From: Chloroflexota bacterium
GTDB taxonomy: Bacteria; Chloroflexota; Anaerolineae; Anaerolineales; Villigracilaceae
Length of the DNA: 64,000 nucleotides
Reading direction: 5' to 3'
Assembly: GCA_016213105.1 (NCBI GenBank)
Contig: JACRBN010000007.1
Span: 1 to 64,000 of the forward strand
Shown: piece by piece, positions 1-64,000 of the stretch
How the letters are laid out: every line of letters begins with the position of its first letter
How positions within the stretch are numbered: the first letter of the stretch is position 1
The notes under the pieces: generated by a model
The model's database searches: none
What the model saw: the letters and a program-made list of their open reading frames with translations, nothing else
What the model was told of the DNA's origin: nothing
Program-made: the position numbers and the translations under genes

Positions 1-234
1 CATAAACCGCGCATGGACTGTCCACTTGAAAAATTCGGTGACACCGCTCCATGCGGCGCGGATGTAATAATATGCCAGCACAAGCATCGTCATTCCCAAT
101 AAGCGTGGAAATAAAAATTCCGTGAGTGAGAAGCCAAGAAACGACAGAACAAACTGCGGCGCAAGCAAAAGCCCCAAGCCACCATTGATAAAGACGAACG
201 AAAATGCGAAAATGGATTTCGCCGCGCGGCTCAT
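1..234 (-). CDS. Small membrane protein, C-terminus cut by window edge
   Basis: An open frame runs from an ATG at 234..232 off the left edge (78 residues visible). It begins MSRAAKSIFAFSF and holds two hydrophobic stretches, about residues 7-31 and 44-62, separated by a short loop, so it is an integral membrane protein. The ATG overlaps the TGA of the upstream DUF559 reading frame (ATGA), which suggests former translational coupling. I do not recognise the family; a short DoxX- or YndB-like membrane protein is possible but unsupported. Confidence 0.6.
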   Translation of the reverse strand, partial: MSRAAKSIFAFSFVFINGGLGLLLAPQFVLSFLGFSLTEFLFPRLLGMTMLVLAYYYIRAAWSGVTEFFKWTVHARFM

Positions 235-622
235 GGTTGGATATCATCTTCCATCGCATGGAATATGGCGAGTACAACGCCATCGATATTATTCATCACT
301 TCGTTGTTCCAGAAGCGGATCACTTTATAGCCCAGTGATTCCAAATATTTTGTTCTTTCTTGATCGTACTCTTCCTGCTCCAAATGCTGACTCCCATCCA
401 GTTCGATGATGAGTTTTTCTTCAATGCAGACACACCGTCCTGGCGGTCGGTGCCAGGGAAATCGGGGATGTATTTGCCAATGGCGTGTTGCCTTCTAAAG
501 TTGACTCCCAACTGGTCGTTGCGGATAATTGCCCACAATTTTCGTTCGGCGGGCGTGGATTCTTTGCGAAGTTCGATGGCGCGGGTTCTGGTTGTTGGGT
601 TGCTTCTGGGTGGGCGCGGCAT
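231..622 (-). pseudogene. DUF559 (Vsr-like endonuclease fold) gene broken by a micro-insertion
   Basis: The first half (from ATG 622) encodes MPRPPRSNPTTRTRAIELRK, then LWAIIRNDQLGVNFRRQHAIGKYIPDF, the start of the DUF559 fold. The second half lies in another frame and gives CIEEKLIIELDGSQH, then YLESLGYKVIRFWNNEV, ending at TGA 233..231. Intact family members read PDF-x-C/V-x-E-x-KLIIELDG without a gap. Between PDF and CIEE lie 29 bases (about 430-458) where one codon is expected, so about 26 bp appear inserted and shift the frame. The inserted part contains CACCGACC/GGACGGTG, an imperfect palindrome. DUF559 proteins are small nuclease-like proteins often found near mobile or restriction genes. 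Confidence 0.8.
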
Positions 623-638
623 TTCTTCCCCTCCCTAG

Positions 639-688
639 CCCTCCCCAAATGCGACCCGCGAAGAGCGGCGGCTCGAATTTGGGGAGGG
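639..688. repeat. Inverted repeat, CCCTCCCCAAAT arms
   Basis: CCCTCCCCAAAT (639..650) is answered by ATTTGGGGAGGG (677..688) around a 26-bp GC-rich loop. It lies just upstream of the DUF559 frame and matches the style of the next repeat at 758..798. It could act as a transcription stop or be a mobile palindrome. Confidence 0.7.
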
Positions 689-757
689 GACGGTTGCGTC
701 TGAAATTAAAATTATAGAAACACTCTCATTTTTCATAAAAAATCTAAATCCCATGTT

Positions 758-798
758 CTCCCCCAAATCCGACAGCACTATCGTCGTATTTGGGGGAG
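758..798. repeat. Inverted repeat, CTCCCCCAAAT arms
   Basis: CTCCCCCAAAT (758..768) pairs with ATTTGGGGGAG (788..798). The arms are nearly the same as those at 639..688 while the loop differs, so the two belong to one repeat family. It closes the cassette array: it lies just beyond the last hsdS tail. Confidence 0.7.
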
Positions 799-822
799 GT
801 GCCAAAGACGGAGGGGGCTGGG

Positions 823-945
823 CTAACAGAACGCCTCCGCCAGCAGCCTCTCAAACAGCCCCTCCGCCTGCCGCGCGGACTCGCGAGGCTCAAACGCCGA
901 GATCCGCCCACGCAGCGACTCGACCCGCGCCACCACGCCCGCAAA
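823..945 (-). pseudogene. hsdS 3'-end copy 1 (type I specificity subunit tail)
   Basis: Read on the minus strand this encodes FAGVVARVESLRGRISAF, then RESARQAEGLFERLLAEAFC and a stop (825..823). That is the C-terminal coiled helix typical of HsdS, the DNA-specificity subunit of type I restriction enzymes; the target-recognition domains are absent. It begins about 37 bp after the stop of the formylglycine-enzyme-like gene and is the left-most of the tail copies. Family assignment is from the characteristic FAxVVARVExLR...EGLFxSLL pattern. Confidence 0.75.
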
Positions 946-982
946 GTGAATTCTATGACTCGAAGACCGAAGACGATTTTTC

Positions 983-2134
983 TTACTGACCAACATCTCT
1001 TACGCAACGAAAGCCTATAATATTATAAGTTGACGCAGGGTCAATCCAAACGCGGTGGTAAGTTGCTGGTAAATAATCGTACCATAACCAAGAGCCACCT
1101 CTAATAACATGTATACCCTGAACTGAAGCATCCTCCCTTCCGTCCTTTGCGTCGTATGGATATGGCTTATATAAACTACTCACCCATTCCCATACATTTC
1201 CAGCCATATCATAAGCTCCGAAGGGACTGACGCCATCTTTGAATGTTCCCACAGGGGCTGTCATATCATATCCATCGCAACTCTTTCCACCATACACTAC
1301 AAATTCATCAAATCTTGTTTCGTCATCAAAATTCCCCTTTTTACAATCAAAGGAGTTGCCCCAAGGATAGGTTTGTCCATTCACGCCACGGGCAGCCTTC
1401 TCCCACTCCGCTTCCGTTGGCAGTCGAGCTCCGCGCCAATCGCAATATGTTTTAGCCATATCCCAGGTCACGTGAATGACAGGGTAATTGTTAAACTCAG
1501 GGTTTCCAAAGTAGTCATCATTTGAGAGTTTTGTATCGGTTGGCTCCTGACAAACATCTTCGTTAACACATGATAAATAGTTTTCATTAGTGACCTCAAA
1601 CTTGTCTATGTAATAATCCATTAAATATATCTGTTGAGACGGCACAGAGTCGCCGTATCGAACCTCAGTGCAGTTTTTGTAATTGAGTTTATTACATTCG
1701 AGCAACATATCGGTCAAGGTACTACCCATGATGAAATATCCCTCTGGGACTTTCACCATCTCCACCTTTTTCTCATCTATGAGAGTTTCTATCAAATTTG
1801 GGCTTGAAGTTGGCATGGGAGTTTGAGATGCAACAGGCATCGACCCGCCTTGCACAACAGAAGGGCTTGACGTGTTTGAGACGGCAGCAGATTGAGTTAC
1901 CGCGGCAACAGATGTACGCAATGCTTCGGCGGTTTGCGTTGCCTCAATAGGCAATAGAACTTGGTTAATTGAACCAAAATATGAAATTATTGCAGCAATA
2001 ATCACTCCGGTAGTGGTAATTATTGCTGCAATCAATAAAAAATTAGGCTTATCATCTCCCAAAGATTTTTGAGGAGATTGATTACGTTTTTCCATTTCCT
2101 GAGTTCGCCGAGAATGTTGATTACGTTTACCCAT
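983..2134 (-). CDS. Membrane-anchored SUMF1/formylglycine-generating-enzyme-fold protein
   Basis: The 383-residue product has a basic N-terminus, one membrane helix (about 33-55, FLLIAAIITTTGVIIAAIISY), a Ser/Thr/Pro linker (about 70-112) and a C-terminal FGE-sulfatase domain (about 120-380). Family hallmarks are visible: VPEGYFIMGS, YYIDKFEVTNENY, PVIHVTWDMAKTYCDWRGARLPTEAEWEKAARG, PWGN, DMAGNVWEWV, RGGSW and GFRCV at the end. The paired catalytic cysteines of true formylglycine-generating enzymes are not obvious, so it may be a non-enzymatic ligand-binding or protein-interacting member, or serve an unknown oxidation. It follows hsdS tail 2, whose stop lies 6 bp before this ATG, with AGGAG upstream. 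The gene is AT-richer than the core chromosome, suggesting acquisition. Confidence 0.85.
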   Translation of the reverse strand: MGKRNQHSRRTQEMEKRNQSPQKSLGDDKPNFLLIAAIITTTGVIIAAIISYFGSINQVLLPIEATQTAEALRTSVAAVTQSAAVSNTSSPSVVQGGSMPVASQTPMPTSSPNLIETLIDEKKVEMVKVPEGYFIMGSTLTDMLLECNKLNYKNCTEVRYGDSVPSQQIYLMDYYIDKFEVTNENYLSCVNEDVCQEPTDTKLSNDDYFGNPEFNNYPVIHVTWDMAKTYCDWRGARLPTEAEWEKAARGVNGQTYPWGNSFDCKKGNFDDETRFDEFVVYGGKSCDGYDMTAPVGTFKDGVSPFGAYDMAGNVWEWVSSLYKPYPYDAKDGREDASVQGIHVIRGGSWLWYDYLPATYHRVWIDPASTYNIIGFRCVRDVGQ

Positions 2135-2140
2135 ACTACT

Positions 2141-2293
2141 TCATTCTCCTAAACCTTGACCTAACAATGACTCAAACAGCCCCTCCACCTGCCGCGTGGA
2201 CTCGCGAGGCTCAAACGCCGAGATCCGCCCCCGCAGCGACTCGATGTCTCGACTGGGCTCGACAACCGCCCGCGCCACCACGCCCGCAAACTC
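2141..2293 (-). pseudogene. hsdS 3'-end copy 2, with an in-frame micro-insertion
   Basis: It encodes EEFAGVVARA, then VVEPSRDI, then ESLRGRISAFEPREST, then RQVEGLFESLLGQGLGE and a stop at 2143..2141. Compared with copies 1, 5 and 6, about eight extra codons (VVEPSRDI region, about 2243-2270) sit between VAR and ESLRG; their DNA resembles a GTCTCGACTGGGCTCGACAAC-type interspersed repeat. The stop is 6 bp before the ATG of the downstream gene, and the tail carries that gene's AGGAG ribosome site. Confidence 0.75.
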
Positions 2294-2348
2294 TTCTTGA
2301 AACAAACTATGGTAAAAATAGTGTTTACAAAACATGACGTGATTCCTG

Positions 2349-2963
2349 TTATTTGTGCATCACATCTCGCACGACTACAATATTCTGTATGGCAGCCCAA
2401 ATAAGCAGGACGAGATTTACGACAACCAGTAAAAACTCGCTAATTGAGGGTGTATACCCTTCGCTACGAATGATGAGTAGATAGGCAATAACAAGACCAC
2501 CAACCGCCAAAACAGGTATCCAATGGCGTGTAGGGGTAAGGGCTGAAGAAATGACTTCACCTCGAGTTAACAAGCTTTTGGATGATATATATGCTTCCCA
2601 ACCAAGTGTTTGAGGGAATGGCTCTTTACGCCCCAATGTGTTTAATATGTCATTGACTCTTGGAACCAAGCGATTGACAAGATAATTTGAAATACGACTC
2701 ACAGATTTTATTGAGTGCAGCATTTCCCATAATAGAACATGAAAAATGAAAGGGAACAACAGAAGAACAAAGAATAATTTTTGGTCTGTGATATAGGAAA
2801 ACAGCCCCAAGCCTCCACCAATTGCGACCAGACTCAAATTCAAGCACTGTCGTTCAGCCTCAATCAATTGCAGAATCTCTTCGCGAAGTGTGGAGAACTC
2901 TGTTTTATGAAAATCAAGTTCGGCTGACAGGGCTTCTTGCTCGCTATCTTTTTTTGAAGGCAT
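2349..2963 (-). CDS. Four-helix membrane protein with N-terminal coiled segment (cassette gene)
   Basis: A 204-residue protein starting MPSKKDSEQEALS; the start at 2963 has AAAGGAGAA 6 bp upstream, and upstream in-frame starts lie inside the hsdS tail. A polar, probably coiled N-terminus (ELDFHKTEFSTLREEILQLIEAER) is followed by hydrophobic segments near 42-60, 64-84, 145-163 and 174-196. Its plan matches the protein at 5619..6200: FxxLRxxI before helix 1, then a WEaY/WENWY stretch before the third helix. The plan resembles SLATT-type and other small membrane effectors of defence islands, but I cannot assign a family. Flanked by hsdS tails 2 and 3. Confidence 0.7.
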   Translation of the reverse strand: MPSKKDSEQEALSAELDFHKTEFSTLREEILQLIEAERQCLNLSLVAIGGGLGLFSYITDQKLFFVLLLFPFIFHVLLWEMLHSIKSVSRISNYLVNRLVPRVNDILNTLGRKEPFPQTLGWEAYISSKSLLTRGEVISSALTPTRHWIPVLAVGGLVIAYLLIIRSEGYTPSISEFLLVVVNLVLLIWAAIQNIVVVRDVMHK

Positions 2964-2964
2964 A

Positions 2965-3068
2965 TCATTCTCCTTTCGTTTGTTCCGCTCGTCCAAAACT
3001 TTCACTCAACAATGACTCAAACAGCTCCTCCACCTGCCGCGTGGACTCGACCTGCGCCAACACGCCAG
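2965..3068 (-). pseudogene. hsdS 3'-end copy 3, internally deleted
   Basis: It encodes AGVLAQVESTRQVEELFESL, then LSESFGRAEQTKGE and a stop (2967..2965). Relative to copy 1 the LRGRISAFEPRE segment is missing between VE and STRQ. The stop is one base before the ATG of the following gene (TGATATG), so the tail's reading frame and the cassette gene are tightly coupled. Confidence 0.7.
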
Positions 3069-3076
3069 CAGATGAA

Positions 3077-3793
3077 TTATTTTGCATTTCGCACTTTTTT
3101 AACAGGTTTAATATTTTGTTCCTTTATTTCTTTCCAAAGATGTTCCGGGAAATTTTCTTGATTATCAAATTTCACGCCTTTCCAAATACAATTCTCCACT
3201 CGTCTGGCCTTCTTCCATTTCGAACCTGTCAAATTCGCATTTGTAAAATCACAATTCATAACTATTGCATTGCTAAAATCGGTATCAATCAAAATCGAAT
3301 CCATCATAAGGGCATTACCTAACTGCGCGCCAATAAATGTGCATCGTTGAAAATCTGCACCTGTGAAGTCGGGTAAGTGCTCATTATCTAGCGATTCTTT
3401 TTTCAAGATTTTTGCTTTTGAAAACTTGGCACCTCTTACTGTAGCTCTTATTAACTTGGTGCCTATTAGCTGAGCATTGGTAAAATTAGCGCCTCGAAGA
3501 TTTGCCTCGCTAAAGTCTGTTTCCCATACATCTGCATTTACAAACAAAGCATCTTCCAAATTCGCTTTAATAAACTTATGACCAGCAAGGTTCGTGCCTG
3601 TCAAATCGAAATTACGCAGACTGATTTTAGACTCACTTCTAAACCAATTTGATGCAAGACGAAAATCTGAAAGTCTCCGATCACGAAGAGCGCGCCTTTC
3701 ATCAAGCCAGTAAATAACCACTCCGACAAAAATACCACTGATGATTGCCTGTAGTAAATCAATAATTGCCTGAAACCAATTAATTTGATTCAT
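3077..3793 (-). CDS. Membrane-anchored pentapeptide-repeat protein (cassette gene)
   Basis: The 238-residue product has one N-terminal helix (FQAIIDLLQAIISGIFVGVVIYWL), a basic stretch (DERRALRDRR) and then tandem five-residue repeats of A(D/N)LxX type, about residues 55-225: FDLTGTNLAGHKFIKANLED, FSEANLRGANFTNAQLIG, FTGADFQRCTFIGAQLG, CDFTNANLTGSK. Such repeats fold as a right-handed quadrilateral beta helix; known roles include DNA mimicry and scaffold functions, but the substrate here is unknown. Start chosen at MNQINWF (3793), with GGAGG 6 bp upstream. The hsdS tail 4 frame ends at 3782..3780, inside this gene. Confidence 0.85.
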   Translation of the reverse strand: MNQINWFQAIIDLLQAIISGIFVGVVIYWLDERRALRDRRLSDFRLASNWFRSESKISLRNFDLTGTNLAGHKFIKANLEDALFVNADVWETDFSEANLRGANFTNAQLIGTKLIRATVRGAKFSKAKILKKESLDNEHLPDFTGADFQRCTFIGAQLGNALMMDSILIDTDFSNAIVMNCDFTNANLTGSKWKKARRVENCIWKGVKFDNQENFPEHLWKEIKEQNIKPVKKVRNAK

Positions 3794-3924
3794 TAATTCC
3801 TCCAAAACTCAGACTTAATAGACTCTCAAACAACCCATCCACCTGCCGCGTGGACTCCGAGCCTCAAACGGCGAGTATCCGCCCACGCAGTGACTCGATC
3901 GACCCGCGCCACCACGCCCGCAAA
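3780..3924 (-). pseudogene. hsdS 3'-end copy 4, frameshifted
   Basis: The sequence aligns base for base with the other tails but carries a 4-bp gain (GTCGATCGAG for GTCGAG) and further small changes, so FAGVVARV is followed by a shifted frame and only LFESLLSLSFGG returns in frame. That frame ends at TAA 3782..3780, 14 bp into the pentapeptide gene. Clearly a decayed copy of the same element. Confidence 0.7.
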
Positions 3925-3940
3925 CTCTTTTTGCATATCG

Positions 3941-4624
3941 TTATTTAGTCCGTTTCTTATTGATAATTTCGATAAGATTATCTATAAGTTTCAAAAAAGA
4001 AACCACTGCGCCTACCGCAACTATAATCGCCGCAAGTCCAGCGAATATTTTAGATAATATCGGATTCGTGGTTAAGTTTTGCCAATACAGTGTAAATCTA
4101 TCGATAATGAATGTAAAACGAAATGATGTTGGATATACAAGCCCAATGTTTCCGTCATAAACCCCAAAAATATATTCTTGCAAGTCAATTGTGTCTACTA
4201 ACAACAATTTGTCAAATCGAAATAATCCATACACTGCTAAAATTGGATAAAATATTATCCAACAGCAAGAAAAGTCAGAAGAGCTTGTTTTTTCGTCACT
4301 GGCGTTTTTCTTAAAGATATTTGAAATCCAATCTGAAATAAGTAAACTCGCTAGAAACAAAACTAAAGACAGAAAGAAAATAAGATAGAGGGATATCACA
4401 ATCAAAGGGAACGTAATTGACGCATGAGCAAGAGATATGTCTAATGCGGTCGCCCATCCGTCAAGATTACTTAATAATGCAAGCTGATTGCCAAGTCTCC
4501 AACGGAAGAAAAAAGTTCCTAAAGTTCCAAAAATGAAATATAAAATTAGCCAACGAACAACTTTATTATACGATTGAAATTTTTGGTAAACACTAAATAT
4601 TTTGTACAACAGATAATTAAACAT
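3941..4624 (-). CDS. Multi-pass membrane protein of unknown function (cassette gene)
   Basis: A 227-residue hydrophobic protein starting MFNYLLYKIFSVYQKF. Hydrophobic segments lie near 27-45, 70-98, 115-130 and 190-212, with a charged loop between (ISNIFKKNASDEKTSSSDFS). The start at 4624 is preceded by GGAGG (7-bp spacing); both the ribosome site and the ATG lie inside the last codons of hsdS tail 5, whose stop is at 4619..4617. No family recognised. AT-rich and bounded by tails 4 and 5. Confidence 0.65.
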   Translation of the reverse strand: MFNYLLYKIFSVYQKFQSYNKVVRWLILYFIFGTLGTFFFRWRLGNQLALLSNLDGWATALDISLAHASITFPLIVISLYLIFFLSLVLFLASLLISDWISNIFKKNASDEKTSSSDFSCCWIIFYPILAVYGLFRFDKLLLVDTIDLQEYIFGVYDGNIGLVYPTSFRFTFIIDRFTLYWQNLTTNPILSKIFAGLAAIIVAVGAVVSFLKLIDNLIEIINKKRTK

Positions 4625-4727
4625 TGAACGCCTCCGCCAGCAGACTCTCAAACAACCCATCCACCTGCCGCGTGGATTCGCCCATCCGCCCACGCAGGGA
4701 CTCGACCCGCGCCACCACACTCGCAAA
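4617..4727 (-). pseudogene. hsdS 3'-end copy 5
   Basis: It encodes FASVVARVESLRGRMGESTR, then QVDGLFESLLAEAFNV and a stop. The final codons contain both GGAGG and the ATG of the next gene in another frame (AATGTTTAA), so tail and cassette gene overlap by 8 bp. It differs from copies 1 and 2 in having MGESTR rather than ISAFEPRES, as copy 6 does. Confidence 0.75.
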
Positions 4728-4797
4728 GCAGACCGTGGACGATAGACCGTAGACCATGGCTTTTCTATCGTCCATCGTCTACCGTCCACCGTCAAAA
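4728..4797. repeat. Imperfect inverted repeat of GTCTACCGTCCACCGTC type
   Basis: The left half (GACCGTGGACGATAGACCGT) is answered by the right half (CGTCCATCGTCTACCGTCC) around TGGCTTTTC. Repeats of this vocabulary are widespread mobile palindromes. It separates two hsdS tails lying back to back with no gene between them. Confidence 0.65.
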
Positions 4798-4991
4798 GAT
4801 TGCGCCAGCAGACTCTCAAACAGCCCCTCCACCTGCCGCGTGGACTCACCCATCCGCCCCCGCAGACTCTCGACCCGCGCCATCACGCCCGCAAACTGAC
4901 ATATCGCACTCAGCGGACTGGGCAGTCCCCCCATCCAGAACTTGTCCCAGAGGACATCTACTTGCGCGCAGAGTTTAGGGTCGGTGAGCAT
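4779..4991 (-). pseudogene. Chimera: hsdM 5' end joined in frame to hsdS 3' end (copy 6)
   Basis: The open frame encodes MLTDPKLCAQVDVLWDKFWM, then GGLPSPLSAICQ, the start of an HsdM methyltransferase subunit, and continues directly as FAGVMARVESLRGRMGESTR, then QVEGLFESLLAQSFDGGR, the HsdS tail. The join is at about 4895/4896. Everything that should lie between (nearly all of hsdM and the hsdS recognition domains) is missing. Seventy residues remain open, so a small protein could be made, but a deletion remnant is more likely. Confidence 0.75.
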
Positions 4992-5025
4992 GGAAGATAA
5001 ATTCTTTTCCTTGATTATTGAATTG

Positions 5026-5616
5026 CTAGAATAATTTTCGGACTAAAACAGCGGCTTCATAAAGATCAGCCACAATATGGTCTGGCTTACAGGGTATCGC
5101 ATCTTCTTCTTTGCCTGACTTACCTGTCAAAACAAGAATGGTTGTGCAATTAACGAGTTGTCCTGCCACAATATCAGAAGTCTTATCGCCAATAATGAAG
5201 CTTTTCGAGAGATCAATTGAGTAATCCTGTGCTGCCTCCAGTAACATGCCTGGGGAAGGCTTGGTAGTCGAATGCAAACTAACTCTAGGCGACAAATTCT
5301 TTGCTTCAAGGAACGGCGAAAAGTAAAAAGCATCTAATCGACCATTAGCCTTTCCAACATGATCCAATATCCCTTGATTAAAAGATGACATCTGTTCCTG
5401 CGTGAAAATCCCTAAAGGAATACCTGCCTGATTCGAAACCACAATTAAGTGAGCCTCTAAATCAGACAATAATCGAATTCCTTCTATTACACGTGGGATA
5501 AGAACTAAATCCTCAACTTTGTGAGGATAGTGCGTGTCAACATTAATAGTTCCGTCTCTATCGAGAAATATGGCTCTATCATATTTAGGTCTAACTTTAT
5601 TTGGCAAATCTCTCAT
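5026..5616 (-). CDS. HAD-superfamily phosphatase, D,D-heptose-1,7-bisphosphatase (GmhB)-like
   Basis: A 196-residue protein starting MRDLPNKVRPKYDRAIFLDR. Motif I is FLDRDGTIN (two Asp), motif II VVSNQAGI, motif III the Lys in TTKPSPGML and motif IV FIIGDKTSDIVAG. The HYP/TxYPH-type region after motif I (DTHYPHKVEDLVLIPRV) and length fit the histidinol-phosphatase/GmhB family, which removes phosphate from small sugar or amino-alcohol phosphates in the cytoplasm. The three zinc-loop cysteines of classic GmhB are not seen. The start lies 2 bp after the stop of the upstream membrane protein, so the two are probably co-translated. Confidence 0.85.
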   Translation of the reverse strand: MRDLPNKVRPKYDRAIFLDRDGTINVDTHYPHKVEDLVLIPRVIEGIRLLSDLEAHLIVVSNQAGIPLGIFTQEQMSSFNQGILDHVGKANGRLDAFYFSPFLEAKNLSPRVSLHSTTKPSPGMLLEAAQDYSIDLSKSFIIGDKTSDIVAGQLVNCTTILVLTGKSGKEEDAIPCKPDHIVADLYEAAVLVRKLF

Positions 5617-5618
5617 AT

Positions 5619-6200
5619 TTACCCATTCCAAAAACTTCTTGTAACCCAAATTGCAACAAATAAATATAGAGCAGAAATAATCCCTAAAGGCAAAAGGAAT
5701 GAGCCTTGCCATTGTTCAGAAAAACCAACATATAAAGGTGACAGTATACAAGTCGCCCAGAGTGAGCCAAGAAAAAACGATCTACGAATACCTGGAACCG
5801 CATTTTTGGAGTACCAATTTTCCCACTCAACATCAATTGGCACTTCATAAAGGCGGGATAATTCTGGTTCAATTACATCCCGAAGATATTTGGACAATAA
5901 ACGATGTATGCGATAACTATAAAGGATAAGGGTTGTGTAGTATATTGAAATTAGTGGGGCTGCAATAAGCGCTCGATAAGCCAAGTTGATGATTGAAGTC
6001 ACGTTTGTGCTTTGAGTTTGTGTCGCAACAGATGTAGCGGCAACGCCGACCAATGCACCTAATGCAAGAGTCATTTGAATCGAATAAGCATCTCGCTGTT
6101 GGATGCGGTATTTCATTTCTTCACGAATATCTTGACGTAAAGCTTGAAAGTGTTGCGAAGAACGCTCTGTTTTTTGTAGATCAACTTTTGGTTTGGTCAT
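5619..6200 (-). CDS. Four-helix membrane protein, relative of the 2349..2963 protein
   Basis: A 193-residue protein from MTKPKVDLQKTERSSQHFQA; AAAGG lies 5 bp before this ATG. A longer in-frame start at 6320 would add an hsdM remnant to the N-terminus and is less likely. A coiled N-terminal segment (LRQDIREEMKYRIQQRD) precedes hydrophobic helices near 42-60, 70-95, 140-158 and 165-187. A WENWY motif and the YLRDVIEPELSRL stretch match positions in the 2349..2963 protein. Function unknown; small coiled-plus-TM proteins of this kind are frequent as membrane effectors in defence islands. Confidence 0.7.
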   Translation of the reverse strand: MTKPKVDLQKTERSSQHFQALRQDIREEMKYRIQQRDAYSIQMTLALGALVGVAATSVATQTQSTNVTSIINLAYRALIAAPLISIYYTTLILYSYRIHRLLSKYLRDVIEPELSRLYEVPIDVEWENWYSKNAVPGIRRSFFLGSLWATCILSPLYVGFSEQWQGSFLLPLGIISALYLFVAIWVTRSFWNG

Positions 6201-6224
6201 ATTTACCTTTACACAAAATTTAAA

Positions 6225-6320
6225 ACCAAACCTCTCGATCACATCGAGCGGTTTGGCGAGCGTCCAGAACTTATCCCAGAGAGCATCTACTTGCGCGCGG
6301 AGTTTAGGGTCGGTTAACAT
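6225..6320 (-). pseudogene. hsdM 5'-end fragment, second copy
   Basis: It encodes MLTDPKLRAQVDALWDKFW, then TLAKPLDVIERF, almost the same as the start of the chimera at 4991 and of HsdM proteins in general. The ATG overlaps the TAA of the upstream membrane gene (TAATG). After about 32 codons the frame runs without a stop into the four-helix membrane protein. Confidence 0.7.
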
Positions 6321-7540
6321 TAAGGCTTTCTCTTATTCAAAAAATTATTAATTAAGTATAACAAAATGGTTCCGCCAACCGTGCCCATACCTAGGTATAT
6401 ATTACTTAACAATCCCCACAGCCAATGTTCGAGTTTAATTTTCAGCTTAGCACTTGAATTAAATTCAACTTCCCCTAACTGAGATACGTAAGACGGAATC
6501 ACCTTTACGTCGACTGTACTTGAAGAAAAAGGTGATATGTCTCTTGGTGCAATATAAAATTCATATGCTTGAGTTTCAGGTTGAGAAACTTCCAATTGAG
6601 GAATAATCTCTCCGCAATCTTTATTTACAAAATAGAACCTATCATCATTCACATAAAATCTTATCGGAGTTACTAATTTTCCACTTACAATAACTGAAAT
6701 CTTTTTCCCTTTACATTCAACATTGTTTACAGACAACCACTCTGGAGACCGAATTGAAAGCTTAGCACCTGGATTTTGATAAGAATTCAAATCAATTTCA
6801 AGCGGTAAACTTGTCCCTCCGTGAACAATAGTTGCAAAAACCCCTAAAAACAAAATAATGACCGAGCCAATTGTCCCAGCAACCGTTAATTTTGCAAGAA
6901 AAGTTCCTATTAAGTTTAATAATGGAACTATCATTAATACAAATAGCAAGAAACTAGAAATCGCAACCCACACAGGATGCAAGTCATCAAGGATATAAAT
7001 TGAAAGCAGAAGATATACAATACCAGCAAGCCAAGCGGATATCGCAGTTGTTAAGTGATCTATTGCTATGCCATGAATGGACTTTATTGGTTGCGTGCCA
7101 CTTCCGTTGCGATCACTAGTTAGATTTAATAGTTCGCAAATATAACACGCAAGCTTCGCTTGAAAGCTCAAATTGCCATTTTGCTTTGGCAAAACTTTAA
7201 TTAATTCGCCTGCTAATTTTCGGCTCACATAAGGTTTTGATAAAGCCTCCTCTTTTATATAATCCAAGTTCTTTTCACGAGTAGCATATAGAACACCTGA
7301 TATGCCCAACTCATAAACTTTTTCGTAAAAAATACTGTTCCAAGCGCGATCGGGGTTTTTGGCAGTGGAAGCAGCTTCAAACTCGTGTTTGGTGGTAGCT
7401 TTAAGATATTGAAGGTAAAGCTTGTTGAAATGTTTGCCGCTTAAAACTGCGCGAACAACTTGACGACTACCACCAACAAGAATAGAAAATGATCCTATAC
7501 TTGCTAAAATTATTAGCAACTCTAATAGAAATGTGGTCAT
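6320..7540 (-). CDS. Membrane protein of a kinase-receiver operon, function unknown
   Basis: A 406-residue protein. It has an N-terminal helix (LLELLIILASIGSFSILVGG), a cytoplasmic alpha-helical part (about 30-155, LYLQYLKATTKHEFEAAST), a central block of membrane helices (about 165-245), an apparently extracytoplasmic beta-rich part (about 255-370, LSIRSPEWLSVNNVECKGKK) and a final helix (about 378-398). Its ATG overlaps the TGA of the receiver gene by 4 bp (ATGA), so kinase, receiver and this protein form one transcription unit. It may be the output or the sensed partner of that pair; I recognise no family. Confidence 0.75.
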   Translation of the reverse strand: MTTFLLELLIILASIGSFSILVGGSRQVVRAVLSGKHFNKLYLQYLKATTKHEFEAASTAKNPDRAWNSIFYEKVYELGISGVLYATREKNLDYIKEEALSKPYVSRKLAGELIKVLPKQNGNLSFQAKLACYICELLNLTSDRNGSGTQPIKSIHGIAIDHLTTAISAWLAGIVYLLLSIYILDDLHPVWVAISSFLLFVLMIVPLLNLIGTFLAKLTVAGTIGSVIILFLGVFATIVHGGTSLPLEIDLNSYQNPGAKLSIRSPEWLSVNNVECKGKKISVIVSGKLVTPIRFYVNDDRFYFVNKDCGEIIPQLEVSQPETQAYEFYIAPRDISPFSSSTVDVKVIPSYVSQLGEVEFNSSAKLKIKLEHWLWGLLSNIYLGMGTVGGTILLYLINNFLNKRKP

Positions 7541-7989
7541 GATTTATCTTCCTCCCGTTTTTCCAAAATCTGTATCAGTTCATCTTTCAGGGCTGTAGGC
7601 AAAAGTCCACTTTTTCGGATATATCCAGATATTCCTAAACCATCCAGTTTGAATTCTTTAATTGGATCGGACACCACAGAAAGTATTACTACTGGACACG
7701 TAACATTTAGTATTTCTAGTAACCATTTCACGATTCCAATACCAACATGCTTGTTAATTTTTTCGTCTTCCCAACCCTTTACAATTTCAGGGATAGGTTC
7801 CTGTTGTTGTGACATCGGAATTATTAAATCAACAACAATTAATTCATATTCTTGCCATTTTTGGGCTTCACGGAACCCATCAAGGGCAGAAATTGCTGGA
7901 ACTATTTTATATTCTGCTTTTTCTAATGGTCTGAAAAGCCCACTAATTGAGTAGTAGTCATCATCGATCCACAAAATTTTCTTTTTCAT
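7537..7989 (-). CDS. Stand-alone response-regulator receiver domain
   Basis: A 150-residue protein starting MKKKILWIDDDYYSISGLFR, with GGAGGAG just upstream of 7989. The acidic pocket is IDDD at 8-11, the phospho-acceptor is D54 in LIVVDLIIP, and the conserved Lys is in GYIRKSG. A longer loop than usual (MSQQQEPIPEIVKGWEDEKI) follows the phospho-acceptor. There is no output domain, so it probably acts by protein contact. It lies 16 bp from the kinase stop and overlaps the membrane gene. Confidence 0.9.
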   Translation of the reverse strand: MKKKILWIDDDYYSISGLFRPLEKAEYKIVPAISALDGFREAQKWQEYELIVVDLIIPMSQQQEPIPEIVKGWEDEKINKHVGIGIVKWLLEILNVTCPVVILSVVSDPIKEFKLDGLGISGYIRKSGLLPTALKDELIQILEKREEDKS

Positions 7990-8005
7990 GTGCTCCTCCA
8001 AAATA

Positions 8006-10639
8006 TTAGTTTGAATGCTTACAAGGAAGGCTTATTTTAAATGTTGTCAGAAACGCGTCACCTCCTTGGTGAATACTGGTGACATCTATAAAACCGTTGT
8101 GAAGATCCTCAATCACCATTTGTGCATGAGCTAAACCAAATCCTGCACCTATCCTTCTCTTATCTGACGCCTTTTCACCTCTAATATATGGTTTAAAGAT
8201 TGTTCTGTTCTCAATTTCGGCTTGTGTTATTTCAACGCCATAATTTTGTACGCAAACAACGTAATAGCCATCTCGGTCTTTGTCACTTTCTCCCCAAACT
8301 TTAATTGTTCTATGCTTATCTAAATTTCTTGGCGGTTTAAAAGAATATTTGACGGCATTATGAATAATATTCTTAATCGCAATTGTCAAATCAAAAAGTG
8401 ACATCTCGATTTTTGGAAAATTTCCATCCCTTGCTCTAGGGCCAAGAATATCACACCCCTTTTGTAAAGCTTCTGATTCAAACAGTTCGCATGCTTCTTT
8501 TAATGGTCGATAAATGCTATGCTCTGAAAATTGGCGCATAGGGTTGTCATCAGATAAGACCGACATTATGGTGGATGCTTGCATATGCAACCTCAAAACT
8601 TGTTCCAAATTGTGTCTTGCTAATTTTTGAAGATCGGATCTTGGCTGCGTTTCAGAATAGATATTTTCCGAATCTGCCATGATACCTGTAAGCGGCGTGT
8701 TAATTTCATGCGCTAGAGTCATCACCAATCGTTTACGGTTTTCCAAAGTTCGCAAGTTGTTCATATAAGATGCCAAGCGTCCAGATATAGACTTAAGCAA
8801 CAAAACATCTCTTATTAAGAAAGGCGTATTCGGCGTAGGGCGTGCAAGTGTAATAACCCCCAGCAATTTATGATCACTACTAATCGGCACTGCAATAAAA
8901 GACCAAGTCTTCTCTGTAGAAATTTTTTCTAACTTACTTGAGACAAGGCCGTTCTCATTAAATGTGATAGCGTTGGCGATGTCAAGGAATTTCATTCTTA
9001 TTGGAGAAGGTAATATATCTTCAGACTGTAATTGAACCAGCCCAACCCTATTGGAATCAGAATCAAGGATAATCTTTTTTATATCTTTTGGGTACGCCAA
9101 ATTAATTCGCTCAAATTCAGAATTTAATTTGTCGTTCGATAATTCCCCGCTGCCGAAATGATTGGCAATTACAATGCATTGTGTATATCCACATATGCCA
9201 GTTTTGCCTTCTCCCAAATCATATACAACATCTGGAACTACCCCGTCATCAAGAATTAAGCTTTTTCTACTCGTATATTTTAATTCAAGTTGAGGTTTCG
9301 AGTGATTTTGCACTAGTTCAAATATCGAACAACCAGAAGATGATACCAAGGTGGGTATCCTATCCACAACAACTTTGAATAGTTGATCTGATTCGGTAAG
9401 GTACCCTAGATCTTTTAATAGTTCTCCTATATCTTTTTGTCTCTTGTTTTCCAGAGACAGTGCTATTGTGCCCGAAAACGAATGTGCTAACAACAATTGA
9501 GATGGGTCATTGGGGACTTGCATTTTAGTCGCAGTGTTCCAGTACCCACACAAGACACCTTCCACTTCCTGGTCTCTAGATTTTACGGGTACTGCCATAA
9601 AACCTAGTATTTGCAATCTGCCCGTCCCACCATAGTAGCTAAAATCCTCCTGGCACACAAGAAACCTATCTTCGTCATTGATGTTATGGCTATTAGATAT
9701 ATTATCAAGCAAATTATTATCTAACTTTACACCTAGCATATATTGCTTAATGTTTGGAAGAATCAATGGAAGCCCTGTTTTGTACACCCAACCTATCAAG
9801 CTCTGTCCTCTTCGAAACTCAACGCCATTTTTCTGCGGGGACCCATTTCTCGCAATTAACCGAACCCTCTCACCGTCATCGCTTTTAATATAAAACTCAG
9901 ACCGTGAGCAATTCAGCATTTCTCTCAAACTATTCGTTACATCAGAAATTACCTCTATACATGAATTTTTAGTACTCGTTTCAATTAACTTTGAAATAAT
10001 TTTGTTCTGTTCAGAAACCATCCAAGTTTGTCGCAAAACGCCAGTAATAATATTTGCGGCTATTGTTGCTATTTCTTGTGAAATGGGTGGAAATGGGTTC
10101 TTATCAAGCGTTGCATGAAATTTCAGAGTTCCAATCGGTGCATTTCCTAGCATAAGTGGAACAGCAAGGAGCCGCCTTTCTTCGCCAGACTGATATAATT
10201 CATCACCATCATTATATTGATTTGCCCAGTAAAGATCCGAACATATAGATATTAATTCTTGTTGATTGGTGACATTATTTATCCGCAATGGCTTGCCATT
10301 TTTATACACCCAACCAGAGATCCCTTCGCCTGCCGCAAAGAATGCCTTCCCTATAAGCATTTTTTTTGATTCCATGTTTGTTGCAGCCAAGACAATAAAT
10401 TCTTCAAAAGCTTGAAAAAGATCAGTTTCGGTGATATCTTTCTCGCCACGCCGCACAGCCCCATGATATTCAAGCACATACTCTGGTTGTAAGTAAATCC
10501 AACAACCTATGGCTCCAACCAACGCGGGCAGTTCATTAACAACAACCTCCAACAACTCGGCTAAGCCCTTGATGGTTGTAATCTTCGCCATAAAGGTCAG
10601 AATGGCTTTTTCTTGAGTTCCACTCATGTCACCTAACAT
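8006..10639 (-). CDS. GAF-domain sensor histidine kinase
   Basis: An 877-residue soluble protein. Three GAF-like regions can be seen at about 15-190, 205-400 and 410-615 (GEGISGWVYKNGKPL and GQSLIGWVYKTGLPL mark the first two). The H box is TLAHEINTPLTGI (about residue 645), the N box IKNIIHNAVKYSF and the G boxes GAGFGLAHA and GGDAFLTTF, so the kinase core is complete. With three GAF domains and no membrane helices it should sense a cytoplasmic ligand, cyclic nucleotide or redox signal. Start at 10639 has GGAGG 4 bp upstream; MSGTQEK at 10627 is an alternative. Its partner is the receiver just downstream. Confidence 0.9.
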   Translation of the reverse strand: MLGDMSGTQEKAILTFMAKITTIKGLAELLEVVVNELPALVGAIGCWIYLQPEYVLEYHGAVRRGEKDITETDLFQAFEEFIVLAATNMESKKMLIGKAFFAAGEGISGWVYKNGKPLRINNVTNQQELISICSDLYWANQYNDGDELYQSGEERRLLAVPLMLGNAPIGTLKFHATLDKNPFPPISQEIATIAANIITGVLRQTWMVSEQNKIISKLIETSTKNSCIEVISDVTNSLREMLNCSRSEFYIKSDDGERVRLIARNGSPQKNGVEFRRGQSLIGWVYKTGLPLILPNIKQYMLGVKLDNNLLDNISNSHNINDEDRFLVCQEDFSYYGGTGRLQILGFMAVPVKSRDQEVEGVLCGYWNTATKMQVPNDPSQLLLAHSFSGTIALSLENKRQKDIGELLKDLGYLTESDQLFKVVVDRIPTLVSSSGCSIFELVQNHSKPQLELKYTSRKSLILDDGVVPDVVYDLGEGKTGICGYTQCIVIANHFGSGELSNDKLNSEFERINLAYPKDIKKIILDSDSNRVGLVQLQSEDILPSPIRMKFLDIANAITFNENGLVSSKLEKISTEKTWSFIAVPISSDHKLLGVITLARPTPNTPFLIRDVLLLKSISGRLASYMNNLRTLENRKRLVMTLAHEINTPLTGIMADSENIYSETQPRSDLQKLARHNLEQVLRLHMQASTIMSVLSDDNPMRQFSEHSIYRPLKEACELFESEALQKGCDILGPRARDGNFPKIEMSLFDLTIAIKNIIHNAVKYSFKPPRNLDKHRTIKVWGESDKDRDGYYVVCVQNYGVEITQAEIENRTIFKPYIRGEKASDKRRIGAGFGLAHAQMVIEDLHNGFIDVTSIHQGGDAFLTTFKISLPCKHSN

Positions 10640-10660
10640 ATGTCCTCCAAATATTCATGT

Positions 10661-11299
10661 TTAGGATATCAACAATGCACTTGCTAACTTTATTATCTCA
10701 TTCATTTCCTTCTCCGTAAACCACCGCTCCACCCAGGGCAATCGCATCATGGACATCAGTTCTAAAACGGAGCGTTTTGCGGCTCGACGGAAGCATGTTT
10801 TTGGCAAAAAAGGTCTTGTTTTGGCTATAGACGCGCGCCTGCTTGATCGAAAGCCGATTTTGGGCTTTCATTTTTTCGCCTTTGAGCCGCGTTTTCTGCT
10901 AATTTCAATTTAGATGCGATTGCCCTGCCGCTCCACCGCATCTGCGCCAAACATATCCAGCGGCGGCTCGTACAGGCGTCGTGCTGAGCCTGTCGAAGCA
11001 TCAGCGGTTTCGAGATGGCACTTCTGCAAAAACACGCTTTGCACCGCGCGCAAAAAGCGAATCTGGTCTGCGTTATAGTTGTGCTGGATATTATGGGGTT
11101 TAATCTGTTGTTTCGGCACTTCCCCATTTTCGCGGTACAAACAGTAGTCACTAACCCCATTCCACGGCTCAGCATCGTACCCGTCCACAGGAATTTCGAT
11201 CTTCACCTTGGAATGGTCACGCAAATACCAACCCGCCTGCTCCAACTGCGGGTCGATCATTTCCTTGCGTGTGCGTTCTTCGGAAATCTGGCGGGGCAT
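10661..11299 (-). pseudogene. hsdR: Type I restriction subunit HsdR remnant
   Basis: The start MPRQISEERTRKEMIDPQLE, then QAGWYLRDHSKVKIEIPVDG and YDAEPWNGVSDYCLYRENGE is the N-terminus of EcoEI-type HsdR, with GGAGAGGG before the ATG at 11299. After about 55 codons it jumps to QHNYNADQIRFLRAVQSVFL, then QKCHLETAD and LYEPPLDMFGADAVER, which belongs near the HsdR C-terminus, so the nuclease-helicase body has been deleted. Eight extra codons (ASTGSARR) split ETAD and LYEPP, and a 194-bp MITE interrupts AVER; the frame returns as VERWFTEKEMNEIIKLASAL before TAA 10663..10661. The protein cannot be functional. Confidence 0.85.
10734..10927. mobile_element. 194-bp MITE with 15-bp terminal inverted repeats
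   Basis: The ends are CAGGGCAATCGCATC (10734..10748) and its exact reverse complement GATGCGATTGCCCTG (10913..10927). Both sides are flanked by the direct repeat CCGCTCCACC (10724..10733 and 10928..10937). Removing the element and one repeat copy restores HsdR sequence (ADAVERWFTEKE). There is no transposase inside. Target duplications of 10-12 bp are typical of IS4-family transposases, so mobilisation by an IS4-type enzyme elsewhere is likely. Confidence 0.9.
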
Positions 11300-11400
11300 C
11301 TGTGTACCCTCTCCTGTGATACAAAAAGTATACAACAAAATCCGCGCTTTGCCCGCTCGAAAAAAGCGCAATTTTCGAGCGCGCTGGGTATAATCATCCC

Positions 11401-11715
11401 ATGTCCACTCTCAAACCCTATGAAATCATCGCGTCCCAGTTCGGCGTCTCGCCCGAGAGCGCCAAGTATTTCCTCGGCCAGGTGCAGAAAACCTTCAAGA
11501 AGGTCAAGCCGCCCCAGGCGCTGATCCTGGAATGTATGGCGGGCCAGGTATATGAAATTCTGCCCAAGCCGTATCACGTCGCCAAATTGATGCAGGAGAG
11601 CGGACTGTGGGTGCATCCCATGAACGCCGAGCCGCGCGACCCGCAGGAGGACGAGGAGGAAGACCTGGACTTCGACGAATTGGAGTTTCTCGACGACGAG
11701 GAAGACTACGAATAG
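11401..11715 (+). CDS. Small acidic conserved protein, function unknown
   Basis: A 104-residue protein, MSTLKPYEIIASQFGVSPES..., with a helical N-terminal two-thirds and an extremely acidic C-terminus (DPQEDEEEDLDFDELEFLDDEE). A TATAAT box at 11389..11394 ends only 6 bp before the ATG and no Shine-Dalgarno sequence is seen, so the mRNA may be leaderless. Codon use matches the GC-rich chromosome, marking the end of the AT-rich island. I do not recognise the family. Confidence 0.7.
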   Translation: MSTLKPYEIIASQFGVSPESAKYFLGQVQKTFKKVKPPQALILECMAGQVYEILPKPYHVAKLMQESGLWVHPMNAEPRDPQEDEEEDLDFDELEFLDDEEDYE

Positions 11716-11859
11716 ACACGAATTCACAAGATTTTTTGGCTCTTTGGGATGAAGTGGGGTGAAAACCCGTCTCACCACAGAGGGCACAAAGAACACGGAG
11801 TTTTTGAAGATTTTTCTCGGTCAACCCAGACAGTCAAGACAGCCCTCAAAAGGATTCCC

Positions 11860-13521
11860 ATGCAGAAGACCCTGTCCCAGATGCTCCTCGCGTTCCTGCT
11901 TACCAGCCTGTTCCTGAGCGCCTGCGGGACGGCGGCGCCCGCCCCCATCAGCCCCACGCGGACGGCGACCGTCCCCGCCACGGCCACCTCCGCGCCGACG
12001 TTGACCGCCACGCCGCTCCCGCCCAGCCCCACCCCGACTCCCACCCGCGTCCCGATGCAGGATTTCATGAAGGGCATCTCCTACGTCCAGTGGGACAAGG
12101 GCGGATTCACCAGCCAGGCCTCCGACCGACTGCTAAGCCAGTCCATCCCCCAGACGGGCGCCACCTGGATCGCCCTGATCGTCACCTGCAACCAGGCCAC
12201 CATCGACTCGACCGACATCACCTGCGCCCACGGTCCCACCGACGAGGAGACCATTCACGCCATCCAGTCCGCCCACGCGGCGGGACTGCGCGTCATGCTC
12301 AAGCCGCACCTCGACCTCTCGGACGATTTCAGCCACTGGCGCGGCGAGATCGGCAGGAACTTCAACGCGGAGCAGTGGCAGGCCTGGTTCGTCAGTTACA
12401 CGGCCTACATCACGCACTTCGCCAGCCTCGCCCAGGCCCAGGATGTGGACGCCTTCGTGGTTGGCACGGAGATGGTCACGCCCAGCACCCACGACGCGGA
12501 GTGGCGCGCGATCATCGCGGCCGTGCGGGCTGAGTACGCGGGTCCGCTGACCTACGCCGCCATCGACAATGAATTCTCCCTCACCTGGTGGGATGCGCTC
12601 GACATGATCGGCGTGGACGCCTATTACCCGCTGACCAATTCCGCCGCGCCGACGCGCGAGCAGATGGTCGCGGGCTGGCAGTCCGCGGCGGGCAAGCTGG
12701 AGGCGCTCTCCGCCCGCTGGGACAAGCCCATCCTCTTCACCGAGATCGGCTACCAGAGCATGGATCGGGTCAACATCACGCCCACGGGCGTCACGTGGGC
12801 CAATCCGCTCGATCTCCAGGAGCAGGCCGATTGTTACGCGGCCGCCTTTGAAGTCTTCTCGGGCAAACCCTGGTGGCGCGGCGCCTTCTGGTGGGTGGTG
12901 GATACCAACGCCGCCCAGGGAGGCGGCTACGACAAGGGCTTCTCGCCGTTGGGCAAACCCGCCGAGGATGTGCTGCGCCAATTCTATGGCGCGCCCCCGC
13001 GTCCCCAGCCCGCCGCGCTCCCCGCGCTCGACCCTGCGGCGATTCAGCAGGTCGAGTGGGTCTACGACGACAGCCTGCGCCCAGGCTGGGAGGACTGGTC
13101 CTGGGGCGTGCAGGTCGACCTGCAAAACGCGGATCATCCGCAGGACGGCAGCCACGCGATATCCCTGACCTATCACGACAACGAATGGGACACGCTCTCC
13201 CTGCATCACGAAGCCCTGGATTTAAGCGGCTTCGCCTGGCTGGAGTTTTACATCTGGTCCGAAACCGATGACTACGCCGCCCTGCGCGTCGAGCTGATCT
13301 CGGATGCGGACGTCTCCTATCACTCCCAGCCGCTGATCTTTGACCCCGCCTACATCCAAGGCGGCCAGCGCCTGGCGGGACAGTGGCAGCGCGTGCTCAT
13401 CCCGCTCTCGATGCTCGGGCCTACAAATCCGCGCATCACGCGCCTGAACTTCTTCCTGGACGGCCAGTTCGGCACGACCGTGCGGCTCGACCAGATCCGC
13501 TTTCTAAAAATGGATCCGTAA
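11860..13521 (+). CDS. Secreted lipoprotein glycoside hydrolase, GH113-like
   Basis: A 553-residue protein; ATG 11860 has AGGA just upstream. The signal ends in a lipobox (LFLSACGT), followed by a Thr/Pro-rich linker to about residue 65. The barrel domain (about 68-380) begins MKGISYVQWDKGGF and has VVGTEMVTPSTH with the likely acid/base Glu and ILFTEIGYQSM with the likely nucleophile Glu, as in GH113 beta-mannanases. A C-terminal beta-sandwich (about 400-550, LEFYIWSETDDYAALRVELI) looks like a carbohydrate-binding domain. It probably cleaves a mannan-type or related glycan outside the cell; the substrate is inferred. Confidence 0.8.
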   Translation: MQKTLSQMLLAFLLTSLFLSACGTAAPAPISPTRTATVPATATSAPTLTATPLPPSPTPTPTRVPMQDFMKGISYVQWDKGGFTSQASDRLLSQSIPQTGATWIALIVTCNQATIDSTDITCAHGPTDEETIHAIQSAHAAGLRVMLKPHLDLSDDFSHWRGEIGRNFNAEQWQAWFVSYTAYITHFASLAQAQDVDAFVVGTEMVTPSTHDAEWRAIIAAVRAEYAGPLTYAAIDNEFSLTWWDALDMIGVDAYYPLTNSAAPTREQMVAGWQSAAGKLEALSARWDKPILFTEIGYQSMDRVNITPTGVTWANPLDLQEQADCYAAAFEVFSGKPWWRGAFWWVVDTNAAQGGGYDKGFSPLGKPAEDVLRQFYGAPPRPQPAALPALDPAAIQQVEWVYDDSLRPGWEDWSWGVQVDLQNADHPQDGSHAISLTYHDNEWDTLSLHHEALDLSGFAWLEFYIWSETDDYAALRVELISDADVSYHSQPLIFDPAYIQGGQRLAGQWQRVLIPLSMLGPTNPRITRLNFFLDGQFGTTVRLDQIRFLKMDP

Positions 13522-13721
13522 GGCGGGATAGTATCCCGCCCTGCGCCCACCGCCTTTCAATCAGCGTCTTCTCTACCGCATAAACCCTGCATGGGACGCG
13601 GATTTTCAAGTGTTTTCTCCGCGTTTTCGGCGCTCATCCGCATCCTATTCCAAAAGGCGGGATAGTATCCCGCCCTACGCGTATAGTAGGAGCCACAGGT
13701 GGGGCGGGATGGCATCCCGCC
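13522..13721. repeat. Three copies of a GGCGGGAT-ATCCCGCC palindrome
   Basis: GGCGGGATAGTATCCCGCC occurs at 13522..13540 and 13656..13674, and GGCGGGATGGCATCCCGCC at 13703..13721. A related palindrome (GCGCGGGATACCATCCCGCGC) sits at 19605..19625. These are REP-like interspersed elements; nothing else is seen in this 300-bp gap apart from the stem-loop at 13762. Confidence 0.85.
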
Positions 13722-13761
13722 ATCTCACAGATTGCGAAGTGCCAAAGCTCCCATAAACCTG

Positions 13762-13800
13762 ATGAAACTCCCGCGAATTCATGACCCGCGGGAGTTTCAT
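13762..13800 (+). terminator. Stem-loop after the glycoside hydrolase
   Basis: ATGAAACTCCCGCG and CGCGGGAGTTTCAT form a 14-bp stem around an 11-base loop. A T-rich tract follows. A TATAAT box at 13808..13813 lies between it and the next gene, only 7 bp before that gene's ATG. Confidence 0.7.
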
Positions 13801-13820
13801 TTCATCTTATAATCCTTTCC

Positions 13821-14642
13821 ATGCAACGGTTTTTTCGCCGCCAGATCGCCCTGCCGCAGGATCATGGCTCGTGGGTCTTCATCCTCAGCCCGCTGCTGGT
13901 GGGACTCTTCGCAGGCGGACGCTTCACCCTGGCTTCCCTGGCGCTGGTCGCCGCCGCGATGACCGTCTTCCTCATGCGCCAGCCCGTCAGCATGGCCGTC
14001 AAGGCCTACGCGGGGCGCCGTCCGCGGACCGACCTGCCCGCCGCGCGCTTCTGGATCGTGGTCTATGGCCTCATCCTCCTGGGGACGCTGGGATATTTAA
14101 TCGCGCAGGGCTTCGCCTACGTGCTGATCCTGGCTGTGCCTGGCGCGCCCGTCTTCGCCTGGCATTTGTACCTGGTCTCGAAGCGCGCCGAAAGACGCCA
14201 GGCGGGCATCGAAATTCTCGCCACGGGCGTGCTCTCCCTGGCTGCGCCCGCCGCCTACTGGGTGGGACTCGGTCACTACGCCGCCGACGGCTGGGGACTG
14301 TGGCTGTGGACCTGGCTGCAAAGTTCGGGGAGCATCGTCTACGCGTATCTGCGGCTCGAACAACGGGAGCAGGCCAAAGGGCAGACGCGCAGCGCAGGTT
14401 GGCAGATGGGCCGCAGGGCCTTCCTGTACACCTCCTTCAACCTGGGCCTGTCCCTCATCCTGGGCTGGGTGACCCTCCAGCCGCAATGGATCTTCCTGCC
14501 CTTCCTGCTGCAATGGGCCGAGACGCTCTGGGGCATCACCCATCCCGCCGCGGGCTGGAAGCCCACCGCCATCGGCATCCGCCAGTTGATCGTCAGCATT
14601 CTGTGGACGATCCTGTTTATCCTCACGTGGAGAAGTTTTTAG
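13821..14642 (+). CDS. YwiC-like integral membrane protein
   Basis: A 273-residue protein with the family signature near the N-terminus, LPQDHGSWVFILSPLLVGLF, and seven or eight hydrophobic helices (for example 20-40, 70-95, 108-125, 135-160, 205-220, 225-240, 250-270). YwiC-like proteins are conserved in Bacillota and Chloroflexota; their role is unknown. The nearest TATAAT box places the transcript start at or next to the ATG, so translation may be leaderless. DUF2007 and YedF-like genes follow on the same strand. Confidence 0.85.
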   Translation: MQRFFRRQIALPQDHGSWVFILSPLLVGLFAGGRFTLASLALVAAAMTVFLMRQPVSMAVKAYAGRRPRTDLPAARFWIVVYGLILLGTLGYLIAQGFAYVLILAVPGAPVFAWHLYLVSKRAERRQAGIEILATGVLSLAAPAAYWVGLGHYAADGWGLWLWTWLQSSGSIVYAYLRLEQREQAKGQTRSAGWQMGRRAFLYTSFNLGLSLILGWVTLQPQWIFLPFLLQWAETLWGITHPAAGWKPTAIGIRQLIVSILWTILFILTWRSF

Positions 14643-14684
14643 TTCGCTCCGTGCGGCCAGCCGCAGGGCGAAAAGGAGAACATC

Positions 14685-14936
14685 ATGGACAAACTGACCT
14701 GGGAGAAACTGACCGAAGTGTTCGGGTTCATCGAAGCCGAGGTGCTGCAAAGCTTCCTGCAGGCCAACGAGGTGCCCGTCGAACTGCTCAGGGAGGCGGG
14801 CACGCCCAGCACCTACGCCTTCACCATGGACGAAATGTCCCGCGTGGATGTGTACGTGCCGAAGGACAAGCTCGAACGGGCGCGCGACCTGCTTGTATTA
14901 TTCAATACTCCACCCGACGAAGAGGAACCGAAATGA
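14685..14936 (+). CDS. DUF2007 (putative signal-transducing) domain protein
   Basis: An 83-residue protein: MDKLTWEKLTEVFGFIEAEV then LQSFLQANEVPVELLREAG, a ferredoxin-like beta-alpha-beta fold, ending in VDVYVPKDKLERARDLLV. This is the DUF2007 pattern (GlnB/PII-like small fold). AAAAGGAG precedes the start. Its stop overlaps the start of the YedF-like gene (ATGA), so the two are translated together. Confidence 0.8.
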   Translation: MDKLTWEKLTEVFGFIEAEVLQSFLQANEVPVELLREAGTPSTYAFTMDEMSRVDVYVPKDKLERARDLLVLFNTPPDEEEPK

Positions 14937-15277
14937 AGGACACCGTCATTCTCGTGACGCATTACGGCATGGGGAATACCCAGGATGCGCCCGAGCTGCC
15001 CGTCAAATTGATCAATAAATATTTCTCGCTGCTGCTGGAAAACCACAATTTCCCCGCCGCGATCTGCTTCTACACCGACGGCGTCAAACTGGCTGTGACG
15101 GGTTCGCCCGTGCTCGAGTTGCTCAAGGCGCTGGAAGCCAACGGCGTGCGCCTGGTGCTGTGCTCGACCTGCCTCGACACCTTCGGGCTGAGCGGGCAGG
15201 TACAGGCGGGCATCGTGGGCGGCATGGGCGACATCCTCGAAGCGCAAATCCAGGCAGGAAAGGTCATCAGCCTGTAG
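14933..15277 (+). CDS. DsrE/YedF-type sulfurtransferase-like protein
   Basis: A 114-residue DsrE-fold protein: DTVILVTHYGMGNTQDAPEL, YFSLLLENHNFPAAICFYTD, and the cysteine motif LVLCSTCLDTFGLSGQVQAG. This matches the C-terminal domain of YedF, which is associated with selenium/sulfur trafficking; the N-terminal TusA-like domain of full YedF is absent. It should hold or pass persulfide or selenide on the CxxC pair. It precedes the cytochrome bc genes by 4 bp. The YeeE/YedE transporters that usually accompany YedF lie 40 kb away in this window. Confidence 0.75.
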   Translation: MKDTVILVTHYGMGNTQDAPELPVKLINKYFSLLLENHNFPAAICFYTDGVKLAVTGSPVLELLKALEANGVRLVLCSTCLDTFGLSGQVQAGIVGGMGDILEAQIQAGKVISL

Positions 15278-15281
15278 CTTC

Positions 15282-17030
15282 ATGAAACCCAACCGCTTCC
15301 ACCTTCCCTCCATCGCCGCCTTGATCGCCGCCGCGGGACTGGCGATCTTCATCCTGGTCCTGCTTCCGTCGCGCGGACAGGAAACCGTCGAGGCCACGCC
15401 CATCCAATCGGACAATCCGCTGGATAAGCCCATCGTCTCCGAACCGCCCACCCAGTTGGACGAGGGCGCCCTGCTCTTCTGGGGCGTGTGTATGGCCTGT
15501 CACGGCAACGCGGGCCAGGGTCTGACCGACGAATGGCGCGAAGTGGCCTTCGGCGAGGACATGGATTGCTGGACCTCCAAATGCCACGCTAGCAACCATC
15601 CGCCGCAGGGCTTCGAGTTTCCGCGCATCGTGCCCGCGCTGGCGGGCGGCGGCAAGCTGGGACGTTTCACCTCGGCCCAGCAACTGTACGATTACGTCTA
15701 CGCCATGATGCCCTGGTGGAACCAGGGTTCGCTGACCACCGACCAGGCCTGGCAGGTAACCGCCTTCCTGCTCAAGATGAACGACACCCTGCCCGCGGGC
15801 ATCCCGCTCGACGGCAAGGTGGCCTCGGCCATCCCCGTGCATCGCAAACTTAACACGCCGCAGAACGACGTGCCATTTTCCCTGGCCCTGGCCGCGGCGC
15901 TGGTGCTGATCATGCTGGGATGGCTGGCGCAGGAGGCGCTGCGCCCCGCCCCCGTTCCCGCGGAGCCTGCGGCGGGGGACCGTCCGAAGGGCCGCCCTCA
16001 ACGCCCGAACTTCATCTATCACCTGCACCCGCCCGCCATCCCCGCCGCACAGGCCAGGTGGCGCTACACCCTGGGCGCGGGCGGGATGGCCGTCTTCCTG
16101 ATGCTGGTGCTGGCTGTTACGGGCCTGCTGGAGATGTTCTATTACATCCCCACCCCCGAAGAGGCCGCCATCTCGGTGCAGACCATCCACTTCTTCGTGC
16201 CGCTGGGCGCGCTGGTGCGCAACCTGCACTTCTGGTCGGCGCAGCTGCTGGTGGTGGTGGCCGCGCTGCACATGCTGAGGGTCATCTTCACGGGCGCCTA
16301 TGCCTCCCCGCGCCGATTCAACTACCTGCTCGGGCTGGGATTGTTCGTGCTGGCCCTGCTGCTGGATTTCACGGGCTACGTCCTGCGCTGGGACGAGGGC
16401 ATCCGCTGGGCGCTGACGGCGGGCACCAACCTGCTGGCCTCCATCCCGTGGGTCGGCGAAGGCCTGTTCCGCTTCGTGGTCGGCAGTTCGCAGGTCGGCC
16501 CCTCGACCCTGGTGCGCTTCTACACCTGGCACATCTACGCGCTGACGGGCGTGGCGGGCTTCGTAATGATCTGGCACCTCTTCCGCGTGCGGCGTGATGG
16601 CGGCATTGCCTCGCCGCCGCCCACGCTGGAGTCCACCCCGCCGCGCATCACGCGCTTCGACCTGGTGCGGCGCGAAGTGCTGGGCATGTTCCTGGCAGGC
16701 ATCGTGCTGATCCTGATGTCGATCTTCCTGCCTGCCCCGCTGGCCGACCCCATCCGCGGCACGCCGACCCTGGCGACAGACACCCGCGCCCCGTGGTTCT
16801 TCCTGTGGGTGCAGCAACTGCTCAAGCTGGGCGATCCCTTCCTGCTGGGCGTGCTGGTCCCCGTGGCTGTGGTGGGAGTCCTGGGACTGATCCCCTACCT
16901 CCTGCCCGCCCCCGCCAAAGAGGAACTCGGCCGCTGGTTCCCCGCGCGCGGACGCATCGCGCAAATCCTCGTGGCAGTGCTCCTGCTGGTCATCCTCGGG
17001 TTGACCGCGCTGGCCGCGCTTACCTCCTAG
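15282..17030 (+). CDS. Fused cytochrome c - cytochrome b subunit of a bc-type complex
   Basis: A 582-residue protein. After an N-terminal helix comes a c-type domain (about 60-180) with CMACH and, about 35 residues later, CWTSKCH, a CX4CH spacing that may bind a second haem. A helix at about 205-222 leads to a cytochrome b6-like domain (about 250-430, HPPAIPAAQARWRYTLGAGG, LVVVAALHMLRVIFTGAY, TWHIYALTGVAGFVMIWHLF, giving paired His ligands) and further helices resembling subunit IV (460-580). With the Rieske protein 13 bp downstream it should form a quinol-oxidising complex in the membrane. Fusion of the c and b parts into one chain is the unusual feature. Confidence 0.85.
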   Translation: MKPNRFHLPSIAALIAAAGLAIFILVLLPSRGQETVEATPIQSDNPLDKPIVSEPPTQLDEGALLFWGVCMACHGNAGQGLTDEWREVAFGEDMDCWTSKCHASNHPPQGFEFPRIVPALAGGGKLGRFTSAQQLYDYVYAMMPWWNQGSLTTDQAWQVTAFLLKMNDTLPAGIPLDGKVASAIPVHRKLNTPQNDVPFSLALAAALVLIMLGWLAQEALRPAPVPAEPAAGDRPKGRPQRPNFIYHLHPPAIPAAQARWRYTLGAGGMAVFLMLVLAVTGLLEMFYYIPTPEEAAISVQTIHFFVPLGALVRNLHFWSAQLLVVVAALHMLRVIFTGAYASPRRFNYLLGLGLFVLALLLDFTGYVLRWDEGIRWALTAGTNLLASIPWVGEGLFRFVVGSSQVGPSTLVRFYTWHIYALTGVAGFVMIWHLFRVRRDGGIASPPPTLESTPPRITRFDLVRREVLGMFLAGIVLILMSIFLPAPLADPIRGTPTLATDTRAPWFFLWVQQLLKLGDPFLLGVLVPVAVVGVLGLIPYLLPAPAKEELGRWFPARGRIAQILVAVLLLVILGLTALAALTS

Positions 17031-17043
17031 AATTCAACACAAC

Positions 17044-17463
17044 ATGAGCAAATTCTCCCGACGCGACTTCCTCAAATTGACCACAGACGGCCTGCTGACC
17101 CTGGGCGGTGTGCTCAGCCTGGGCGGCCTGCTGCGCTTCCTGTCCTACGAAAAAGATCCCGCCCCGCCCAGCGAGTACGACCTGGGACCTGCCATCAATT
17201 ACCTGCCCGATACGACCACCGTACTGGCGCACATCCCCGCCGCGCTGATCTGCAAGGGCAACAATGAATACCTGGCCTTCAGCCTGGTCTGCACTCACCT
17301 GGGCTGCACCGTGGAACAATTGAACGACACCTTCGAATGTCCCTGTCACGGCTCGGTCTACGACAGCGAGGGACAATTGAAAAAGGGGCCCTCGCAAAAG
17401 TCGCTCCCGCGCCTGAAGGTGACCCGCAACGAGGAAGGCAATTTGATCCTGCACATGTCGTAG
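17044..17463 (+). CDS. Rieske [2Fe-2S] protein of the bc-type complex
   Basis: A 139-residue protein with an N-terminal twin-arginine-type signal anchor (SRRDFLKLTTDGLLTLGGVL) and the two Rieske boxes CTHLGCTV and CPCHGSVYD, which hold the cluster by two Cys and two His plus the disulfide Cys pair. It is the electron acceptor from quinol for the cytochrome b/c fusion just upstream. Its stop codon lies inside a palindrome (17460..17486). Confidence 0.9.
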   Translation: MSKFSRRDFLKLTTDGLLTLGGVLSLGGLLRFLSYEKDPAPPSEYDLGPAINYLPDTTTVLAHIPAALICKGNNEYLAFSLVCTHLGCTVEQLNDTFECPCHGSVYDSEGQLKKGPSQKSLPRLKVTRNEEGNLILHMS

Positions 17464-17486
17464 CGCAAATTGGCAATTTGCGCTAC
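17460..17486. repeat. Palindrome GTAGCGCAAATT-AATTTGCGCTAC overlapping a stop codon
   Basis: GTAGCGCAAATTGGCAATTTGCGCTAC is palindromic apart from its centre and contains the TAG of the Rieske gene. It may serve as a terminator stem, but the lack of a T-run points to an interspersed repeat. The remainder of the gap holds a second imperfect repeat (GGTCTCGATACGCCGC ... GCGGCTACTCGACC, about 17530-17575). Confidence 0.7.
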
Positions 17487-17645
17487 ATATTACCATCCCA
17501 GAATGGGCTGGTGGTTTCGGTACACCGCAAGGTCTCGATACGCCGCAAAAACCAAGAACGCGGCTACTCGACCACCGGCCCAAATATTTGTATCGCGGGG
17601 AGTTTTCGTCTACAATCGCTGTATCGCCAAACAAGAGGAGAATTC

Positions 17646-18791
17646 ATGAACTTCGATCTTTCGAACGAACAGCGTATGTGGCGCAAGGCCGTGCATGATT
17701 TCGTCGCCAGGGAGGTGCAGCCCAAGGCCCACGAAGTGGATGTGACGGGCGAGTTCAACTGGCAGGCCGTGCGCAAGGGCGGTCCGCTCGGGCTGATGGG
17801 CTTGAACATCCCCGAAGAATACGGCGGCGCGGGCGTGGACGCGATCAGCTCCGCCATCGCCATCGAGGAGTTGGGCTGGGGCTGCGGCTCCACTGCGCTG
17901 GCGCTGGCCGCCCACAATGGACTGGGCACCGCGCCGCTGGTGCTCCACGGCTCGGAGGCGCTCAAGAAGAAATGGCTGCCGCGCGTGGCCAGCGGACGTC
18001 ACAAGCTGGGCGCGCTGGCTTTGACGGAACCCGGAGCGGGCTCCGACCTGCAGGGCGGGGTGCGGACGAAGGCCGAAAAACGCGGCAAAGAGTGGGTTAT
18101 CAACGGCGCGAAAATGTGGACGACCAACGCCTCCATTGCGGAATACATCATCACCCTGGTGCGCACCGACACCTCGGGCAACTCGCGCTCGCTCAGCCAG
18201 ATCCTCGTCCCCACCGACACGCCCGGGCTGGTCATCGGCCCCGCGGAAAAGAAGATGGGCCTGCACGGCTCACCCACGCATGCCGTCACCTACGAGGATG
18301 TGCGCGTGCCGCTCGACAACCTGATCGGCGAGGTGGGACACGGCTTGCAGCAGACCCTGTCCACGCTGGACGGCGGGCGCATCAGCATCGGCGCGCTGTC
18401 GATTGGGCTGGCGCAGGCGGCCTACGAGCACGCTCTTGCCTACGCGAAGGAGCGACGCGCCTTCGGCAAACGCATCTCCGATTTCCAGGCCATCCAGTGG
18501 ATGCTGGCCGACGCGGCCACCGAGATCGAGGCGGCGCGCGCCCTGCTCTACAAGGCGGCCTGGCTCAAGCAGGAGGGCCGCCCGCACATCAAGGAGGCCT
18601 CGATGGCCAAGATGTTCGCCACCGAGATGGCCGAGCGGGTGTGCCGCAACGCCATCCAGGTCCACGGCGGATACGGCTATTCGAGCGAGTACCCCGTCGA
18701 GCGCATCTACCGCGACGCGCGGCTGATGACCATCGGCGAAGGCACCAGCGAGATTCAACGGCTGGTGATTGCCAGGCAGATATTATCATAA
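17646..18791 (+). CDS. Acyl-CoA dehydrogenase
   Basis: A 381-residue flavoenzyme of normal family length. FAD/substrate motifs are LALTEPGAGSDLQGGVRTKA and WVINGAKMWTTNAS; the C-terminal helical domain has AFGKRISDFQAIQWMLAD, QVHGGYGYSSEYPVERIYRD and GEGTSEIQRLVIARQIL with the usual catalytic Glu region. It would oxidise a fatty or branched acyl-CoA to the enoyl-CoA and pass electrons to an electron-transfer flavoprotein. No other beta-oxidation gene is adjacent. Start at 17646 has GAGGAGAATTC upstream; a terminator follows directly. Confidence 0.92.
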   Translation: MNFDLSNEQRMWRKAVHDFVAREVQPKAHEVDVTGEFNWQAVRKGGPLGLMGLNIPEEYGGAGVDAISSAIAIEELGWGCGSTALALAAHNGLGTAPLVLHGSEALKKKWLPRVASGRHKLGALALTEPGAGSDLQGGVRTKAEKRGKEWVINGAKMWTTNASIAEYIITLVRTDTSGNSRSLSQILVPTDTPGLVIGPAEKKMGLHGSPTHAVTYEDVRVPLDNLIGEVGHGLQQTLSTLDGGRISIGALSIGLAQAAYEHALAYAKERRAFGKRISDFQAIQWMLADAATEIEAARALLYKAAWLKQEGRPHIKEASMAKMFATEMAERVCRNAIQVHGGYGYSSEYPVERIYRDARLMTIGEGTSEIQRLVIARQILS

Positions 18792-18793
18792 GC

Positions 18794-18821
18794 AAAACGG
18801 CGGATGAGAGTCCGCCGTTTT
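18794..18821 (+). terminator. Rho-independent terminator of the acyl-CoA dehydrogenase
   Basis: AAAACGGCGGA (18794..18804) and TCCGCCGTTTT (18811..18821) form an 11-bp stem with a six-base loop, 2 bp after the stop codon. The flanking A and T runs make it bidirectional. Confidence 0.85.
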
Positions 18822-18834
18822 CTGTCGAGACATC

Positions 18835-18886
18835 CATCCTGAGCGGAGGGCTGGGCGCATTTTGTCCAGCCAGAAGCCGAAGGATG
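18835..18886. repeat. Interspersed repeat, CATCCTGAGCGGAG...CGAAGGATG
   Basis: CATCCTGAGCGGAGGGCTGG is answered by CCAGCCAGAAGCCGAAGGATG. Related copies with the CCTGAGCGGAG/CGAAGG ends are at 20360..20406 and 40105..40191. Confidence 0.65.
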
Positions 18887-18933
18887 TTCCGCTCAACGCA
18901 AAGTAAAGCTTTGGTCGCGTGGAAGGAGCCGTC

Positions 18934-19296
18934 ATGGAAGATGAAGTCGAATTCCTCGTCTTGAGTCTCATGATCAATCAACAGCACACCCCCAACTGGG
19001 ATCGGGATCATTACGAATTCATCCGTCTGGATACCCTGCGCAGCTGGTCCTGGCAAAGCGTGCCCGGGGGGAAATTCCTGGGCAACCTGCCGTTCCAGGA
19101 CTTCATCGACATCACGATCATCTGCATGAAGCCATCCTTTATCGAGCGCATCGAAAAAGGTGAGTTGATCTTCCACATGGGCCTGGCCGCCTGCTCCATC
19201 TCAGACCCCCAAAGCGGCAGGACGCTCTGGCGCAGGTACATGGGCGTGGAAAATGGGGAATGGATGAGCGGGCAGGAACAGGCGATCAATGAGTAG
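18934..19296 (+). CDS. Conserved small protein, function unknown
   Basis: A 120-residue protein from MEDEVEFLVLSLMINQQHTP; AAGGAG stands 6 bp before the ATG at 18934. It is soluble, rich in aromatic residues, with no recognised motif. It lies alone between the acyl-CoA dehydrogenase and the convergent superoxide dismutase. Confidence 0.6.
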   Translation: MEDEVEFLVLSLMINQQHTPNWDRDHYEFIRLDTLRSWSWQSVPGGKFLGNLPFQDFIDITIICMKPSFIERIEKGELIFHMGLAACSISDPQSGRTLWRRYMGVENGEWMSGQEQAINE

Positions 19297-19312
19297 ATCT
19301 TCTTAAAGGCCC

Positions 19313-19372
19313 GCTTGGTGCAGGGCTTGCCGCGGTAACCCCAATCCGCTGCTGCCCAAATCCGTGGCGTAT
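19313..19372 (-). pseudogene. Short Rhs-like scrap
   Basis: On the minus strand the sequence gives YATDLGSSGLGLPRQALHQAGL and a stop. The first part resembles DATDLGNAGFGL of the Rhs module at 63,700, and the DNA CCAAATCCGTGGC is shared with it. It looks like a relic of an Rhs core, about 20 codons long. Confidence 0.35.
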
Positions 19373-19491
19373 CTATTCAGCCATAGTTCTGGAAGTCCAA
19401 CAGGTGGTGGCGCAGGCCAATTTTGGCAAACAATCGCAACATCGGCCTTTTTCGCCACAGATGGCGGTTTTCGCTCAAATAGGCTGAATAG
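19373..19491. repeat. 119-bp segment with 10-bp inverted ends
   Basis: CTATTCAGCC (19373..19382) is matched by GGCTGAATAG (19482..19491). No reading frame lies inside. It could be a small non-autonomous element or a structured RNA; no clear target duplication was found. Confidence 0.4.
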
Positions 19492-19550
19492 TTACTACAA
19501 TTATTCCTTAATGATGTTGTGTCGTCACTACAACCCAAACGCGAATCGAA

Positions 19551-19577
19551 AAACGGAGAGCGCGTTGCTCTCCGTTT
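19551..19577 (-). terminator. Terminator downstream of superoxide dismutase
   Basis: AAACGGAGAGC and GCTCTCCGTTT form an 11-bp stem; on the minus strand it is followed by a T-run, placing it at the end of the sod transcript. The palindrome GCGCGGGATACCATCCCGCGC lies between it and the sod stop (19605..19625). Confidence 0.75.
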
Positions 19578-19633
19578 CTCACAGATTGTTACTTCATGAA
19601 ACTTGCGCGGGATACCATCCCGCGCCACATGGC

Positions 19634-20239
<606 letters not shown>

Positions 20240-20259
20240 TGAGTCTCTCCTTGAGTCGG

Positions 20260-20312
20260 ATATTTATGATAAATATAATCAAAATTGTATCTCTTGAAGG
20301 AAGGCCTGTCAA
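20260..20312 (-). promoter_or_regulatory. sod promoter with overlapping ATATTTATGATAAATAT operator
   Basis: On the minus strand, TTGACA (20312..20307), a 17-bp spacer and TACAAT (20289..20284) form a near-consensus promoter. The palindrome ATATTTATGATAAATAT (20260..20276) covers the expected transcript start. Its core, ATATTTATGATA, also occurs at the suf and sufR promoters, so a SufR-type repressor probably controls sod too. That regulator assignment is inference. Confidence 0.75.
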
Positions 20313-20359
20313 GTAAATGGTACGAATTCTGATAAATCGCTTATACTCGGGCAATCCCC

Positions 20360-20406
20360 GCCCTGAGCGGAGCCGCGCGTCCTTGGCGCGGCGTAGTCGA
20401 AGGGCG
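20360..20406. repeat. Interspersed repeat, CGCCCTGAGCGGAG...TCGAAGGGCG
   Basis: CGCCCTGAGCGGAGCCGCGC and GCGCGGCGTAGTCGAAGGGCG form an imperfect hairpin around TCCTTG, between sod and the EamA gene. It belongs to the same family as 18835..18886 and 40105..40191. Confidence 0.65.
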
Positions 20407-20417
20407 GATTTGACACC

Positions 20418-21338
20418 ATGACCTCACCCCGCAACAAATTCCTCCTGCCCCTGGCCCTGGTGACCGCCATCCTGGCCGTCTCCACCGCCTCGATTCTGAT
20501 CCGCTTCGCGCAGGCCGACGCGCCTTCGCTGGTCATCGCCGCGCTGCGCATCAGCTTCGCCAGCCTGGTGCTTGCGCCGATTGCCCTGCTGCGCCACCGC
20601 GACGAGCTGTCCGCCCTGACCCGCCGCGAACTGGGGCTGGCCTTGCTTTCGGGCCTGTTCCTGGCGGTGCACTTCGCCACCTGGATCTCCTCGCTCGAAT
20701 ACACCACCATCGCCAGTTCGGTGGTCTTTGTCAGCACAGGACCGCTGTGGGTGGCGCTGGTCTCGCCGCTGCTGCTCAAGGAGCACCTCTCGCGCGCCGC
20801 GCTGCTCGGGCTGGCATTGGCCCTGCTGGGCGGAACCATCGTCGGCCTGGCGGATTCCTGCGCCTGGGACGGCGGCCTGGTCTGTCCCTCGCTGGCGGAT
20901 GCCTTGCAGGGACGCGTCCTATGGGGCAACTTCCTCGCGCTGGCGGGGGCCTGGGCCGTGACGGGCTACCTGGTCATCGGGCGCAAGCTGCGCGCGAAGA
21001 TGTCGCTCATCCCATACATCTTCCTGGTCTATGGCATGGCCTCCATTGCATTGATCGTCATCATGTTCGCCGCGGGCCAGTCCCCGCTGGGATACCAGCC
21101 CGTCAGCTACGTGTGGATTTTGGCGCTGGCCCTCGTCCCGCAACTGATCGGCCACTCGACGTATAATTGGGCCTTGCGCTACCTGCCCGCCTCGATGGTG
21201 GCGACCGCCAACCTGGGCGAACCCATCGGCTCAGCCATCCTGGCGCTATTCATCCTGGGCGAAAGTCCGACCGTCTTTACCCTCTTCGGCGGCGCGTTGA
21301 TCCTGGCGGGCATTTACCTGGCTTCACGCAACAGCTAA
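20418..21338 (+). CDS. EamA/DMT-family transporter
   Basis: A 306-residue protein with ten hydrophobic helices in two EamA repeats: the first ends at about 150 (VALVSPLLLKEHLSRAALLG then LALALLGGTIVG) and the second ends LGEPIGSAILALFILGESPT then LFGGALILAGIYLASR. Drug/metabolite transporters of this type export amino acids, nucleosides or related metabolites; the substrate cannot be told. Its stop lies 20 bp before the next gene, suggesting one operon. Confidence 0.9.
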   Translation: MTSPRNKFLLPLALVTAILAVSTASILIRFAQADAPSLVIAALRISFASLVLAPIALLRHRDELSALTRRELGLALLSGLFLAVHFATWISSLEYTTIASSVVFVSTGPLWVALVSPLLLKEHLSRAALLGLALALLGGTIVGLADSCAWDGGLVCPSLADALQGRVLWGNFLALAGAWAVTGYLVIGRKLRAKMSLIPYIFLVYGMASIALIVIMFAAGQSPLGYQPVSYVWILALALVPQLIGHSTYNWALRYLPASMVATANLGEPIGSAILALFILGESPTVFTLFGGALILAGIYLASRNS

Positions 21339-21358
21339 TCCTTCATTTAGGAACTTCC

Positions 21359-21850
21359 ATGGAAATCAAACTCCCCTCCCATCTCTATCTCGACGAACAC
21401 CAAATCCCCTACACGCGCAAGTCCTTTCCCAACACCACCGAGAAGGGAGCGGCCAACGTGGCCCGCGCCCTGGATTTCTCCGAGCGGCAGGCCGTCAAGA
21501 CCCTGATCTTCCAGGTGGACACGGGTGAGCGCGTGCTGGTCATGCTGGGCGGCGACCAGAACGCCGTCTCGGGCAACCTCAAGAAGGCTATCGGCTCGCG
21601 CAACATTCAGATGGCCGCGCCCGAAGTGGTGAAGGAGACGACGGGCTACATCATTGGCTCGATCCCGCCCTTCTGCTGGCAGCCTGAAGGCTTCCGCACA
21701 TTTCTCGAAGCGAGTCTCGCCACTGAACCCATGCTCGGCGTCGGCGCGGGACAATGGGGCGAGGAAATTTTCATCACGCCCGCAAACCTGATCCAGGCCT
21801 GCAATGCCATCGTGGTCAATTTGACCGACCGCGAGAAGCCCGTTGTTTAG
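21359..21850 (+). CDS. YbaK/ProX-type aminoacyl-tRNA deacylase-domain protein
   Basis: A 163-residue protein. The YbaK/EbsC fold shows in LYLDEHQIPYTRKSFPNTTE, ARALDFSERQAVKTLIFQVD, VLVMLGGDQNAVSGNLKKAI, TTGYIIGSIPPFCWQPEGFR and FITPANLIQACNAIVVNLT. Family members clear mischarged tRNAs (for example Cys- or Ala-tRNA Pro); the exact substrate is not determined. The ATG at 21359 directly follows AGGAACTTCC. Confidence 0.85.
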   Translation: MEIKLPSHLYLDEHQIPYTRKSFPNTTEKGAANVARALDFSERQAVKTLIFQVDTGERVLVMLGGDQNAVSGNLKKAIGSRNIQMAAPEVVKETTGYIIGSIPPFCWQPEGFRTFLEASLATEPMLGVGAGQWGEEIFITPANLIQACNAIVVNLTDREKPVV

Positions 21851-21854
21851 CGTC

Positions 21855-21899
21855 ATTGCTTCGTCGGGCGGGCGCACTGTGCCCGCCCGACGAAGCAAT
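21855..21899 (+). terminator. Long hairpin after the YbaK-type gene
   Basis: ATTGCTTCGTCGGGCGGGCG and its complement form a 21-bp stem around a 3-base loop, with CTCCTGTTTTT downstream. The ATTGCTTCGTC ends match the repeats at 35536, 36858 and 38221, so a mobile repeat seems to serve as terminator. Confidence 0.75.
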
Positions 21900-22002
21900 C
21901 TCCTGTTTTTACGAAGGACGACTTCCCTGCGCTGAATTGGATGGACGTTTTGCGCGCGCGGAAAAGTATGCCATAATGGAATCGTCGAGAAAGCGAGGTT
22001 CC

Positions 22003-22356
22003 ATGAACAGCCGCAAGAAACTCAATATCGTATTATCTGTGCTGCTGGTCGTCCTCCTGACGATCATCCTGGGCCTGGTCGAGACCGAACGATTCTCCGC
22101 CTATGGCGCCTGTCGGGACGCGGCGCTGCACACAAAAGGCTATGCAGCCTGGGAGCACGTTCACTCTACCCAGATGATCTTTGTCACGCGGATGACCTTT
22201 TCGGATGGCTACAACGAACTGACCTGCCAGGCCATTGGCATCGGCCCCTTTTGGACGGCGACAAGCACGCTGAAGACCCTGGTGGGCTGCGCAACGAGTC
22301 TATCGGACAACCCAACGGACGCATGCCCCGAGGATTATTTCGGGGTGAACCCATAA
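22003..22356 (+). CDS. Small anchored or secreted protein, function unknown
   Basis: A 117-residue protein from MNSRKKLNIVLSVLLVVLLT; GCGAGG precedes this ATG. One N-terminal hydrophobic helix is followed by an extracytoplasmic domain with four Cys (GACRDAAL, LTCQAIG, VGCATSL, DACPED), likely disulfide-bonded. No family recognised. A bidirectional terminator follows. Confidence 0.6.
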   Translation: MNSRKKLNIVLSVLLVVLLTIILGLVETERFSAYGACRDAALHTKGYAAWEHVHSTQMIFVTRMTFSDGYNELTCQAIGIGPFWTATSTLKTLVGCATSLSDNPTDACPEDYFGVNP

Positions 22357-22363
22357 CTTAAAA

Positions 22364-22397
22364 AAGCACAACCCCCTCGACGAGGGCGGTTGTGCTT
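22364..22397. terminator. Bidirectional terminator between convergent genes
   Basis: AAGCACAACC and GGTTGTGCTT, extended by CCCTCGACGAGGGC, form a strong hairpin between the small secreted protein (+) and malQ (-). Confidence 0.85.
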
Positions 22398-22437
22398 CAA
22401 AAATGTCGTTGCGGGCCGCCGTTCTTTGGCGGCGCAG

Positions 22438-23940
22438 CTATCGGCTGTACAGGTAATTCAACTCGCGGATCTTTGCCAGAAGCGTATCGTTCAGGTCGCT
22501 GTCTTTCATACGCCATTCCCAATTGCCGCCCAGGCGGCTGGGGAAGTTCATGCGCGCCTCGCCGCCCAGGTTGAGGAAGTCCTGCATGGGGGCCACGGAG
22601 AAGACCGCCGTCGAGGACCACACCGCGCGGATCAGGTCCCAGGCAAAGTGACTGCCGTCCACGCCCAGGTATTTCAACGCGAATTCACGCTCCTGTTCGG
22701 GGGCAGCCTCGTACCAGCCGCGCGCCGTGTTGTTGTCGTGCGTGCCCGTATAGGCCACGCAGTTGTTGACATAGTTGTGTGGCAGGAAGGGATCGGACGG
22801 GCTGGTGAAGCCGAATTGCAGGATCTTCATGCCAGGCAGGTTGTAGCGTTCGCGCAGGGCCACCACGTCATCGGTGATGACGCCCAGATCCTCGGCGATG
22901 ATCGGCAATTCCTTGGTGCCCAAATGCGACTCCAGGTCGGCCATCAGCGCGTCAAACAAGTCCGCGCCCGGGCCAGGCACCCAGCGCCCAAACTCGGCGG
23001 TGTCGTTGCCAGCGGGAATCTCCCAATAGCCGGCAAAGCCGCGGAAGTGGTCGAGGCGCACGTAATCCACCAGATTGAGGGTGGCGCGCATCCGTTCGAG
23101 CCACCAGGCGTAGCCGCTGGCCTTGTGCACGTCCCATTTGTAGAGCGGATTGCCCCACATCTGGCCCGTGGCCGAGAAGAAATCAGGCGGGACGCCCGCC
23201 ACCACGGTCGGCTTGCCGGCCTCGTCGAGGTAGAACAGATCGGGGTGCGACCAGACGTCGGCGGAGTCGTAGGCCACGAAGATGGGGATGTCGCCGACGA
23301 TCTTCACGCCGCGCTGGTTGGCATAGGTGTGCAGGTTGCGCCACTGACGATAGAACAGGAATTGATAAAACACGTAGCGCGCGATGGATTCCGCGTAGGT
23401 CTTGCGGGCCTCGGCCAGGGCCTGCGGGTCGCGTTTGCGCAACGCCGCGGGCCAGCCGTCCCAACAGCCGCCGCCGTAGGCTTCCTTGATCGACATGAAC
23501 AGGGCAAAGTCGTCGAGCCAGGCCGCGTTCGAAGCGCGGAATGTGGACAGGTCTTCGCGCAGTCCCGCTTCGGAGTTGGCAACGAAACGGTCATACGCCT
23601 TTCCGAGCAGGGACAATTTCCACGGGATGAAGTTGCCAAAATCCACGCGGGTCTCGTCGAAGGCGGGTTTGTCGTGCAGGTCCTCGGGGGTCAACAGCCC
23701 GTCGCCGATCAACTCGTCGGGACTGATCAGGTAGGGGTTGCCCGCAAAGGCCGAGAAGCACTGGTAGGGCGAGTCGCCGTAGCCCGTGGGACCAAGCGGC
23801 AGCACCTGCCACAGATTGCAGGCCGAATCGGCCAGGAAATCCACAAAACGATAGGCCTGTGGGCCAATGTCGCCAATGCCGTAATGGCCGGGCAGGCTGG
23901 AGGGATGCAGGAGAATGCCGGATACGCGTTTGAATGTCAT
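22438..23940 (-). CDS. malQ: 4-alpha-glucanotransferase (amylomaltase)
   Basis: A 500-residue GH77 enzyme of normal length. Diagnostic stretches are GILLHPSSLPGHYGIGDIGP, QVLPLGPTGYGDSPYQCFSA, the nucleophile region YVRLDHFRGFAGYWEIPAG, the acid/base region IIAEDLGVITDDVV and the transition-state region YTGTHDNNTARGW. It transfers glucan segments between maltooligosaccharides in glycogen turnover. Its ATG overlaps the stop of glgA (ATGA), so the two are one operon. Confidence 0.97.
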   Translation of the reverse strand: MTFKRVSGILLHPSSLPGHYGIGDIGPQAYRFVDFLADSACNLWQVLPLGPTGYGDSPYQCFSAFAGNPYLISPDELIGDGLLTPEDLHDKPAFDETRVDFGNFIPWKLSLLGKAYDRFVANSEAGLREDLSTFRASNAAWLDDFALFMSIKEAYGGGCWDGWPAALRKRDPQALAEARKTYAESIARYVFYQFLFYRQWRNLHTYANQRGVKIVGDIPIFVAYDSADVWSHPDLFYLDEAGKPTVVAGVPPDFFSATGQMWGNPLYKWDVHKASGYAWWLERMRATLNLVDYVRLDHFRGFAGYWEIPAGNDTAEFGRWVPGPGADLFDALMADLESHLGTKELPIIAEDLGVITDDVVALRERYNLPGMKILQFGFTSPSDPFLPHNYVNNCVAYTGTHDNNTARGWYEAAPEQEREFALKYLGVDGSHFAWDLIRAVWSSTAVFSVAPMQDFLNLGGEARMNFPSRLGGNWEWRMKDSDLNDTLLAKIRELNYLYSR

Positions 23941-25400
23941 GATCGGATGGGGTTGGGGGAGGTTGGTTTGGTTTCGAGCACGAGGGCCTGGTACAGGTCA
24001 AAATACTGCCTGGCCGAGTTGACCCACGAGAAATCCTTGGACATGCCTGCAAGCTGGAGTTTGCTCCAGGCCTTGCGGTCAGGGAAGAGATGGAGCGCCT
24101 TGCGCAGCGCGTTGGCCATGGCCAGCGGGTTGGCCTTTTGGAACAGGAAGCCCGATTCGGGTGTGACCGTGTCGCGCAGGCCGCCGGTGGCGCGCACGAG
24201 CGGCACACAGCCGTAGCGCATGGCGATCATTTGCGAGAGGCCGCAGGGTTCGTAGCGCGAAGGCATCAGGAACAGGTCCGAGCCTGCGTAGATTTGGCGG
24301 GCCAGTTGCGCATCGAAACGGGTCTCGATACGGATATTCTCGGGATGCGCGGCTTGCAATTCACGCGCAGCCTGCTCCAGCACGGGATCGCCCGTGCCGA
24401 GGATGACCACCTGAAAGGTCATATTCTTGAACGATTGCAAAGCCTTGATGGCGATGTCCACACCCTTCTGTACATCCATGCGCGTGACCATGGCCAGCAG
24501 GGGTACGTTGGGGTCGACGGGCAGGCCCAGACGGGTTTGCAGGACGGCCTTGTTCGGCGCGCGGTCTTCAAGGGTCAGCAGGGAGAACGGGGTGTCGATG
24601 GCATCATCGTCAATCGGGTTGTAGGAGGCCATGTCGATGCCGTTCAGAATGCCGTGCAGGCTGGTGCGCCGCTGCGAGAGGAACTCGTTCAGGCCGCAGC
24701 CGAACTCGGGACCGAGTACCTCCTCCCCATAGCCGGGCGAGACGGGCGTGATCGCGTCCGCGGCCCACAGGCCGAGCGGCAGGGGCATGACGCGCGCCCA
24801 CTCGGGCAGGTCGGTCTGCGCCAGCGGCACGCCGTAGGATTTCAGCAACTCGGAGATGTCGGGACCCATGAAGGGCAGGTTGTGCAGGGTCAGCATGGAG
24901 GCCACCCGCCGCGCCCCCTCCTCCCAGCGTTTGGTCAGGTTGGCGTAGACCGCCAGGGCGGTGTGCCAGTCGTTGGCGTGGATCACGTCCACGTCCCAGT
25001 TGATCTGGCGCGGCAGTTCCATCGCGGCTAGCGAGAAGAAGACGTACTTCTCCGCGTCCAGTTCGGCCTTGAGGGAATAGACCGAGCCGCTGCTGCGGAT
25101 GGGATCGCCCGAGATGAAGTAGACGGGCATGCCCTCGAAGACGCTCTCGAAGACCTCCACCTGAACCTCGGACTCGCCCCGTTTCAGCGAGAACACCGTC
25201 AGCGGACGGAGCGGGTCGGCCCGCACCGCCGAATGCATCGGCAGGACCAGGCGGATGTCGAGCCTGGTGTCACCGGTGATTTCAATGGGAAGCGCGCGGA
25301 TCGCGCGCGGCAGGGCGCTGGACACGTCACCCAGTCCCCCGACCTTTATGAACGGATCGGCCTCTGCGGCCAGGAAGAGAACGTTGATGGTTTCAGCCAT
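23937..25400 (-). CDS. glgA: Glycogen/starch synthase (GT5)
   Basis: A 487-residue protein. The N-terminal nucleotide-sugar motif is FIKVGGLGDVSSALPRAIRA; VIHANDWHTALAVY and the C-terminal SRYEPCGLSQMIAMRYGCVP then RATGGLRDTV are GT5 hallmarks. It elongates alpha-1,4-glucan from ADP- or UDP-glucose in the cytoplasm. It heads the glgA-malQ pair; glgC and glgB are not in the window. Confidence 0.95.
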   Translation of the reverse strand: MAETINVLFLAAEADPFIKVGGLGDVSSALPRAIRALPIEITGDTRLDIRLVLPMHSAVRADPLRPLTVFSLKRGESEVQVEVFESVFEGMPVYFISGDPIRSSGSVYSLKAELDAEKYVFFSLAAMELPRQINWDVDVIHANDWHTALAVYANLTKRWEEGARRVASMLTLHNLPFMGPDISELLKSYGVPLAQTDLPEWARVMPLPLGLWAADAITPVSPGYGEEVLGPEFGCGLNEFLSQRRTSLHGILNGIDMASYNPIDDDAIDTPFSLLTLEDRAPNKAVLQTRLGLPVDPNVPLLAMVTRMDVQKGVDIAIKALQSFKNMTFQVVILGTGDPVLEQAARELQAAHPENIRIETRFDAQLARQIYAGSDLFLMPSRYEPCGLSQMIAMRYGCVPLVRATGGLRDTVTPESGFLFQKANPLAMANALRKALHLFPDRKAWSKLQLAGMSKDFSWVNSARQYFDLYQALVLETKPTSPNPIRS

Positions 25401-25440
25401 GAGATTATTTTACAACGGATTGAGATGATTTGTACGCAAA

Positions 25441-25477
25441 CGACTTCGGAAATCCCAGGAATGGACTTCCGAAGTCG
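25441..25477 (-). terminator. Hairpin downstream of PPK2
   Basis: CGACTTCGGAA (25441..25451) and TTCCGAAGTCG (25467..25477) make an 11-bp stem just beyond the PPK2 stop on the minus strand. Confidence 0.7.
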
Positions 25478-25481
25478 TTCT

Positions 25482-26285
25482 CTACTCGATCACCACGCCG
25501 TCGAGATTCTCCTCTGGTTTGGGATATTCCATTTTGAAGCCCTTGAGGGTATTCACCAGCACGGTGGAGATGACCAGGTCGCGATACCATTTGCGGTTGG
25601 CGGGCACCACGTACCAGGGCGCGTAGTCGGTGCTGGTCTTGTTGAGCGCATCTTCATAGGCCTGCATATAGTCGCCCCACAATTTGCGCTCCTCCAAATC
25701 GCCCAGGCGGAATTTCCAGGTTTTGGTCGGGTCGTCGAGACGGGCTTGCAGGCGTTCCTTCTGCTCGTCCCTATCGATGTGCAGGAAGAATTTCAGGATG
25801 GTTGTGCCGCTCTCGGCCAGCAGGCGCTCGAAGTCGTTGATCTGGTCATAGCGTTTCTTCCAGACCTCCTCAGGTGCATATCCATGCACACGCACCACCA
25901 GCACATCCTCGTAATGGCTGCGATTGAAGATGACCATCTCGCCCAGGCCGGGCGTCACCTTGTGAACGCGCCACAGGAAATCGTGCGCCAACTCCTCGGC
26001 GGTCGGCACCTTGAAACTGGCCACCTTCACGCCCTGCGGATTGACGCCATCGAACACGCGGCGGATGGCGCCATCCTTGCCGCCCGTATCCATGGCCTGC
26101 AGGACGATCAATACCTTGTGCTTTTGTTCAGCGTAAAGAAGTTCCTGTAGGGATTGAAGTTCCTGGTTCAGTTTCGCCAGACTCTTCAAGCCCTGTTCCT
26201 TGTCCCCTTTGAAGGATTTGTTATCGTTCGGGTCGAGCTTTTCGAGCGAGATCTTTTTGCCTGGTTCCACGCGATAACGCTTCAT
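25482..26285 (-). CDS. ppk2: Polyphosphate kinase 2 family protein
   Basis: A 267-residue protein. The Walker A region is VLQAMDTGGKDGAIRRVFDG, Walker B/lid is MVIFNRSHYEDVLVVRVHGY, and the C-terminal TSTDYAPWYVVPANRKWYRD is typical of PPK2. It phosphorylates nucleoside mono- or diphosphates with polyphosphate in the cytoplasm; class I versus III cannot be told. Start at MKRYRVEPG (26285), which fits GAGGAGAGG upstream better than the in-frame GTG 9 bp earlier. Confidence 0.93.
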   Translation of the reverse strand: MKRYRVEPGKKISLEKLDPNDNKSFKGDKEQGLKSLAKLNQELQSLQELLYAEQKHKVLIVLQAMDTGGKDGAIRRVFDGVNPQGVKVASFKVPTAEELAHDFLWRVHKVTPGLGEMVIFNRSHYEDVLVVRVHGYAPEEVWKKRYDQINDFERLLAESGTTILKFFLHIDRDEQKERLQARLDDPTKTWKFRLGDLEERKLWGDYMQAYEDALNKTSTDYAPWYVVPANRKWYRDLVISTVLVNTLKGFKMEYPKPEENLDGVVIE

Positions 26286-26313
26286 TGCACTCACCTCTCC
26301 TCACAGCAAAGAA

Positions 26314-26342
26314 AAAAGGGCGGACATTTCATCCGCCCTTTT
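26314..26342 (-). terminator. Terminator between tRNA-His and PPK2
   Basis: AAAAGGGCGGA and TCCGCCCTTTT form an 11-bp stem with a seven-base loop; T-runs on both strands. It would end the hisS-GNAT-tRNA transcript just past the tRNA. Confidence 0.85.
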
Positions 26343-26346
26343 GAGG

Positions 26347-26419
26347 GGAGCCTGAAGGGTTTCGAACCCTCAACATCCACATCCACAGTGTGGCGCTCTG
26401 CCATTGAGCTACAGGCTCC
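26347..26419 (-). tRNA. tRNA-His (GTG)
   Basis: The minus-strand sequence folds as a cloverleaf: acceptor GAGCCTG/CAGGCTC, T8 and A9, D-stem GCTC/GAGC, anticodon stem CCACA/TGTGG with loop CTGTGGA (anticodon GTG), T-arm GAGGG/CCCTT with TTCGAAA. An extra 5' G at 26419 opposite the discriminator C at 26347 is the G-1:C73 pair specific to tRNA-His. It lies just downstream of hisS and the GNAT gene on the same strand. Confidence 0.95.
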
Positions 26420-26450
26420 ATATCACAAGCGGACGATATTTTATCACAAT

Positions 26451-26918
26451 TTATCGGAGATTCAAGATGGCAAGTGTCTCGCCGTCCAGTAATTCACCCG
26501 GCTCCACAAAACCCAGGCTGGCATACAACCTGCGGGCAACTTCGTTTTCAGGTTCGTAGCTGATGCCCACCGCCTGGATGCGTTCATCCGCGCGGAAAAG
26601 CTCCAGCATCTGCTGCATGGCCGCGCGGCCATGACCCTGGCCCTGGAACTTCTCGTCCGTCATCAGGCGCGCGATGAAGGCCCGAAAGCGCGGATGGTTC
26701 ATGTTCAGGCAGTACATCGCAAAGCCGACCGGTTCGCCATCCGCATAGACGCCGCACGGGATCAGATCCCAGTGTCCGTCCTCGTCTTCGAATCCAAACT
26801 GAGACTCAGCGATGGAATACAAATTCGAGGCGACGAAATTGCGTTGATCCTCGCGCACCTGCAATTTGATCAGCGCCTGCCAATTCTTCGCCGTGACGGG
26901 GCGCAATTCAACAGTCAT
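26451..26918 (-). CDS. GNAT N-acetyltransferase
   Basis: A 155-residue protein. The acetyl-CoA loop is FQGQGHGRAAMQQMLELF, followed by VGISYEPENEVARRLYASLG then FVEPGEL. The FVASNLYSIAE stretch near the N-terminus resembles spermine/spermidine-type acetyltransferases, so a diamine substrate is possible. It lies 5 bp downstream of hisS and is likely cotranscribed. Confidence 0.88.
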   Translation of the reverse strand: MTVELRPVTAKNWQALIKLQVREDQRNFVASNLYSIAESQFGFEDEDGHWDLIPCGVYADGEPVGFAMYCLNMNHPRFRAFIARLMTDEKFQGQGHGRAAMQQMLELFRADERIQAVGISYEPENEVARRLYASLGFVEPGELLDGETLAILNLR

Positions 26919-26922
26919 GGCC

Positions 26923-28194
26923 TCAGCCCAAAATCCCGCGAATAACCTGCGCCGCCTCCGCGCGCTGGACGATGACCTGCTCGCCGTTCGAGAGGTTCTT
27001 CACCGCCACCAGGCCTTTTTCCGCTTCATCGGGCCCCACGGTGACGACCACCCGCATCTTCATCTTATCTGCATACTTGAACTGTTTGGGCAGTTTGGCA
27101 GGCTCGGGGAAGACGATCACGTTCAGGCCCGCCCCGCGCAGCTCGGAGGCCAGCGCGTAGGAGTTCAGCCACAAATTCCCGTCGAAGACCGTCACCAGCA
27201 CGGAGGATGGCGTCGGGTTGAACTCGGGCAGCAGGCCCGCTTCCTTTAGGACGATGCCGATGACCACGTCACCCATCGCGAAGCCAATGCCCGAGAGCGG
27301 CTGCCCGCCCACGTCGGCCAGCAGGTTGTCGTAGCGCCCGCCGCCGAGGATGGCGCGCCGCACTCCGCCGGTCAGGTCGAAGGCTTCGAAGACGGTGCCC
27401 GTGTAGTACAGCAATCCGCGCATGATGTTCGGGTCGAACTTGACGTACTCCCTGACGCCCAAGGCTTCCAGCGCGGCAAACAGGCGCACCAATTCGTCGC
27501 TCTGCTTCCACAGATCGTAATCGGACAACAGGGATTTCAACCCATCCAGTTGCGTCTGATCCAGGCCAAGGTCGAGCGCGTTGGAATCCCACTGGGACGG
27601 GTCCATCTTCGAACGGCGATCAACCAGGTTGGAGACGTCCAGTCGTTTTTCGGGAGCGATGCCGAGCGCGTCGAACTGGGCATCCATCAGGCGGCGGTTG
27701 TTCACGAAAATAGCCGCCCGCTGCGGGTCCAGGCCGACAGAGCGCAGGAAGGCGGCGGCCACGGCCAGCAGTTCCGCATCCGCCTCGGGAGAATTGACGC
27801 CCAGCATGTCGATATTCCACTGGAAGAATTCGCGTGTGCGCCCTTTTTGGGGCTGCTCGTAACGCCAGAACGGCCCGAAGGACCACCAGCGCACGGGGAA
27901 GGTCAGCGAGCCCTGGCGGGCGGCGATCATGCGCGCCAGCGAGGGAGTCAACTCGGGGCGCAGGGTGACCTCATCCCCGCCGCGATCGCTGAACACGAAG
28001 GACTGCTTCTTGACCAGTTCCTCGCCCGATTTGGCGGCGTACAGATCGAGGGTTTCCAGGAAGGGACCATCCCACTCCTGGTACCCGAAAGCCTGCGAGG
28101 CCGCGCGCACCTTGGCAAAAAGATAGTTTCGCAGCGCCATTTCCTCGGGATAAAATTCGCGCGTGCCTTTGACGGTTTGGATGCTTGGTTTCAT
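26923..28194 (-). CDS. hisS: Histidyl-tRNA synthetase
   Basis: A 423-residue class II synthetase. MKPSIQTVKGTREFYPEEMA starts the protein (28194). Motif 2 is WRYEQPQKGRTREFFQWNID, the His-binding loop is LLYYTGTVFEAFDL and motif 3 is PLSGIGFAMGDVVIG; the C-terminal anticodon-binding domain begins SSVLVTVFDG. It charges tRNA-His, whose gene lies 0.5 kb downstream in the same direction, suggesting common transcription. Confidence 0.96.
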   Translation of the reverse strand: MKPSIQTVKGTREFYPEEMALRNYLFAKVRAASQAFGYQEWDGPFLETLDLYAAKSGEELVKKQSFVFSDRGGDEVTLRPELTPSLARMIAARQGSLTFPVRWWSFGPFWRYEQPQKGRTREFFQWNIDMLGVNSPEADAELLAVAAAFLRSVGLDPQRAAIFVNNRRLMDAQFDALGIAPEKRLDVSNLVDRRSKMDPSQWDSNALDLGLDQTQLDGLKSLLSDYDLWKQSDELVRLFAALEALGVREYVKFDPNIMRGLLYYTGTVFEAFDLTGGVRRAILGGGRYDNLLADVGGQPLSGIGFAMGDVVIGIVLKEAGLLPEFNPTPSSVLVTVFDGNLWLNSYALASELRGAGLNVIVFPEPAKLPKQFKYADKMKMRVVVTVGPDEAEKGLVAVKNLSNGEQVIVQRAEAAQVIRGILG

Positions 28195-28292
28195 GATGGT
28201 CTCCACAAAAAAACTGAACCGCATTGTAGCATATTCTGCTTTTTGCATGACAAACGACTTTAGGACTAAGGAAAAAACGCACTAGCAAATAA

Positions 28293-28310
28293 TTGTGAAA
28301 AATAGTACAA
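28293..28310. promoter_or_regulatory. Possible CRP/FNR-type site upstream of the hydrogenase operon
   Basis: TTGTGAAAAATAGTACAA is an imperfect TTGT-N10-ACAA palindrome 45 bp before the first gene of the operon. This half-site spacing is used by some CRP/FNR/DNR-type regulators. The adjacent cyclic-nucleotide-binding protein itself has no DNA-binding domain. Weak evidence. Confidence 0.35.
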
Positions 28311-28354
28311 GTCGTGTAGGAAACGTCCATTTTTTCTTTTAAGGAGAAGACTCC

Positions 28355-28843
28355 ATGGATCCATTGGATGAGTTAAGACTGGAACTCCAAAAAATTCCCT
28401 GGTTCCGGGAATTGCAAATCAAACACCTGGACATGCTCGCAGGCATCACCCAACTGCGCAGCGTCAAGGCTGGCGAAGTCCTGTTCCGCGAGGGCGACAG
28501 GGCTGGCGCCATCTACATCGTTCTCTCGGGCCGCATTGCGCTGGACATGGCCGTGCCGCCGCGCGGGAAGATCCGCTTTCACACCGCCGAGATGTGGGAA
28601 GTAATCGGCTGGTCGAGTGCCACCCCCGTGGTGTACCAGCGCACTGCCAGCGCCACCGCCGTGGTGGATGGACGCCTGGCCATGATCGACTCGGCCAAAC
28701 TGCGCGAGTTGTGCGACCAGGATCACGACTTGGGGTACCTGGTCATGCGCCGCCTGGCCAACATCGTTGCCAGCCGCCTGATGAGCAGCCGCCTGCAATT
28801 ACTGGATATGTTTGCCGATCCGGAGACCAAAAATGCAAAGTGA
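28355..28843 (+). CDS. Cyclic-nucleotide-binding domain protein of the hydrogenase operon
   Basis: A 162-residue protein holding one CRP-type cupin domain: MLAGITQLRSVKAGEVLFRE then GDRAGAIYIVLSGRIALDM, and a C-terminal long helix (LGYLVMRRLANIVASRLMSS). There is no helix-turn-helix, so it is not a DNA-binding CRP. The usual phosphate-binding cassette RTAxA is present as QRTASATAVVDG. It overlaps hydB by 11 bp. Such proteins head many group 3b hydrogenase operons and may tune the enzyme allosterically; that role is inference. Confidence 0.88.
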   Translation: MDPLDELRLELQKIPWFRELQIKHLDMLAGITQLRSVKAGEVLFREGDRAGAIYIVLSGRIALDMAVPPRGKIRFHTAEMWEVIGWSSATPVVYQRTASATAVVDGRLAMIDSAKLRELCDQDHDLGYLVMRRLANIVASRLMSSRLQLLDMFADPETKNAK

Positions 28844-29957
28844 CCGCAGCCCAGAAATCGGAAGCACCGTTGCAATTCAAAAGAACGTTTTCAACTCGCT
28901 TCTGAGCAAATTAAAAGAACAGGGGTACGAGATCGTCGGCCCGCACGTGGAAAACGAAACCCTCGTCTATGCGCCGATTGCGAAACTCGAAGACCTGCCG
29001 CGCGGATTCGTCACCGAACAGGAGGCGGGTTCCTTCCGCCTGGTGTACACGGGACACACCCGCTATTTCGACATCATCCCCGGCGCGCAATCCTGGAAGC
29101 AATACCTCTTCCCCTCGCGCGCCGAGTTGTTCACCCTGCGCAAGGCGGACGGGACCTGGAACATGGAAACGCCCAGGCCGACAGCTCCCGCCTACGCCTT
29201 CATCGGTGTGCGCGGCTGTGAACTGGCCGCCATCCAGATTCAGGACAACGCCTTCCTGCGCGGCGACTTCACGGACCCGATCTACCGCGCCGCGCGCGAA
29301 AAGGCCTTCATCCTGGCGGTCAACTGCCTGCACCCCGCCAGCACTTGCTTCTGCGCTTCGATGGGCACAGGCCCGCGCGTCGAAGGCGATGCCGACCTGA
29401 CCCTGACCGAGCTCGAGGATGTGTTCCTGCTCAACGTCGGCTCGGAACTGGGCCGCAACATCCTGTCGGGCCTGCCCTTCGAATCGGCCAGCGCCTTCGT
29501 GCTCAACGCCGCCAACCGCGGCCTGGAACGCGCCGCCCAGCAAATGGGCCGCAGCATGGACACGAGCGACCTGCCCGACCTGATCCTCAACAACCTCGAC
29601 CACGTGCACTGGCGCGAAATCGGCGAACGCTGCCTCTCGTGCGCCAACTGCACCCAGGTCTGCCCGACCTGCTTCTGCTGGGACGCGACCGACACACTCA
29701 GCCTGGACGGCAACCAGACACGCCGCGAGCGCGTGTGGGACTCCTGCTTCAACCCGGGCTATTCCTACCAGGCGGGCGGCAATACCCGCCCCACCATCCA
29801 CTCCCGCTATCGCCAGTGGATGTCGCACAAGCTCGGCACATGGAAAGTCCAATACGGTACATTCGGCTGCACGGGCTGTGGACGCTGTATCACCTGGTGT
29901 CCCGCTGCGATTGACATTACCGTCGAAATCGCCAACCTTCGCAAGGAGATTCGCTGA
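28833..29957 (+). CDS. hydB: Group 3b [NiFe] hydrogenase (sulfhydrogenase) beta subunit, Fe-S protein
   Basis: A 374-residue protein, started at MQSDRSPEIGS (28833), which overlaps the upstream gene. C-terminal ferredoxin-type clusters are CLSCANCTQVCPTCFCWDAT and CTGCGRCITWCPAAIDI; the N-terminal part has VRGCELAAIQIQDNAFLRG, a hallmark of the HydB/AsrA/4Fe-4S dicluster family. It passes electrons between the NAD(P)H-binding gamma subunit and the small subunit in the cytoplasm. Confidence 0.92.
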   Translation: MQSDRSPEIGSTVAIQKNVFNSLLSKLKEQGYEIVGPHVENETLVYAPIAKLEDLPRGFVTEQEAGSFRLVYTGHTRYFDIIPGAQSWKQYLFPSRAELFTLRKADGTWNMETPRPTAPAYAFIGVRGCELAAIQIQDNAFLRGDFTDPIYRAAREKAFILAVNCLHPASTCFCASMGTGPRVEGDADLTLTELEDVFLLNVGSELGRNILSGLPFESASAFVLNAANRGLERAAQQMGRSMDTSDLPDLILNNLDHVHWREIGERCLSCANCTQVCPTCFCWDATDTLSLDGNQTRRERVWDSCFNPGYSYQAGGNTRPTIHSRYRQWMSHKLGTWKVQYGTFGCTGCGRCITWCPAAIDITVEIANLRKEIR

Positions 29958-30826
29958 TGGCCACCCACGTTCATTCCCACTCCCCAGCCTCCCCCACCGA
30001 ACGCCTGCTGGAACCCGTTTGGGCGGAGGTGACTGCCATCACGCCCGAAGCCGAGGGTATTTCCACCTATTGGCTGAAATTCAGCGACCCGGCCGTGGCG
30101 GCCGCCTATACCTTCCAGCCCGGTCAATTCAACATGATCTATCTGCCCGGGTACGGCGAGGCTGCCATTTCGATCTGCTCGGACCCCGAATCCACTTCGG
30201 TGATCGGCCACTCCATCCGCTTCGTGGGCAACGTGACCCGCGCCATCAGCCGCCTGAAAGTAGGCGACGTGGTCGGCGTGCGCGGACCTTTCGGCTCCGC
30301 CTGGCCGATGAAGGAAATGGAAGGCCATGACGTGATCATCGCCTGCGGCGGTATCGGTCTGCCGCCCCTGCGCCCCGCGATCTACCACATCATGAACCAT
30401 CGCGAGAAGTTCGGCAAGGTATTCCTGCTGTACGGCGCGCGCACCCCGAAGGACATGCTCTATCCGACCGAGTTCGAAGAATGGGAACGCGCGGGCATCC
30501 AGGTGCAGGTCACCGTGGATCGCGCCGATGAGGACTGGCAGGGACAGGTCGGCGTGGTGCCGATGCTGTTCTACCGCTTCCGCATGGATGCGCCCAACAG
30601 CGTGGTACTCACCTGCGGCCCCGAGATCATGATCCGCTTCGTGGTGTACGAAGGCCTCGCCCGCCGCGTGCCCGCCGACCAGATCTACGTCTCGCTCGAA
30701 CGCAACATGAAATGCGGACAAGGGTCCTGCGGTCACTGCCAGCTTGGCCCATACTTCATCTGCAAGGACGGCCCGGTCTTCCGCTTCGACACATTGCAGC
30801 CTTACTTCAACGTGGAGGAGTTCTAA
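29957..30826 (+). CDS. hydG: Group 3b hydrogenase gamma subunit, FAD/NAD(P)H oxidoreductase
   Basis: A 289-residue ferredoxin-NADP reductase-type protein. FAD site: YTFQPGQFNMIYLPGYGEAA then ISICSD; nucleotide site: VIIACGGIGLPPLRPAIYH and VLTCGPEIMIRF; C-terminal [2Fe-2S] loop: ERNMKCGQGSCGHCQLGPYF then IC. It exchanges electrons with NADP(H). It starts 1 bp inside the hydB stop (TGATGG) and its stop overlaps hydD (TAATG). Confidence 0.93.
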   Translation: MATHVHSHSPASPTERLLEPVWAEVTAITPEAEGISTYWLKFSDPAVAAAYTFQPGQFNMIYLPGYGEAAISICSDPESTSVIGHSIRFVGNVTRAISRLKVGDVVGVRGPFGSAWPMKEMEGHDVIIACGGIGLPPLRPAIYHIMNHREKFGKVFLLYGARTPKDMLYPTEFEEWERAGIQVQVTVDRADEDWQGQVGVVPMLFYRFRMDAPNSVVLTCGPEIMIRFVVYEGLARRVPADQIYVSLERNMKCGQGSCGHCQLGPYFICKDGPVFRFDTLQPYFNVEEF

Positions 30827-31611
30827 TGAGTCCCCATAAACCCACTCTCGCTGTTTACAAATTCTCCTCCTGCGACGGATGCCAGCTCTCCATCCTGAAC
30901 ATGGAGGATGAACTGCTCGACCTGGCTGGCGCCCTGGACATCGCCTACTTCCTCGAAGCCACCCGCGCCGAGCGCCCGGGCCCGTACGACATCGCCATCG
31001 TGGAAGGTTCGATCACCACGCCGCACGAGGTCGAACGCATTAAGGAAATCCGCCGCCAGGCAAAGGTTCTGATCGCGCTAGGCACCTGCGCCACCTCGGG
31101 CGGCATCCAGGCCCTGCGCAACTTCACCGACGCCAAGGCCCTCGCCAACACGGTCTACGATCATCCCGAGTACCTGCATTACCTTGACACCGCCACGGCC
31201 ATTGCCGAACATGTCGCCGTGGATCTGGAGCTTTGGGGCTGCCCCGTCAACAAGGGCCAGGTGCTGGAAGTCATCAGCGCCCTGCTCAACAACCGCCGTC
31301 CCAACCTGCCCGCCTACAGCGTCTGCCTCGAATGCAAACGCCGCGGCACGATCTGCGTGCTGGTGGACAAGGGCATCCCGTGCATCGGTCCCGCCACCCA
31401 GGCTGGCTGCGGCGCGATCTGCCCCACCAGCGGACGCGGTTGCTACGGCTGCTTCGGCCCGACCCGCTCGACCAACCTCGACTCGCTTACCAATATTCTG
31501 ACCAAACTCGAACGCACCCCCGGCGAGACCGTGCGCCTGTACCGCGGCATCAGCGGGTATGCGCCCGCCTTCCGTGAAATCGCGGATGAGCTCCTCAAGG
31601 AGGCCAAATGA
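30826..31611 (+). CDS. hydD: Group 3b [NiFe] hydrogenase small (delta) subunit
   Basis: A 261-residue protein. The proximal-cluster cysteines are in KFSSCDGCQLSILNME, LIALGTCATSGGIQ and LWGCPVNKGQ; the remaining cysteines (CLECKRRGTICVLVDKGIPC, AGCGAICPTSGRGCYGCFGP) hold further clusters. There is no twin-arginine signal, so the enzyme is cytoplasmic. The start codon shares bases with the hydG stop. Confidence 0.93.
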   Translation: MSPHKPTLAVYKFSSCDGCQLSILNMEDELLDLAGALDIAYFLEATRAERPGPYDIAIVEGSITTPHEVERIKEIRRQAKVLIALGTCATSGGIQALRNFTDAKALANTVYDHPEYLHYLDTATAIAEHVAVDLELWGCPVNKGQVLEVISALLNNRRPNLPAYSVCLECKRRGTICVLVDKGIPCIGPATQAGCGAICPTSGRGCYGCFGPTRSTNLDSLTNILTKLERTPGETVRLYRGISGYAPAFREIADELLKEAK

Positions 31612-32891
31612 AAAACATCGAAGTTCCCGCCCTGGCACGTGTGGAAGGGGAAGGAGGCCTCTTCATCGGCCTGCAAGACGGCAAGGCCGTGGAGATCCGC
31701 CTCGATATTTACGAACCGCCGCGCTTCTTCGAAGGCTTCCTCGTAGGCCGCTTCCTCCAGGAAGTACCCGACATCACCGCCCGCATTTGCGGCATCTGTC
31801 CGGTGGCCTACCAGATGAGCTCCGTCTACGCACTCGAACGCGCGCTGGGCGTCACCATCCACCCGCAGGCGCGGGCGCTGCGCCGCCTGATGTACTGCGG
31901 CGAATACATCGAAAGCCACGCCCTGCACATATACCTGCTGCAGGCGCCCGACATGCTGGGAGTCCAATCGGCGCTCGAACTGGCCGCCACGGCGCCCGAG
32001 GTCGTGAAGAATGCCCTGCGCCTCAAGAAGATCGGCAACAACCTGCTCAAGGCCATTGGCGGACGCTCCGTGCACCCCGTCAATGTGTGCGTGGGCGGTT
32101 TCTATCGCTGGCCCAAGGCCGCCGACCTCAAGGCGCTGCTGCCCGACCTGGAATGGGGCCTGGCTGCTTCCATTGAGTGTGCCAAGTGGGCCGCCACCCT
32201 GCCCTACCCCGAACTGGAAATCGACTACGAGTTCGTGGCCCTGCATCACCCTGACGAATACGGCGTGATCGAAGGCGAGATCCTCTCCTCGAAGGGCCGC
32301 GTGCTGACCATCCCCGAGTACGAGAATGGCTACATCGAGGAACACGTCGAGCGCTCGAACGCCCTGCACAGCCACACCGTGGACGGCAACACCTACCTGG
32401 TCGGCCCGCTGGCGCGCCTGAACCTGAACAACCAGCAGTTGTTCCCCGCCGCCAAACAGGTCATCAAAGACATAGGCGTGGAACTGCCGCTCAAGAATCC
32501 GTACAAGTCCCTGCTGGCGCGCGCCATCGAGTTGGTTCACTTCTACGAAGAGGCCATTTCGCTGGTCAACAGCTACAAACCCGAAGGCCGCTCCTACATC
32601 ACCTTGAAGCTCAAGGCTGGCGAGGGCACAGGCGCCACCGAGGCCCCGCGCGGACTGCTCTATCACCGCTACAAGATCGATGACCAGGGCCTGGTTCAGT
32701 TCGCAAAGATCACGCCGCCCACCGCGCAGAACCTGCCGCGCATCGAAGCCGACCTGTTCGCGCTGGCGCCCCAGATCGTGGAAATGTCCCACGAAAAGGC
32801 CACGCTGACCGCCGAGCACCTCGTCCGCGCGTACGACCCGTGCATTTCGTGCGCCACCCACTTCCTCAAGTTGAAAGTGGAGAACGTGTAA
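31608..32891 (+). CDS. hydA: Group 3b [NiFe] hydrogenase large (alpha) subunit
   Basis: A 427-residue catalytic subunit. Nickel ligands are in the L1 motif ARICGICPVAYQMSS and the L2 motif DPCISCATH. After the L2 His there is a nine-residue tail (FLKLKVENV) that a maturation protease should remove; a fitting protease gene lies 5 bp downstream. Size and motif pattern fit group 3b, NADP-linked bidirectional or H2-evolving enzymes, some of which reduce polysulfide. ATGA overlap with hydD. Confidence 0.94.
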   Translation: MKNIEVPALARVEGEGGLFIGLQDGKAVEIRLDIYEPPRFFEGFLVGRFLQEVPDITARICGICPVAYQMSSVYALERALGVTIHPQARALRRLMYCGEYIESHALHIYLLQAPDMLGVQSALELAATAPEVVKNALRLKKIGNNLLKAIGGRSVHPVNVCVGGFYRWPKAADLKALLPDLEWGLAASIECAKWAATLPYPELEIDYEFVALHHPDEYGVIEGEILSSKGRVLTIPEYENGYIEEHVERSNALHSHTVDGNTYLVGPLARLNLNNQQLFPAAKQVIKDIGVELPLKNPYKSLLARAIELVHFYEEAISLVNSYKPEGRSYITLKLKAGEGTGATEAPRGLLYHRYKIDDQGLVQFAKITPPTAQNLPRIEADLFALAPQIVEMSHEKATLTAEHLVRAYDPCISCATHFLKLKVENV

Positions 32892-32896
32892 GGCGC

Positions 32897-33367
32897 ATGA
32901 GTAACATAACCGTCATCGGCATCGGCCAGAGCCTGCGCGGCGACGACGCCGTGGGGCTGGAAGCGGTCCGCCGATGGCGGGAACAATTCAACAAAACGGC
33001 CAGCAGGCCCGAGGTCCAGGTGGAGGTTTGTGAACTGCCTGGCCTGGGCCTGCTGGATTTGTTCGAGGGGGCGGACTCGGTCCTGCTGGTGGATGCCGTC
33101 CAAAGCGGGGCCAGCCCCGGGACGATTCACCGCATCGGCCCCGGGGAGCTGGCGGCCTTTTCAGCGGGTTCCACCTCCGCCCACGGCTGGGGCGTGGCCG
33201 AGACGCTGGAACTGGCGCGGCAATTGGGCCTGTCCCTGCCCTCCATCCACCTGATCGGCATCGAGGCGGGACAAATGGAGATTGGCGCAAGCCTGAGCGC
33301 CGAGGTGGAGTCAGTGATTCCTGAAGTGTGCTTGGAGATCGAAAAGTTTGTCACGGGTCACGCCTGA
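32897..33367 (+). CDS. Hydrogenase maturation protease (HycI/HybD family)
   Basis: A 156-residue protein. It begins ITVIGIGQSLRGDDAVGLEA, with the conserved nickel-binding Asp/Glu; a second acidic site is in DSVLLVDAVQSG and the conserved His is in SAHGWGVAETLEL. HLIGIEAGQMEIG closes the fold. It should cut the C-terminal extension of HydA after nickel insertion. It is the last gene of the operon; a terminator overlaps its stop. Confidence 0.92.
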   Translation: MSNITVIGIGQSLRGDDAVGLEAVRRWREQFNKTASRPEVQVEVCELPGLGLLDLFEGADSVLLVDAVQSGASPGTIHRIGPGELAAFSAGSTSAHGWGVAETLELARQLGLSLPSIHLIGIEAGQMEIGASLSAEVESVIPEVCLEIEKFVTGHA

Positions 33368-33382
33368 AGCGTGACCTTTTTT
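33356..33382 (+). terminator. Terminator of the hydrogenase operon
   Basis: GGTCACGC and GCGTGACC form an 8-bp stem around CTGAA, followed by TTTTTT. The upstream arm includes the last codons of the protease gene. Confidence 0.85.
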
Positions 33383-33389
33383 CGTAAAG

Positions 33390-33436
33390 CCCCTCCAAAA
33401 TTCAGTAATTGAATTTTGGAGGGGCTTTGGTATAAT
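33390..33436 (+). promoter_or_regulatory. Hairpin overlapping the methyltransferase promoter
   Basis: CCCCTCCAAAATTCA (33390..33404) pairs with TGAATTTTGGAGGGG (33410..33424). The right arm contains the likely -35 (TTGAAT, 33409..33414), with a 16-bp spacer to TATAAT (33431..33436). The same bases can therefore act as a second terminator for read-through and as the promoter of the next gene. Confidence 0.6.
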
Positions 33437-33464
33437 CGGGGACACCATCCAAAAGGAGCAACCC

Positions 33465-34265
33465 ATGGAAATCAATTACCAGGAAACCAGCAAGGATTTG
33501 CTGACGCGCATCGACATTCACGAGAAGTATGGCTCGGCCAATATCGACCAGTGGACAAACGATCTGCTCAAGCCGCAGGCGGGCATGGACATCCTCGATG
33601 TGGGCTGCGGCGCGGGCAAGTTGTGCTTCTTATTTAACGAGTACACACGGGGCGGCGCAAAGATCACAGGCGGCGACTTCTCGGAGGAACTGCTGGCCAA
33701 GGCGCGCGAGAAAAATCAGAAGATCGGCGCGCAGGTCGACTTCCAATTTTTGGATTTCAACAAGCCTTTCAACTTTGGCGACAACGCCTTCGACCTATGC
33801 ACCAGCGCCTTCGCCATCTACTACGCCGCAGACCTGGACTTTACCTTCGGCGAGGCCCATCGCGTGCTTAAGCCGGGCGGACGGCTGTTCGTCTCGGGGC
33901 CGCTGCCTGAGAACAAGCAGATGTTCTACGAGATCATCAAGGAAGCCACGGGCGCGACCATCCCGCCCATGCCCGGCTCCAGCCGCTTCAAGGGCGACAT
34001 CTTCAACACCATCGACCGCATCTTCGCGAAAACCGAACTGCACAAGTTCGAGAATCACCTGACCTTCCCCGAGGTGGCGCCGTTCATCGAGTACGTGCGC
34101 GCCTCGCTGAGCGAGGACCGCAAGCTGTGGACCTCGATGTTCAACGGCAAGGATGAATATGAAATCCTGATCGGCAGGATCCAGGCCGTGGCCCAGAAGT
34201 GGTTCGAGCGCGACGGCAAGCTGATGATGACCAAGGTCGTCGGCGGCATTTTGGCGACGAAATAA
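33465..34265 (+). CDS. Class I SAM-dependent methyltransferase
   Basis: A 266-residue protein. SAM-binding motif I is MDILDVGCGAGKLCFLF, motif II FDLCTSAFAIYYAAD and post-motif HRVLKPGGRLFVSGPLP. The C-terminal half is specific to an unrecognised subfamily, so the substrate is unknown. AAAAGGAG precedes the ATG. A PIG-L deacetylase and DinB protein follow, which hints at small-thiol or natural-product chemistry, but this is only context. Confidence 0.88.
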   Translation: MEINYQETSKDLLTRIDIHEKYGSANIDQWTNDLLKPQAGMDILDVGCGAGKLCFLFNEYTRGGAKITGGDFSEELLAKAREKNQKIGAQVDFQFLDFNKPFNFGDNAFDLCTSAFAIYYAADLDFTFGEAHRVLKPGGRLFVSGPLPENKQMFYEIIKEATGATIPPMPGSSRFKGDIFNTIDRIFAKTELHKFENHLTFPEVAPFIEYVRASLSEDRKLWTSMFNGKDEYEILIGRIQAVAQKWFERDGKLMMTKVVGGILATK

Positions 34266-34270
34266 TTTAT

Positions 34271-34319
34271 CGTAGGGGCGGCGTCCCGCCACCCAGGGCG
34301 GGGAGACCCCGCCCCTACG
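34271..34319. repeat. GC-rich inverted repeat CGTAGGGGC...GCCCCTACG
   Basis: CGTAGGGGCGG and CCCGCCCCTACG bracket a GC-rich loop that contains another small hairpin (GGCGTCCCGCC). An interspersed palindrome between the methyltransferase and the deacetylase. Confidence 0.7.
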
Positions 34320-34331
34320 GCAGGAACATTC

Positions 34332-34964
34332 ATGAATTTCTACGGCAAACGTGTGCTCTTCCTCGGCGCGCATCCCGATGACATCGAGTTGGGATGCGGC
34401 GCCCTGCTGCACCAGATCGTGAACAAGACCGAGGTGCTGTGCGTCACGCTCTCGGACAACCAGAAGAATCCCGATCTCAAAAATGTAAAGGACGAGCACC
34501 TCAAGTCCATGGCGATTTTGGGCGTGCCCACCGAAAAGATCATCCTCGGCCCGTTCACGACGCGTGTCTTCCCCGATGCGCGCCAGGAAATCCTGGAATA
34601 CTTCCTCAAGCTGCGCAGGGAATTTCAGCCCGACCTGATCTTCGTCCACTCCCGTAACGACATCCACCAGGACCACAACACGATGACCGAGGAGGCCCTG
34701 CGCGCCTACCGCGGCATCACCGTGCTGGGCTTCGACGTGGTGCGCTCCTCGTATGGCTTCTTCCCGCATTTTTTGGTGGAGGTCTCGGAAGAGAGCGTGA
34801 ACAAGAAGATCGAGGCGCTCAACGAGTATGAGACCTACCGCGACCGCTACTACTTCAATTCCGAGTTGACGCGCTCCATCATGGTGCGCCACGGCGCGCT
34901 GGCGGAGATTCCCTTTGCGGAGGGATTCGATATTCTGAGAATTGTCGGTACGTTCGAAAACTGA
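34332..34964 (+). CDS. PIG-L/LmbE-family deacetylase
   Basis: A 210-residue zinc enzyme. RVLFLGAHPDDIELGCGALL carries the HPDD metal motif and FVHSRNDIHQDHNTMTEEAL the second His cluster. Family members remove acetyl groups from GlcNAc-type substrates, including bacillithiol and mycothiol precursors. The neighbouring DinB protein (a fold used by bacillithiol transferases) makes a thiol-related role conceivable. Confidence 0.9.
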   Translation: MNFYGKRVLFLGAHPDDIELGCGALLHQIVNKTEVLCVTLSDNQKNPDLKNVKDEHLKSMAILGVPTEKIILGPFTTRVFPDARQEILEYFLKLRREFQPDLIFVHSRNDIHQDHNTMTEEALRAYRGITVLGFDVVRSSYGFFPHFLVEVSEESVNKKIEALNEYETYRDRYYFNSELTRSIMVRHGALAEIPFAEGFDILRIVGTFEN

Positions 34965-34978
34965 GAAGCGAGGCTGCC

Positions 34979-35488
34979 ATGAAATTCACGGAACTTTATC
35001 AGGAAATGGTCAACAGCACGGAGATCATCCGCGCGCTGATCGCAAACGTTTCCCAGGAGGAGGCGCAGGCCAAGCCGACGCCCGAAGCCTGGTCGCTGCT
35101 CGAAGTGCTCTGCCACCTTCACGACGAGGAACGCGAAGACTTCCGCGAACACCTGGATTTCATCCTGCACCCGCAAAACAGGGAATGGCACGCAATCGAC
35201 CCGCAGGGTTGGATCACCTCCCGTCAATACAACCAGCAGGATTTCATCGAGGTACAGACCAGGTTCTTCGAGGAACGCCGCAAATCCCTGGACTGGCTGA
35301 TCGACCTGGCCGATGTGGACTGGGATACCAGCTACGAGTCAGAATTCGGTCCTTTCTCGGCAGCGGAGATGTTCGCCTGCTGGGTGGCGCACGACAACCT
35401 GCACATCCGTCAACTGGTGGAACTCAAACGCGCCCAGATCGAGCGCATCACCCAGCCGCTCAACATTGCATACGCGGGTGATTGGTAA
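34979..35488 (+). CDS. DinB-family protein
   Basis: A 169-residue four-helix protein. Metal-binding His are in SLLEVLCHLHDEERE and CWVAHDNLHIRQLVELKRAQ, as in DinB/YfiT metalloproteins. Family members include thiol-dependent transferases and isomerases; no specific role can be given. It lies 14 bp after the deacetylase and a terminator follows. Confidence 0.87.
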   Translation: MKFTELYQEMVNSTEIIRALIANVSQEEAQAKPTPEAWSLLEVLCHLHDEEREDFREHLDFILHPQNREWHAIDPQGWITSRQYNQQDFIEVQTRFFEERRKSLDWLIDLADVDWDTSYESEFGPFSAAEMFACWVAHDNLHIRQLVELKRAQIERITQPLNIAYAGDW

Positions 35489-35491
35489 CAT

Positions 35492-35523
35492 AAAACTGCG
35501 CAGAGAATTCTCTGCGCAGTTTT
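35492..35523 (+). terminator. Terminator after dinB-like gene
   Basis: AAAACTGCGCAGAGAATTCT and its complement form a perfect 32-bp palindrome ending in TTTTATTTTT. Confidence 0.9.
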
Positions 35524-35535
35524 TATTTTTCACTT

Positions 35536-35624
35536 GTCATTGCGAGGAGTCTCGAAGAGGCGACGAAGCAATCTCCTGTAGTTTTGAACCTTGAGATTGC
35601 TTCGGGCTTCGCCCTCGCAATGAC
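35536..35624. repeat. Interspersed repeat GTCATTGCGAG...CTCGCAATGAC, copy A
   Basis: The ends GTCATTGCGAGG and CCCTCGCAATGAC are inverted and the interior holds GACGAAGCAATCTC and GAGATTGCTTCG. It lies between the last suf-operon gene and the convergent terminator. Copies B and C are at 36858 and 38221. Confidence 0.85.
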
Positions 35625-35629
35625 ATCCA

Positions 35630-35977
35630 TTATTCCTTCGGTATTCCGATAAAAATATTCCCCTCACGCACACGGACAGGATAGGCGGGGATGTCCACCG
35701 CGGCAGGCATCTGCATGACCTTGCCATTGCGGACGTCGAACTCCGCGCCGTGCCGCGGGCAGACGATGTGGTAGCCTTCCAGGTCGCCGTCGCCCAGCGG
35801 GCCGTCATCGTGGGTGCAGACGTCGCCGATGGCAAAGAGCTGCTCCGCGATGTTGAAGATCACGATGGGACGGTCAGCCACTTCCACGAAGAGACGCTCG
35901 CCATTGGGCAATTCAGAGGCGGGGGCGATTTCTATGAAGTCAAGATTTTCCGTTGATTGTTGAGTGTAATTGAACAT
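35630..35977 (-). CDS. Rieske-type ferredoxin in the suf operon
   Basis: A 115-residue soluble Rieske protein with boxes CTHDDGPLGDG and CPRHGAEFDVRNGKV, like the ferredoxins of ring-hydroxylating dioxygenases. Rieske ferredoxins often lie in suf/SUF-S loci of Actinobacteria and Chloroflexi, where they may supply electrons for cluster assembly. Last gene of the operon; there is no transmembrane part. Confidence 0.88.
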   Translation of the reverse strand: MFNYTQQSTENLDFIEIAPASELPNGERLFVEVADRPIVIFNIAEQLFAIGDVCTHDDGPLGDGDLEGYHIVCPRHGAEFDVRNGKVMQMPAAVDIPAYPVRVREGNIFIGIPKE

Positions 35978-35986
35978 AAAAATCTT

Positions 35987-36487
35987 CTATTCCGAGAGAT
36001 TAAATTCAATGGTTGTAAAGTAGCACATGGGGCCACATCCTTCACCATTTTCAATGAAATATTTATAAGTTGGGGAAAATGTTCTTGTGATTCGTCTTTC
36101 ATTGAATTCCACTGTCACTCTTAACTCTTGAGGTGGCTTATCCTTCGGACCCTGTGAATCCAACTGTTCAAAGAATACACCATCCTCTTCACACGCATCA
36201 TGCCCCATAATATCTGGAGATGTACTTGGGCAACTAATACGCCTTGCTCCGGAAGGAAAATCAACTTCTACAGTGTACTTACTCGGTATTTCTCCACCCA
36301 CAAGGTTGATATGAACACCATCTCCAAGGCAATCAGCCAAGGTGCAGAATACATTGTCCAAAATAAGTGGACTAAACATCATCAATACCAGGATGATGAT
36401 CGCACAAATGCTGATTGCCCCTAAAAGGAACAAAAACCAACGTTTTGTCTTACTCCACCAAGGAATCACTGGCTTCACCCAACCCAT
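35987..36487 (-). CDS. Single-span membrane protein inserted in the suf operon
   Basis: A 166-residue protein starting MGWVKPVIPWWSKTKRWFLF; the ATG lies 38 bp inside the end of sufU. One helix (about 17-40) precedes an extracytoplasmic domain with several Cys (FCTLADCLG, ISCPSTS, DACEED, GCGPMCY). The sequence is much AT-richer than sufU and sufS, so it was probably acquired. No family recognised. Confidence 0.55.
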   Translation of the reverse strand: MGWVKPVIPWWSKTKRWFLFLLGAISICAIIILVLMMFSPLILDNVFCTLADCLGDGVHINLVGGEIPSKYTVEVDFPSGARRISCPSTSPDIMGHDACEEDGVFFEQLDSQGPKDKPPQELRVTVEFNERRITRTFSPTYKYFIENGEGCGPMCYFTTIEFNLSE

Positions 36488-36845
36488 AGACACCAGCCTT
36501 CAAAACTTTGAGGGATAATAACGCGCATTTCAGGCGCACGGGGCCCAGATCGATGCCAAGCAGATCGAGCACATCCTGCTTGTTGAGCTGCTTGACTTCC
36601 TCGATGGGCTTGCCAATGATGGACTCCATCAGCAAATCGGCGGAGGCCTGCGAAATAGCACAGCCGTGGCCGTCGAAGCGAGCCTCGGAAACCACTCCAT
36701 CTTCGCCTACACGCAGGTCAACCTGGATGTGGTCGCCGCACAGCGGGTTATTGTCCGCGAAGGAGATATCGTGCGGGTCCAGTTTGCCGCGGTAGGAGGG
36801 ATTCTTGTAGTGCTCGATGATGACTTCGCGATAGAGATCGTCCAT
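36450..36845 (-). CDS. sufU: SufU Fe-S scaffold/sulfur-transfer protein
   Basis: A 131-residue protein from MDDLYREVIIEHYKNPSYRG (36845); upstream codons lie in a repeat. The three zinc/sulfur cysteines are in NNPLCGDHIQVDL, FDGHGCAISQASADLL and VRLKCALLSLKVLK. SufU takes sulfur from SufS and passes it to SufBCD. Its 3' end overlaps the membrane-protein gene by 38 bp. Confidence 0.93.
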   Translation of the reverse strand: MDDLYREVIIEHYKNPSYRGKLDPHDISFADNNPLCGDHIQVDLRVGEDGVVSEARFDGHGCAISQASADLLMESIIGKPIEEVKQLNKQDVLDLLGIDLGPVRLKCALLSLKVLKAGVYGLGEASDSLVE

Positions 36846-36857
36846 AAGTTCTCCAAC

Positions 36858-36977
36858 GTCATTGCGAGCTCCCGAAGGGAGCGACCCTTGCACCGCCCGC
36901 AAGGGCAGGTGAGCAATCTCAAGTTTCAAAAATACAGGAGATTGCTTCGTCGCCTCTTCGAGGCTCCTCGCAATGAC
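36858..36977. repeat. Interspersed repeat GTCATTGCGAG...CTCGCAATGAC, copy B
   Basis: GTCATTGCGAG (36858..36868) is answered by CTCGCAATGAC (36967..36977). The interior repeats GAAGGGAGCGACCCTTGC-type hairpins and GAGATTGCTTCGTCGCCTC. It fills the gap between sufS and sufU. Confidence 0.85.
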
Positions 36978-36982
36978 GTAAA

Positions 36983-38209
36983 TTATCCAAACATTTCCTT
37001 GACTTTGTAAATCCCATTCACCAGCAGGTCGACCTCATCCGTGGTGCTGTAAATGTAGAACGAGGCGCGGCTGGTGGCAGAGATATTGAATTTCTCGTGC
37101 AGCGGCTGGGCGCAATGATGTCCCGCGCGGATGGCAATGCCGTCCTGGTCGAGGATCTGGGCCACGTCGTGCGGGTGAACGCCTGCAAGCGTGAAGGCCG
37201 CCACCCCGCCCTTCCTGTCCGCGGAGGGGCCGAAGACTTTCACACCGGGGATTTCCTCCAGGCGTTCGAGGGCGTATTCGGTGATCTCGCGCTCATGCGC
37301 GGCCACCGCATCCATGCCCAGCTGGGATAGATAACCCACCGCCACCCCGAAGCCGACCGCCTCGGCGATGGCGGGGGTGCCCGCCTCGAATTTGTGCGGC
37401 AGGCTGTTCGGACGGAAGGAGCGCAGCTTGACTTCGCGGATCATGTCGCCGCCGCCGAGGAAGGGCGGCATGGCTTCGAGCAGCTCCGCCTTGCCGTACA
37501 GCGCGCCGATACCGGTCGGCCCGCACATCTTGTGCGCGGAAAAGGCCAGGAAGTCGGCGTCCAGGGCCTGCACATCCACGGGCAGGTGCGGGACCGATTG
37601 GGCCGCGTCCACCAACGTCACAGCGCCAGCTTCATGGGCCAGGCGGATGATCTCGGCGGCGGGGTTGATCGTGCCCAAGACGTTGGACATGTGCGTAAAC
37701 GAGACCAGCTTTGGGCCGCGAGTCAGAAGGGTTCGGTACATGTCCAGGTCGAGCAGACCGTCCTCCGTCACAGGGATGAATTCCAACTCGATGCCGCGCT
37801 CCGCCTGAAGCATGTGCCAAGGCACGAGGTTCGAGTGGTGTTCCATCTCGGTCAGGATGACCAGGTCGCCCGCCTTGAGGTTGGCGCGCGCCCACGAGTA
37901 GGCCACCAGATTGATGGACTCAGTCGTGTTGCGCGTGTAGATCACCTGGCGCGGCGAAGCGGCGTTGATAAATTTAGCGATCCTCTCGCGCGCGCCTTCA
38001 TACATGGCGGTGGCTTCTTCAGCCAGGGTATGTACGCCGCGGTGAATATTGGCGTTCGAGCAGCGATAGAAAGCGTTCATCGCCTCGATGACGGCCAGCG
38101 GCTTCTGGCTGGTGGCCGTGGAATCCAAATAGACCACGCGCGTGCCAAGCTTGGTCTCGCGCTCGAGAATGGGAAAGTCTTTGCGGATTTGTTCGATGTT
38201 GAGGGTCAT
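36983..38209 (-). CDS. sufS: SufS cysteine desulfurase
   Basis: A 408-residue group II cysteine desulfurase. Key parts: YLDSTATSQKPLAVIEAMN, EHHSNLVPW, LVDAAQSVPHLPVDV, the PLP-lysine in DFLAFSAHKMCGPTGIGALY, and the catalytic cysteine in GIAIRAGHHCAQPLHEKFN. It supplies persulfide sulfur for cluster assembly. Placed between the 127-aa conserved protein and sufU. Confidence 0.96.
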   Translation of the reverse strand: MTLNIEQIRKDFPILERETKLGTRVVYLDSTATSQKPLAVIEAMNAFYRCSNANIHRGVHTLAEEATAMYEGARERIAKFINAASPRQVIYTRNTTESINLVAYSWARANLKAGDLVILTEMEHHSNLVPWHMLQAERGIELEFIPVTEDGLLDLDMYRTLLTRGPKLVSFTHMSNVLGTINPAAEIIRLAHEAGAVTLVDAAQSVPHLPVDVQALDADFLAFSAHKMCGPTGIGALYGKAELLEAMPPFLGGGDMIREVKLRSFRPNSLPHKFEAGTPAIAEAVGFGVAVGYLSQLGMDAVAAHEREITEYALERLEEIPGVKVFGPSADRKGGVAAFTLAGVHPHDVAQILDQDGIAIRAGHHCAQPLHEKFNISATSRASFYIYSTTDEVDLLVNGIYKVKEMFG

Positions 38210-38220
38210 AAGAATAACGA

Positions 38221-38304
38221 TCCTTGCGAGGGCGAAGCCCGAAGCAATCTCCTGTATTTTTGAAACCTGAGATTGCTTCGCTCCCTTCGGTCGCTCGCAA
38301 TGAC
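38221..38304. repeat. Interspersed repeat, copy C, upstream of sufS
   Basis: CCTTGCGAGGGCGAAGC is answered by CGCTCGCAATGAC, with GAAGCAATCTC and GAGATTGCTTCG inside. Same family as copies A and B; the left end has lost the GTCA part. Confidence 0.8.
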
Positions 38305-38305
38305 A

Positions 38306-38689
38306 TTAGTAATCAGGAATTTCCTTTTCCTTTTTGGCGGAGGCTTTCTTTCCGCCGCTCACGGGACGGATGTGCTCGGAGGTCAACGGGTACCACAGGA
38401 TGCGGTCCGGGACCATCCAGCCGTCGGTGAGGAAAACGTTCGAGCGGAACTGGACCGCGACCATCTTGTTGTCCACCTGCACCACAATGCCCTTGATCCA
38501 GCCGCGGACACGGTCATTGTTCTTCTCATGATCGCAATAGACCTCAACGTTGTCGCCCACCTCGAAAGCGTGTTCCACCCCGGGCGCGCGCATATAGGCA
38601 AACTGCCGTCCCGCCCGCGCCCCCGTACGCTTCGGGCGGACCTCAGCGGGCATCGTCGGTTGAACCTGAATGACACGTGTCTTGCTCAT
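38306..38689 (-). CDS. Conserved basic protein in the suf operon, function unknown
   Basis: A 127-residue soluble protein. The core VGDNVEVYCDHEKNNDRVRG then WIKGIVVQVDNKMVAVQFRS looks like an SH3/Tudor-type beta barrel, followed by a Lys-rich tail (GGKKASAKKEKEI). It lies between sufD and sufS in the same direction. I recognise no named family. It may bind RNA or a partner protein. Confidence 0.65.
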   Translation of the reverse strand: MSKTRVIQVQPTMPAEVRPKRTGARAGRQFAYMRAPGVEHAFEVGDNVEVYCDHEKNNDRVRGWIKGIVVQVDNKMVAVQFRSNVFLTDGWMVPDRILWYPLTSEHIRPVSGGKKASAKKEKEIPDY

Positions 38690-38748
38690 GGTTTGTCCTC
38701 GAAAATAGATTGTGCCTGGCGGAGGATACTCCTCTACCAGGCGAATTT

Positions 38749-40101
38749 TTACACACTCATTTTATCAGCAATATATTGCTGGAAGCGTTCGCGCACACCC
38801 TCAAATGGGATTCTTTGGAAAATTGGGTCGAAGAAGCCTTCGACAACGATCTTCTCGGCCTCGGCCTGCGGGATGCCGCGGGATTTGAGATAGAAGAGCG
38901 GCTCGGCCTCAAGTTTGCCAACGGTTGCGCCGTGGGTGCAGCGCACATCGTCGGCCAGGATTTCAAGGCCGGGAATCGAGTCGGCGCGGGCTTGGTCGCT
39001 GAGGATCAGGTTGCGGTTGGCCTGGTAGCCGTCCGTTTTTTGCGCGCCGGGGGCGACGTAGATCATGCCCTGCCAGACCGAGCGGCTTTTGCCCTTGAGC
39101 GCGCCCTTGAAGAGCAGGTCGCTGGTGGTGTGCGGGGCCAGGTGATTCTGCTGGGTGTCGTGGTCGAGGTGCTGGCTGCCGTCGGTGAAATAGAAACCCG
39201 ACATGCGGCCCGTCGAGCCTTCGCCCGCCAGGTCCAACTCGGTGAAGTTTTTGGTGAGGCGCGAACCGATCGCGCCGAAGATCCAGTCCAGGCTGCCGCC
39301 GCGCTCCACGCGCGCGCGCTCGTGGCTGAAGTTCCAGACGTGGCGTCCCCAGGATTGCAGCTCGACGAATTTCAACGCGGCGTTTTGCATGACCTGGATC
39401 TCGACCAGTCCCGCGTGCATCGAGTTGGCGCCCGTTTCGTCGGGTGAGGCCGACTCGTGGACATAGGTCACGGAGGCGCCTTCATCCACAAGCACGAGCA
39501 CATGCGAGATGTGCGCGAAATTCGCGCCAGGCCCCCACAGGATGCTGTGAAGCGGCTCGTCCACGGTCACGCCCTTGGGGACGTAAAGCACCACTCCGTT
39601 TTGGGCGAAGGCGCCCGCCAGCGCGGCGAACTTGCCTTCCTCCACATTGACGGTTTTGCCGAGCATCTTTGCCAGCAGTTCAGGGTGCTGCTGTTCAGCG
39701 GTTTTGAGATCGGTGAAGATGACGCCCTTTTGGGCCAGAGATTCCGTCAGCTCGATCTTCGACCCGCCCGGGGTGAGGACGATCTGTCCGCCATGCTGGT
39801 CGGCGATGAGCGGCTTGAGCAGATCCTCGCGGACGGACGGCAAATCTTCGAATGCGCCGTCTTTGGGCAGGATGAATTTATCGGTCGGCAGATTATGAAT
39901 ATCCGTGCGGCGCCAGGCTTCGAGGGTCGTATCGGGAAGTGAAAGCCGCTTAAACGATTCCCAGGCCAGGGCGCGGTAGGCAGCGATGGCACCGCCCGCG
40001 GCGCGGATATCCGCCTGGGTGAAATTGAACTCCTTTACGGCGGAGTCGGTCCGTCGGGTTCTCGATACAGTGACTTTGGGTTTTTCCTGCATTGTTGTCA
40101 T
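38749..40101 (-). CDS. sufD: SufD, Fe-S assembly scaffold subunit
   Basis: A 450-residue SufBD-family protein: AAYRALAWESFKRLSLPDTT then LEAWRRTDI near the start, and a C-terminal beta-helix with EILADDVRCTHGATVGKLEA then EPLFYLKSRGIPQAEAEKIV, where the conserved His of SufD is in RCTHGA. It forms the SufBCD complex with SufB and SufC. The start is uncertain (ATG 40101 or MQEKPK 40092) because no clear ribosome site is seen. Confidence 0.94.
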   Translation of the reverse strand: MTTMQEKPKVTVSRTRRTDSAVKEFNFTQADIRAAGGAIAAYRALAWESFKRLSLPDTTLEAWRRTDIHNLPTDKFILPKDGAFEDLPSVREDLLKPLIADQHGGQIVLTPGGSKIELTESLAQKGVIFTDLKTAEQQHPELLAKMLGKTVNVEEGKFAALAGAFAQNGVVLYVPKGVTVDEPLHSILWGPGANFAHISHVLVLVDEGASVTYVHESASPDETGANSMHAGLVEIQVMQNAALKFVELQSWGRHVWNFSHERARVERGGSLDWIFGAIGSRLTKNFTELDLAGEGSTGRMSGFYFTDGSQHLDHDTQQNHLAPHTTSDLLFKGALKGKSRSVWQGMIYVAPGAQKTDGYQANRNLILSDQARADSIPGLEILADDVRCTHGATVGKLEAEPLFYLKSRGIPQAEAEKIVVEGFFDPIFQRIPFEGVRERFQQYIADKMSV

Positions 40102-40104
40102 CCA

Positions 40105-40191
40105 TGACTACGCGCTGAGCGGAGCGTAGCGAAGTCGAAGCGCCCTTCGACTACAGAGCCTCGACTTTCTCTCGGCTCTTCCGCTCAGGGC
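40105..40191. repeat. Interspersed repeat between sufB and sufD
   Basis: TGACTACGCGCTGAGCGGAG, GAAGTCGAAGCGCCCTTCGACT and CTCTTCCGCTCAGGGC form an imperfect long hairpin. CGCTCAGGGC/CGCTGAGCGG link it to the CCTGAGCGGAG family at 18835 and 20360. Confidence 0.65.
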
Positions 40192-40194
40192 AAA

Positions 40195-41622
40195 TTATCC
40201 GATTGAGCCTTCCATCTGCAACTGAATCAGACGGTTCATTTCGACGGCGTATTCCATCGGGAGTTCCTTGACGAGCGGCTCGATGAAACCCGAGACGACC
40301 ATGCCCGTGGCTTCCTCTTCGGAGAGTCCGCGCGACATGAGATAGAAGAGCTGTTCCTCGCCGACCTTCGAGACTGAGGCCTCGTGGCCGATGGAGACGT
40401 CGTCTTCGTCGATCTCGATGGAGGGATACGTGTCCGAGCGGGACTGCGGGTCGAGCAGCAGCGCATCGCAAACTACGTTGGATTTGACACCCTTCGCGCC
40501 CTTGTAGACCTTGACCAGTCCGCGATAGGAGGCGCGCCCGCCGCCCTTGCTGATGGACTTGGACGTGATCTTGCTGGTGGTGTTCGGGGCGAAATGCACC
40601 ATCTTCGAACCTGCATCCTGCACCTGGCCGGGACCGGCAAAGGCCATCGAGAGCATTTCGCCGCGCGCGCCGGGTTCCATCAAATAGCAGGACGGATACT
40701 TCATGGTCAGCTTCGAACCAAGGTTGGCGTCCACCCACTCGTGGGAGGCATTCGCAAAGACCTTGGCGCGCTGGGTGACAAGGTTGAACACATTGGTCGA
40801 CCAGTTTTGGATGGTCGAGTAACGCGAGCGCGCGCCCTGCTTGACGATGATCTCGATCACGCCCGAGTGGAAGGAGTTGGTGGTGTATTGAGGAGCGGTG
40901 CAGCCCTCCACATAATGCACCGAGGCGCCTTCATCCACGATGATCAGCGTGCGCTCGAACTGGCCGACGTTGGCCGTGTTCAGGCGGAAATAGGCTTGCA
41001 GAGGCAAATCCACTTTGACACCCTTGGGAACGTAGACGAACGATCCGCCCGACCAGACGGCGGAGTTGAGTGCGGCGAATTTGTTATCCTCGATCGGGAC
41101 GACCGTGCCGAAATATTCGCGGAACAGGTCGGGGTATTGCTTCAATCCGTCTTCAATCGAGAGGAAGATGACGCCCTGTTTTTCGAGATGTTCGAGGATG
41201 GAGTGGTACACCATCTCAGACTCATATTGCGCCCCCACGCCCGCCAGGAACTTGCGTTCGGCCTCGGGGATGCCCAGCTTGTCGAAGGTGTTCTTGATGT
41301 CATCGGGAACGTCATCCCAGGATTTCTCGCTCTTCTCGGTCGGCTTGACGTAGTAGAAGATATTGTCGAGATCGAGGTTCGAGATGTCTGGCCCCCAGGC
41401 CGGCATGGGGCGCGCCAGGAAATGCTCGAGCGCTTTGAGGCGAAATTCGAGCATCCACGCAGGCTCGCCCTTCATGCGCGAAATATTTTCGACAACTTCG
41501 CGATTCAGCCCACGCTGGGACTTGAACACATAGTTGTCATCGCGATCGTGGAAGCCGTATTTATAATCGCCAATTTCATCCAGGATCTTGGTGTCTTCAT
41601 TAAGTTTGGTTTCTTCGCTCAT
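40195..41622 (-). CDS. sufB: SufB, Fe-S assembly scaffold subunit
   Basis: A 475-residue protein. GVQ-type SufB signatures include [69 protein letters not shown] and [24 protein letters not shown] precedes the ATG. It holds the nascent cluster together with SufD and SufC. Confidence 0.96.
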
Positions 41623-41716
41623 GGTAACTCCAAAGAGAATCGAAAACAGGGAATAGAGAGTAGTTCACGCTACAAATAAAAGACCAATCTCTACTCGCCA
41701 ATCATCCGCTCTCTTC

Positions 41717-42487
41717 CTAGGCAACTTCCTCGTATTTTTCGCGCACCCAGTCGTATCCCTGCTCTTCGAGATGCAGGGCCAGGTCCGGGCCGCCCGATTC
41801 GACTATCCGTCCGTCCAGCATGATGTGGACATAATCGGGCTTGATGTAATTCAACAGGCGCTGGTAGTGCGTGATCACCAGCACGCCCAGTTCGGATCCG
41901 CTCAGGGCATTGACGCCCTCGGCCACGATGCGCAAGGCGTCGATATCGAGGCCCGAATCGGTTTCATCCAGAATGGCAATCTCGGGCTTGAGGGCGGCCA
42001 TCTGCAAAATCTCGGCGCGCTTCTTCTCGCCGCCCGAGAAACCGTCATTGAGGTAACGACCCGCGAAGGCGTGATCCATCTTGAGCAGTTCCATCTTTTC
42101 CTTAAGAAATTTGCGGAACTCGGGGATGGGCATGCCCTTGTCCTCGGGGTTGATGGCGCGGCGGCGGGCATTCATCGCCGTGCGCAGGAAGTTCGCCACG
42201 GTCACGCCCGGGATGGCGACGGGGTACTGGAAGGCCAGGAACATGCCCAGACGGGAGCGCTCGTCAGGCTCCAGTTCGAGGATGTTCTGCCCCTTGAAAA
42301 TGACCTCGCCCCCGGTGACGGTGTAATTGGGGTGTCCCATCAAGGTGTAAGCCAGCGTGGATTTGCCGGTCCCGTTCGGCCCCATGATGGCATGAACCTT
42401 GCCCTGCTCCACCGTCAGGTCAAGGCCTTTGAGGATTTCCTTGTCTTCGATACTCACGTGGAGGTTTCTGATTTCGAGCTGCGACAT
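41717..42487 (-). CDS. sufC: SufC, Fe-S assembly ATPase
   Basis: A 256-residue ABC-type ATPase without membrane domain. Walker A is [20 protein letters not shown], the signature is [20 protein letters not shown], Walker [19 protein letters not shown], and the switch His is in [14 protein letters not shown]. First gene of the operon; start at 42487 has AGGAG 8 bp upstream rather than the in-frame GTG at 42496. Confidence 0.96.
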
Positions 42488-42559
42488 TCGTTTCACTCCT
42501 GAATTTAAGCCAATTCTGGCGGTTTTAACATTTTTCGGTACTGTGCTGATTGCGGCGGG

Positions 42560-42604
42560 ATTATAGCAAAGCGAAGAGGAAATGTCAATATTTATGATAT
42601 TTTT
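42560..42604 (-). promoter_or_regulatory. suf operon promoter with ATATTTATGATA operator
   Basis: On the minus strand, TTGACA (42588..42583), 17 bp and TATAAT (42565..42560) give a full consensus promoter. ATATTTATGATA (42588..42599, plus strand) abuts the -35. The same 12-mer is at the sufR and sod promoters. A run of 13 A lies further upstream at about 42640-42653. Confidence 0.8.
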
Positions 42605-42721
42605 CTAGTAAATTATTTACACATCTAAAAAGGCTGTCGCAAAAAAAAAAAAACGAACTAGGTGTAAAATAATTGAGAGAAATATGAACTGGAAGTTTCA
42701 ATACTAAAGGAGGATAACACC

Positions 42722-44803
42722 ATGCACTACAAGACCAGACCTCTCGTCAACGCCATTGCCATCTTTGTCCTGCTTGCGGCAATTATTGGAGTTCCCACCA
42801 AATTTACACAGGCTGAGGCATTATCACGTCCAGACTATGCAGACGGAGACTACCTTTGGGCAAAGAACTGGTATATACCAAATAATAATAGGAGCAGCAT
42901 TGCTGTAGATACCAGTGGAAATGTATACATAACGGGGCGTTTCCTTGGTACTGTTGATTTTGATCCCAGCGGGGCCACATTCAACGTCAGCAGTATAGGG
43001 ACCGATATCTATATTTCCAAATTTGACAGCGATGGAAACTTCATTTGGGTAAAGACCATGGGCGGCAGCGGCCCAAACGCAACTACCGTCACCCATACCA
43101 ACAATAGCATCGCTATCGATGGCAATGGGAATGTCTATGTTACAGGAAGATCCTGTGGCACGACTGATTTTGACCCCGGCCCGGGTGTGACTGCTCTAAG
43201 CAGTATAGGCATTTGCGATCTTTACATTGCTGAACTGGATAGCAATGGCAATTTCGTCAAGGCGAGGAATATGGGTGGAATATCTGCTGGGGTCGAAGGC
43301 TATGACATCGCTGTGGATGAGGCTGGTAATATTTACACGACGGGACAGTTTATCGGCACCGTCGACTTCAATCCCGGCGCGGGCGAAGCCAAGATAACCA
43401 GTGCCGGGCGGTGGGACGTTTTCATTTCCAAACTGAACAGCAACGGCAACTATGTCTTTGCAAAAAGCATGGGTGGAACCAACGACGAACAGGGCCTGAA
43501 CCTCGTTGTAGACAAATTAGGCAACATCTACACAGCAGGAAGCTATATAGGCACCGTCGACTTTGACCCTGGTTCCGGCACATTCAATCTGCCTAGCTGC
43601 GATTACCCAGGCATGATTTGCGGGTTTCTGAGCAAGTTGAACAAGAACGGCAATTTTGTACTGGCCAAATCCATAGGAGATGTCAATAAAGATCTGGCCC
43701 TGGACTCAGGCAACAATATTCTGGTGGTTGGCTCCATTGCCCATGCCAACACGTCGCTTCAGAACCCATCCTTTCCTGAACCAACCACAGATTTCATCGT
43801 CATCGACAAGCTGGATAACGCCGGCAACCTCATTTGGCGAAATGAACTGGGAACCGAGTCCAGCGGCGGGGGTTCAGGCAAGAGCATCACAGTCGATGTA
43901 AGCGATAATGTGTATGTAACAGGGAAATTCATTGGAACTGTCGATTTTGACCCCGGTCCTGGAGTGTACAACCTGACTGGTACTGGAGTCGACATGTTAG
44001 ATGACATCTTCATCTCCAAATGGGATAGCAGCGGTAATCTCATCCTTGCAAAAGCCATAGGCGGAGGCTTCTTCTATGACTGGGGCACTGATATCGCTGT
44101 GGATTTACAGGGCAACATGCATACAACCGGGTTCTTTCAGGGCACAGTCGACTTTGACCCAGGCCCCGGCACTGTCAATTTGACCAGCACCAAAGCAGGG
44201 TGGCCTGATATTTTTGTGTCCAAACTGGATGGCGACATCATCCCGCCCATCTTTACAGATGTTCCCTTCAGCTACTGGGCAAACGGCCATATCGAACGCC
44301 TATACAATGCAAGTGTCACAGGCGGTTGCTCCACATCGCCTATGATGTATTGTCCAGAGTCTTACGTCAATCGTGCTCAGATGGCCATATTCATCCTGCG
44401 CGCCAAGCATGGCAACACCTACAATCCACCTGCCGCCACGGGGACCGTGTTCAGTGATGTGCCTGCCAATTATTGGGCCGCCGCCTGGATCGAGCAACTC
44501 GCTACCGAAGGCGTCACTGGCGGATGCGGGAACGGCAACTATTGTCCCGAAGACGCCGTCACCCGTGACCAGATGGCGGTCTTCCTCCTGCTCGGCATGA
44601 ATGACGCCACGTATACTCCCCCGCTTGCATCGGGCACCATGTTCGACGATGTGCCGCAAATCTACTGGGCCGCAGACTGGATCGAACAGCTTGCCACCGA
44701 AGGCATCACCGGCGGATGCGGGGGCGGCAACTTTTGCCCCACCGGCCCGGTCACTCGCGCGCAAATGGCCGTTTTTCTCGTAGAGGCGTTTAACTTGCCA
44801 TAA
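42722..44803 (+). CDS. Secreted SBBP-repeat (beta-propeller) protein with three SLH domains
   Basis: A 693-residue exported protein with a signal peptide (NAIAIFVLLAAIIGVPTKFTQA). Residues about 45-515 hold SBBP repeats of about 65 residues, each like ITGRFLGTVDFDPSGATFNV and IYISKFDSDGNFIWVKTMGG. The C-terminus has three SLH domains, each with a Cys pair: FTDVPFSYWANGHIERLYNA, FSDVPANYWAAAWIEQLATE, FDDVPQIYWAADWIEQLATE, ending TRAQMAVFLVEAFNLP. SLH domains normally bind a cell-wall or surface polymer. AGGAGG precedes the start. Confidence 0.88.
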   Translation: MHYKTRPLVNAIAIFVLLAAIIGVPTKFTQAEALSRPDYADGDYLWAKNWYIPNNNRSSIAVDTSGNVYITGRFLGTVDFDPSGATFNVSSIGTDIYISKFDSDGNFIWVKTMGGSGPNATTVTHTNNSIAIDGNGNVYVTGRSCGTTDFDPGPGVTALSSIGICDLYIAELDSNGNFVKARNMGGISAGVEGYDIAVDEAGNIYTTGQFIGTVDFNPGAGEAKITSAGRWDVFISKLNSNGNYVFAKSMGGTNDEQGLNLVVDKLGNIYTAGSYIGTVDFDPGSGTFNLPSCDYPGMICGFLSKLNKNGNFVLAKSIGDVNKDLALDSGNNILVVGSIAHANTSLQNPSFPEPTTDFIVIDKLDNAGNLIWRNELGTESSGGGSGKSITVDVSDNVYVTGKFIGTVDFDPGPGVYNLTGTGVDMLDDIFISKWDSSGNLILAKAIGGGFFYDWGTDIAVDLQGNMHTTGFFQGTVDFDPGPGTVNLTSTKAGWPDIFVSKLDGDIIPPIFTDVPFSYWANGHIERLYNASVTGGCSTSPMMYCPESYVNRAQMAIFILRAKHGNTYNPPAATGTVFSDVPANYWAAAWIEQLATEGVTGGCGNGNYCPEDAVTRDQMAVFLLLGMNDATYTPPLASGTMFDDVPQIYWAADWIEQLATEGITGGCGGGNFCPTGPVTRAQMAVFLVEAFNLP

Positions 44804-44831
44804 TCAAATCTACCACACTAAAAAAAGCACC

Positions 44832-44862
44832 AGGGCTGTCCCAAAATGGGCAGCCCCTTTTT
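44832..44862 (+). terminator. Terminator of the SBBP-SLH gene
   Basis: AGGGCTGTCCCA and TGGGCAGCCCC form a stem followed by TTTTT. Confidence 0.8.
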
Positions 44863-45248
44863 GGCAAATTTTGTGTTCCTCGAGATGACCAATCTGAAAC
44901 CACCGGCGGAACAACAGAGAAGGAACGAGCAGGTGTCAGTATCTCCACAATGACCATACTGCATTTGAGATCGATGCATGCCAAAGCGCATCTGGAAGTT
45001 TAGCTCCATCCGCGCTCCATAAAACGGAGGAATTCTGTGGGAATTCGCTTGCCGAATTTTGATATTTCTTGTATGCTTGCTGCGTTCACGCCTTGTTTGA
45101 AAAGGACAGGACTCTGCAAACAGGACGAATCCATGACCATGCCTGACAACGTCAAAGAACCATCCCAAACCTGGAAATTGCTGGGGCTGCACCGTACAGT
45201 AGATTGATTTCCAGACGCATGTCAACCTTTCCAGGAGGAATCCAGATC
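44863..45248. other. Gene-free spacer between the two SLH protein genes
   Basis: About 385 bp without a convincing gene on either strand. It should contain the promoter of the next gene but no consensus pair stands out. AGGAGG at about 45233 serves the gene at 45249. Confidence 0.6.
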
Positions 45249-47546
45249 ATGAAGACCGTCGCATTTCGCTTTCTAAGCATCTTCGTACTTCTTACCCTGC
45301 TGAGCACTGCACTGGGAGTCAGCCCCGCGCATGCGGCCGGGATTCTGTATGTCACTGCGGCTGGGGCGGGTGATTGCTCCACCTGGCAGAACACTTGTCC
45401 GCTGCAGACCGCGCTGGCAAAAGCGGCTGGTGGCGAGGAAATCTGGGCCGCCGGCGGAACGCACAAACCCACCACCGGAACAGACCGCGCCGCTACCTTC
45501 CAACTCAAGGAAGGCGTAGCCGTCTATGGCGGGTTCAACGGGACCGAGACCGCGCGCGAGCAGCGCGATCCGGCCGCCAACCCCACCGTTCTGAGCGGCG
45601 ACTTGAACAGCGATGACAACGAGCATGTCAAGTTCGATGAGCCCACCCGCTCCGACAATACCTATCATGTGGTCATGGGTGCAGACGGCGCTCTTCTGGA
45701 CGGATTCACCATCACGGGCGGCAACAGCAGCGAGGAATCCGAGGCCAGCGGCGGCGGGGTCGTTAATCCCTATGGCAGCCCGACTTTTGTAAATGTCATC
45801 CTTCGCGATAACTCAGCCCTCGCGGGCGGTGGGATGTATAACGCCCCTGGCAGCAACCCAATCCTGACCGGCGTCACTTTCAGCGGGAATGCGGCAGACT
45901 TTGGCGGCGGTGGCGGAATGTTCAACCACGCAAGCAATCCCACACTGACCGATGTCACATTCGAGCAGAATACGGCGTACTACAATGACGGCAACGGCGG
46001 GCTGTACGAGGGCCGTGGCGGCGGGATGAATAATTTTCTCAGCAGTCCGATCCTGACAGACGTCCACTTCAACGACAATGCCGCAGATTACGGCGGCGGG
46101 ATGGTTAATGATTACCTTAGCAGCCCGGTGTTGAACAACGTCACCTTTGATAATAACCTGGCCACCTATCACGGCGGCGGGATGTATAATGCCACCAGCG
46201 ACCCCGTCTTGACGGACGTTACCTTCAGCGGCAACTCGACACGCTGGGCGTGCGGGGGCGGAATGCACAACACGAACAGCAAGCCAACCCTGACCAGAGT
46301 GATCTTCAAAGACAACTCGGCCAATTGCGGCGGCGGGATGTATAACATGGCCAGCGACCCAAGCCTGGTGGACATCCTCTTTGATGGCAATACAGCCAAA
46401 AACGGCGGCGGGATGCACAATGCATCCAGTGCGCCCTCATTGCTGAATGTCACCTTCGTGGGCAATTCGGCGACCCAGGGCGGCGGCGGTATATATCACC
46501 AGTACGAAGATCATTCGATATTAACAAATATTACATTCAGTAGCAACTCGGCCAGGTACGGCGCCGGGATGTTGACCTTGTATGCCGACCCGGCCTTGAT
46601 CAACGTCACCTTCAGCGGCAACCTGGCGAGTGTCAGCGGCGGCGGGATGTACAACGATTCCGGCAGCCATCCACAGGTCGTCAATGCGATTTTCTGGGGC
46701 AACGCAGCGCCCGGCGGATCGCAGATCTCCGACGTCAACGGCGCTTCCATCGCGCTGAGTGACAGTGTGGTCCAGGATGGCTACGCGGGCGGGACGAACA
46801 TCATCAGCGCCGATCCGCTGCTCGGTGCGCCCGGGTACTTTGGCGGCTTCAGTCCCACCATCCCATTTGACGCCAATTCCTCTGCACTGGACATGGGGAA
46901 CGATGCGCTCTGTCCCGCCGCCGACCAGCGCGGGGTCGACCGCCCACAAGGCGCGCACTGCGACATCGGCGCGTATGAATTCAGGCCCGGCCTCTTCAGT
47001 GATGTGCCTCCCACCTACTGGGCCAGCGACTTTATCGAGCGGCTCTATCATGCCGGTGTCAGCGGCGGATGTTCTGCCTCCACGATGATGTACTGTCCCA
47101 ACATCTACGTCAATCGCGCCCAGATGGCGGTCTTCATCCTGCGCGCCAAATATGGGGACGCCTACCTGCCCCCGGCCGCCGTCGGATCCATGTTCAGCGA
47201 TGTTACGGCAGATTACTGGGCTGCCTCCTGGATCGAGCAGCTTGCCGCCGAAGGCATCACAGGCGGCTGCGGAAATAACAATTATTGTCCTGAAACCATC
47301 GTGACGCGCGACCAGATGGCGATCCTGCTCCTGCGTGGAAAATATGGCAATACCTACACTCCCCCCGCCGCCAGCGGAACCCTGTTCGGCGATATTCCCT
47401 CTGGATTTTGGGCTGGAGCCTGGATCGAACAGCTTGCCACCGAAGGCATCACCGGCGGCTGCGGGAACGGCAATTACTGTCCCGGCATGGCTGTCACCCG
47501 CGCGCAGGTGGCGGTCTTCCTGGTCAAGGCTTTCAACCTGCCGTAA
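45249..47546 (+). CDS. Secreted right-handed beta-helix protein with three SLH domains
   Basis: A 765-residue exported protein with signal MKTVAFRFLSIFVLLTLLST...AHAA. After an N-terminal ILYVTAAGAGDCSTWQN segment come parallel beta-helix repeats (about 130-520) such as GGGMYNAPGSNPILTGVTFS and GGGMYNATSDPVLTDVTFSG, each rung marked by GGGM. A QSDVDRP-type ending (ADQRGVDRPQGAHCDIGAYE) is that of choice-of-anchor Q proteins. Three Cys-containing SLH domains follow, almost the same as in the upstream neighbour. The start at 45249 has AGGAGG upstream. Confidence 0.88.
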   Translation: MKTVAFRFLSIFVLLTLLSTALGVSPAHAAGILYVTAAGAGDCSTWQNTCPLQTALAKAAGGEEIWAAGGTHKPTTGTDRAATFQLKEGVAVYGGFNGTETAREQRDPAANPTVLSGDLNSDDNEHVKFDEPTRSDNTYHVVMGADGALLDGFTITGGNSSEESEASGGGVVNPYGSPTFVNVILRDNSALAGGGMYNAPGSNPILTGVTFSGNAADFGGGGGMFNHASNPTLTDVTFEQNTAYYNDGNGGLYEGRGGGMNNFLSSPILTDVHFNDNAADYGGGMVNDYLSSPVLNNVTFDNNLATYHGGGMYNATSDPVLTDVTFSGNSTRWACGGGMHNTNSKPTLTRVIFKDNSANCGGGMYNMASDPSLVDILFDGNTAKNGGGMHNASSAPSLLNVTFVGNSATQGGGGIYHQYEDHSILTNITFSSNSARYGAGMLTLYADPALINVTFSGNLASVSGGGMYNDSGSHPQVVNAIFWGNAAPGGSQISDVNGASIALSDSVVQDGYAGGTNIISADPLLGAPGYFGGFSPTIPFDANSSALDMGNDALCPAADQRGVDRPQGAHCDIGAYEFRPGLFSDVPPTYWASDFIERLYHAGVSGGCSASTMMYCPNIYVNRAQMAVFILRAKYGDAYLPPAAVGSMFSDVTADYWAASWIEQLAAEGITGGCGNNNYCPETIVTRDQMAILLLRGKYGNTYTPPAASGTLFGDIPSGFWAGAWIEQLATEGITGGCGNGNYCPGMAVTRAQVAVFLVKAFNLP

Positions 47547-47567
47547 ATTCACAAAAATTTGAAACCT

Positions 47568-47609
47568 GAACAAAACAGGAACCGGGCCGGCCCGGTTCCT
47601 GTTTTGTTC
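47568..47609 (+). terminator. Perfect 42-bp palindromic terminator
   Basis: GAACAAAACAGGAACCGGGCC is followed directly by its reverse complement. One of the strongest hairpins in the window, 21 bp after the stop of the beta-helix gene. Confidence 0.85.
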
Positions 47610-47759
47610 AGACCGCGGCGTCCATGGCAGAGTGAGTTCCAGTCAGATTCACATGTTACTGTCACAAATATCGGTGGAGCCTGGGTCATGGTACATTTTT
47701 CCTATTCATCAAAACAATGACCATGCGCAGGCCGAAGCGGGAGTACACTCAGACCCGTG

Positions 47760-48914
47760 ATGACCCAAAATAATGGCAGCGATGACAATCGGCTTTTTAA
47801 CGTAATCGAAGCGGCAGAGCGGGAAAAGGAGCAGGAACGCGACGCCGCGCATGGGATTGAGGCGCAGCCTCCCTCCCGGGGACAACGGGAACGGCTTGTT
47901 CATGTCGATGTTGCGAGAGGGCTTTCCATCCTGCTCGTGGTATTGGGTCACAGTTGGATCGTATTGCACGATACGGGGGAACTGTATCGCATCATCTATT
48001 CATTTCACATTCCGCTCTTTCTGCTGCTCTCGGGCGTCTTTTTCAATTCAGCCACCTCCTTCCGGCGCACCGCCTGGACCCGCATGGATACCCTGCTAAA
48101 ACCCTATTTCGTCACACTGCTTGCGGTCGCAATCCAGCAAAGCTGGTTGGTCGGCAAAACCACGCCGTTTCCAGAATTGCTGTCGGCCATCCTGTACGGG
48201 AACGCCCGCATCCCCATTTGGATTCCCTTGTGGTTCCTGCCCCATCTCTTCCTGCTGTGCCTCTTCGCATGGCTGTACCTGGCCTTTTTTCAATTGGAAA
48301 AAAGACCGCCTGCGATCCAGGCTGCCCTTCTGCTGGCCACCCTGGCGGCGGGCGTTCTCACGCTCAGATGGTTTTGGCCCCTTCCGCTCCCGGGCTTCAG
48401 CCTGCGGGGACTGCCGTTCAGCGCCGACCTGCTGCTGGTCAGCGTTTTCTATTTCCTGCTCGGCTACCTGTTGAGGGAGCGGATCAAACAGCCAGCGCCG
48501 AATTATGGCTGGACACTGCTGGCCCTGGCGGCATTCCTCGGGCTGCACATATTCACCGACTACAGCATGGACTTGAACCTGCGCAGATATGACAACCTGG
48601 TCGTCTCCACCCTCCAGGCGCTGGCGGGAATTTTCATCATCCTGTCCCTGTCCAAAATGCTCGCCCGCAGCCCGTCCCTTGCGCGCCTGTTTGGGTACCT
48701 GGGACGCAACAGCTTGATCATCCTGATCTTCCATAATCCCATCCAAAGAAGCCTGTTCAGCCTCCTGGGCGACGCGCTGGAAAGCAAATTCGGGGCCGCC
48801 CTCCTGGCCTTTGCGGGCGCGGTGCTGGCCTGCCTGTTGATCGCTGAAATCATAAAAAGGATCCCCGTCCTAAGAGTCCTCTACCTGCCCGCGGCGCAAA
48901 CAAAAAACCGCTGA
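47760..48914 (+). CDS. Acyltransferase-3 family membrane protein
   Basis: A 384-residue protein with about ten membrane helices. The family's N-terminal signature is HVDVARGLSILLVVLGHSWI with the catalytic His, then IYSFHIPLFLLLSGVFF and FGYLGRNSLIILIFHNPIQR near the end. Family members O-acylate cell-surface sugars or lipids. A charged N-terminal extension of about 45 residues precedes the domain. ATG 47760 is preferred over GTG 47757. Confidence 0.88.
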   Translation: MTQNNGSDDNRLFNVIEAAEREKEQERDAAHGIEAQPPSRGQRERLVHVDVARGLSILLVVLGHSWIVLHDTGELYRIIYSFHIPLFLLLSGVFFNSATSFRRTAWTRMDTLLKPYFVTLLAVAIQQSWLVGKTTPFPELLSAILYGNARIPIWIPLWFLPHLFLLCLFAWLYLAFFQLEKRPPAIQAALLLATLAAGVLTLRWFWPLPLPGFSLRGLPFSADLLLVSVFYFLLGYLLRERIKQPAPNYGWTLLALAAFLGLHIFTDYSMDLNLRRYDNLVVSTLQALAGIFIILSLSKMLARSPSLARLFGYLGRNSLIILIFHNPIQRSLFSLLGDALESKFGAALLAFAGAVLACLLIAEIIKRIPVLRVLYLPAAQTKNR

Positions 48915-48935
48915 GTAAAACTGAAAGCGGGGCGG

Positions 48936-48989
48936 ATATTTATGATATTTATCTAATATATTGACAATCCTTCCCCGCGCGGTTATACT
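48936..48989 (+). promoter_or_regulatory. sufR promoter with upstream ATATTTATGATA operator
   Basis: TTGACA (48961..48966), 17 bp and TATACT (48984..48989). ATATTTATGATA is at 48936..48947, just upstream of the -35. The -10 box ends 7 bp before the sufR ATG and there is no Shine-Dalgarno sequence, so the transcript is probably leaderless. The operator suggests autoregulation. Confidence 0.8.
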
Positions 48990-48996
48990 CGCCGCC

Positions 48997-49620
48997 ATGA
49001 AAAGCACGCGAGATCGAATTTTACAGACCCTGCTCCGCAAGCCCCGCTCGACCATCAATGAACTGGCCGAAGCGGTCGGCATTAATCCTATTTCCGTGCG
49101 TCATCACCTGACCAACCTGCAAATGGAAGGCCTGGTGGAGGGCGAGGAGGAACGCCACGGGGTTGGGCGTCCGCGCCTGGTGTACGTGCTGACCGAGGCG
49201 GGCATGGAGAAATTCCCCACCCGCTACCTGCGCCTCACTACCCGTCTGCTCAGCCAGATGAAGGAAACCATGCCCAAGCCGATGGTGGCGAAGCTGTTCA
49301 ACCAGATCGCCGAGGATCTGGCCAGCGATTACGAAGCCCAGATGCTCGGCATGAGCATGGAGGAACGCCTGGATTTCGTCAAGGAAATGCTTGCCGAGGA
49401 GGGTTTCACCGTCGAATGGGAGAAGAAGGGCACGCAATACCAGATCCACGAGATTTCCTGTCCCTACTACCAGATTGGCATGGCCCACCCCGAAGTCTGC
49501 ACCGTGGACCAGACCCTGATCTCGAGGATGCTGGCCCTGCCAGCCAGCAAGGTGCAGTGCATCCTGGATGGCGGCGCACAATGCACCTACGTGGTCCAGC
49601 CGGTGGAAACGGTAAAATAA
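48997..49620 (+). CDS. sufR: SufR-type Fe-S-responsive transcription regulator
   Basis: A 207-residue protein. The N-terminal winged helix-turn-helix is RDRILQTLLRKPRSTINELA then EAVGINPISVRHHLTNLQME. The C-terminal domain carries four Cys (EISCPYYQIG, PEVCTVDQ, KVQCILDG, AQCTYVV) that could ligate a cluster, as in SufR repressors of suf operons. The shared operator at suf, sod and its own promoter supports that role. SufT follows 94 bp downstream. Confidence 0.85.
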   Translation: MKSTRDRILQTLLRKPRSTINELAEAVGINPISVRHHLTNLQMEGLVEGEEERHGVGRPRLVYVLTEAGMEKFPTRYLRLTTRLLSQMKETMPKPMVAKLFNQIAEDLASDYEAQMLGMSMEERLDFVKEMLAEEGFTVEWEKKGTQYQIHEISCPYYQIGMAHPEVCTVDQTLISRMLALPASKVQCILDGGAQCTYVVQPVETVK

Positions 49621-49714
49621 CCCTTCGCTGGATGATCGAAAATCAGCGGCACAACTTTAAAGTCCGTCCATCCTCCCGTCAGAAACGGGAGAGCCAAAAA
49701 ATCCTAGAGGACCC

Positions 49715-50062
49715 ATGAACGAACCCGAAATCAAGGAAATTCAGTGGACGATCCACTCCACCCATCCAGACCGCGTACCCGAGGTGCGTGCGAAACTGGC
49801 CGAAGTGGTCGACCCCGAGATTGGAATGACCATTATCCAACTGGGCCTGGTTCGCGACGTCATCATCGAAAACGACATCGCCCGCCTAAAGATGATCCTG
49901 ACCACGCCCTTCTGTCCCTACGGCCCCGCCATGATCGAAATGACCAAGGCCAAAGCCATGGAAGGGCTGAACATGCCCGTGACCGTCGAGATGGGCATGG
50001 ACATGTGGGATTTCTCGATGATGGAAGACCCGTCCGCGCTGGATTGGGGAATGTACACCTAA
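49715..50062 (+). CDS. sufT: MIP18/DUF59 family Fe-S carrier protein (SufT-like)
   Basis: A 115-residue protein: VRAKLAEVVDPEIGMTIIQL then GLVRDVIIENDIARLKMILT with TTPFCPYGPAMIEMTKAKAM, where the Cys is the reactive residue of the family. SufT proteins help insert clusters into target enzymes. GAGGA precedes the ATG. It shares its strand with sufR and ends at a strong terminator. Confidence 0.88.
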   Translation: MNEPEIKEIQWTIHSTHPDRVPEVRAKLAEVVDPEIGMTIIQLGLVRDVIIENDIARLKMILTTPFCPYGPAMIEMTKAKAMEGLNMPVTVEMGMDMWDFSMMEDPSALDWGMYT

Positions 50063-50088
50063 GTTCACGGCTGAAAATCAGATACAAG

Positions 50089-50122
50089 AAAAGGCGCCGC
50101 TCCCATTGGACGGCGCCTTTTT
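50089..50122. terminator. Bidirectional terminator after sufT
   Basis: AAAAGGCGCCG and CGGCGCCTTTTTT form the stem between sufT (+) and the XRE-cupin gene (-). Confidence 0.9.
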
Positions 50123-50140
50123 TGATTCCGAACTTCCGAA

Positions 50141-50746
50141 CTACTTCTTCCAGTGCATGACGTGCGGCTGTTCACCCTCGGCAAAGCCCGAGATAATAAT
50201 CAGGGCATTGGTCACCGTGTGCCCGGGGTTGCGCCAGCGGTGGCTGAGTTTGGAGGCAAAAAGCAGGCTGTCCCCCGCTTCGAGTTGGAAGATTTCCTTC
50301 TCCACGTGATATTCCAGGCTGCCGCGCAGGCAGAACACGAATTCGTGGCCCGAATGGGTGATGGATGACGGTCCGCTCGAAGCGCCGCTCTCCAGGGTGA
50401 GCATGAAAGGCTCCACCCGCCCCATGAACTGCTCCCCGCCCAGGCCTTCGAACACCCCGCGGGCAAACGCCATGCGCGGACGTGCATCCGATTTGATGAA
50501 GACCACCTGGCGTTTTTCGGCTTCGGCCCCGAAGAAGGCGGTGATCGAGACGCCCAGGGCGTCGGCCAGTTTATACAGCGTGCTGACCGAGGGCGAGGTC
50601 TTGCCCCGCTCGATCATGCTGAGCGCGTTGGCAGACAAACCGCTGGCCGTAGCCAGCCCGCGCATGGAAATATTGTGCGCCTCCCGCAATTCGCGCAGGC
50701 GCCCGCCTACATCCACCGAAATGGCTTCCCGTTGAAAGGTTTCCAT
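50141..50746 (-). CDS. XRE-family regulator with C-terminal cupin domain
   Basis: A 201-residue protein from METFQREAISVDVGGRLREL (50746), with AGGAG upstream. The helix-turn-helix is REAHNISMRGLATASGLSAN then ALSMIERGKTSPSVSTLYKL; the cupin is SITHSGHEFVFCLRGSLEYH then VEKEIFQLEAGDSLLFASKL and SHRW. Relatives regulate sulfur, amino-acid or polyamine genes by sensing a small ligand in the cupin. It is divergent from the ArsR-cytochrome operon and probably controls it. Confidence 0.9.
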   Translation of the reverse strand: METFQREAISVDVGGRLRELREAHNISMRGLATASGLSANALSMIERGKTSPSVSTLYKLADALGVSITAFFGAEAEKRQVVFIKSDARPRMAFARGVFEGLGGEQFMGRVEPFMLTLESGASSGPSSITHSGHEFVFCLRGSLEYHVEKEIFQLEAGDSLLFASKLSHRWRNPGHTVTNALIIISGFAEGEQPHVMHWKK

Positions 50747-50766
50747 AATGGCTCCTGTAATGTGGA

Positions 50767-50785
50767 TAAGATATATCTTATTATA
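50767..50785 (-). promoter_or_regulatory. TAAGATATATCTTA palindrome at the XRE-cupin promoter
   Basis: The perfect 14-bp palindrome TAAGATATATCTTA (50767..50780) directly follows a minus-strand TATAAT box (50785..50780), covering the expected transcript start. A TAAGATA half-site also lies just before the divergent ArsR gene (about 50892-50898). This looks like an autoregulatory operator. Confidence 0.6.
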
Positions 50786-50908
50786 CACCAAATTTAATGT
50801 GACATTTAACAAAAGAAAATATGACAGGTTCCACTTTAGTGAATATCCCCACAATAGTATTATATTTCTCGTATATCCGTTTATCCGAATATAAGATAGG
50901 CAAACCTT

Positions 50909-51244
50909 ATGATCACACCCGCACTCCGCCAGGAAATCAGCCAGCTCGAAGCAGACTTCTGCTCCGCCCTCTCCGATCCCACGCGCATCTTCATCCTGTA
51001 CGCCCTCAGCGAGGGACCGCGCAACGTAACCGAACTCACCGCCGAACTTGGCATCCCCCAACCCACCACCTCGCGCCACCTCAAGATCCTGCGCGACCGC
51101 GGGTTGGTTCAAACCTCCCGTCAAGGCACCACCGTCACCTACAGCCTGGCCGATACGCGCCTGATCCAGGCACTCGACCTGCTGCGCGCCGTCATGCGTG
51201 AGCGCATCGCCTATCAAGCCAGCCTGGTGACCGAACTCATTTAA
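50909..51244 (+). CDS. ArsR-family transcription regulator
   Basis: A 111-residue winged-helix protein: LEADFCSALSDPTRIFILYA, LTAELGIPQPTTSRHLKILR then DRGLVQTSRQGTTVTYSLAD. It has a single Cys (position about 18) rather than the Cys pair of SqrR/BigR persulfide sensors or the metal box of ArsR itself, so its signal is unclear. It is 9 bp upstream of the octahaem cytochrome and heads the operon. Confidence 0.9.
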   Translation: MITPALRQEISQLEADFCSALSDPTRIFILYALSEGPRNVTELTAELGIPQPTTSRHLKILRDRGLVQTSRQGTTVTYSLADTRLIQALDLLRAVMRERIAYQASLVTELI

Positions 51245-51253
51245 GGAGATTCC

Positions 51254-52696
51254 ATGAAGAAGCCCTTCCCATTCTGGATCCTCGGCCTGGTCGGCATTTT
51301 GCTGATCGTACTCGTCCCGATCCTGTATTTCGTGCCTGCCACGCAGGCCGCCAGCAACGACCCATGGTCGAACCTCCCGCAACATCCTGTCCCCGTGGAA
51401 CACAAGGACATCGTCAAGGGCGATTTCAAGACCGGCCAGGATGTGACCAGGGCCTGTCTCGAATGCCACGCCGAGGCGGCGGAAGATTTCATGATGACCA
51501 CGCACTGGACCTGGGAAAGCAGGGAATTCGATGTCCCGTGGCGGGATGCGGCCGTGACCATCGGCAAGATCAATCAGATTAACAATTTCTGCATTGGCTC
51601 CCAGGGCAATGAGAACAAGTGCATGTCCTGCCACGCCGGCTACGGCTGGGAACAGGGACGCGAATCGGCCCTCTCCAATCCTGAGAACGTGGACTGCCTG
51701 GCCTGCCACGCCGACACGGGCATCTACGGCAAGGGCGCCTTTGGCAATCCCGCCGAGGGCGTCGACCTGGTGGCCTCGGCCCAAAGCGTGCGCCTGCCCA
51801 CCCGTGAGAACTGCGGCAAATGTCACTTCGACGGCGGCGGCGGCAACGGCGTCAAGCACGGCGACCTCGACGAGAGCCTGTACTTCCCCGGCGAGAACAT
51901 CGACGTTCACATGGGCAAGCTGAACTTCCAATGCACCGACTGCCACGTCACCACCGAGCACCAGGTGCTGGGACGCATGATCGCCGACAACTACACCATC
52001 GACCCCGCGGAACAGGTTTCCTGCGAACAATGCCACACGGACCAGAAACACGAGGATGAGCGCATCAACACCCACCTCGCCGCCGTGGCCTGCCAGACCT
52101 GCCACATCCCCGCCCTGGCCATCCAGGACCCAACCAAGGTCTATTGGGACTGGTCGAAGGCCGGGCAGGAAGGCCGTGTGGACGATCATTTCACCTACCT
52201 GAAGATCAAGGGCGAGTTCACCTACGAAAAGAATTATGCACCCGCCTACATCTGGTTCAACGGCAATAATGAGTATCGCTACATCCTCGGCGACAAGATC
52301 GACCCCGAAGGCATCACCTACATCAACAAGCCGGCTGGGACGATCAACGACCCCAGGGCCAAAATCTTCCCGTTCAAGATCCACGTCGCCAAGCAACCCT
52401 TCGATGCGGTCAACCTGTACCTGCTGCAACCCATCACCTCGGGCAAGGACGGCTTCTGGACCAATTTCGATTGGAACCAGGCCTTCGAACTGGCCGAACC
52501 GATCACCGGCCTGAAATACAGCGGACAGTACGATTTCGCCACCACAACCATGTACTGGCCGACCACCCACATGGTCCAGCCCGCCTCCAGGGCTTTGCAG
52601 TGCGATAGCTGCCACGGTGAGAGCGGCCGCATGGACTGGGGGGCCCTCGGCTATCCCGGCGACCCAATCGAATGGGGCGGACGCACATCCAAGTAA
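51254..52696 (+). CDS. Octahaem c-type cytochrome, tetrathionate reductase (OTR) family
   Basis: A 480-residue exported protein with an N-terminal signal anchor (WILGLVGILLIVLVPILYFV). Eight CxxCH motifs are present: CLECH, CMSCH, CLACH, CGKCH, CTDCH, CEQCH, CQTCH, CDSCH. NNFCIGSQGNENKCMSCHAG then YGW is close to the OTR family. Relatives reduce tetrathionate, nitrite or hydroxylamine in vitro; the true substrate here is unknown, but the thiosulfate-type transporters downstream favour a sulfur oxyanion. The protein acts outside the cytoplasmic membrane. Confidence 0.9.
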   Translation: MKKPFPFWILGLVGILLIVLVPILYFVPATQAASNDPWSNLPQHPVPVEHKDIVKGDFKTGQDVTRACLECHAEAAEDFMMTTHWTWESREFDVPWRDAAVTIGKINQINNFCIGSQGNENKCMSCHAGYGWEQGRESALSNPENVDCLACHADTGIYGKGAFGNPAEGVDLVASAQSVRLPTRENCGKCHFDGGGGNGVKHGDLDESLYFPGENIDVHMGKLNFQCTDCHVTTEHQVLGRMIADNYTIDPAEQVSCEQCHTDQKHEDERINTHLAAVACQTCHIPALAIQDPTKVYWDWSKAGQEGRVDDHFTYLKIKGEFTYEKNYAPAYIWFNGNNEYRYILGDKIDPEGITYINKPAGTINDPRAKIFPFKIHVAKQPFDAVNLYLLQPITSGKDGFWTNFDWNQAFELAEPITGLKYSGQYDFATTTMYWPTTHMVQPASRALQCDSCHGESGRMDWGALGYPGDPIEWGGRTSK

Positions 52697-55441
52697 ATGG
52701 ATAAAACAATGAACAAACGTCAACTCTCCTTTACCCTCCTGCTGGCTGGATTGCTCGTCATCGGGCTGGGATTCGGCATCCAGTCCGTGTATGCAAAGCA
52801 CAGCGACGCTCCCGCCATCGAGGCCTCGCCCATCCACCCGACCTTCCCCCTGCTCGATGCCAACGGGGCCAACGTGCTGAAGAACGGCGGCGACGTCTCT
52901 CCCATGCAGACCTGCGGCCAGTGCCACGATACCGAATACATTCAACAGCACGCCTTCCATTCGGACCTGGGCTTGAGCGACTATGCGCAGTCTAGCGAAA
53001 CCTGGGACGCCAGCAACGGCGTTTTCGGCCAGTGGGACCCGCTGACCTACCGCTACCTCTCGCAGAAGAACGATGAACGCCTCGACCTTTCGACCGCGGA
53101 ATGGCTGATGGTCAACGCCAACCGCGTCATCGGCGGCGGACCGGCCGACACCACCCGCGGCGGCAAACCGCTCTCGGGCGTGAAGGGCGACGCAGCGAAC
53201 CCCGAGGCCAGCATCCTCGATCCCGAAACGGGCCAGCCCACAGCCTGGGATTGGTCTGAATCGGGCACGATGGAGATGAACTGCTTCGTCTGCCATCTCC
53301 AGGATCCCAACAACGTGCAGCGCGTGAAGGCCATCCAGGCGGGGAAATTCGGCAGCGCCGCCACGGCCACCCTGGTCGGCACGGGCATCGTCACCCACAC
53401 CACCAGCGACTATTTCTGGAACGACGCCGCCTTCGACGCCGAGGGCAACCTCAAGGAGCGCTACGTCCTCATCCAGGACCCGACCAACGCCAACTGCGCG
53501 GCCTGCCACGGCGAGATCCACCCCGAGGCGCTGGAACCGCTCACGATCTCAGCCTGTGACCTCGACTACCCGCAGACCGCCACCACCGGACAGGTCATCG
53601 CTGCCCAGAAGATTAACGAATCGGGCGTGAACCTGGCGGACAAACAGGAACTCAACCACTCCTGGGACATTCACGCCGAGCGCCAGCTGCAATGCACCGA
53701 CTGCCACTTCGCGCTGAACAATCCCGCGCACGCTCTGGAGATCCAGGGCGAGGACCCAGAGCACCTGGTCTACGACCCGCGCAAGCTCGACATCGGCGAA
53801 TACATCCAGCGCCCCGACCATGACTTCGCGCGCGGACAGAGCGCCCAGTTCAACATCAAACCCGAGATGAAGGGCACCATGCGCCGCTGCGAATCCTGCC
53901 ACGACGCGAACCAGGCACACGCCGACTGGCTGCCCTACGTGGACAAGCACATGAATGCCGTGGCCTGCGAGTCCTGCCACATCACGCAGATGTACGCCCC
54001 CGCCATCCAGACCTATGACTGGACCGTGGTCAGTGTGGACGGACAGCCCGCCAGCCAATGCCGCGGCGTGGAAGGCGACCCGAACTCGGTCACCTCGCTG
54101 GTGACGGGCTTCGAACCCGCCCTGCTCAACCGCACCAACGTGGACGGCAAAAAACTGCTGGCCCCGTACAACCTGATCACGGCCTACTACTGGGTCTACG
54201 ACGACCCGAACGGCCCGCGCCCCGTGCGCCTCGTGGACCTGGAAGCGGCCTACCTCGTGGACGGCGGCTACGCGCCCGAGATCCTCTCCGCCTTCGACGC
54301 GAACTCGGACGGCTCCCTCGACGAGAACGAACTGAAGATCGACTCGGACGAAAAACAAGGTGTGGTCGCCAGCCAACTCTCCGCGCTCGGGTTGAAGAAT
54401 CCGCGCATCGAGGGCCAGGTGCAGCCATACAGCATCAACCACAACGTGGCGCGCGGCGAGGACGCGGTCAACGACTGCAAATCCTGCCACAACACGCCCG
54501 AAGAATCGCGCGTCAGCCAGCCCATCGAACTGGCCGCCTACGCCCCCAACGGCGTGATGCCCCGCTTCGTGGACGGAACGAACGTCAACGTCAGCGGCGA
54601 GATCGTGCTCAAGGACGGCGCGGTCTACTACCAGCCCAAACCGACCAACGACAAGATGTACGTCTTCGGCTCCAGCCGCGTGAACTGGATCGACTGGCTG
54701 GGCGCGCTGGCCTTCGTGGGCGCACTGCTGGGCGTGCTCGGACACGGCACCTTCCGCTACGTCAACTTCATGCGCAGGCCGAAGGGCAAGGTCGAGACCA
54801 AACCCGTGTACATGTACGAAGCCTATCGCCGCTTCTGGCACTGGCTCCAGACCACATCCATCATCATCCTGCTCTTCACGGGGTTGATCATCCACCGCCC
54901 CGACGTGTTCGGCATCTTCTCCTTCCGCGGCGTGGTGCTGATTCACAACGTGCTGGCCGCCATCCTGGTGATAAATGCCCTGCTGTCGGTCTTCTACCAC
55001 CTGACCACCGGCCGCGTGCAGGAATACATCCCGCGCCCGTATGGCTTCTTCGACGACGCCATCGTGCAGGCCAAGTACTACATCGGCGGCATCTTCAAGG
55101 GTGAAGCGCATCCGTTCGCGAAGACGCCGAACAGCCGCATGAACCCGATCCAGAAGGCCACCTATTTCGCCATCCTGCTGGTGCTGCTGCCCCTGCAAAT
55201 GATCTCGGGCGCCTTGATGTGGGGCGTACAGCAATTCCCCGCCATCGCCAACCTGTTCGGCGGCCTGCCCGTGCTGGCCCCCTTCCACTCGCTGGTGGCC
55301 TGGCTGTTCGCAGCCTTCATCATCGTGCACGTGTACATGACCACCACGGGCGCCACCCCGGTCGAATCCATCCGCGCGATGGTCACAGGCTGGGAGGACG
55401 TGGAAGTCCACAGCCATCATGAAGAATCAGGCGCTTCGTAA
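52697..55441 (+). CDS. Seven-haem cytochrome c fused to a cytochrome b561-type membrane anchor
   Basis: A 914-residue protein. The exported N-terminal two-thirds has seven CxxCH motifs: CGQCH, CFVCH, CAACH, CTDCH, CESCH, CESCH, CKSCH. At about 535-548 FDANSDGSLDENEL is a canonical EF-hand calcium loop. From about 665 to 895 come five helices of the thiosulfate-reductase/formate-dehydrogenase cytochrome b type, with YRRFWHWLQTTSIIILLFTG, LIHNVLAAILVINALLSVFY and FHSLVAWLFAAFIIVHVYM holding the likely haem His. It probably moves electrons between quinol and the octahaem enzyme. Its ATG follows the upstream stop with no gap. Confidence 0.88.
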   Translation: MDKTMNKRQLSFTLLLAGLLVIGLGFGIQSVYAKHSDAPAIEASPIHPTFPLLDANGANVLKNGGDVSPMQTCGQCHDTEYIQQHAFHSDLGLSDYAQSSETWDASNGVFGQWDPLTYRYLSQKNDERLDLSTAEWLMVNANRVIGGGPADTTRGGKPLSGVKGDAANPEASILDPETGQPTAWDWSESGTMEMNCFVCHLQDPNNVQRVKAIQAGKFGSAATATLVGTGIVTHTTSDYFWNDAAFDAEGNLKERYVLIQDPTNANCAACHGEIHPEALEPLTISACDLDYPQTATTGQVIAAQKINESGVNLADKQELNHSWDIHAERQLQCTDCHFALNNPAHALEIQGEDPEHLVYDPRKLDIGEYIQRPDHDFARGQSAQFNIKPEMKGTMRRCESCHDANQAHADWLPYVDKHMNAVACESCHITQMYAPAIQTYDWTVVSVDGQPASQCRGVEGDPNSVTSLVTGFEPALLNRTNVDGKKLLAPYNLITAYYWVYDDPNGPRPVRLVDLEAAYLVDGGYAPEILSAFDANSDGSLDENELKIDSDEKQGVVASQLSALGLKNPRIEGQVQPYSINHNVARGEDAVNDCKSCHNTPEESRVSQPIELAAYAPNGVMPRFVDGTNVNVSGEIVLKDGAVYYQPKPTNDKMYVFGSSRVNWIDWLGALAFVGALLGVLGHGTFRYVNFMRRPKGKVETKPVYMYEAYRRFWHWLQTTSIIILLFTGLIIHRPDVFGIFSFRGVVLIHNVLAAILVINALLSVFYHLTTGRVQEYIPRPYGFFDDAIVQAKYYIGGIFKGEAHPFAKTPNSRMNPIQKATYFAILLVLLPLQMISGALMWGVQQFPAIANLFGGLPVLAPFHSLVAWLFAAFIIVHVYMTTTGATPVESIRAMVTGWEDVEVHSHHEESGAS

Positions 55442-55468
55442 TTCGCGTTCGTGACAAGGAGATTTATT

Positions 55469-56020
55469 ATGACCACTGCAACTCCTGCAACACCCCAAAA
55501 GGCGCAGTACGGCCCCAAGCCGTACGTGCATCCCTACTTTGGCGGATTCGTGCTGGGCATCGTCCTGTTCCTGGCCATGTTCCTGACGGGCAACGGCCTG
55601 GGCTCCTCGGGCGCCACCAGCCGCATCGACGCGGCCATCGTGGACGCGATCAGCCCCTCGCACGTGGACAACAATCCCTACCTGCTCAAGATGGCGGGCG
55701 GCGACAAGAACCCGCTGGACGACTGGATCGTGCCGGTCTTCTTCGGCGCCCTGCTGGGCGGATTCTCCTCGGGCCTGTTCAACCGCCGTTTGAAATTCGA
55801 GACCACCAAAGGCCCGAACATCTCGGTGCGCACGCGCTGGCTGGTGGCCTTCCTGGGCGGCGTGATCTTCCTGTACGGGGCGCGCCTGGCGCGCGGCTGC
55901 ACCTCGGGCCAGGCCCTGACGGGCGGAACGACGCTCTCGGCCGGCTCGTGGCTGATCATGTTCTCCATCTTCGGCGGCGCGTATGCGCTGGCCTACTTCG
56001 TCCGCAAATTGTGGAACTAG
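55469..56020 (+). CDS. YeeE/YedE family transporter subunit (first)
   Basis: A 183-residue membrane protein from MTTATPATPQ (55469), AAGGAG upstream. Helices at about 25-45, 85-103, 120-140 and 150-175; ARLARGCTSGQALTGGTTLS is the conserved Cys motif of the family, which includes the thiosulfate transporter TsuA. It forms half of a split transporter with the next gene, 9 bp downstream. Confidence 0.87.
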   Translation: MTTATPATPQKAQYGPKPYVHPYFGGFVLGIVLFLAMFLTGNGLGSSGATSRIDAAIVDAISPSHVDNNPYLLKMAGGDKNPLDDWIVPVFFGALLGGFSSGLFNRRLKFETTKGPNISVRTRWLVAFLGGVIFLYGARLARGCTSGQALTGGTTLSAGSWLIMFSIFGGAYALAYFVRKLWN

Positions 56021-56029
56021 GAGGCTGAG

Positions 56030-57304
56030 ATGCAATTCCCACTTCAAAGTTTTAATGCCGTCAGCGCCGCCAACCCGTGGACGTACGTGCTCTTCGGCCT
56101 GATCGGTTTTGCCTTCGGTTTCACCCTTGAAATGTCGGGCTTCGGCAACAGCACCAAGCTGGCCGCGCAGTTCTACTTCAAGGAATTGACCGTGCTCAAG
56201 GTCATGTTCACCGCCATCGTCACCGCCATGGTGCTGACCTTCGGCGCGGCGGGCCTGGGCATCCTGGATTTCAGCCTGGTATGGGTCAATCACACCTACA
56301 TCGCCTCGGGCATCGTCGGCGGGTTGATCATGGGCGTCGGCTTCATCGTCGGCGGCTTCTGCCCCACCACGTCGCTGGCCTCGGCCTCGACGGGCAAGAT
56401 CGACGGCATGATGTTCATGCTGGGCGGCTTCGTGGGCGCCTTCCTGTTCGGCGAGACCGAGCAGTACTTCACCCAGTGGTACAACAACGCGGGCTTCTAC
56501 GGCCGCCTGACCCTCGACCAGGTCTTCGGCCTGCCCGTGGGCGTGGTCGTGCTGCTGGTGGTGCTGATGGCCCTGTTCATGTTCTGGGGCGCGGAACAAC
56601 TGGAACGCTTGATCGGCAAAAAGGATATGTCGCATGAGCCCAGGCTGCGCCTGTTCGGCGCGGGCGCGCTCTTCGTCGGCGCCGTGGCCGTGGTACTGAT
56701 CGGCCAGCCCAGCCTCGAATCCCGCTACGCCAAGGTGACCTTCACCCGCACCGTGAACGCGCAGGAGGTCAGCTACTCCGCCGACGACATGCTGGCCAAC
56801 CGACTGGTGTTCGTCTCGCCGGCCGAGGCTTTCAAGGCCGAGTACAACCAGTCCATGAACCCGATCTACCTCGACGTGCGCTCCGAAGCGGACTATAACC
56901 TGTACCACATCGAGAACGCGGTCAACGTGCCGCTGGCGCACATCAGCGAGGTCATCCCGACCCTGTTGAGCGAACCTGCCGCCAACTCGGTCTTCATCCT
57001 GATCAGCAACGACGAGACCGCCGCCGTGCAGGCCTGGAAAATTTTGGTGGCGTCGAGCGTTCCGAATGTATACGTGCTCGAAGGCGGCGTCAACAACTGG
57101 ATCAGCTTCTTCGCGGAGGATGATCCCGCGCTCCAGCCCAACCCGCTGGCGGGCGACGACCAGTTGAAGTACACCTTCCCCGCCGCCCTGGGCGCGCGCT
57201 ACGAGTCGTGCAGTCCCAGCCCGATCGAATACGAAAACCTGACCTACGACGCCCGCATCGTCCTGCAGCTCAAACGCGACAAGAGCGGCGGCGGCTGCGG
57301 ATAA
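56030..57304 (+). CDS. YeeE/YedE transporter subunit fused to a rhodanese domain lacking its cysteine
   Basis: A 424-residue protein. The N-terminal half (1-240) has YedE helices with GFAFGFTLEMSGFGNSTKLA and VGFIVGGFCPTTSLASASTG. An extracytoplasmic rhodanese domain follows (about 255-375): NPIYLDVRSEADYNLYHIEN then AVNVPLAHI. Where the catalytic Cys loop should be there is FILISNDETAAVQAW, so the sulfur-carrying Cys is absent. The C-terminus holds two other Cys, ARYESCSPSP and the final SGGGCG. It probably binds or guides thiosulfate or persulfide rather than transferring sulfur by the usual route. Confidence 0.87.
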   Translation: MQFPLQSFNAVSAANPWTYVLFGLIGFAFGFTLEMSGFGNSTKLAAQFYFKELTVLKVMFTAIVTAMVLTFGAAGLGILDFSLVWVNHTYIASGIVGGLIMGVGFIVGGFCPTTSLASASTGKIDGMMFMLGGFVGAFLFGETEQYFTQWYNNAGFYGRLTLDQVFGLPVGVVVLLVVLMALFMFWGAEQLERLIGKKDMSHEPRLRLFGAGALFVGAVAVVLIGQPSLESRYAKVTFTRTVNAQEVSYSADDMLANRLVFVSPAEAFKAEYNQSMNPIYLDVRSEADYNLYHIENAVNVPLAHISEVIPTLLSEPAANSVFILISNDETAAVQAWKILVASSVPNVYVLEGGVNNWISFFAEDDPALQPNPLAGDDQLKYTFPAALGARYESCSPSPIEYENLTYDARIVLQLKRDKSGGGCG

Positions 57305-57353
57305 TCTCCATTGAAAATCAGGGGTCAGATCGCCACTGATCCATGAGGAGCAA

Positions 57354-57392
57354 CAGAAGAAGGCTTCGGAAACGTCCCGGAGCCTTCTTCTG
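57354..57392 (+). terminator. Terminator of the cytochrome-transporter operon
   Basis: CAGAAGAAGGCT and AGCCTTCTTCTG with inner pairing form a strong stem followed by a T7 run. Confidence 0.9.
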
Positions 57393-57495
57393 TTTTTTTG
57401 TAACGCCTTTCAATGCCGTTGCCCAAACCACCCATTCGTTGTATGCTATAAGCATTCACAGGAATCGATCCCGATTTTTCCAGTTCGGAGGAAAC

Positions 57496-57993
57496 ATGAA
57501 CGCAAAATCCACCCTGCGCGCGCTGTCTGCCCTGGGCGTCTGCGCCCTGTCCCTGCTGGCTTGCAGTTTCTTCTCGCGCCTGGCTCCCAGCGCCCCCAGC
57601 CCCGCCGCGCCGCCAAACATCCCGCCCACCTTCACCTTCGTTCCCCTGCCCGCCGCCACCACCACGCCCCGCCCCACGAACACCGCCCGCCCGCAAAATA
57701 CGCCCACCGAGAAGGAGGCCGACTGTTATCGCTGGGACGAGATCACCCTTCAGATGGCGGGTCAGACGGTGTGCGTCTATGGGGTGGCCTATTCACACCA
57801 GGGACAAAGCCGCATCGACTTCTCCCCCGCGCGCAACACTTTCTTCCTGATCGACAGCGTGTATTACTACCCTGACCTGGAAGAAGGCTCATGTGTGGTG
57901 GCCAAGGAGGAGGTCGAGGTCTTCGACAGCAAGATCCCCTACATGACCATCAACGGCGAACTGTACAACTGCGAACCCTGGATGGAGGAGTAA
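57496..57993 (+). CDS. Small secreted lipoprotein, function unknown
   Basis: A 165-residue protein from MNAKSTLRALSALGVCALSL with lipobox LSLLACSF and a Pro/Thr-rich linker (about 30-72). The mature domain (75-165) has several Cys and an SH3-like look (MAGQTVCVYGVAYSHQGQSR, ARNTFFLIDSVYY). GGAGGAAAC precedes the ATG at 57496. Confidence 0.75.
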   Translation: MNAKSTLRALSALGVCALSLLACSFFSRLAPSAPSPAAPPNIPPTFTFVPLPAATTTPRPTNTARPQNTPTEKEADCYRWDEITLQMAGQTVCVYGVAYSHQGQSRIDFSPARNTFFLIDSVYYYPDLEEGSCVVAKEEVEVFDSKIPYMTINGELYNCEPWMEE

Positions 57994-58004
57994 CCGTCAC
58001 ACCT

Positions 58005-58670
58005 GGATATTCGCGATAAAAATACAATCCAAAACTGGCCTCCTGGCGCTGACCGGTGAATCGGTAGTTGCTGGGACTGCTCCCCTCGTGAAGCGGACTT
58101 CGCCCTCGCGCAGCACCCCCGCAGTGTAACGGAGGGGGGCAGGCTGCTTCGCGATAGCGGATTTCGAGCACCTTGTTCCCGTCCGCGTCCGCGGTGAGGG
58201 AGGTGGAGCCGAGACCTGCCCTGAGCACAGTCGAAGGGTGGTCGGAGAGCATATACTCCACGGTCATGGGTTGGGGGGCGGTGTATTTTCTCATCGCAAT
58301 GCGTGTGGAACCAGCCATGCCTGCACTGAGCACAGTCGAAGTGTAGTACTTGGTAATCTCACTGCCGTTCTTGACTTCATAGTGTGTGCCGACGCCTGCC
58401 TTGAGCCTGTCGAAGGGAAGAGAATCGTCTCCTGGTCGATGACGGATTTTACCCGTTTTCCGTCCGCGTCGAATGTGAAGGTGGCTATCACTACATTGTT
58501 CTTCTTCACCTGCACTAGGCGGTTTCCCCACAGGGGCGCTTCGCAGTCGGCATCGTATTTCAGGTTGAACGTGTCCGCTCTGCGGCGATAGAATAAGTAG
58601 GGTATCTGGTAAAGATATTCCTGATATTCATCGTTTGGCTTGCGTGGAAGGTTGATGCCATCTGATCTCA
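58005..58670 (-). pseudogene. Degenerate Rhs core fragment with several micro-insertions
   Basis: Two frames are needed: FTFDADGKRVKSVIDQETIL in one, then THYEVKNGSEITKYY, AGSTRIAMRKYTAPQPMTVE and YMLSDH/LGSTSLTADADGNKV in another, ending RFTGQRQEASFGLYFYRE. These are Rhs/YD core motifs. Extra blocks split them: CEAPLWGN inside YDA(D)-RLVQV, DRLKAG before VGTHYEV, TSTVLSAG before AGSTRI and PSTVLRAG inside SDH-LGSTS. Each is about 24 bases and GC-rich in an otherwise AT-richer context. Not functional. Confidence 0.8.
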
Positions 58671-58678
58671 TGCGGACT

Positions 58679-59935
58679 TCAAGGTGACATCCACCCCACG
58701 GGTTGAGAATTTTCGGAAATTTTTACTGCCTCGTTCGTTGTAATGTCCAAAATAATAACGACACTATCGGTATCTCCGTGATTACTTTCGATGAGGATTT
58801 GATTGCTGTCAGGAGACCATATTGGGGCTGCGTACCATTTGGTGTGTATTCCTCGCGACAAATCGCTGGAAAGGCAATATACCGTTGCCGTCCTTGTTCC
58901 TAAGTTTAATACTGCCAATCTGTAGTATGGATCGCCATAGGATTCGTTATGTATCCAAAAAGCGACAAAGCTTCCATCAGGGGACCAGCTAGGGTTGTAG
59001 ATTAATACCCCGCTTCTGTAGAATTCTGCAAAATTAGTTACTTGGGTTTCCAATCCATCTTGAGTTAAGATATAGATTTCCTCATACGAGGTGTTATGAG
59101 TGTTAGTAAATTTTGGGTTTTGCGCAACTACAGCAACAAATAGACCGTCGTTTGACCAGTCTGCTTCTATTAATTCAAATGCATATCTAGGGATAACCAT
59201 CATTTCTTTCTTGTCTTCAACATCCGATACTATTTCCTGGTTGTACCCTGTATAAGCTGCTTTTTTCATGTTTGGACTAAAAAGAACCCAGGGCCTGCCA
59301 AGATTATAATTGCTATAATCTGGAAAACCCATTTCCATGGTGCTAATAATTTCCATTTGGTCTGTGTAGGGTGAGATCAGCACCAATTTTTGATTATAGG
59401 CAAGTATTGCCAGTTGATTGCTATTGACCCAGTTGCCAATCAGATACCAGTCATCTTTCCACGGGATGGTTTTTAGGAGATTGTTTTTACTATCCGAAAA
59501 CACAAGAAAAAAGAGTTGTTCTTCCCAATTTCCAGTGGCATAAGCAAGTACTTTCCCGTCTGGCGAAACACTTCCTGCACCCATTTGAATATCTGCATCT
59601 TTTACCCGTTTCTCAGTGCCTGAAGAAGGTGTCAACATAAAAAGATTGGAAGGGGAACTGGAAAGTATCAGTGTTTCGCCTATGTCAAATCCATTAGGAA
59701 TATTATCCTCAATAACCGGACATTTTTCGTCCACATGAAATTGGCCTGATTCAATGGGCGTTGGGGTTTCGGTGACAGATGGGGTTTCAGTGGTACTTGG
59801 AGTTTCAGAGACCTGCTTAGTGACGGCCACAATTATAAGCGGATTATCATTCGCAGAGGATGTAGATGGGTTGGAAGAAGAGCATCCACTTAGAATTAAT
59901 ACTATTATCAGAATACTGATCGCAATCTTTTTCAT
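58679..59935 (-). CDS. Lipoprotein with TolB/WD40-like beta-propeller
   Basis: A 418-residue protein from MKKIAISILIIVLILSGCSS (59935) with a clear lipobox and a Thr/Pro linker (TPSTTETPSVTETPTPIESG region). The rest has propeller blades marked by SPDGKVLAYATGNW, SPNMKKAAYTGYNQ, NPSWSPDGSFVAFWIHN and APIWSPDSNQILIESN. GGAGAG precedes the start. It lies 17 bp after an Rhs C-terminal module and could be its partner, but no immunity role can be shown. Confidence 0.8.
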   Translation of the reverse strand: MKKIAISILIIVLILSGCSSSNPSTSSANDNPLIIVAVTKQVSETPSTTETPSVTETPTPIESGQFHVDEKCPVIEDNIPNGFDIGETLILSSSPSNLFMLTPSSGTEKRVKDADIQMGAGSVSPDGKVLAYATGNWEEQLFFLVFSDSKNNLLKTIPWKDDWYLIGNWVNSNQLAILAYNQKLVLISPYTDQMEIISTMEMGFPDYSNYNLGRPWVLFSPNMKKAAYTGYNQEIVSDVEDKKEMMVIPRYAFELIEADWSNDGLFVAVVAQNPKFTNTHNTSYEEIYILTQDGLETQVTNFAEFYRSGVLIYNPSWSPDGSFVAFWIHNESYGDPYYRLAVLNLGTRTATVYCLSSDLSRGIHTKWYAAPIWSPDSNQILIESNHGDTDSVVIILDITTNEAVKISENSQPVGWMSP

Positions 59936-59952
59936 GTTTTCTCTCCAAGAAA

Positions 59953-60783
59953 CTAATACCCACACCAATAGCCTTTTTGAGACCAAGTGTTCGCCTGTCT
60001 CCATGTCCAAACAGTTTCACCTGCACCCTGATAATATATCTCACACTCGCCGGATCCCTGCCGAACATTTAGTGGTGTGCGTGGAAGATCGGGATCGCCG
60101 GCCGATCCCCAGTGTACAGGATCATTGCTGTTATAGGTTTTCCAAGCGCTTGGGGTATTAAAAATAACTTTATCTGCTATAGAGTCCAGAGTAATCCCGC
60201 TTCCAGTTATGTCTTGATATCGATCAACTGATTCGCCTACATTCCCAGCAATCAACCCATTGTATCGTTCCCAAGCCGACTGCACATAAGCGCCTAGGAA
60301 ATTGAAAATTCCTTCGGCGCATGTCGAAGATTGGCAATAAGGTGTGTGATGCAGCTGTCCTAGGTCATCATAGCCCGTTCCCCAAAGATTATGTGCAACA
60401 GCTTCCATAAGAACGGAAGTAAGTTCTGGGTCGTAATTCGCTTCGGCTAGTATTATCAAGGCAAGGAATTGTTGTGGGGTGAAGTTTCCAATTTTGAAAT
60501 TGTTCCACCAACCTGGCGTTTGATAATACCAAGTATAGAGTTCAAACATCCTTTCTCCATCACAAGCAGCTGTATTATCCACTCGTGTACATTCCCCAGA
60601 GCCTTTAGAAGTAAGCCCATTGGGCTTGGGTGGATTAAAATAATTTGGCAGATCCCCCTCTGTTCTCATATGACCTGACGGATCATTATATCGGATGGGA
60701 TTATTATCCATCCCCGCATATCTATCCAGCCCCTGGACTCCACCTGGGACAATCGTATCGGCCTGGACGAAGTGGTTAAGATA
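59953..60783 (-). pseudogene. Orphan Rhs C-terminal module, 5' end cut by IS110
   Basis: The frame starts within Rhs core sequence SYLNHFVQADTIVPGGVQGL then DRYAGMDNNPIRYNDPSGH, the end of the conserved core, followed by a variable domain (about 230 residues) rich in aromatic residues (MFELYTWYYQTPGWWNNFKI, LIILAEANYDPELTSVLMEA). In Rhs/polymorphic toxins this position holds the toxin. The domain is not one I recognise. There is no start of its own; the IS110 end is within about 20 bp upstream. Confidence 0.75.
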
Positions 60784-60800
60784 AGACCTGCTATTAGGAG

Positions 60801-61982
60801 TCAAGGGTTTTTGGGAACGAGTTTGTGTTCAACGTATGGACGATTCTCCTTGAGGATGGCGTAAATGCGCACCAATAGTTTTCGGCAAATCGCACCAATC
60901 GCTACGCGGTGGGCTTTGCCTTCTTTGCGTTTTTTTTGATAGTAGATTTTCAATTCCTCATTGTGCAAAATGGACAGCGAAGCGGCTTGCCACAGCCCCA
61001 GCCGCAAATAGGCAGAGCCGCGTTTGCTCATGTGCATTTGCTTTGCATCAAACTGCCCGGACTGATACACGGTCGCGTCAATACCGGCATATGCCACCAA
61101 TTTCTCCGGGCTTTCGAAACGGTGAATGTCACCGATCTCCGCCAGGATGGCGGCGCCCGTCACGGCTCCCACGCCGGGAATGGATGTGATGTGTTGCGGG
61201 ATTTGTGCCATCAAATCTTCCACCGCCTTTTCCACTTCAACTTGCTGTTCTTCTAATAAAGCAATCTGCGCCAGTAAACAGCGCATTTCCACATGCGCTG
61301 CGTCTGCCAGGAAACTCACACCGATGGAACGCTGCGCCTGTTCCTGAATCTGTTTGGCCTTTTCAAATCCGAAACGGCTGCGGCTGGAGGTCGCCAGCAG
61401 TTCAGTCAGCTCATCCAGATTGAAGTTTGCAAATTCTTGTGCTGAGACCGCTTCCTGAAGTAATGCACGGGAAGAAGTCAAAAACACATTGGAAAATATT
61501 TTTTCGTATTCAGGAAAAACGCGATCAAGGATGGTAAGCAGTTTGCGCTTGCAATCGCCGATCTGTTCCGAAAGCCAGAAGCGGAAGCGGGTGAGTTCGC
61601 GTAACTGCATCAGGATCGGGATCTCCTGAATAGAAGGCGGTGCATTGGAAATGCGCAAGAAATCTGCGATCCAGACCGCATCGGTGCTGTCGTTCTTCAC
61701 CTTGCGCAACCCGCTCTTGCGGTATGCTGCGATCTGCATCGGATTGAGCACAGAGACGGAATAGCCATTGCGTGTCAGCACATCGTACAGCACCAGCCAG
61801 TAGTGGCCGGTGGCTTCCAAACCGATGCGAACTTCTCCCAATGGCTTCAATTCCGCCAGCAGGGTTTCCATCCCGGACTGGTTGTTTTCAATGGTGAAGA
61901 CCGCTTTGTGTGAGTGACCATGTTCATCCAGCAGCGCCACGGCATGTTTTCGTTTGGCTATATCGATCCCACAGTAGAACAT
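60801..61982 (-). mobile_element. IS110-family transposase (DEDD recombinase)
   Basis: A 393-residue intact transposase. The N-terminal RuvC-like DEDD domain starts FYCGIDIAKRKHAVALLDEH, with GLEATGHYWLVLYDVL and LRKVKNDSTDAVWIADFLRI; the C-terminal part has ITSIPGVGAVTGAAILAEIG and FESPEKLVAYAGIDATVYQS with the serine characteristic of IS110. AAGGAGGTGC precedes the ATG. Only a few bases separate its stop from Rhs sequence, so the right end is short, as usual for IS110. Confidence 0.95.
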
Positions 61983-62240
61983 CGAAGCACCTCCTTCTGT
62001 AACTTGTGAAGTGAGGCGACCTCAGGCAGCCATGAGCCTCTCAGCCTGGTTCGTGTTGCGCCGCAAAACGGCAACCTGCTTATTCGAGACCTCTCATGGC
62101 GCTGAGGCGACAGTCTTATCTACGAGGCAAAACCTCAGGGTCTTCGCGTCGACCTCAGCTTCCAACATCATTTTATGCTTTTCCGGCGCAAAAACCAACA
62201 GAGTCACCGGAAAAGCCATAAAATCAAGCATTTTGACACC
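61983..62240 (-). ncRNA. Candidate bridge-RNA region of the IS110 element
   Basis: The non-coding stretch upstream of the transposase is about 250 bp and structured: GAGGTCGCCTCACTTC, GAGGTTTTGCCTC and CTTTTCCGGTGACTC ... GCCGGAAAAG hairpins lie on the minus strand. In IS110-group elements the left non-coding end encodes the bridge RNA that pairs with target and donor. Exact ends and loops cannot be fixed by eye. Confidence 0.5.
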
Positions 62241-62458
62241 AAATCTTCAGTTTTTAATGTACAACCCAGAGTTCGTGCTACACTGGGAGTTGCCCCCAAT
62301 TCCAGAAAGACGGACAGAATTCCAAGTTCGGTTCGTCTTTTTGATTGGGATTTTATGCCGAAATGGGTTGTTAAGGTATAAGAGCAGTTTCATGCTTTGC
62401 TGAGCGGTTGGCTCAACCCAAAATAAGTTCTCTGAGAAGTTCGATTTTGCATCACATT

Positions 62459-62887
62459 TCACTGTGATATATGTTGTCGCCAGACAAGAAAATACAAATA
62501 TTGAAATAGAACAACCATAATTACAAGTGGCAAAATATAAGAATCTGATACAAAAGCACGAAAGGCGAATGTCCAGATAAAAAACGATGAAACCCCAGAG
62601 GTTACAATTATTATAGGTGTATGGAGTTGACCTTTGCTAAATGTAAATTCTAGGATTATGCCCAAAATAATACATGAGGGGAGAAAACATATAAAAGCCA
62701 TAAAAAAGGCCACTAAATATGCTTCCGGAATAATCAAAAAGGTTAAAATTAACTTACTATGGTTTATCAGCTCGATCACCAAATTTATCCCCTCAATCAA
62801 TAGAGGAGAAATTAAACCTGTTAAGAACGCCGCCAGAATCCCTCGCCATCCCCCTTTTATTATTTTAGCGATAGTTTTATTAAACAT
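62459..62887 (-). CDS. Four-helix membrane protein, candidate immunity protein
   Basis: A 142-residue, very hydrophobic protein with helices near 15-35, 48-75, 88-108 and 115-135 (TFLIIPEAYLVAFFMAFICF). It starts 18 bp after the stop of the Rhs C-terminal module at 62906, the place where the cognate immunity gene is normally found. A membrane immunity protein would suit a pore-forming or envelope toxin. Function is inferred from position only. Confidence 0.6.
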   Translation of the reverse strand: MFNKTIAKIIKGGWRGILAAFLTGLISPLLIEGINLVIELINHSKLILTFLIIPEAYLVAFFMAFICFLPSCIILGIILEFTFSKGQLHTPIIIVTSGVSSFFIWTFAFRAFVSDSYILPLVIMVVLFQYLYFLVWRQHISQ

Positions 62888-62905
62888 AAGAACTCCTTTA
62901 TTAAT

Positions 62906-63815
62906 CTAAGGGTAAAGCCCTAAGGAAAGGCGAAGAAATAACGCTTGTTGATCGGTCGAAGCAAAAGCTCCCAGCTGAGTCAGCTTTCCGAAATCCCATC
63001 CAAGTTTGCTTAATCTTAGATCAGGCATACTGTTACCAGTACGATCACCAGAAAAATCTCCCTCAGAAAGTATTTTTCCAAAGTTTTCATCTCCACCTTG
63101 TAAAAATAGCGATTGAGCATCTGGGTGAGATGCTCCAAGCATTATTTGTTTAATATTTGCAGCGGATCCTGTATTGTAACTTGCATCTCCGCTCATTTCA
63201 TGACCTGTAATGAGTGTAAGAAAAAATTGATCTGAGGATTCATTTGATGAACTATAGGCCATATCAGTTGCTGTCAAAAAGTGTCCAACTTGGTTTGAAC
63301 TGGACAGCCAGAGGCTACCGTCTTGTAGTGACTCCGGAAACCCACTATCATCATAGGGTATAGCAAAATGCAGATAGCTATCACTACCAGTAGCGTTCAA
63401 AATAACATTTAGCCTTGTTGCGGGTGTATCACCAGGTAAATCATTCGAGGCAAACATGGTAACCAGTGCTTCTGCCGATGTTTGATTTTGAGTCATTTGC
63501 TGAATTGCTTCAGCTAAGTTATTACAATAACCCTTGTCATAGCAGTTCCCTGACGGATCGTGCCCAGTTGGATCATTATAGAGGACTGGGTTATATCGGG
63601 CGTATGCATAGCGGTTCCAATCAAGTGGGTTGTAAAGGTTTGGGATAAGTGTGTCTGGTTGCGTAAACTGGTTTATACCAGGGTCATAGAATCGTGACTG
63701 GTAGAACATCAACCCAAAGCCCGCGTTGCCCAAATCCGTGGCATCGTCGCTGACGTAGGAAGCCTATCCCGTGAAGGTGTTGTGCATGGGGAGGGCCTTG
63801 TTGATGGTTGCATCA
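62906..63815 (-). pseudogene. Orphan Rhs C-terminal module with an amber codon in the core
   Basis: Core sequence NKALPMHNTFTG is followed by TAG where family members have Tyr (FTGYASYV), then ASYVSDDATDLGNAGFGLMF then YQSRFYDPGINQFTQPDTLI and RYNPVLYNDPTGH, the end of the Rhs core. The following 200 residues are variable, with TDMAYSSSNESSDQFFLTLI and GHEMSGDASYNTG. The HEM in TGHEMSGD and the overall Asp/Ser richness do not identify a family. The module lacks the Rhs N-terminal region and starts just past the neighbouring VF530 gene. Confidence 0.75.
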
Positions 63816-63819
63816 AAGC

Positions 63820-64000
63820 TTACTTTTGGATGGACTCCAAATACAACTCCTCCACCTTTTTTCTGGCCCAGGGGGTTCTTCTCAAAAACTTCAAACTGGA
63901 TTTGATGCTCGGCTCATTGAAGAAACAGCGTATGGGAATGCGCCTGGCCAGTTCAGCCCAGCCGTATTGTTCCACCAGGCGGGTGAGAATCATTTCGAGG
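63820..64000 (-). CDS. VF530 (DUF2132) family protein, N-terminus beyond the window
   Basis: The minus-strand frame entering at 64000 reads [20 protein letters not shown], then [20 protein letters not shown] and [19 protein letters not shown], stop at 63822..63820. This is the compact VF530 helical domain, thought to bind DNA. At least 59 residues are visible; the usual protein is about 70-80, so little is missing. Confidence 0.88.

Follow-up and report, generated by a model that had tools for sequence, protein, structure and literature searches.

A conserved operon of a Chloroflexota bacterium joins an OTR-family octahaem cytochrome to a split YedE transporter with a C-terminal cysteine arm and may encode an extracytoplasmic sulfur-relay unit

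The window analysed here is a stretch of 64,000 nucleotides from a Chloroflexota bacterium (contig JACRBN010000007.1, positions 1 to 64,000), and all coordinates refer to it. It contains a five-gene operon, encoding an ArsR regulator, an octahaem OTR cytochrome, a fusion of a seven-haem cytochrome with a b561 domain and two YedE proteins, followed by a terminator-like hairpin. The five ORFs, on the + strand and spaced by 0-30 bp, are those of an earlier note on this DNA, whose coordinates, tight spacing and family makeup were borne out by profile searches and CxxCH counts. The hairpin, of 18 pairs followed by a T run, is at 57352..57394 (+). The scan criterion was loose, giving six sites in the region where 5.0 were expected by chance, but this hairpin has the longest stem of the six (the next longest has 9 pairs).

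The OTR gene (51254..52696, +) encodes an octahaem c-type cytochrome with eight CxxCH motifs. It scored 550.5 bits against TIGR04315 (curated cut-off 375), which places it in the family, and it matched PDB 1sp3 (E 3.5e-133). Cys113 (51590..51592, +), which lies outside any CxxCH, and Lys201 (51854..51856, +) fall in the columns of Cys64 and Lys153 of the 1sp3 chain; Cys occupies the first column in 223 of 225 OTRs and Lys the second in all 225. Lys153 of 1sp3 is reported to be the axial haem ligand. The protein has one N-terminal hydrophobic segment (residues 9-27), so it looks anchored in the cytoplasmic membrane rather than the outer membrane, which speaks against calling it an 'outer' cytochrome as had been done. 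To our knowledge, OTR has no settled cellular role. Publications on it go back to 2004 and attribute to it activities on tetrathionate, nitrite and hydroxylamine, as cited in PMC4484225.

The third gene (52697..55441, +) encodes the fusion protein, here C7b, with seven CxxCH motifs and a b561 membrane domain at residues 707-898 (PF01292, 85.7 bits, cut-off 30.1). Foldseek gave sensible matches for the b561 part only and none at E 0.001, the matches being FdnI (1kqf_C, E 0.011, TM-score (target) 0.67) and Hya-b (6g94_A, E 0.019, TM-score (target) 0.61), both with poor E values. A structural assignment of the seven-haem domain was abandoned as the AlphaFold2 model was poor there (mean pLDDT 63.8), and identity with the PhsC thiosulfate reductase cytochrome b was rejected on score (PRK15006, 128.9 bits against an equivalog cut-off of 204). 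The domains support a link of the unit to quinone, in agreement with the earlier reading of C7b as a quinol-linked electron carrier. An OTR gene adjoining a cytochrome b gene has already been published for Thermosulfurimonas dismutans, according to a passage in PMC4911364.

The first gene (50909..51244, +) encodes an ArsR/SmtB-family regulator (PF01022, 68.2 bits; NF033788, 90.9 bits, cut-off 55). Its sole cysteine, Cys18, is Cys in 14/14 aligned orthologues, and this one invariant Cys column does not fit a two-Cys persulfide sensor. Assignment as a BigR/SoxR-type persulfide sensor also failed (BigR 49.7 bits, cut-off 155), and the protein stayed under the cut-offs of the equivalogs matched, so that TsoR, BigR and SoxR were rejected as names, although no SoxR model was among those equivalogs. 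Beside the modules of loci L045, L047, L052-L054, L068, L075 and L076, no ArsR match above 60 bits was among the matches listed.

The last two genes encode YedEs (55472..56020, +; 182 aa) and YedErho (56030..57304, +; 424 aa). The start of YedEs is probably the ATG at 55472, which has AAGGAG upstream, and not the GTG at 55451. Both proteins score above the PF04143 cut-off of 27 bits (68.4 and 60.3), but they are not two full transporters as the earlier note implied: YedEs covers profile positions 177-309 and YedErho 4-192, and because these are complementary they look like the C-terminal and N-terminal halves of one split YeeE/YedE transporter. With a YedEs profile (A2), the TsuA structures 6lep, 6leo, 8j4c and 8k1r were matched over residues 239-327 (E 4.5e-5 to 4.8e-5), and YedEs Cys143 (55898..55900, +), conserved in 54/54, aligned with TsuA Cys293, the first pore cysteine. 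YedErho Cys111 (56360..56362, +), conserved in 52/52, is the probable equivalent of TsuA Cys91, an N-half assignment made through PF04143 with which a weak PDB match of the same stretch (E 0.05, falling on TsuA 270-326) is at odds; the transporter half of YedErho had a poor AlphaFold2 fold. Each chain thus has one conserved transporter cysteine (C143 and C111), and an equivalent of TsuA C22 is absent from the aligned pair. In TsuA, C293-C91-C22 are the cysteines of a proposed thiosulfate relay, as described in a passage of PMC11073785.

YedErho also carries a rhodanese-like domain (56858..57103, +; PF00581, 47.2 bits, cut-off 22.2), which had been missed. AlphaFold2 gave a block of pLDDT 67-93 over residues 251-410, and the top Foldseek matches were rhodanese-domain proteins (best E 1.7e-3, none passing E 0.001). 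The place expected for the catalytic cysteine is taken by Asn327 in 52/52 YedErho, and the simple C..G motif is absent from 33/33 YedErho of the Bacteroidales-order sample (OTR loci from the order of one Bacteroidales-titled genome). Rhodanese catalysis by YedErho was rejected for lack of a catalytic Cys. Beyond this domain the protein ends in GGGCG (57287..57301, +), with the arm cysteine at Cys423, and residues 415-424 have pLDDT <50. The C-terminus is GGCG in 50/50 complete homologues, down to 44% identity, and of the 52 YedErho that were aligned 51 have the tail Cys and the remaining one (L032) is cut off by a contig edge; the other C-terminal cysteine, Cys394, was rejected as a functional site, being Cys in only 41/52. 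YedErho thus has the flexible, Gly-rich C-terminal Cys tail of the SoxY type, and a search with PF13501 (SoxY domain) gave no match to it at E 0.001. This arm cysteine, which the earlier note did not mention, is the most informative feature of the operon.

The OTR-C7b-YedEs-YedErho block was complete in 51/53 near OTR loci, counting those whose sequence extends 4.7 kb or more downstream of OTR; the two exceptions were L092, at 51% identity, and L050, in which a gap of 100 N lies 83 bp beyond OTR. The block was found in 16 of the 17 OTR-bearing genomes in a sample of 400 Chloroflexota genomes, and exactly those 16 of the 400 had a YedErho match spanning 291 positions or more. This retention of all three partners upholds the view of one conserved functional unit that includes sulfur-handling families. 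The expectation that YedE would stay beside OTR in sister species held in the near clade, but farther OTRs are often without YedErho, which was present in 3/56 OTR loci of a Pseudomonadota sample and 33/88 of the Bacteroidales-order sample. In 72,556 plasmid records there was no relative of YedErho with one place covering 80% at E 1e-5, and a plasmid search with the rhodanese-tail part returned ordinary rhodaneses and a Gemmatirosa gene.

The conserved partners bear on whether OTR could be a nitrite/hydroxylamine reductase with the sulfur genes as mere neighbours. Efficient reduction of nitrite and hydroxylamine by the Shewanella OTR, cited in PMC4484225, is in its favour, but the sulfur partners are kept in those 51/53 near loci, an NrfA-family match is present elsewhere in the genome (C27:31528-32751, containing one TAA), and L045 and L048 have a gene for SoxY 7-9 kb upstream of OTR. 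We regard this reading as highly improbable.

Cysteine tails were also found on other proteins beside OTR. In the Bacteroidales-order sample, 62/88 OTR loci encode a rhodanese or YedE-rhodanese that has a Cys among its three final residues. Such a Cys was present in 99/117 rhodanese/YedE-homologous ORFs compared with 73/1236 other ORFs, and strict GGC tails numbered 77 in 1410 ORFs against 0.25 expected from shuffled ends, counts to be read with the tail pattern having been defined after YedErho was seen and the 117-ORF set having been gathered with GGC-tailed queries. All 99 Cys-tailed ORFs of these types lie on the OTR strand. Rhodanese ORFs away from OTR lacked the tail in 21/23. A lipobox-like pattern was present in 22/30 double and 15/36 single tailed rhodaneses, with N-terminal hydrophobic stretches in the examples shown of those without it. 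The C..G motif was present in 24/30 double and 11/36 single tailed rhodaneses, and some of these proteins may therefore be active. Further tailed carriers were DUF302 (L178) and SoxY (L187), both at loci without YedErho, and the SoxY proteins found near OTR end in a similar tail. Passages in PMC11237559 describe SoxY as a known sulfur carrier and report that in lucinid symbionts OTR has a divergent SoxY as its neighbour.

Within one operon, the tails of different proteins match each other, over only ~13 residues. In 17 of 21 loci, those with all tails ending in GGC, and with phylogeny ignored, this matching was reached by 0/2000 shuffles at -8..-4 and 2/2000 at -13..-9, compared with 156 to 1919 of 2000 for five stretches farther in. 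A first permutation, in mixed register (GGC and CD ends), showed some signal farther in as well, with 13 of 2000 shuffles at -24..-17 and 24 at -16..-9. Among related operons, common ancestry could be the source of shared tails. Since different proteins of an operon carry the short motif and their tails match, it could also, instead of carrying sulfur, act in sorting or attachment or as a disulfide tether by which proteins are anchored to each other. However, many of the tailed rhodaneses appear to be anchored already by a lipobox-like pattern or an N-terminal hydrophobic stretch, YedErho is itself a membrane protein, a similar tail is carried by SoxY, and the rhodaneses away from OTR mostly go without it, making a tether very unlikely.

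Similar tails on different proteins beside OTR in distant bacteria suggest that OTR works on sulfur held on a protein arm. On balance, we consider it somewhat probable, from the anatomy, conservation, association and tail matching described above, that the five genes provide an extracytoplasmic sulfur relay resembling the SoxY swinging arm, with OTR acting on sulfur held on Cys arms and the transporter bearing an arm of its own. OTR would sit on the outer side of the cytoplasmic membrane, with redox chemistry at the Lys-ligated haem and the nearby Cys113, and would attach a sulfur compound to the terminal GGCG cysteine of YedErho or remove it from there. The relay could run either way, as oxidative conjugation of thiosulfate-like anions or as reductive release, and C7b would link the quinone pool with OTR. 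From the loaded tail, sulfur could pass first to YedEs C143, then to YedErho C111 and so inward via the split YedE transporter, and the ArsR protein probably senses sulfur load. In Bacteroidota, further lipoprotein or membrane rhodaneses with the same tail would serve the same enzyme, OTR.

The earlier note had narrowed the substrate to tetrathionate/thiosulfate or a related compound and suggested uptake of the reduced product. Neither free tetrathionate as substrate nor this uptake was supported, as no result here points to a substrate or gives a direction. In such a scheme OTR would use electrons from quinol to reduce tetrathionate, or an oxyanion like it, in free form, YedE would import the thiosulfate produced and the tail would be incidental. 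The family membership of OTR, the in vitro tetrathionate activity of the Shewanella enzyme (cited in PMC4484225) and the import of thiosulfate by YedE relatives (as stated in PMC11073785) are consistent with it. It is nonetheless unlikely, since it leaves unexplained the invariant terminal Cys, the recurrence of the tail on rhodanese, SoxY and DUF302 beside OTR and the within-operon matching of tails, and the third TsuA cysteine is missing from the split pair.

Another possibility is that the arm serves the YedE importer only, loaded by rhodanese chemistry or free polysulfide, and that OTR, also linked to sulfur, is an enzyme apart that only shares its regulon. In its favour, tailed rhodaneses accompany a split YedE with no OTR in view at L344 (two GGC-tailed rhodaneses) and on the Gemmatirosa plasmid (L142; a rhodanese ending RRRGC), so that the arm may serve YedE alone. 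We find it improbable, because 32/230 OTR loci (some contigs counted twice) have tailed rhodaneses and no tailed YedErho, and because at L187 and L178 OTR has a tailed SoxY or DUF302 protein nearby but no YedErho. A few of the 32 loci also hold a YedE half without rhodanese.

The link between OTR and the arm is not universal. No strict GGC tail was found in the fetched stretch of 51/56 Pseudomonadota-sample OTR loci, and a universal link was rejected on the 34/39 well-flanked loci among them without a strict tail; no tail was found in 9/57 well-flanked Bacteroidales-order loci either, so that OTR may work without an arm. There is, tentatively, a possibility that we place somewhat short of probable, that the OTR family in at least two separate branches of its tree consists of carrier-protein enzymes, serving a Sox-like pathway without SoxY that uses matched GGC arms on rhodanese-type lipoproteins and an armed YedE importer and is wired by b561 to the quinone pool. 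This would give OTR a physiological substrate.

Compared with known systems, the OTR described here resembles that of Shewanella oneidensis (PDB 1sp3) in family score above cut-off, eight haems and the Cys64 and Lys153 columns. It differs in lying in an operon with C7b, the split YedE and the arm; the partner of the Shewanella OTR is the soluble shuttle STC, according to PMC4484225, whereas here it is likely the b561 fusion. Like SoxYZ, YedErho has a C-terminal Cys tail that is rich in Gly and probably extracytoplasmic, and it is encoded beside a c-type cytochrome with several haems, but its body is rhodanese-like, fused to a transporter and without PF13501; no SoxY match was found in this genome. 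The TsuA/YeeE importer and SoxT share PF04143 and the C293-column pore cysteine with the pair, which differs in its two genes, the lack of a C22 equivalent, the probably extracytoplasmic domain and the lack of a TsuB/YeeD-like gene in the operon, and so departs from the full-length TsuA/SoxT type (a single chain, 330-350 aa long, in which three Cys are conserved). The half-transporters PmpA/PmpB, in the part of PMC11582611 that describes them, likewise have two genes for the halves and one conserved pore Cys each, but are ~130 aa each compared with 182 and 424 aa here, where the N half carries the rhodanese-tail domain. The octahaem clusters of Dethiobacter alkaliphilus also contain rhodanese-domain genes, and the octahaem is up with thiosulfate, but it is described as SirA/MccA-like and only a distant OTR relative; the passages of PMC10376724 on these clusters mention neither the tail nor YedE. 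In the literature, mostly at the level of abstracts and passages, we found no account of OTR with arm-tailed rhodaneses or with a YedE-rhodanese fusion.

If OTR acts on arm-bound sulfur, small-molecule assays may have missed its substrate. Chloroflexota, Bacteroidota and some Pseudomonadota would then possess another relay of the Sox kind, its genes being annotated as OTR, rhodanese and YeeE/YedE. This also bears on the question, raised by SoxT, of how carrier-bound sulfur reaches the pore, as in this operon the transporter itself includes the arm.

The five ORFs that the earlier note had placed at 50909-57304 were borne out, all on the forward strand, with intergenic gaps of 9, 0, 30 and 9 bp. 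They lie on contig C4 of a genome that totals 5.39 Mb over 28 contigs, and the close relatives of the operon are mostly in records titled Chloroflexi, Anaerolineales or Anaerolineae. The octahaem c-type cytochrome (OTR; 480 aa, 8 CxxCH) matched TIGR04315 with 550.5 bits (cut-off 375) and 1sp3 with an E-value of 3.5e-133; the other module genes encode C7b, a seven-haem cytochrome/b561 fusion (914 aa, 7 CxxCH and PF01292), YedEs (182 aa, PF04143) and YedErho (424 aa, PF04143 and PF00581). Shine-Dalgarno-like AAGGAG and AGGAGG precede the two YedE genes. Upstream lie a SufR-like regulator (48961-49620), a MIP18/PaaD-like Fe-S assembly protein (49715-50062) and, on the opposite strand, an HTH-cupin regulator (50141-50746). 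Of 91 OTR loci surveyed, counting duplicates, 37, 37 and 38, respectively, have homologues of these three.

The two YeeE/YedE proteins described previously are two genes, as claimed, but the rhodanese-like domain and the apparent halving of the transporter had been overlooked. YedEs and YedErho look like one split transporter, because they cover complementary parts of PF04143 (profile positions 177-309 and 4-192, respectively), because the YedEs profile matched structures of the thiosulfate importer TsuA (6lep, 6leo, 8j4c and 8k1r) over TsuA 239-327, with C143, its sole cysteine, aligned to the TsuA cysteine corresponding to C293, and because the SoxT paper (PMC11582611) describes PmpB as an N half, bearing the C91 cysteine, and PmpA as a C half, bearing C293. 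The proposed thiosulfate path in TsuA is lined by C293, C91 and C22, followed by YeeD C17, according to another report (PMC11073785). The YedEs/YedErho pair probably has counterparts of the first two of these pore cysteines. The homologue alignment gave no equivalent of the third (C22), so that, compared with TsuA, the putative split transporter is without this cysteine but has an extra one on a flexible arm (Cys423).

In YedErho, the last hydrophobic segment (206-224) is followed by the rhodanese-like domain, in which Asn occupies the expected position of the catalytic Cys; a linker then leads to GGCG-stop. Of 52 homologues aligned, 51 keep the tail cysteine and the remaining one (L032) ends at its contig edge, and all 50 complete frames from the contig search end in GGCG (four further frames were incomplete). 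AlphaFold2 modelled the rhodanese part mostly with high confidence and residues 415-424 with very low confidence, behaviour consistent with a flexible tail. We infer that the rhodanese-tail domain lies outside the membrane, since its equivalent in Gemmatirosa stands alone and has a signal-like N terminus, the N termini of many Bacteroidota counterparts are lipobox-like or hydrophobic, and the partner OTR bears c-haems. In YedErho itself, residues 184-205, which form the loop ahead of the final hydrophobic segment, gave no strong topology signal (4 K/R vs 4 D/E). The Gemmatirosa kalamazoonensis locus (L142, plasmid NZ_CP007129.1, about 408.7-411 kb) encodes a split YedE pair beside this rhodanese, whose sequence ends RRRGC and lacks the catalytic Cys; the stretch examined gave no OTR match.

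The contig search gave 77 loci, 67 with OTR at 50% identity or more, and 53 of these had at least 4.7 kb downstream. C7b, YedEs and YedErho were present together in 51 of the 53, the exceptions being L092 and L050, the latter interrupted by a 100-N gap shortly past OTR. The set was found in none of four more distant OTR loci with enough sequence. In 400 evenly drawn Chloroflexota genomes, a survey partly overlapping the contig search in contigs, OTR was detected in 17 (E 1e-60), and 16 of these, the window's included, carried the whole block (exception G106, OTR 32%); matches to YedErho that span 291 positions or more occurred in exactly those 16. One further genome (G096) has broken pieces of C7b, YedEs and YedErho on C18 (L143), with OTR absent from the fetched stretch and no genome match at E 1e-60, and the module appears from these remnants to decay together. 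Carriers also include records titled Gallionellaceae, Thiobacillus, Parasulfuritortus, Rubrivivax and Rhodoferax, beside whose modules no ArsR match above 60 bits was listed.

For the OTR tree (quick IQ-TREE search), the OTRs of 230 loci were reduced to 144 at an 80% identity threshold and then to 140 by a length filter. A first clade (26 rows, SH-aLRT 99) holds all 19 rows with C7b and YedErho, two YedErho-bearing rows of the Bacteroidales-order sample and five that carry the label none: L050 (gap) and L056, L057, L060 and L077 (short downstream). At its base are two divergent modules, L097 and L192, both with YedErho at 43% identity. The second clade (105 rows, SH-aLRT 99) contains most Pseudomonadota and Bacteroidales-order rows, including 23 more with tailed YedErho. 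Among length-filtered OTRs, Cys113 (223/225) and Lys201 (225/225) are kept in both clades.

The tail pattern was first seen in the YedErho family and then applied elsewhere. Among the farther OTR loci, L093-L095 have, before OTR, a gene for an exported-looking rhodanese with two matched stretches, ending GGC. As a test, the order of the Bacteroidales-titled L093 genome was sampled, in which 81 of 384 genomes had OTR matches (88 loci). In 1353 closed ORFs that reach 80 aa, Cys was among the last three residues in 99 of 117 homologous to the rhodanese/YedE set versus 73 of the 1236 others, a comparison that favours tailed families as the set was gathered with GGC-tailed queries; none of those 73 had a strict GGC end. 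Strict tails numbered 77 versus 0.25 expected from shuffled ends, a count independent of the homologous set. All 99 Cys-tailed homologues are on the OTR strand, with at least one in 62 of 88 loci, and when the flanks had to reach 1.6 kb upstream and 4 kb downstream (57 loci), 48 had a tailed protein and nine none. The full order in L292 (domains of three proteins checked) and L251 is OTR, b561, double rhodanese-GGC, YedEs, YedErho-GGC and single rhodanese-GGC. In L297, the C7b position after YedErho is filled by a protein (628-2514) that combines 9 CxxCH and a b561 domain, and L279, L287, L293 and L296 have YedE with no separate b561 match.

In the survey of OTR operons for YedE and b561 partners, proposed earlier, nearly all near loci had both. 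In the farther Pseudomonadota sample, drawn from the phylum of the L052 (Parasulfuritortus) genome (45/398 genomes, 56 loci), a b561-like ORF was found in 48 loci and YedErho in three (L144, L145 and L192, the last ending SGGCA, not GGCG). No strict tail was found in 51 of the 56 loci, 17 of the 56 being incomplete, or in 34 of the 39 well-flanked loci. Other proteins carried tails: a DUF302 protein directly upstream of OTR (L178:8618-9184) has the C-terminal sequence GGGAGGGGGGC (ends GGGGGGC), and a SoxY 3.9 kb downstream of OTR in L187 ends AGGC. SoxY also lies 7-9 kb upstream of OTR in L045 and L048, and a divergent soxY adjoins otr in lucinid symbionts, according to one report (PMC11237559). 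No SoxY match was found in the window genome.

Tails within an operon resemble each other. In the 17 loci where two or more protein classes have tails and every tail ends GGC, between-class BLOSUM62 similarity at positions -8..-4 was 5.77, a value that 0 of 2000 within-class shuffles of the locus labels attained (mean 2.07, sd 0.72). The observed similarity was attained by two shuffles at -13..-9, 353 at -18..-14, 156 at -23..-19, and 1815, 1897 and 1919 in the three innermost stretches, these inner positions being the sole correction for phylogeny or base composition. Four loci were left out: tails of L280, L310 and L312 all end Cys-Asp, and L273 mixes GGC and GGCA. As the signal at -13..-4 is lost farther in, only the tail ends match, which is what a single partner that reads every tail in its operon would produce. 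As a control, 30 loci for 86 PF00581 matches in seven OTR-carrying genomes gave 28 distinct best rhodanese ORFs, with a tail on 4/5 near OTR versus 2/23 elsewhere; those two are in the same genome, one beside a split YedE pair. GGC-tailed rhodaneses off the OTR contig occur in G1168 (L344 and L329, on C137 and C87), one pair adjoining split YedE. In G000 (C6:6978-8453 and C6:10387-11628; L339, L345 and L350), rhodanese is matched four times in a frame of 604 aa. Some 2 kb away is a molybdopterin oxidoreductase, with a Cys-rich, 4Fe-4S-like frame after it, and the region may be a further locus for sulfur respiration.

The evidence consists of sequences, mostly metagenome-assembled genomes with simple ORF calls, and the function of the OTR/arm module is suggested by association. 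OTR would load or unload the flexible Cys arm of YedErho, and electrons for the arm chemistry would be exchanged via the c-haems and b561. Thiobacillus-like carriers suggest oxidation, and the Anaerolineae suggest reduction.
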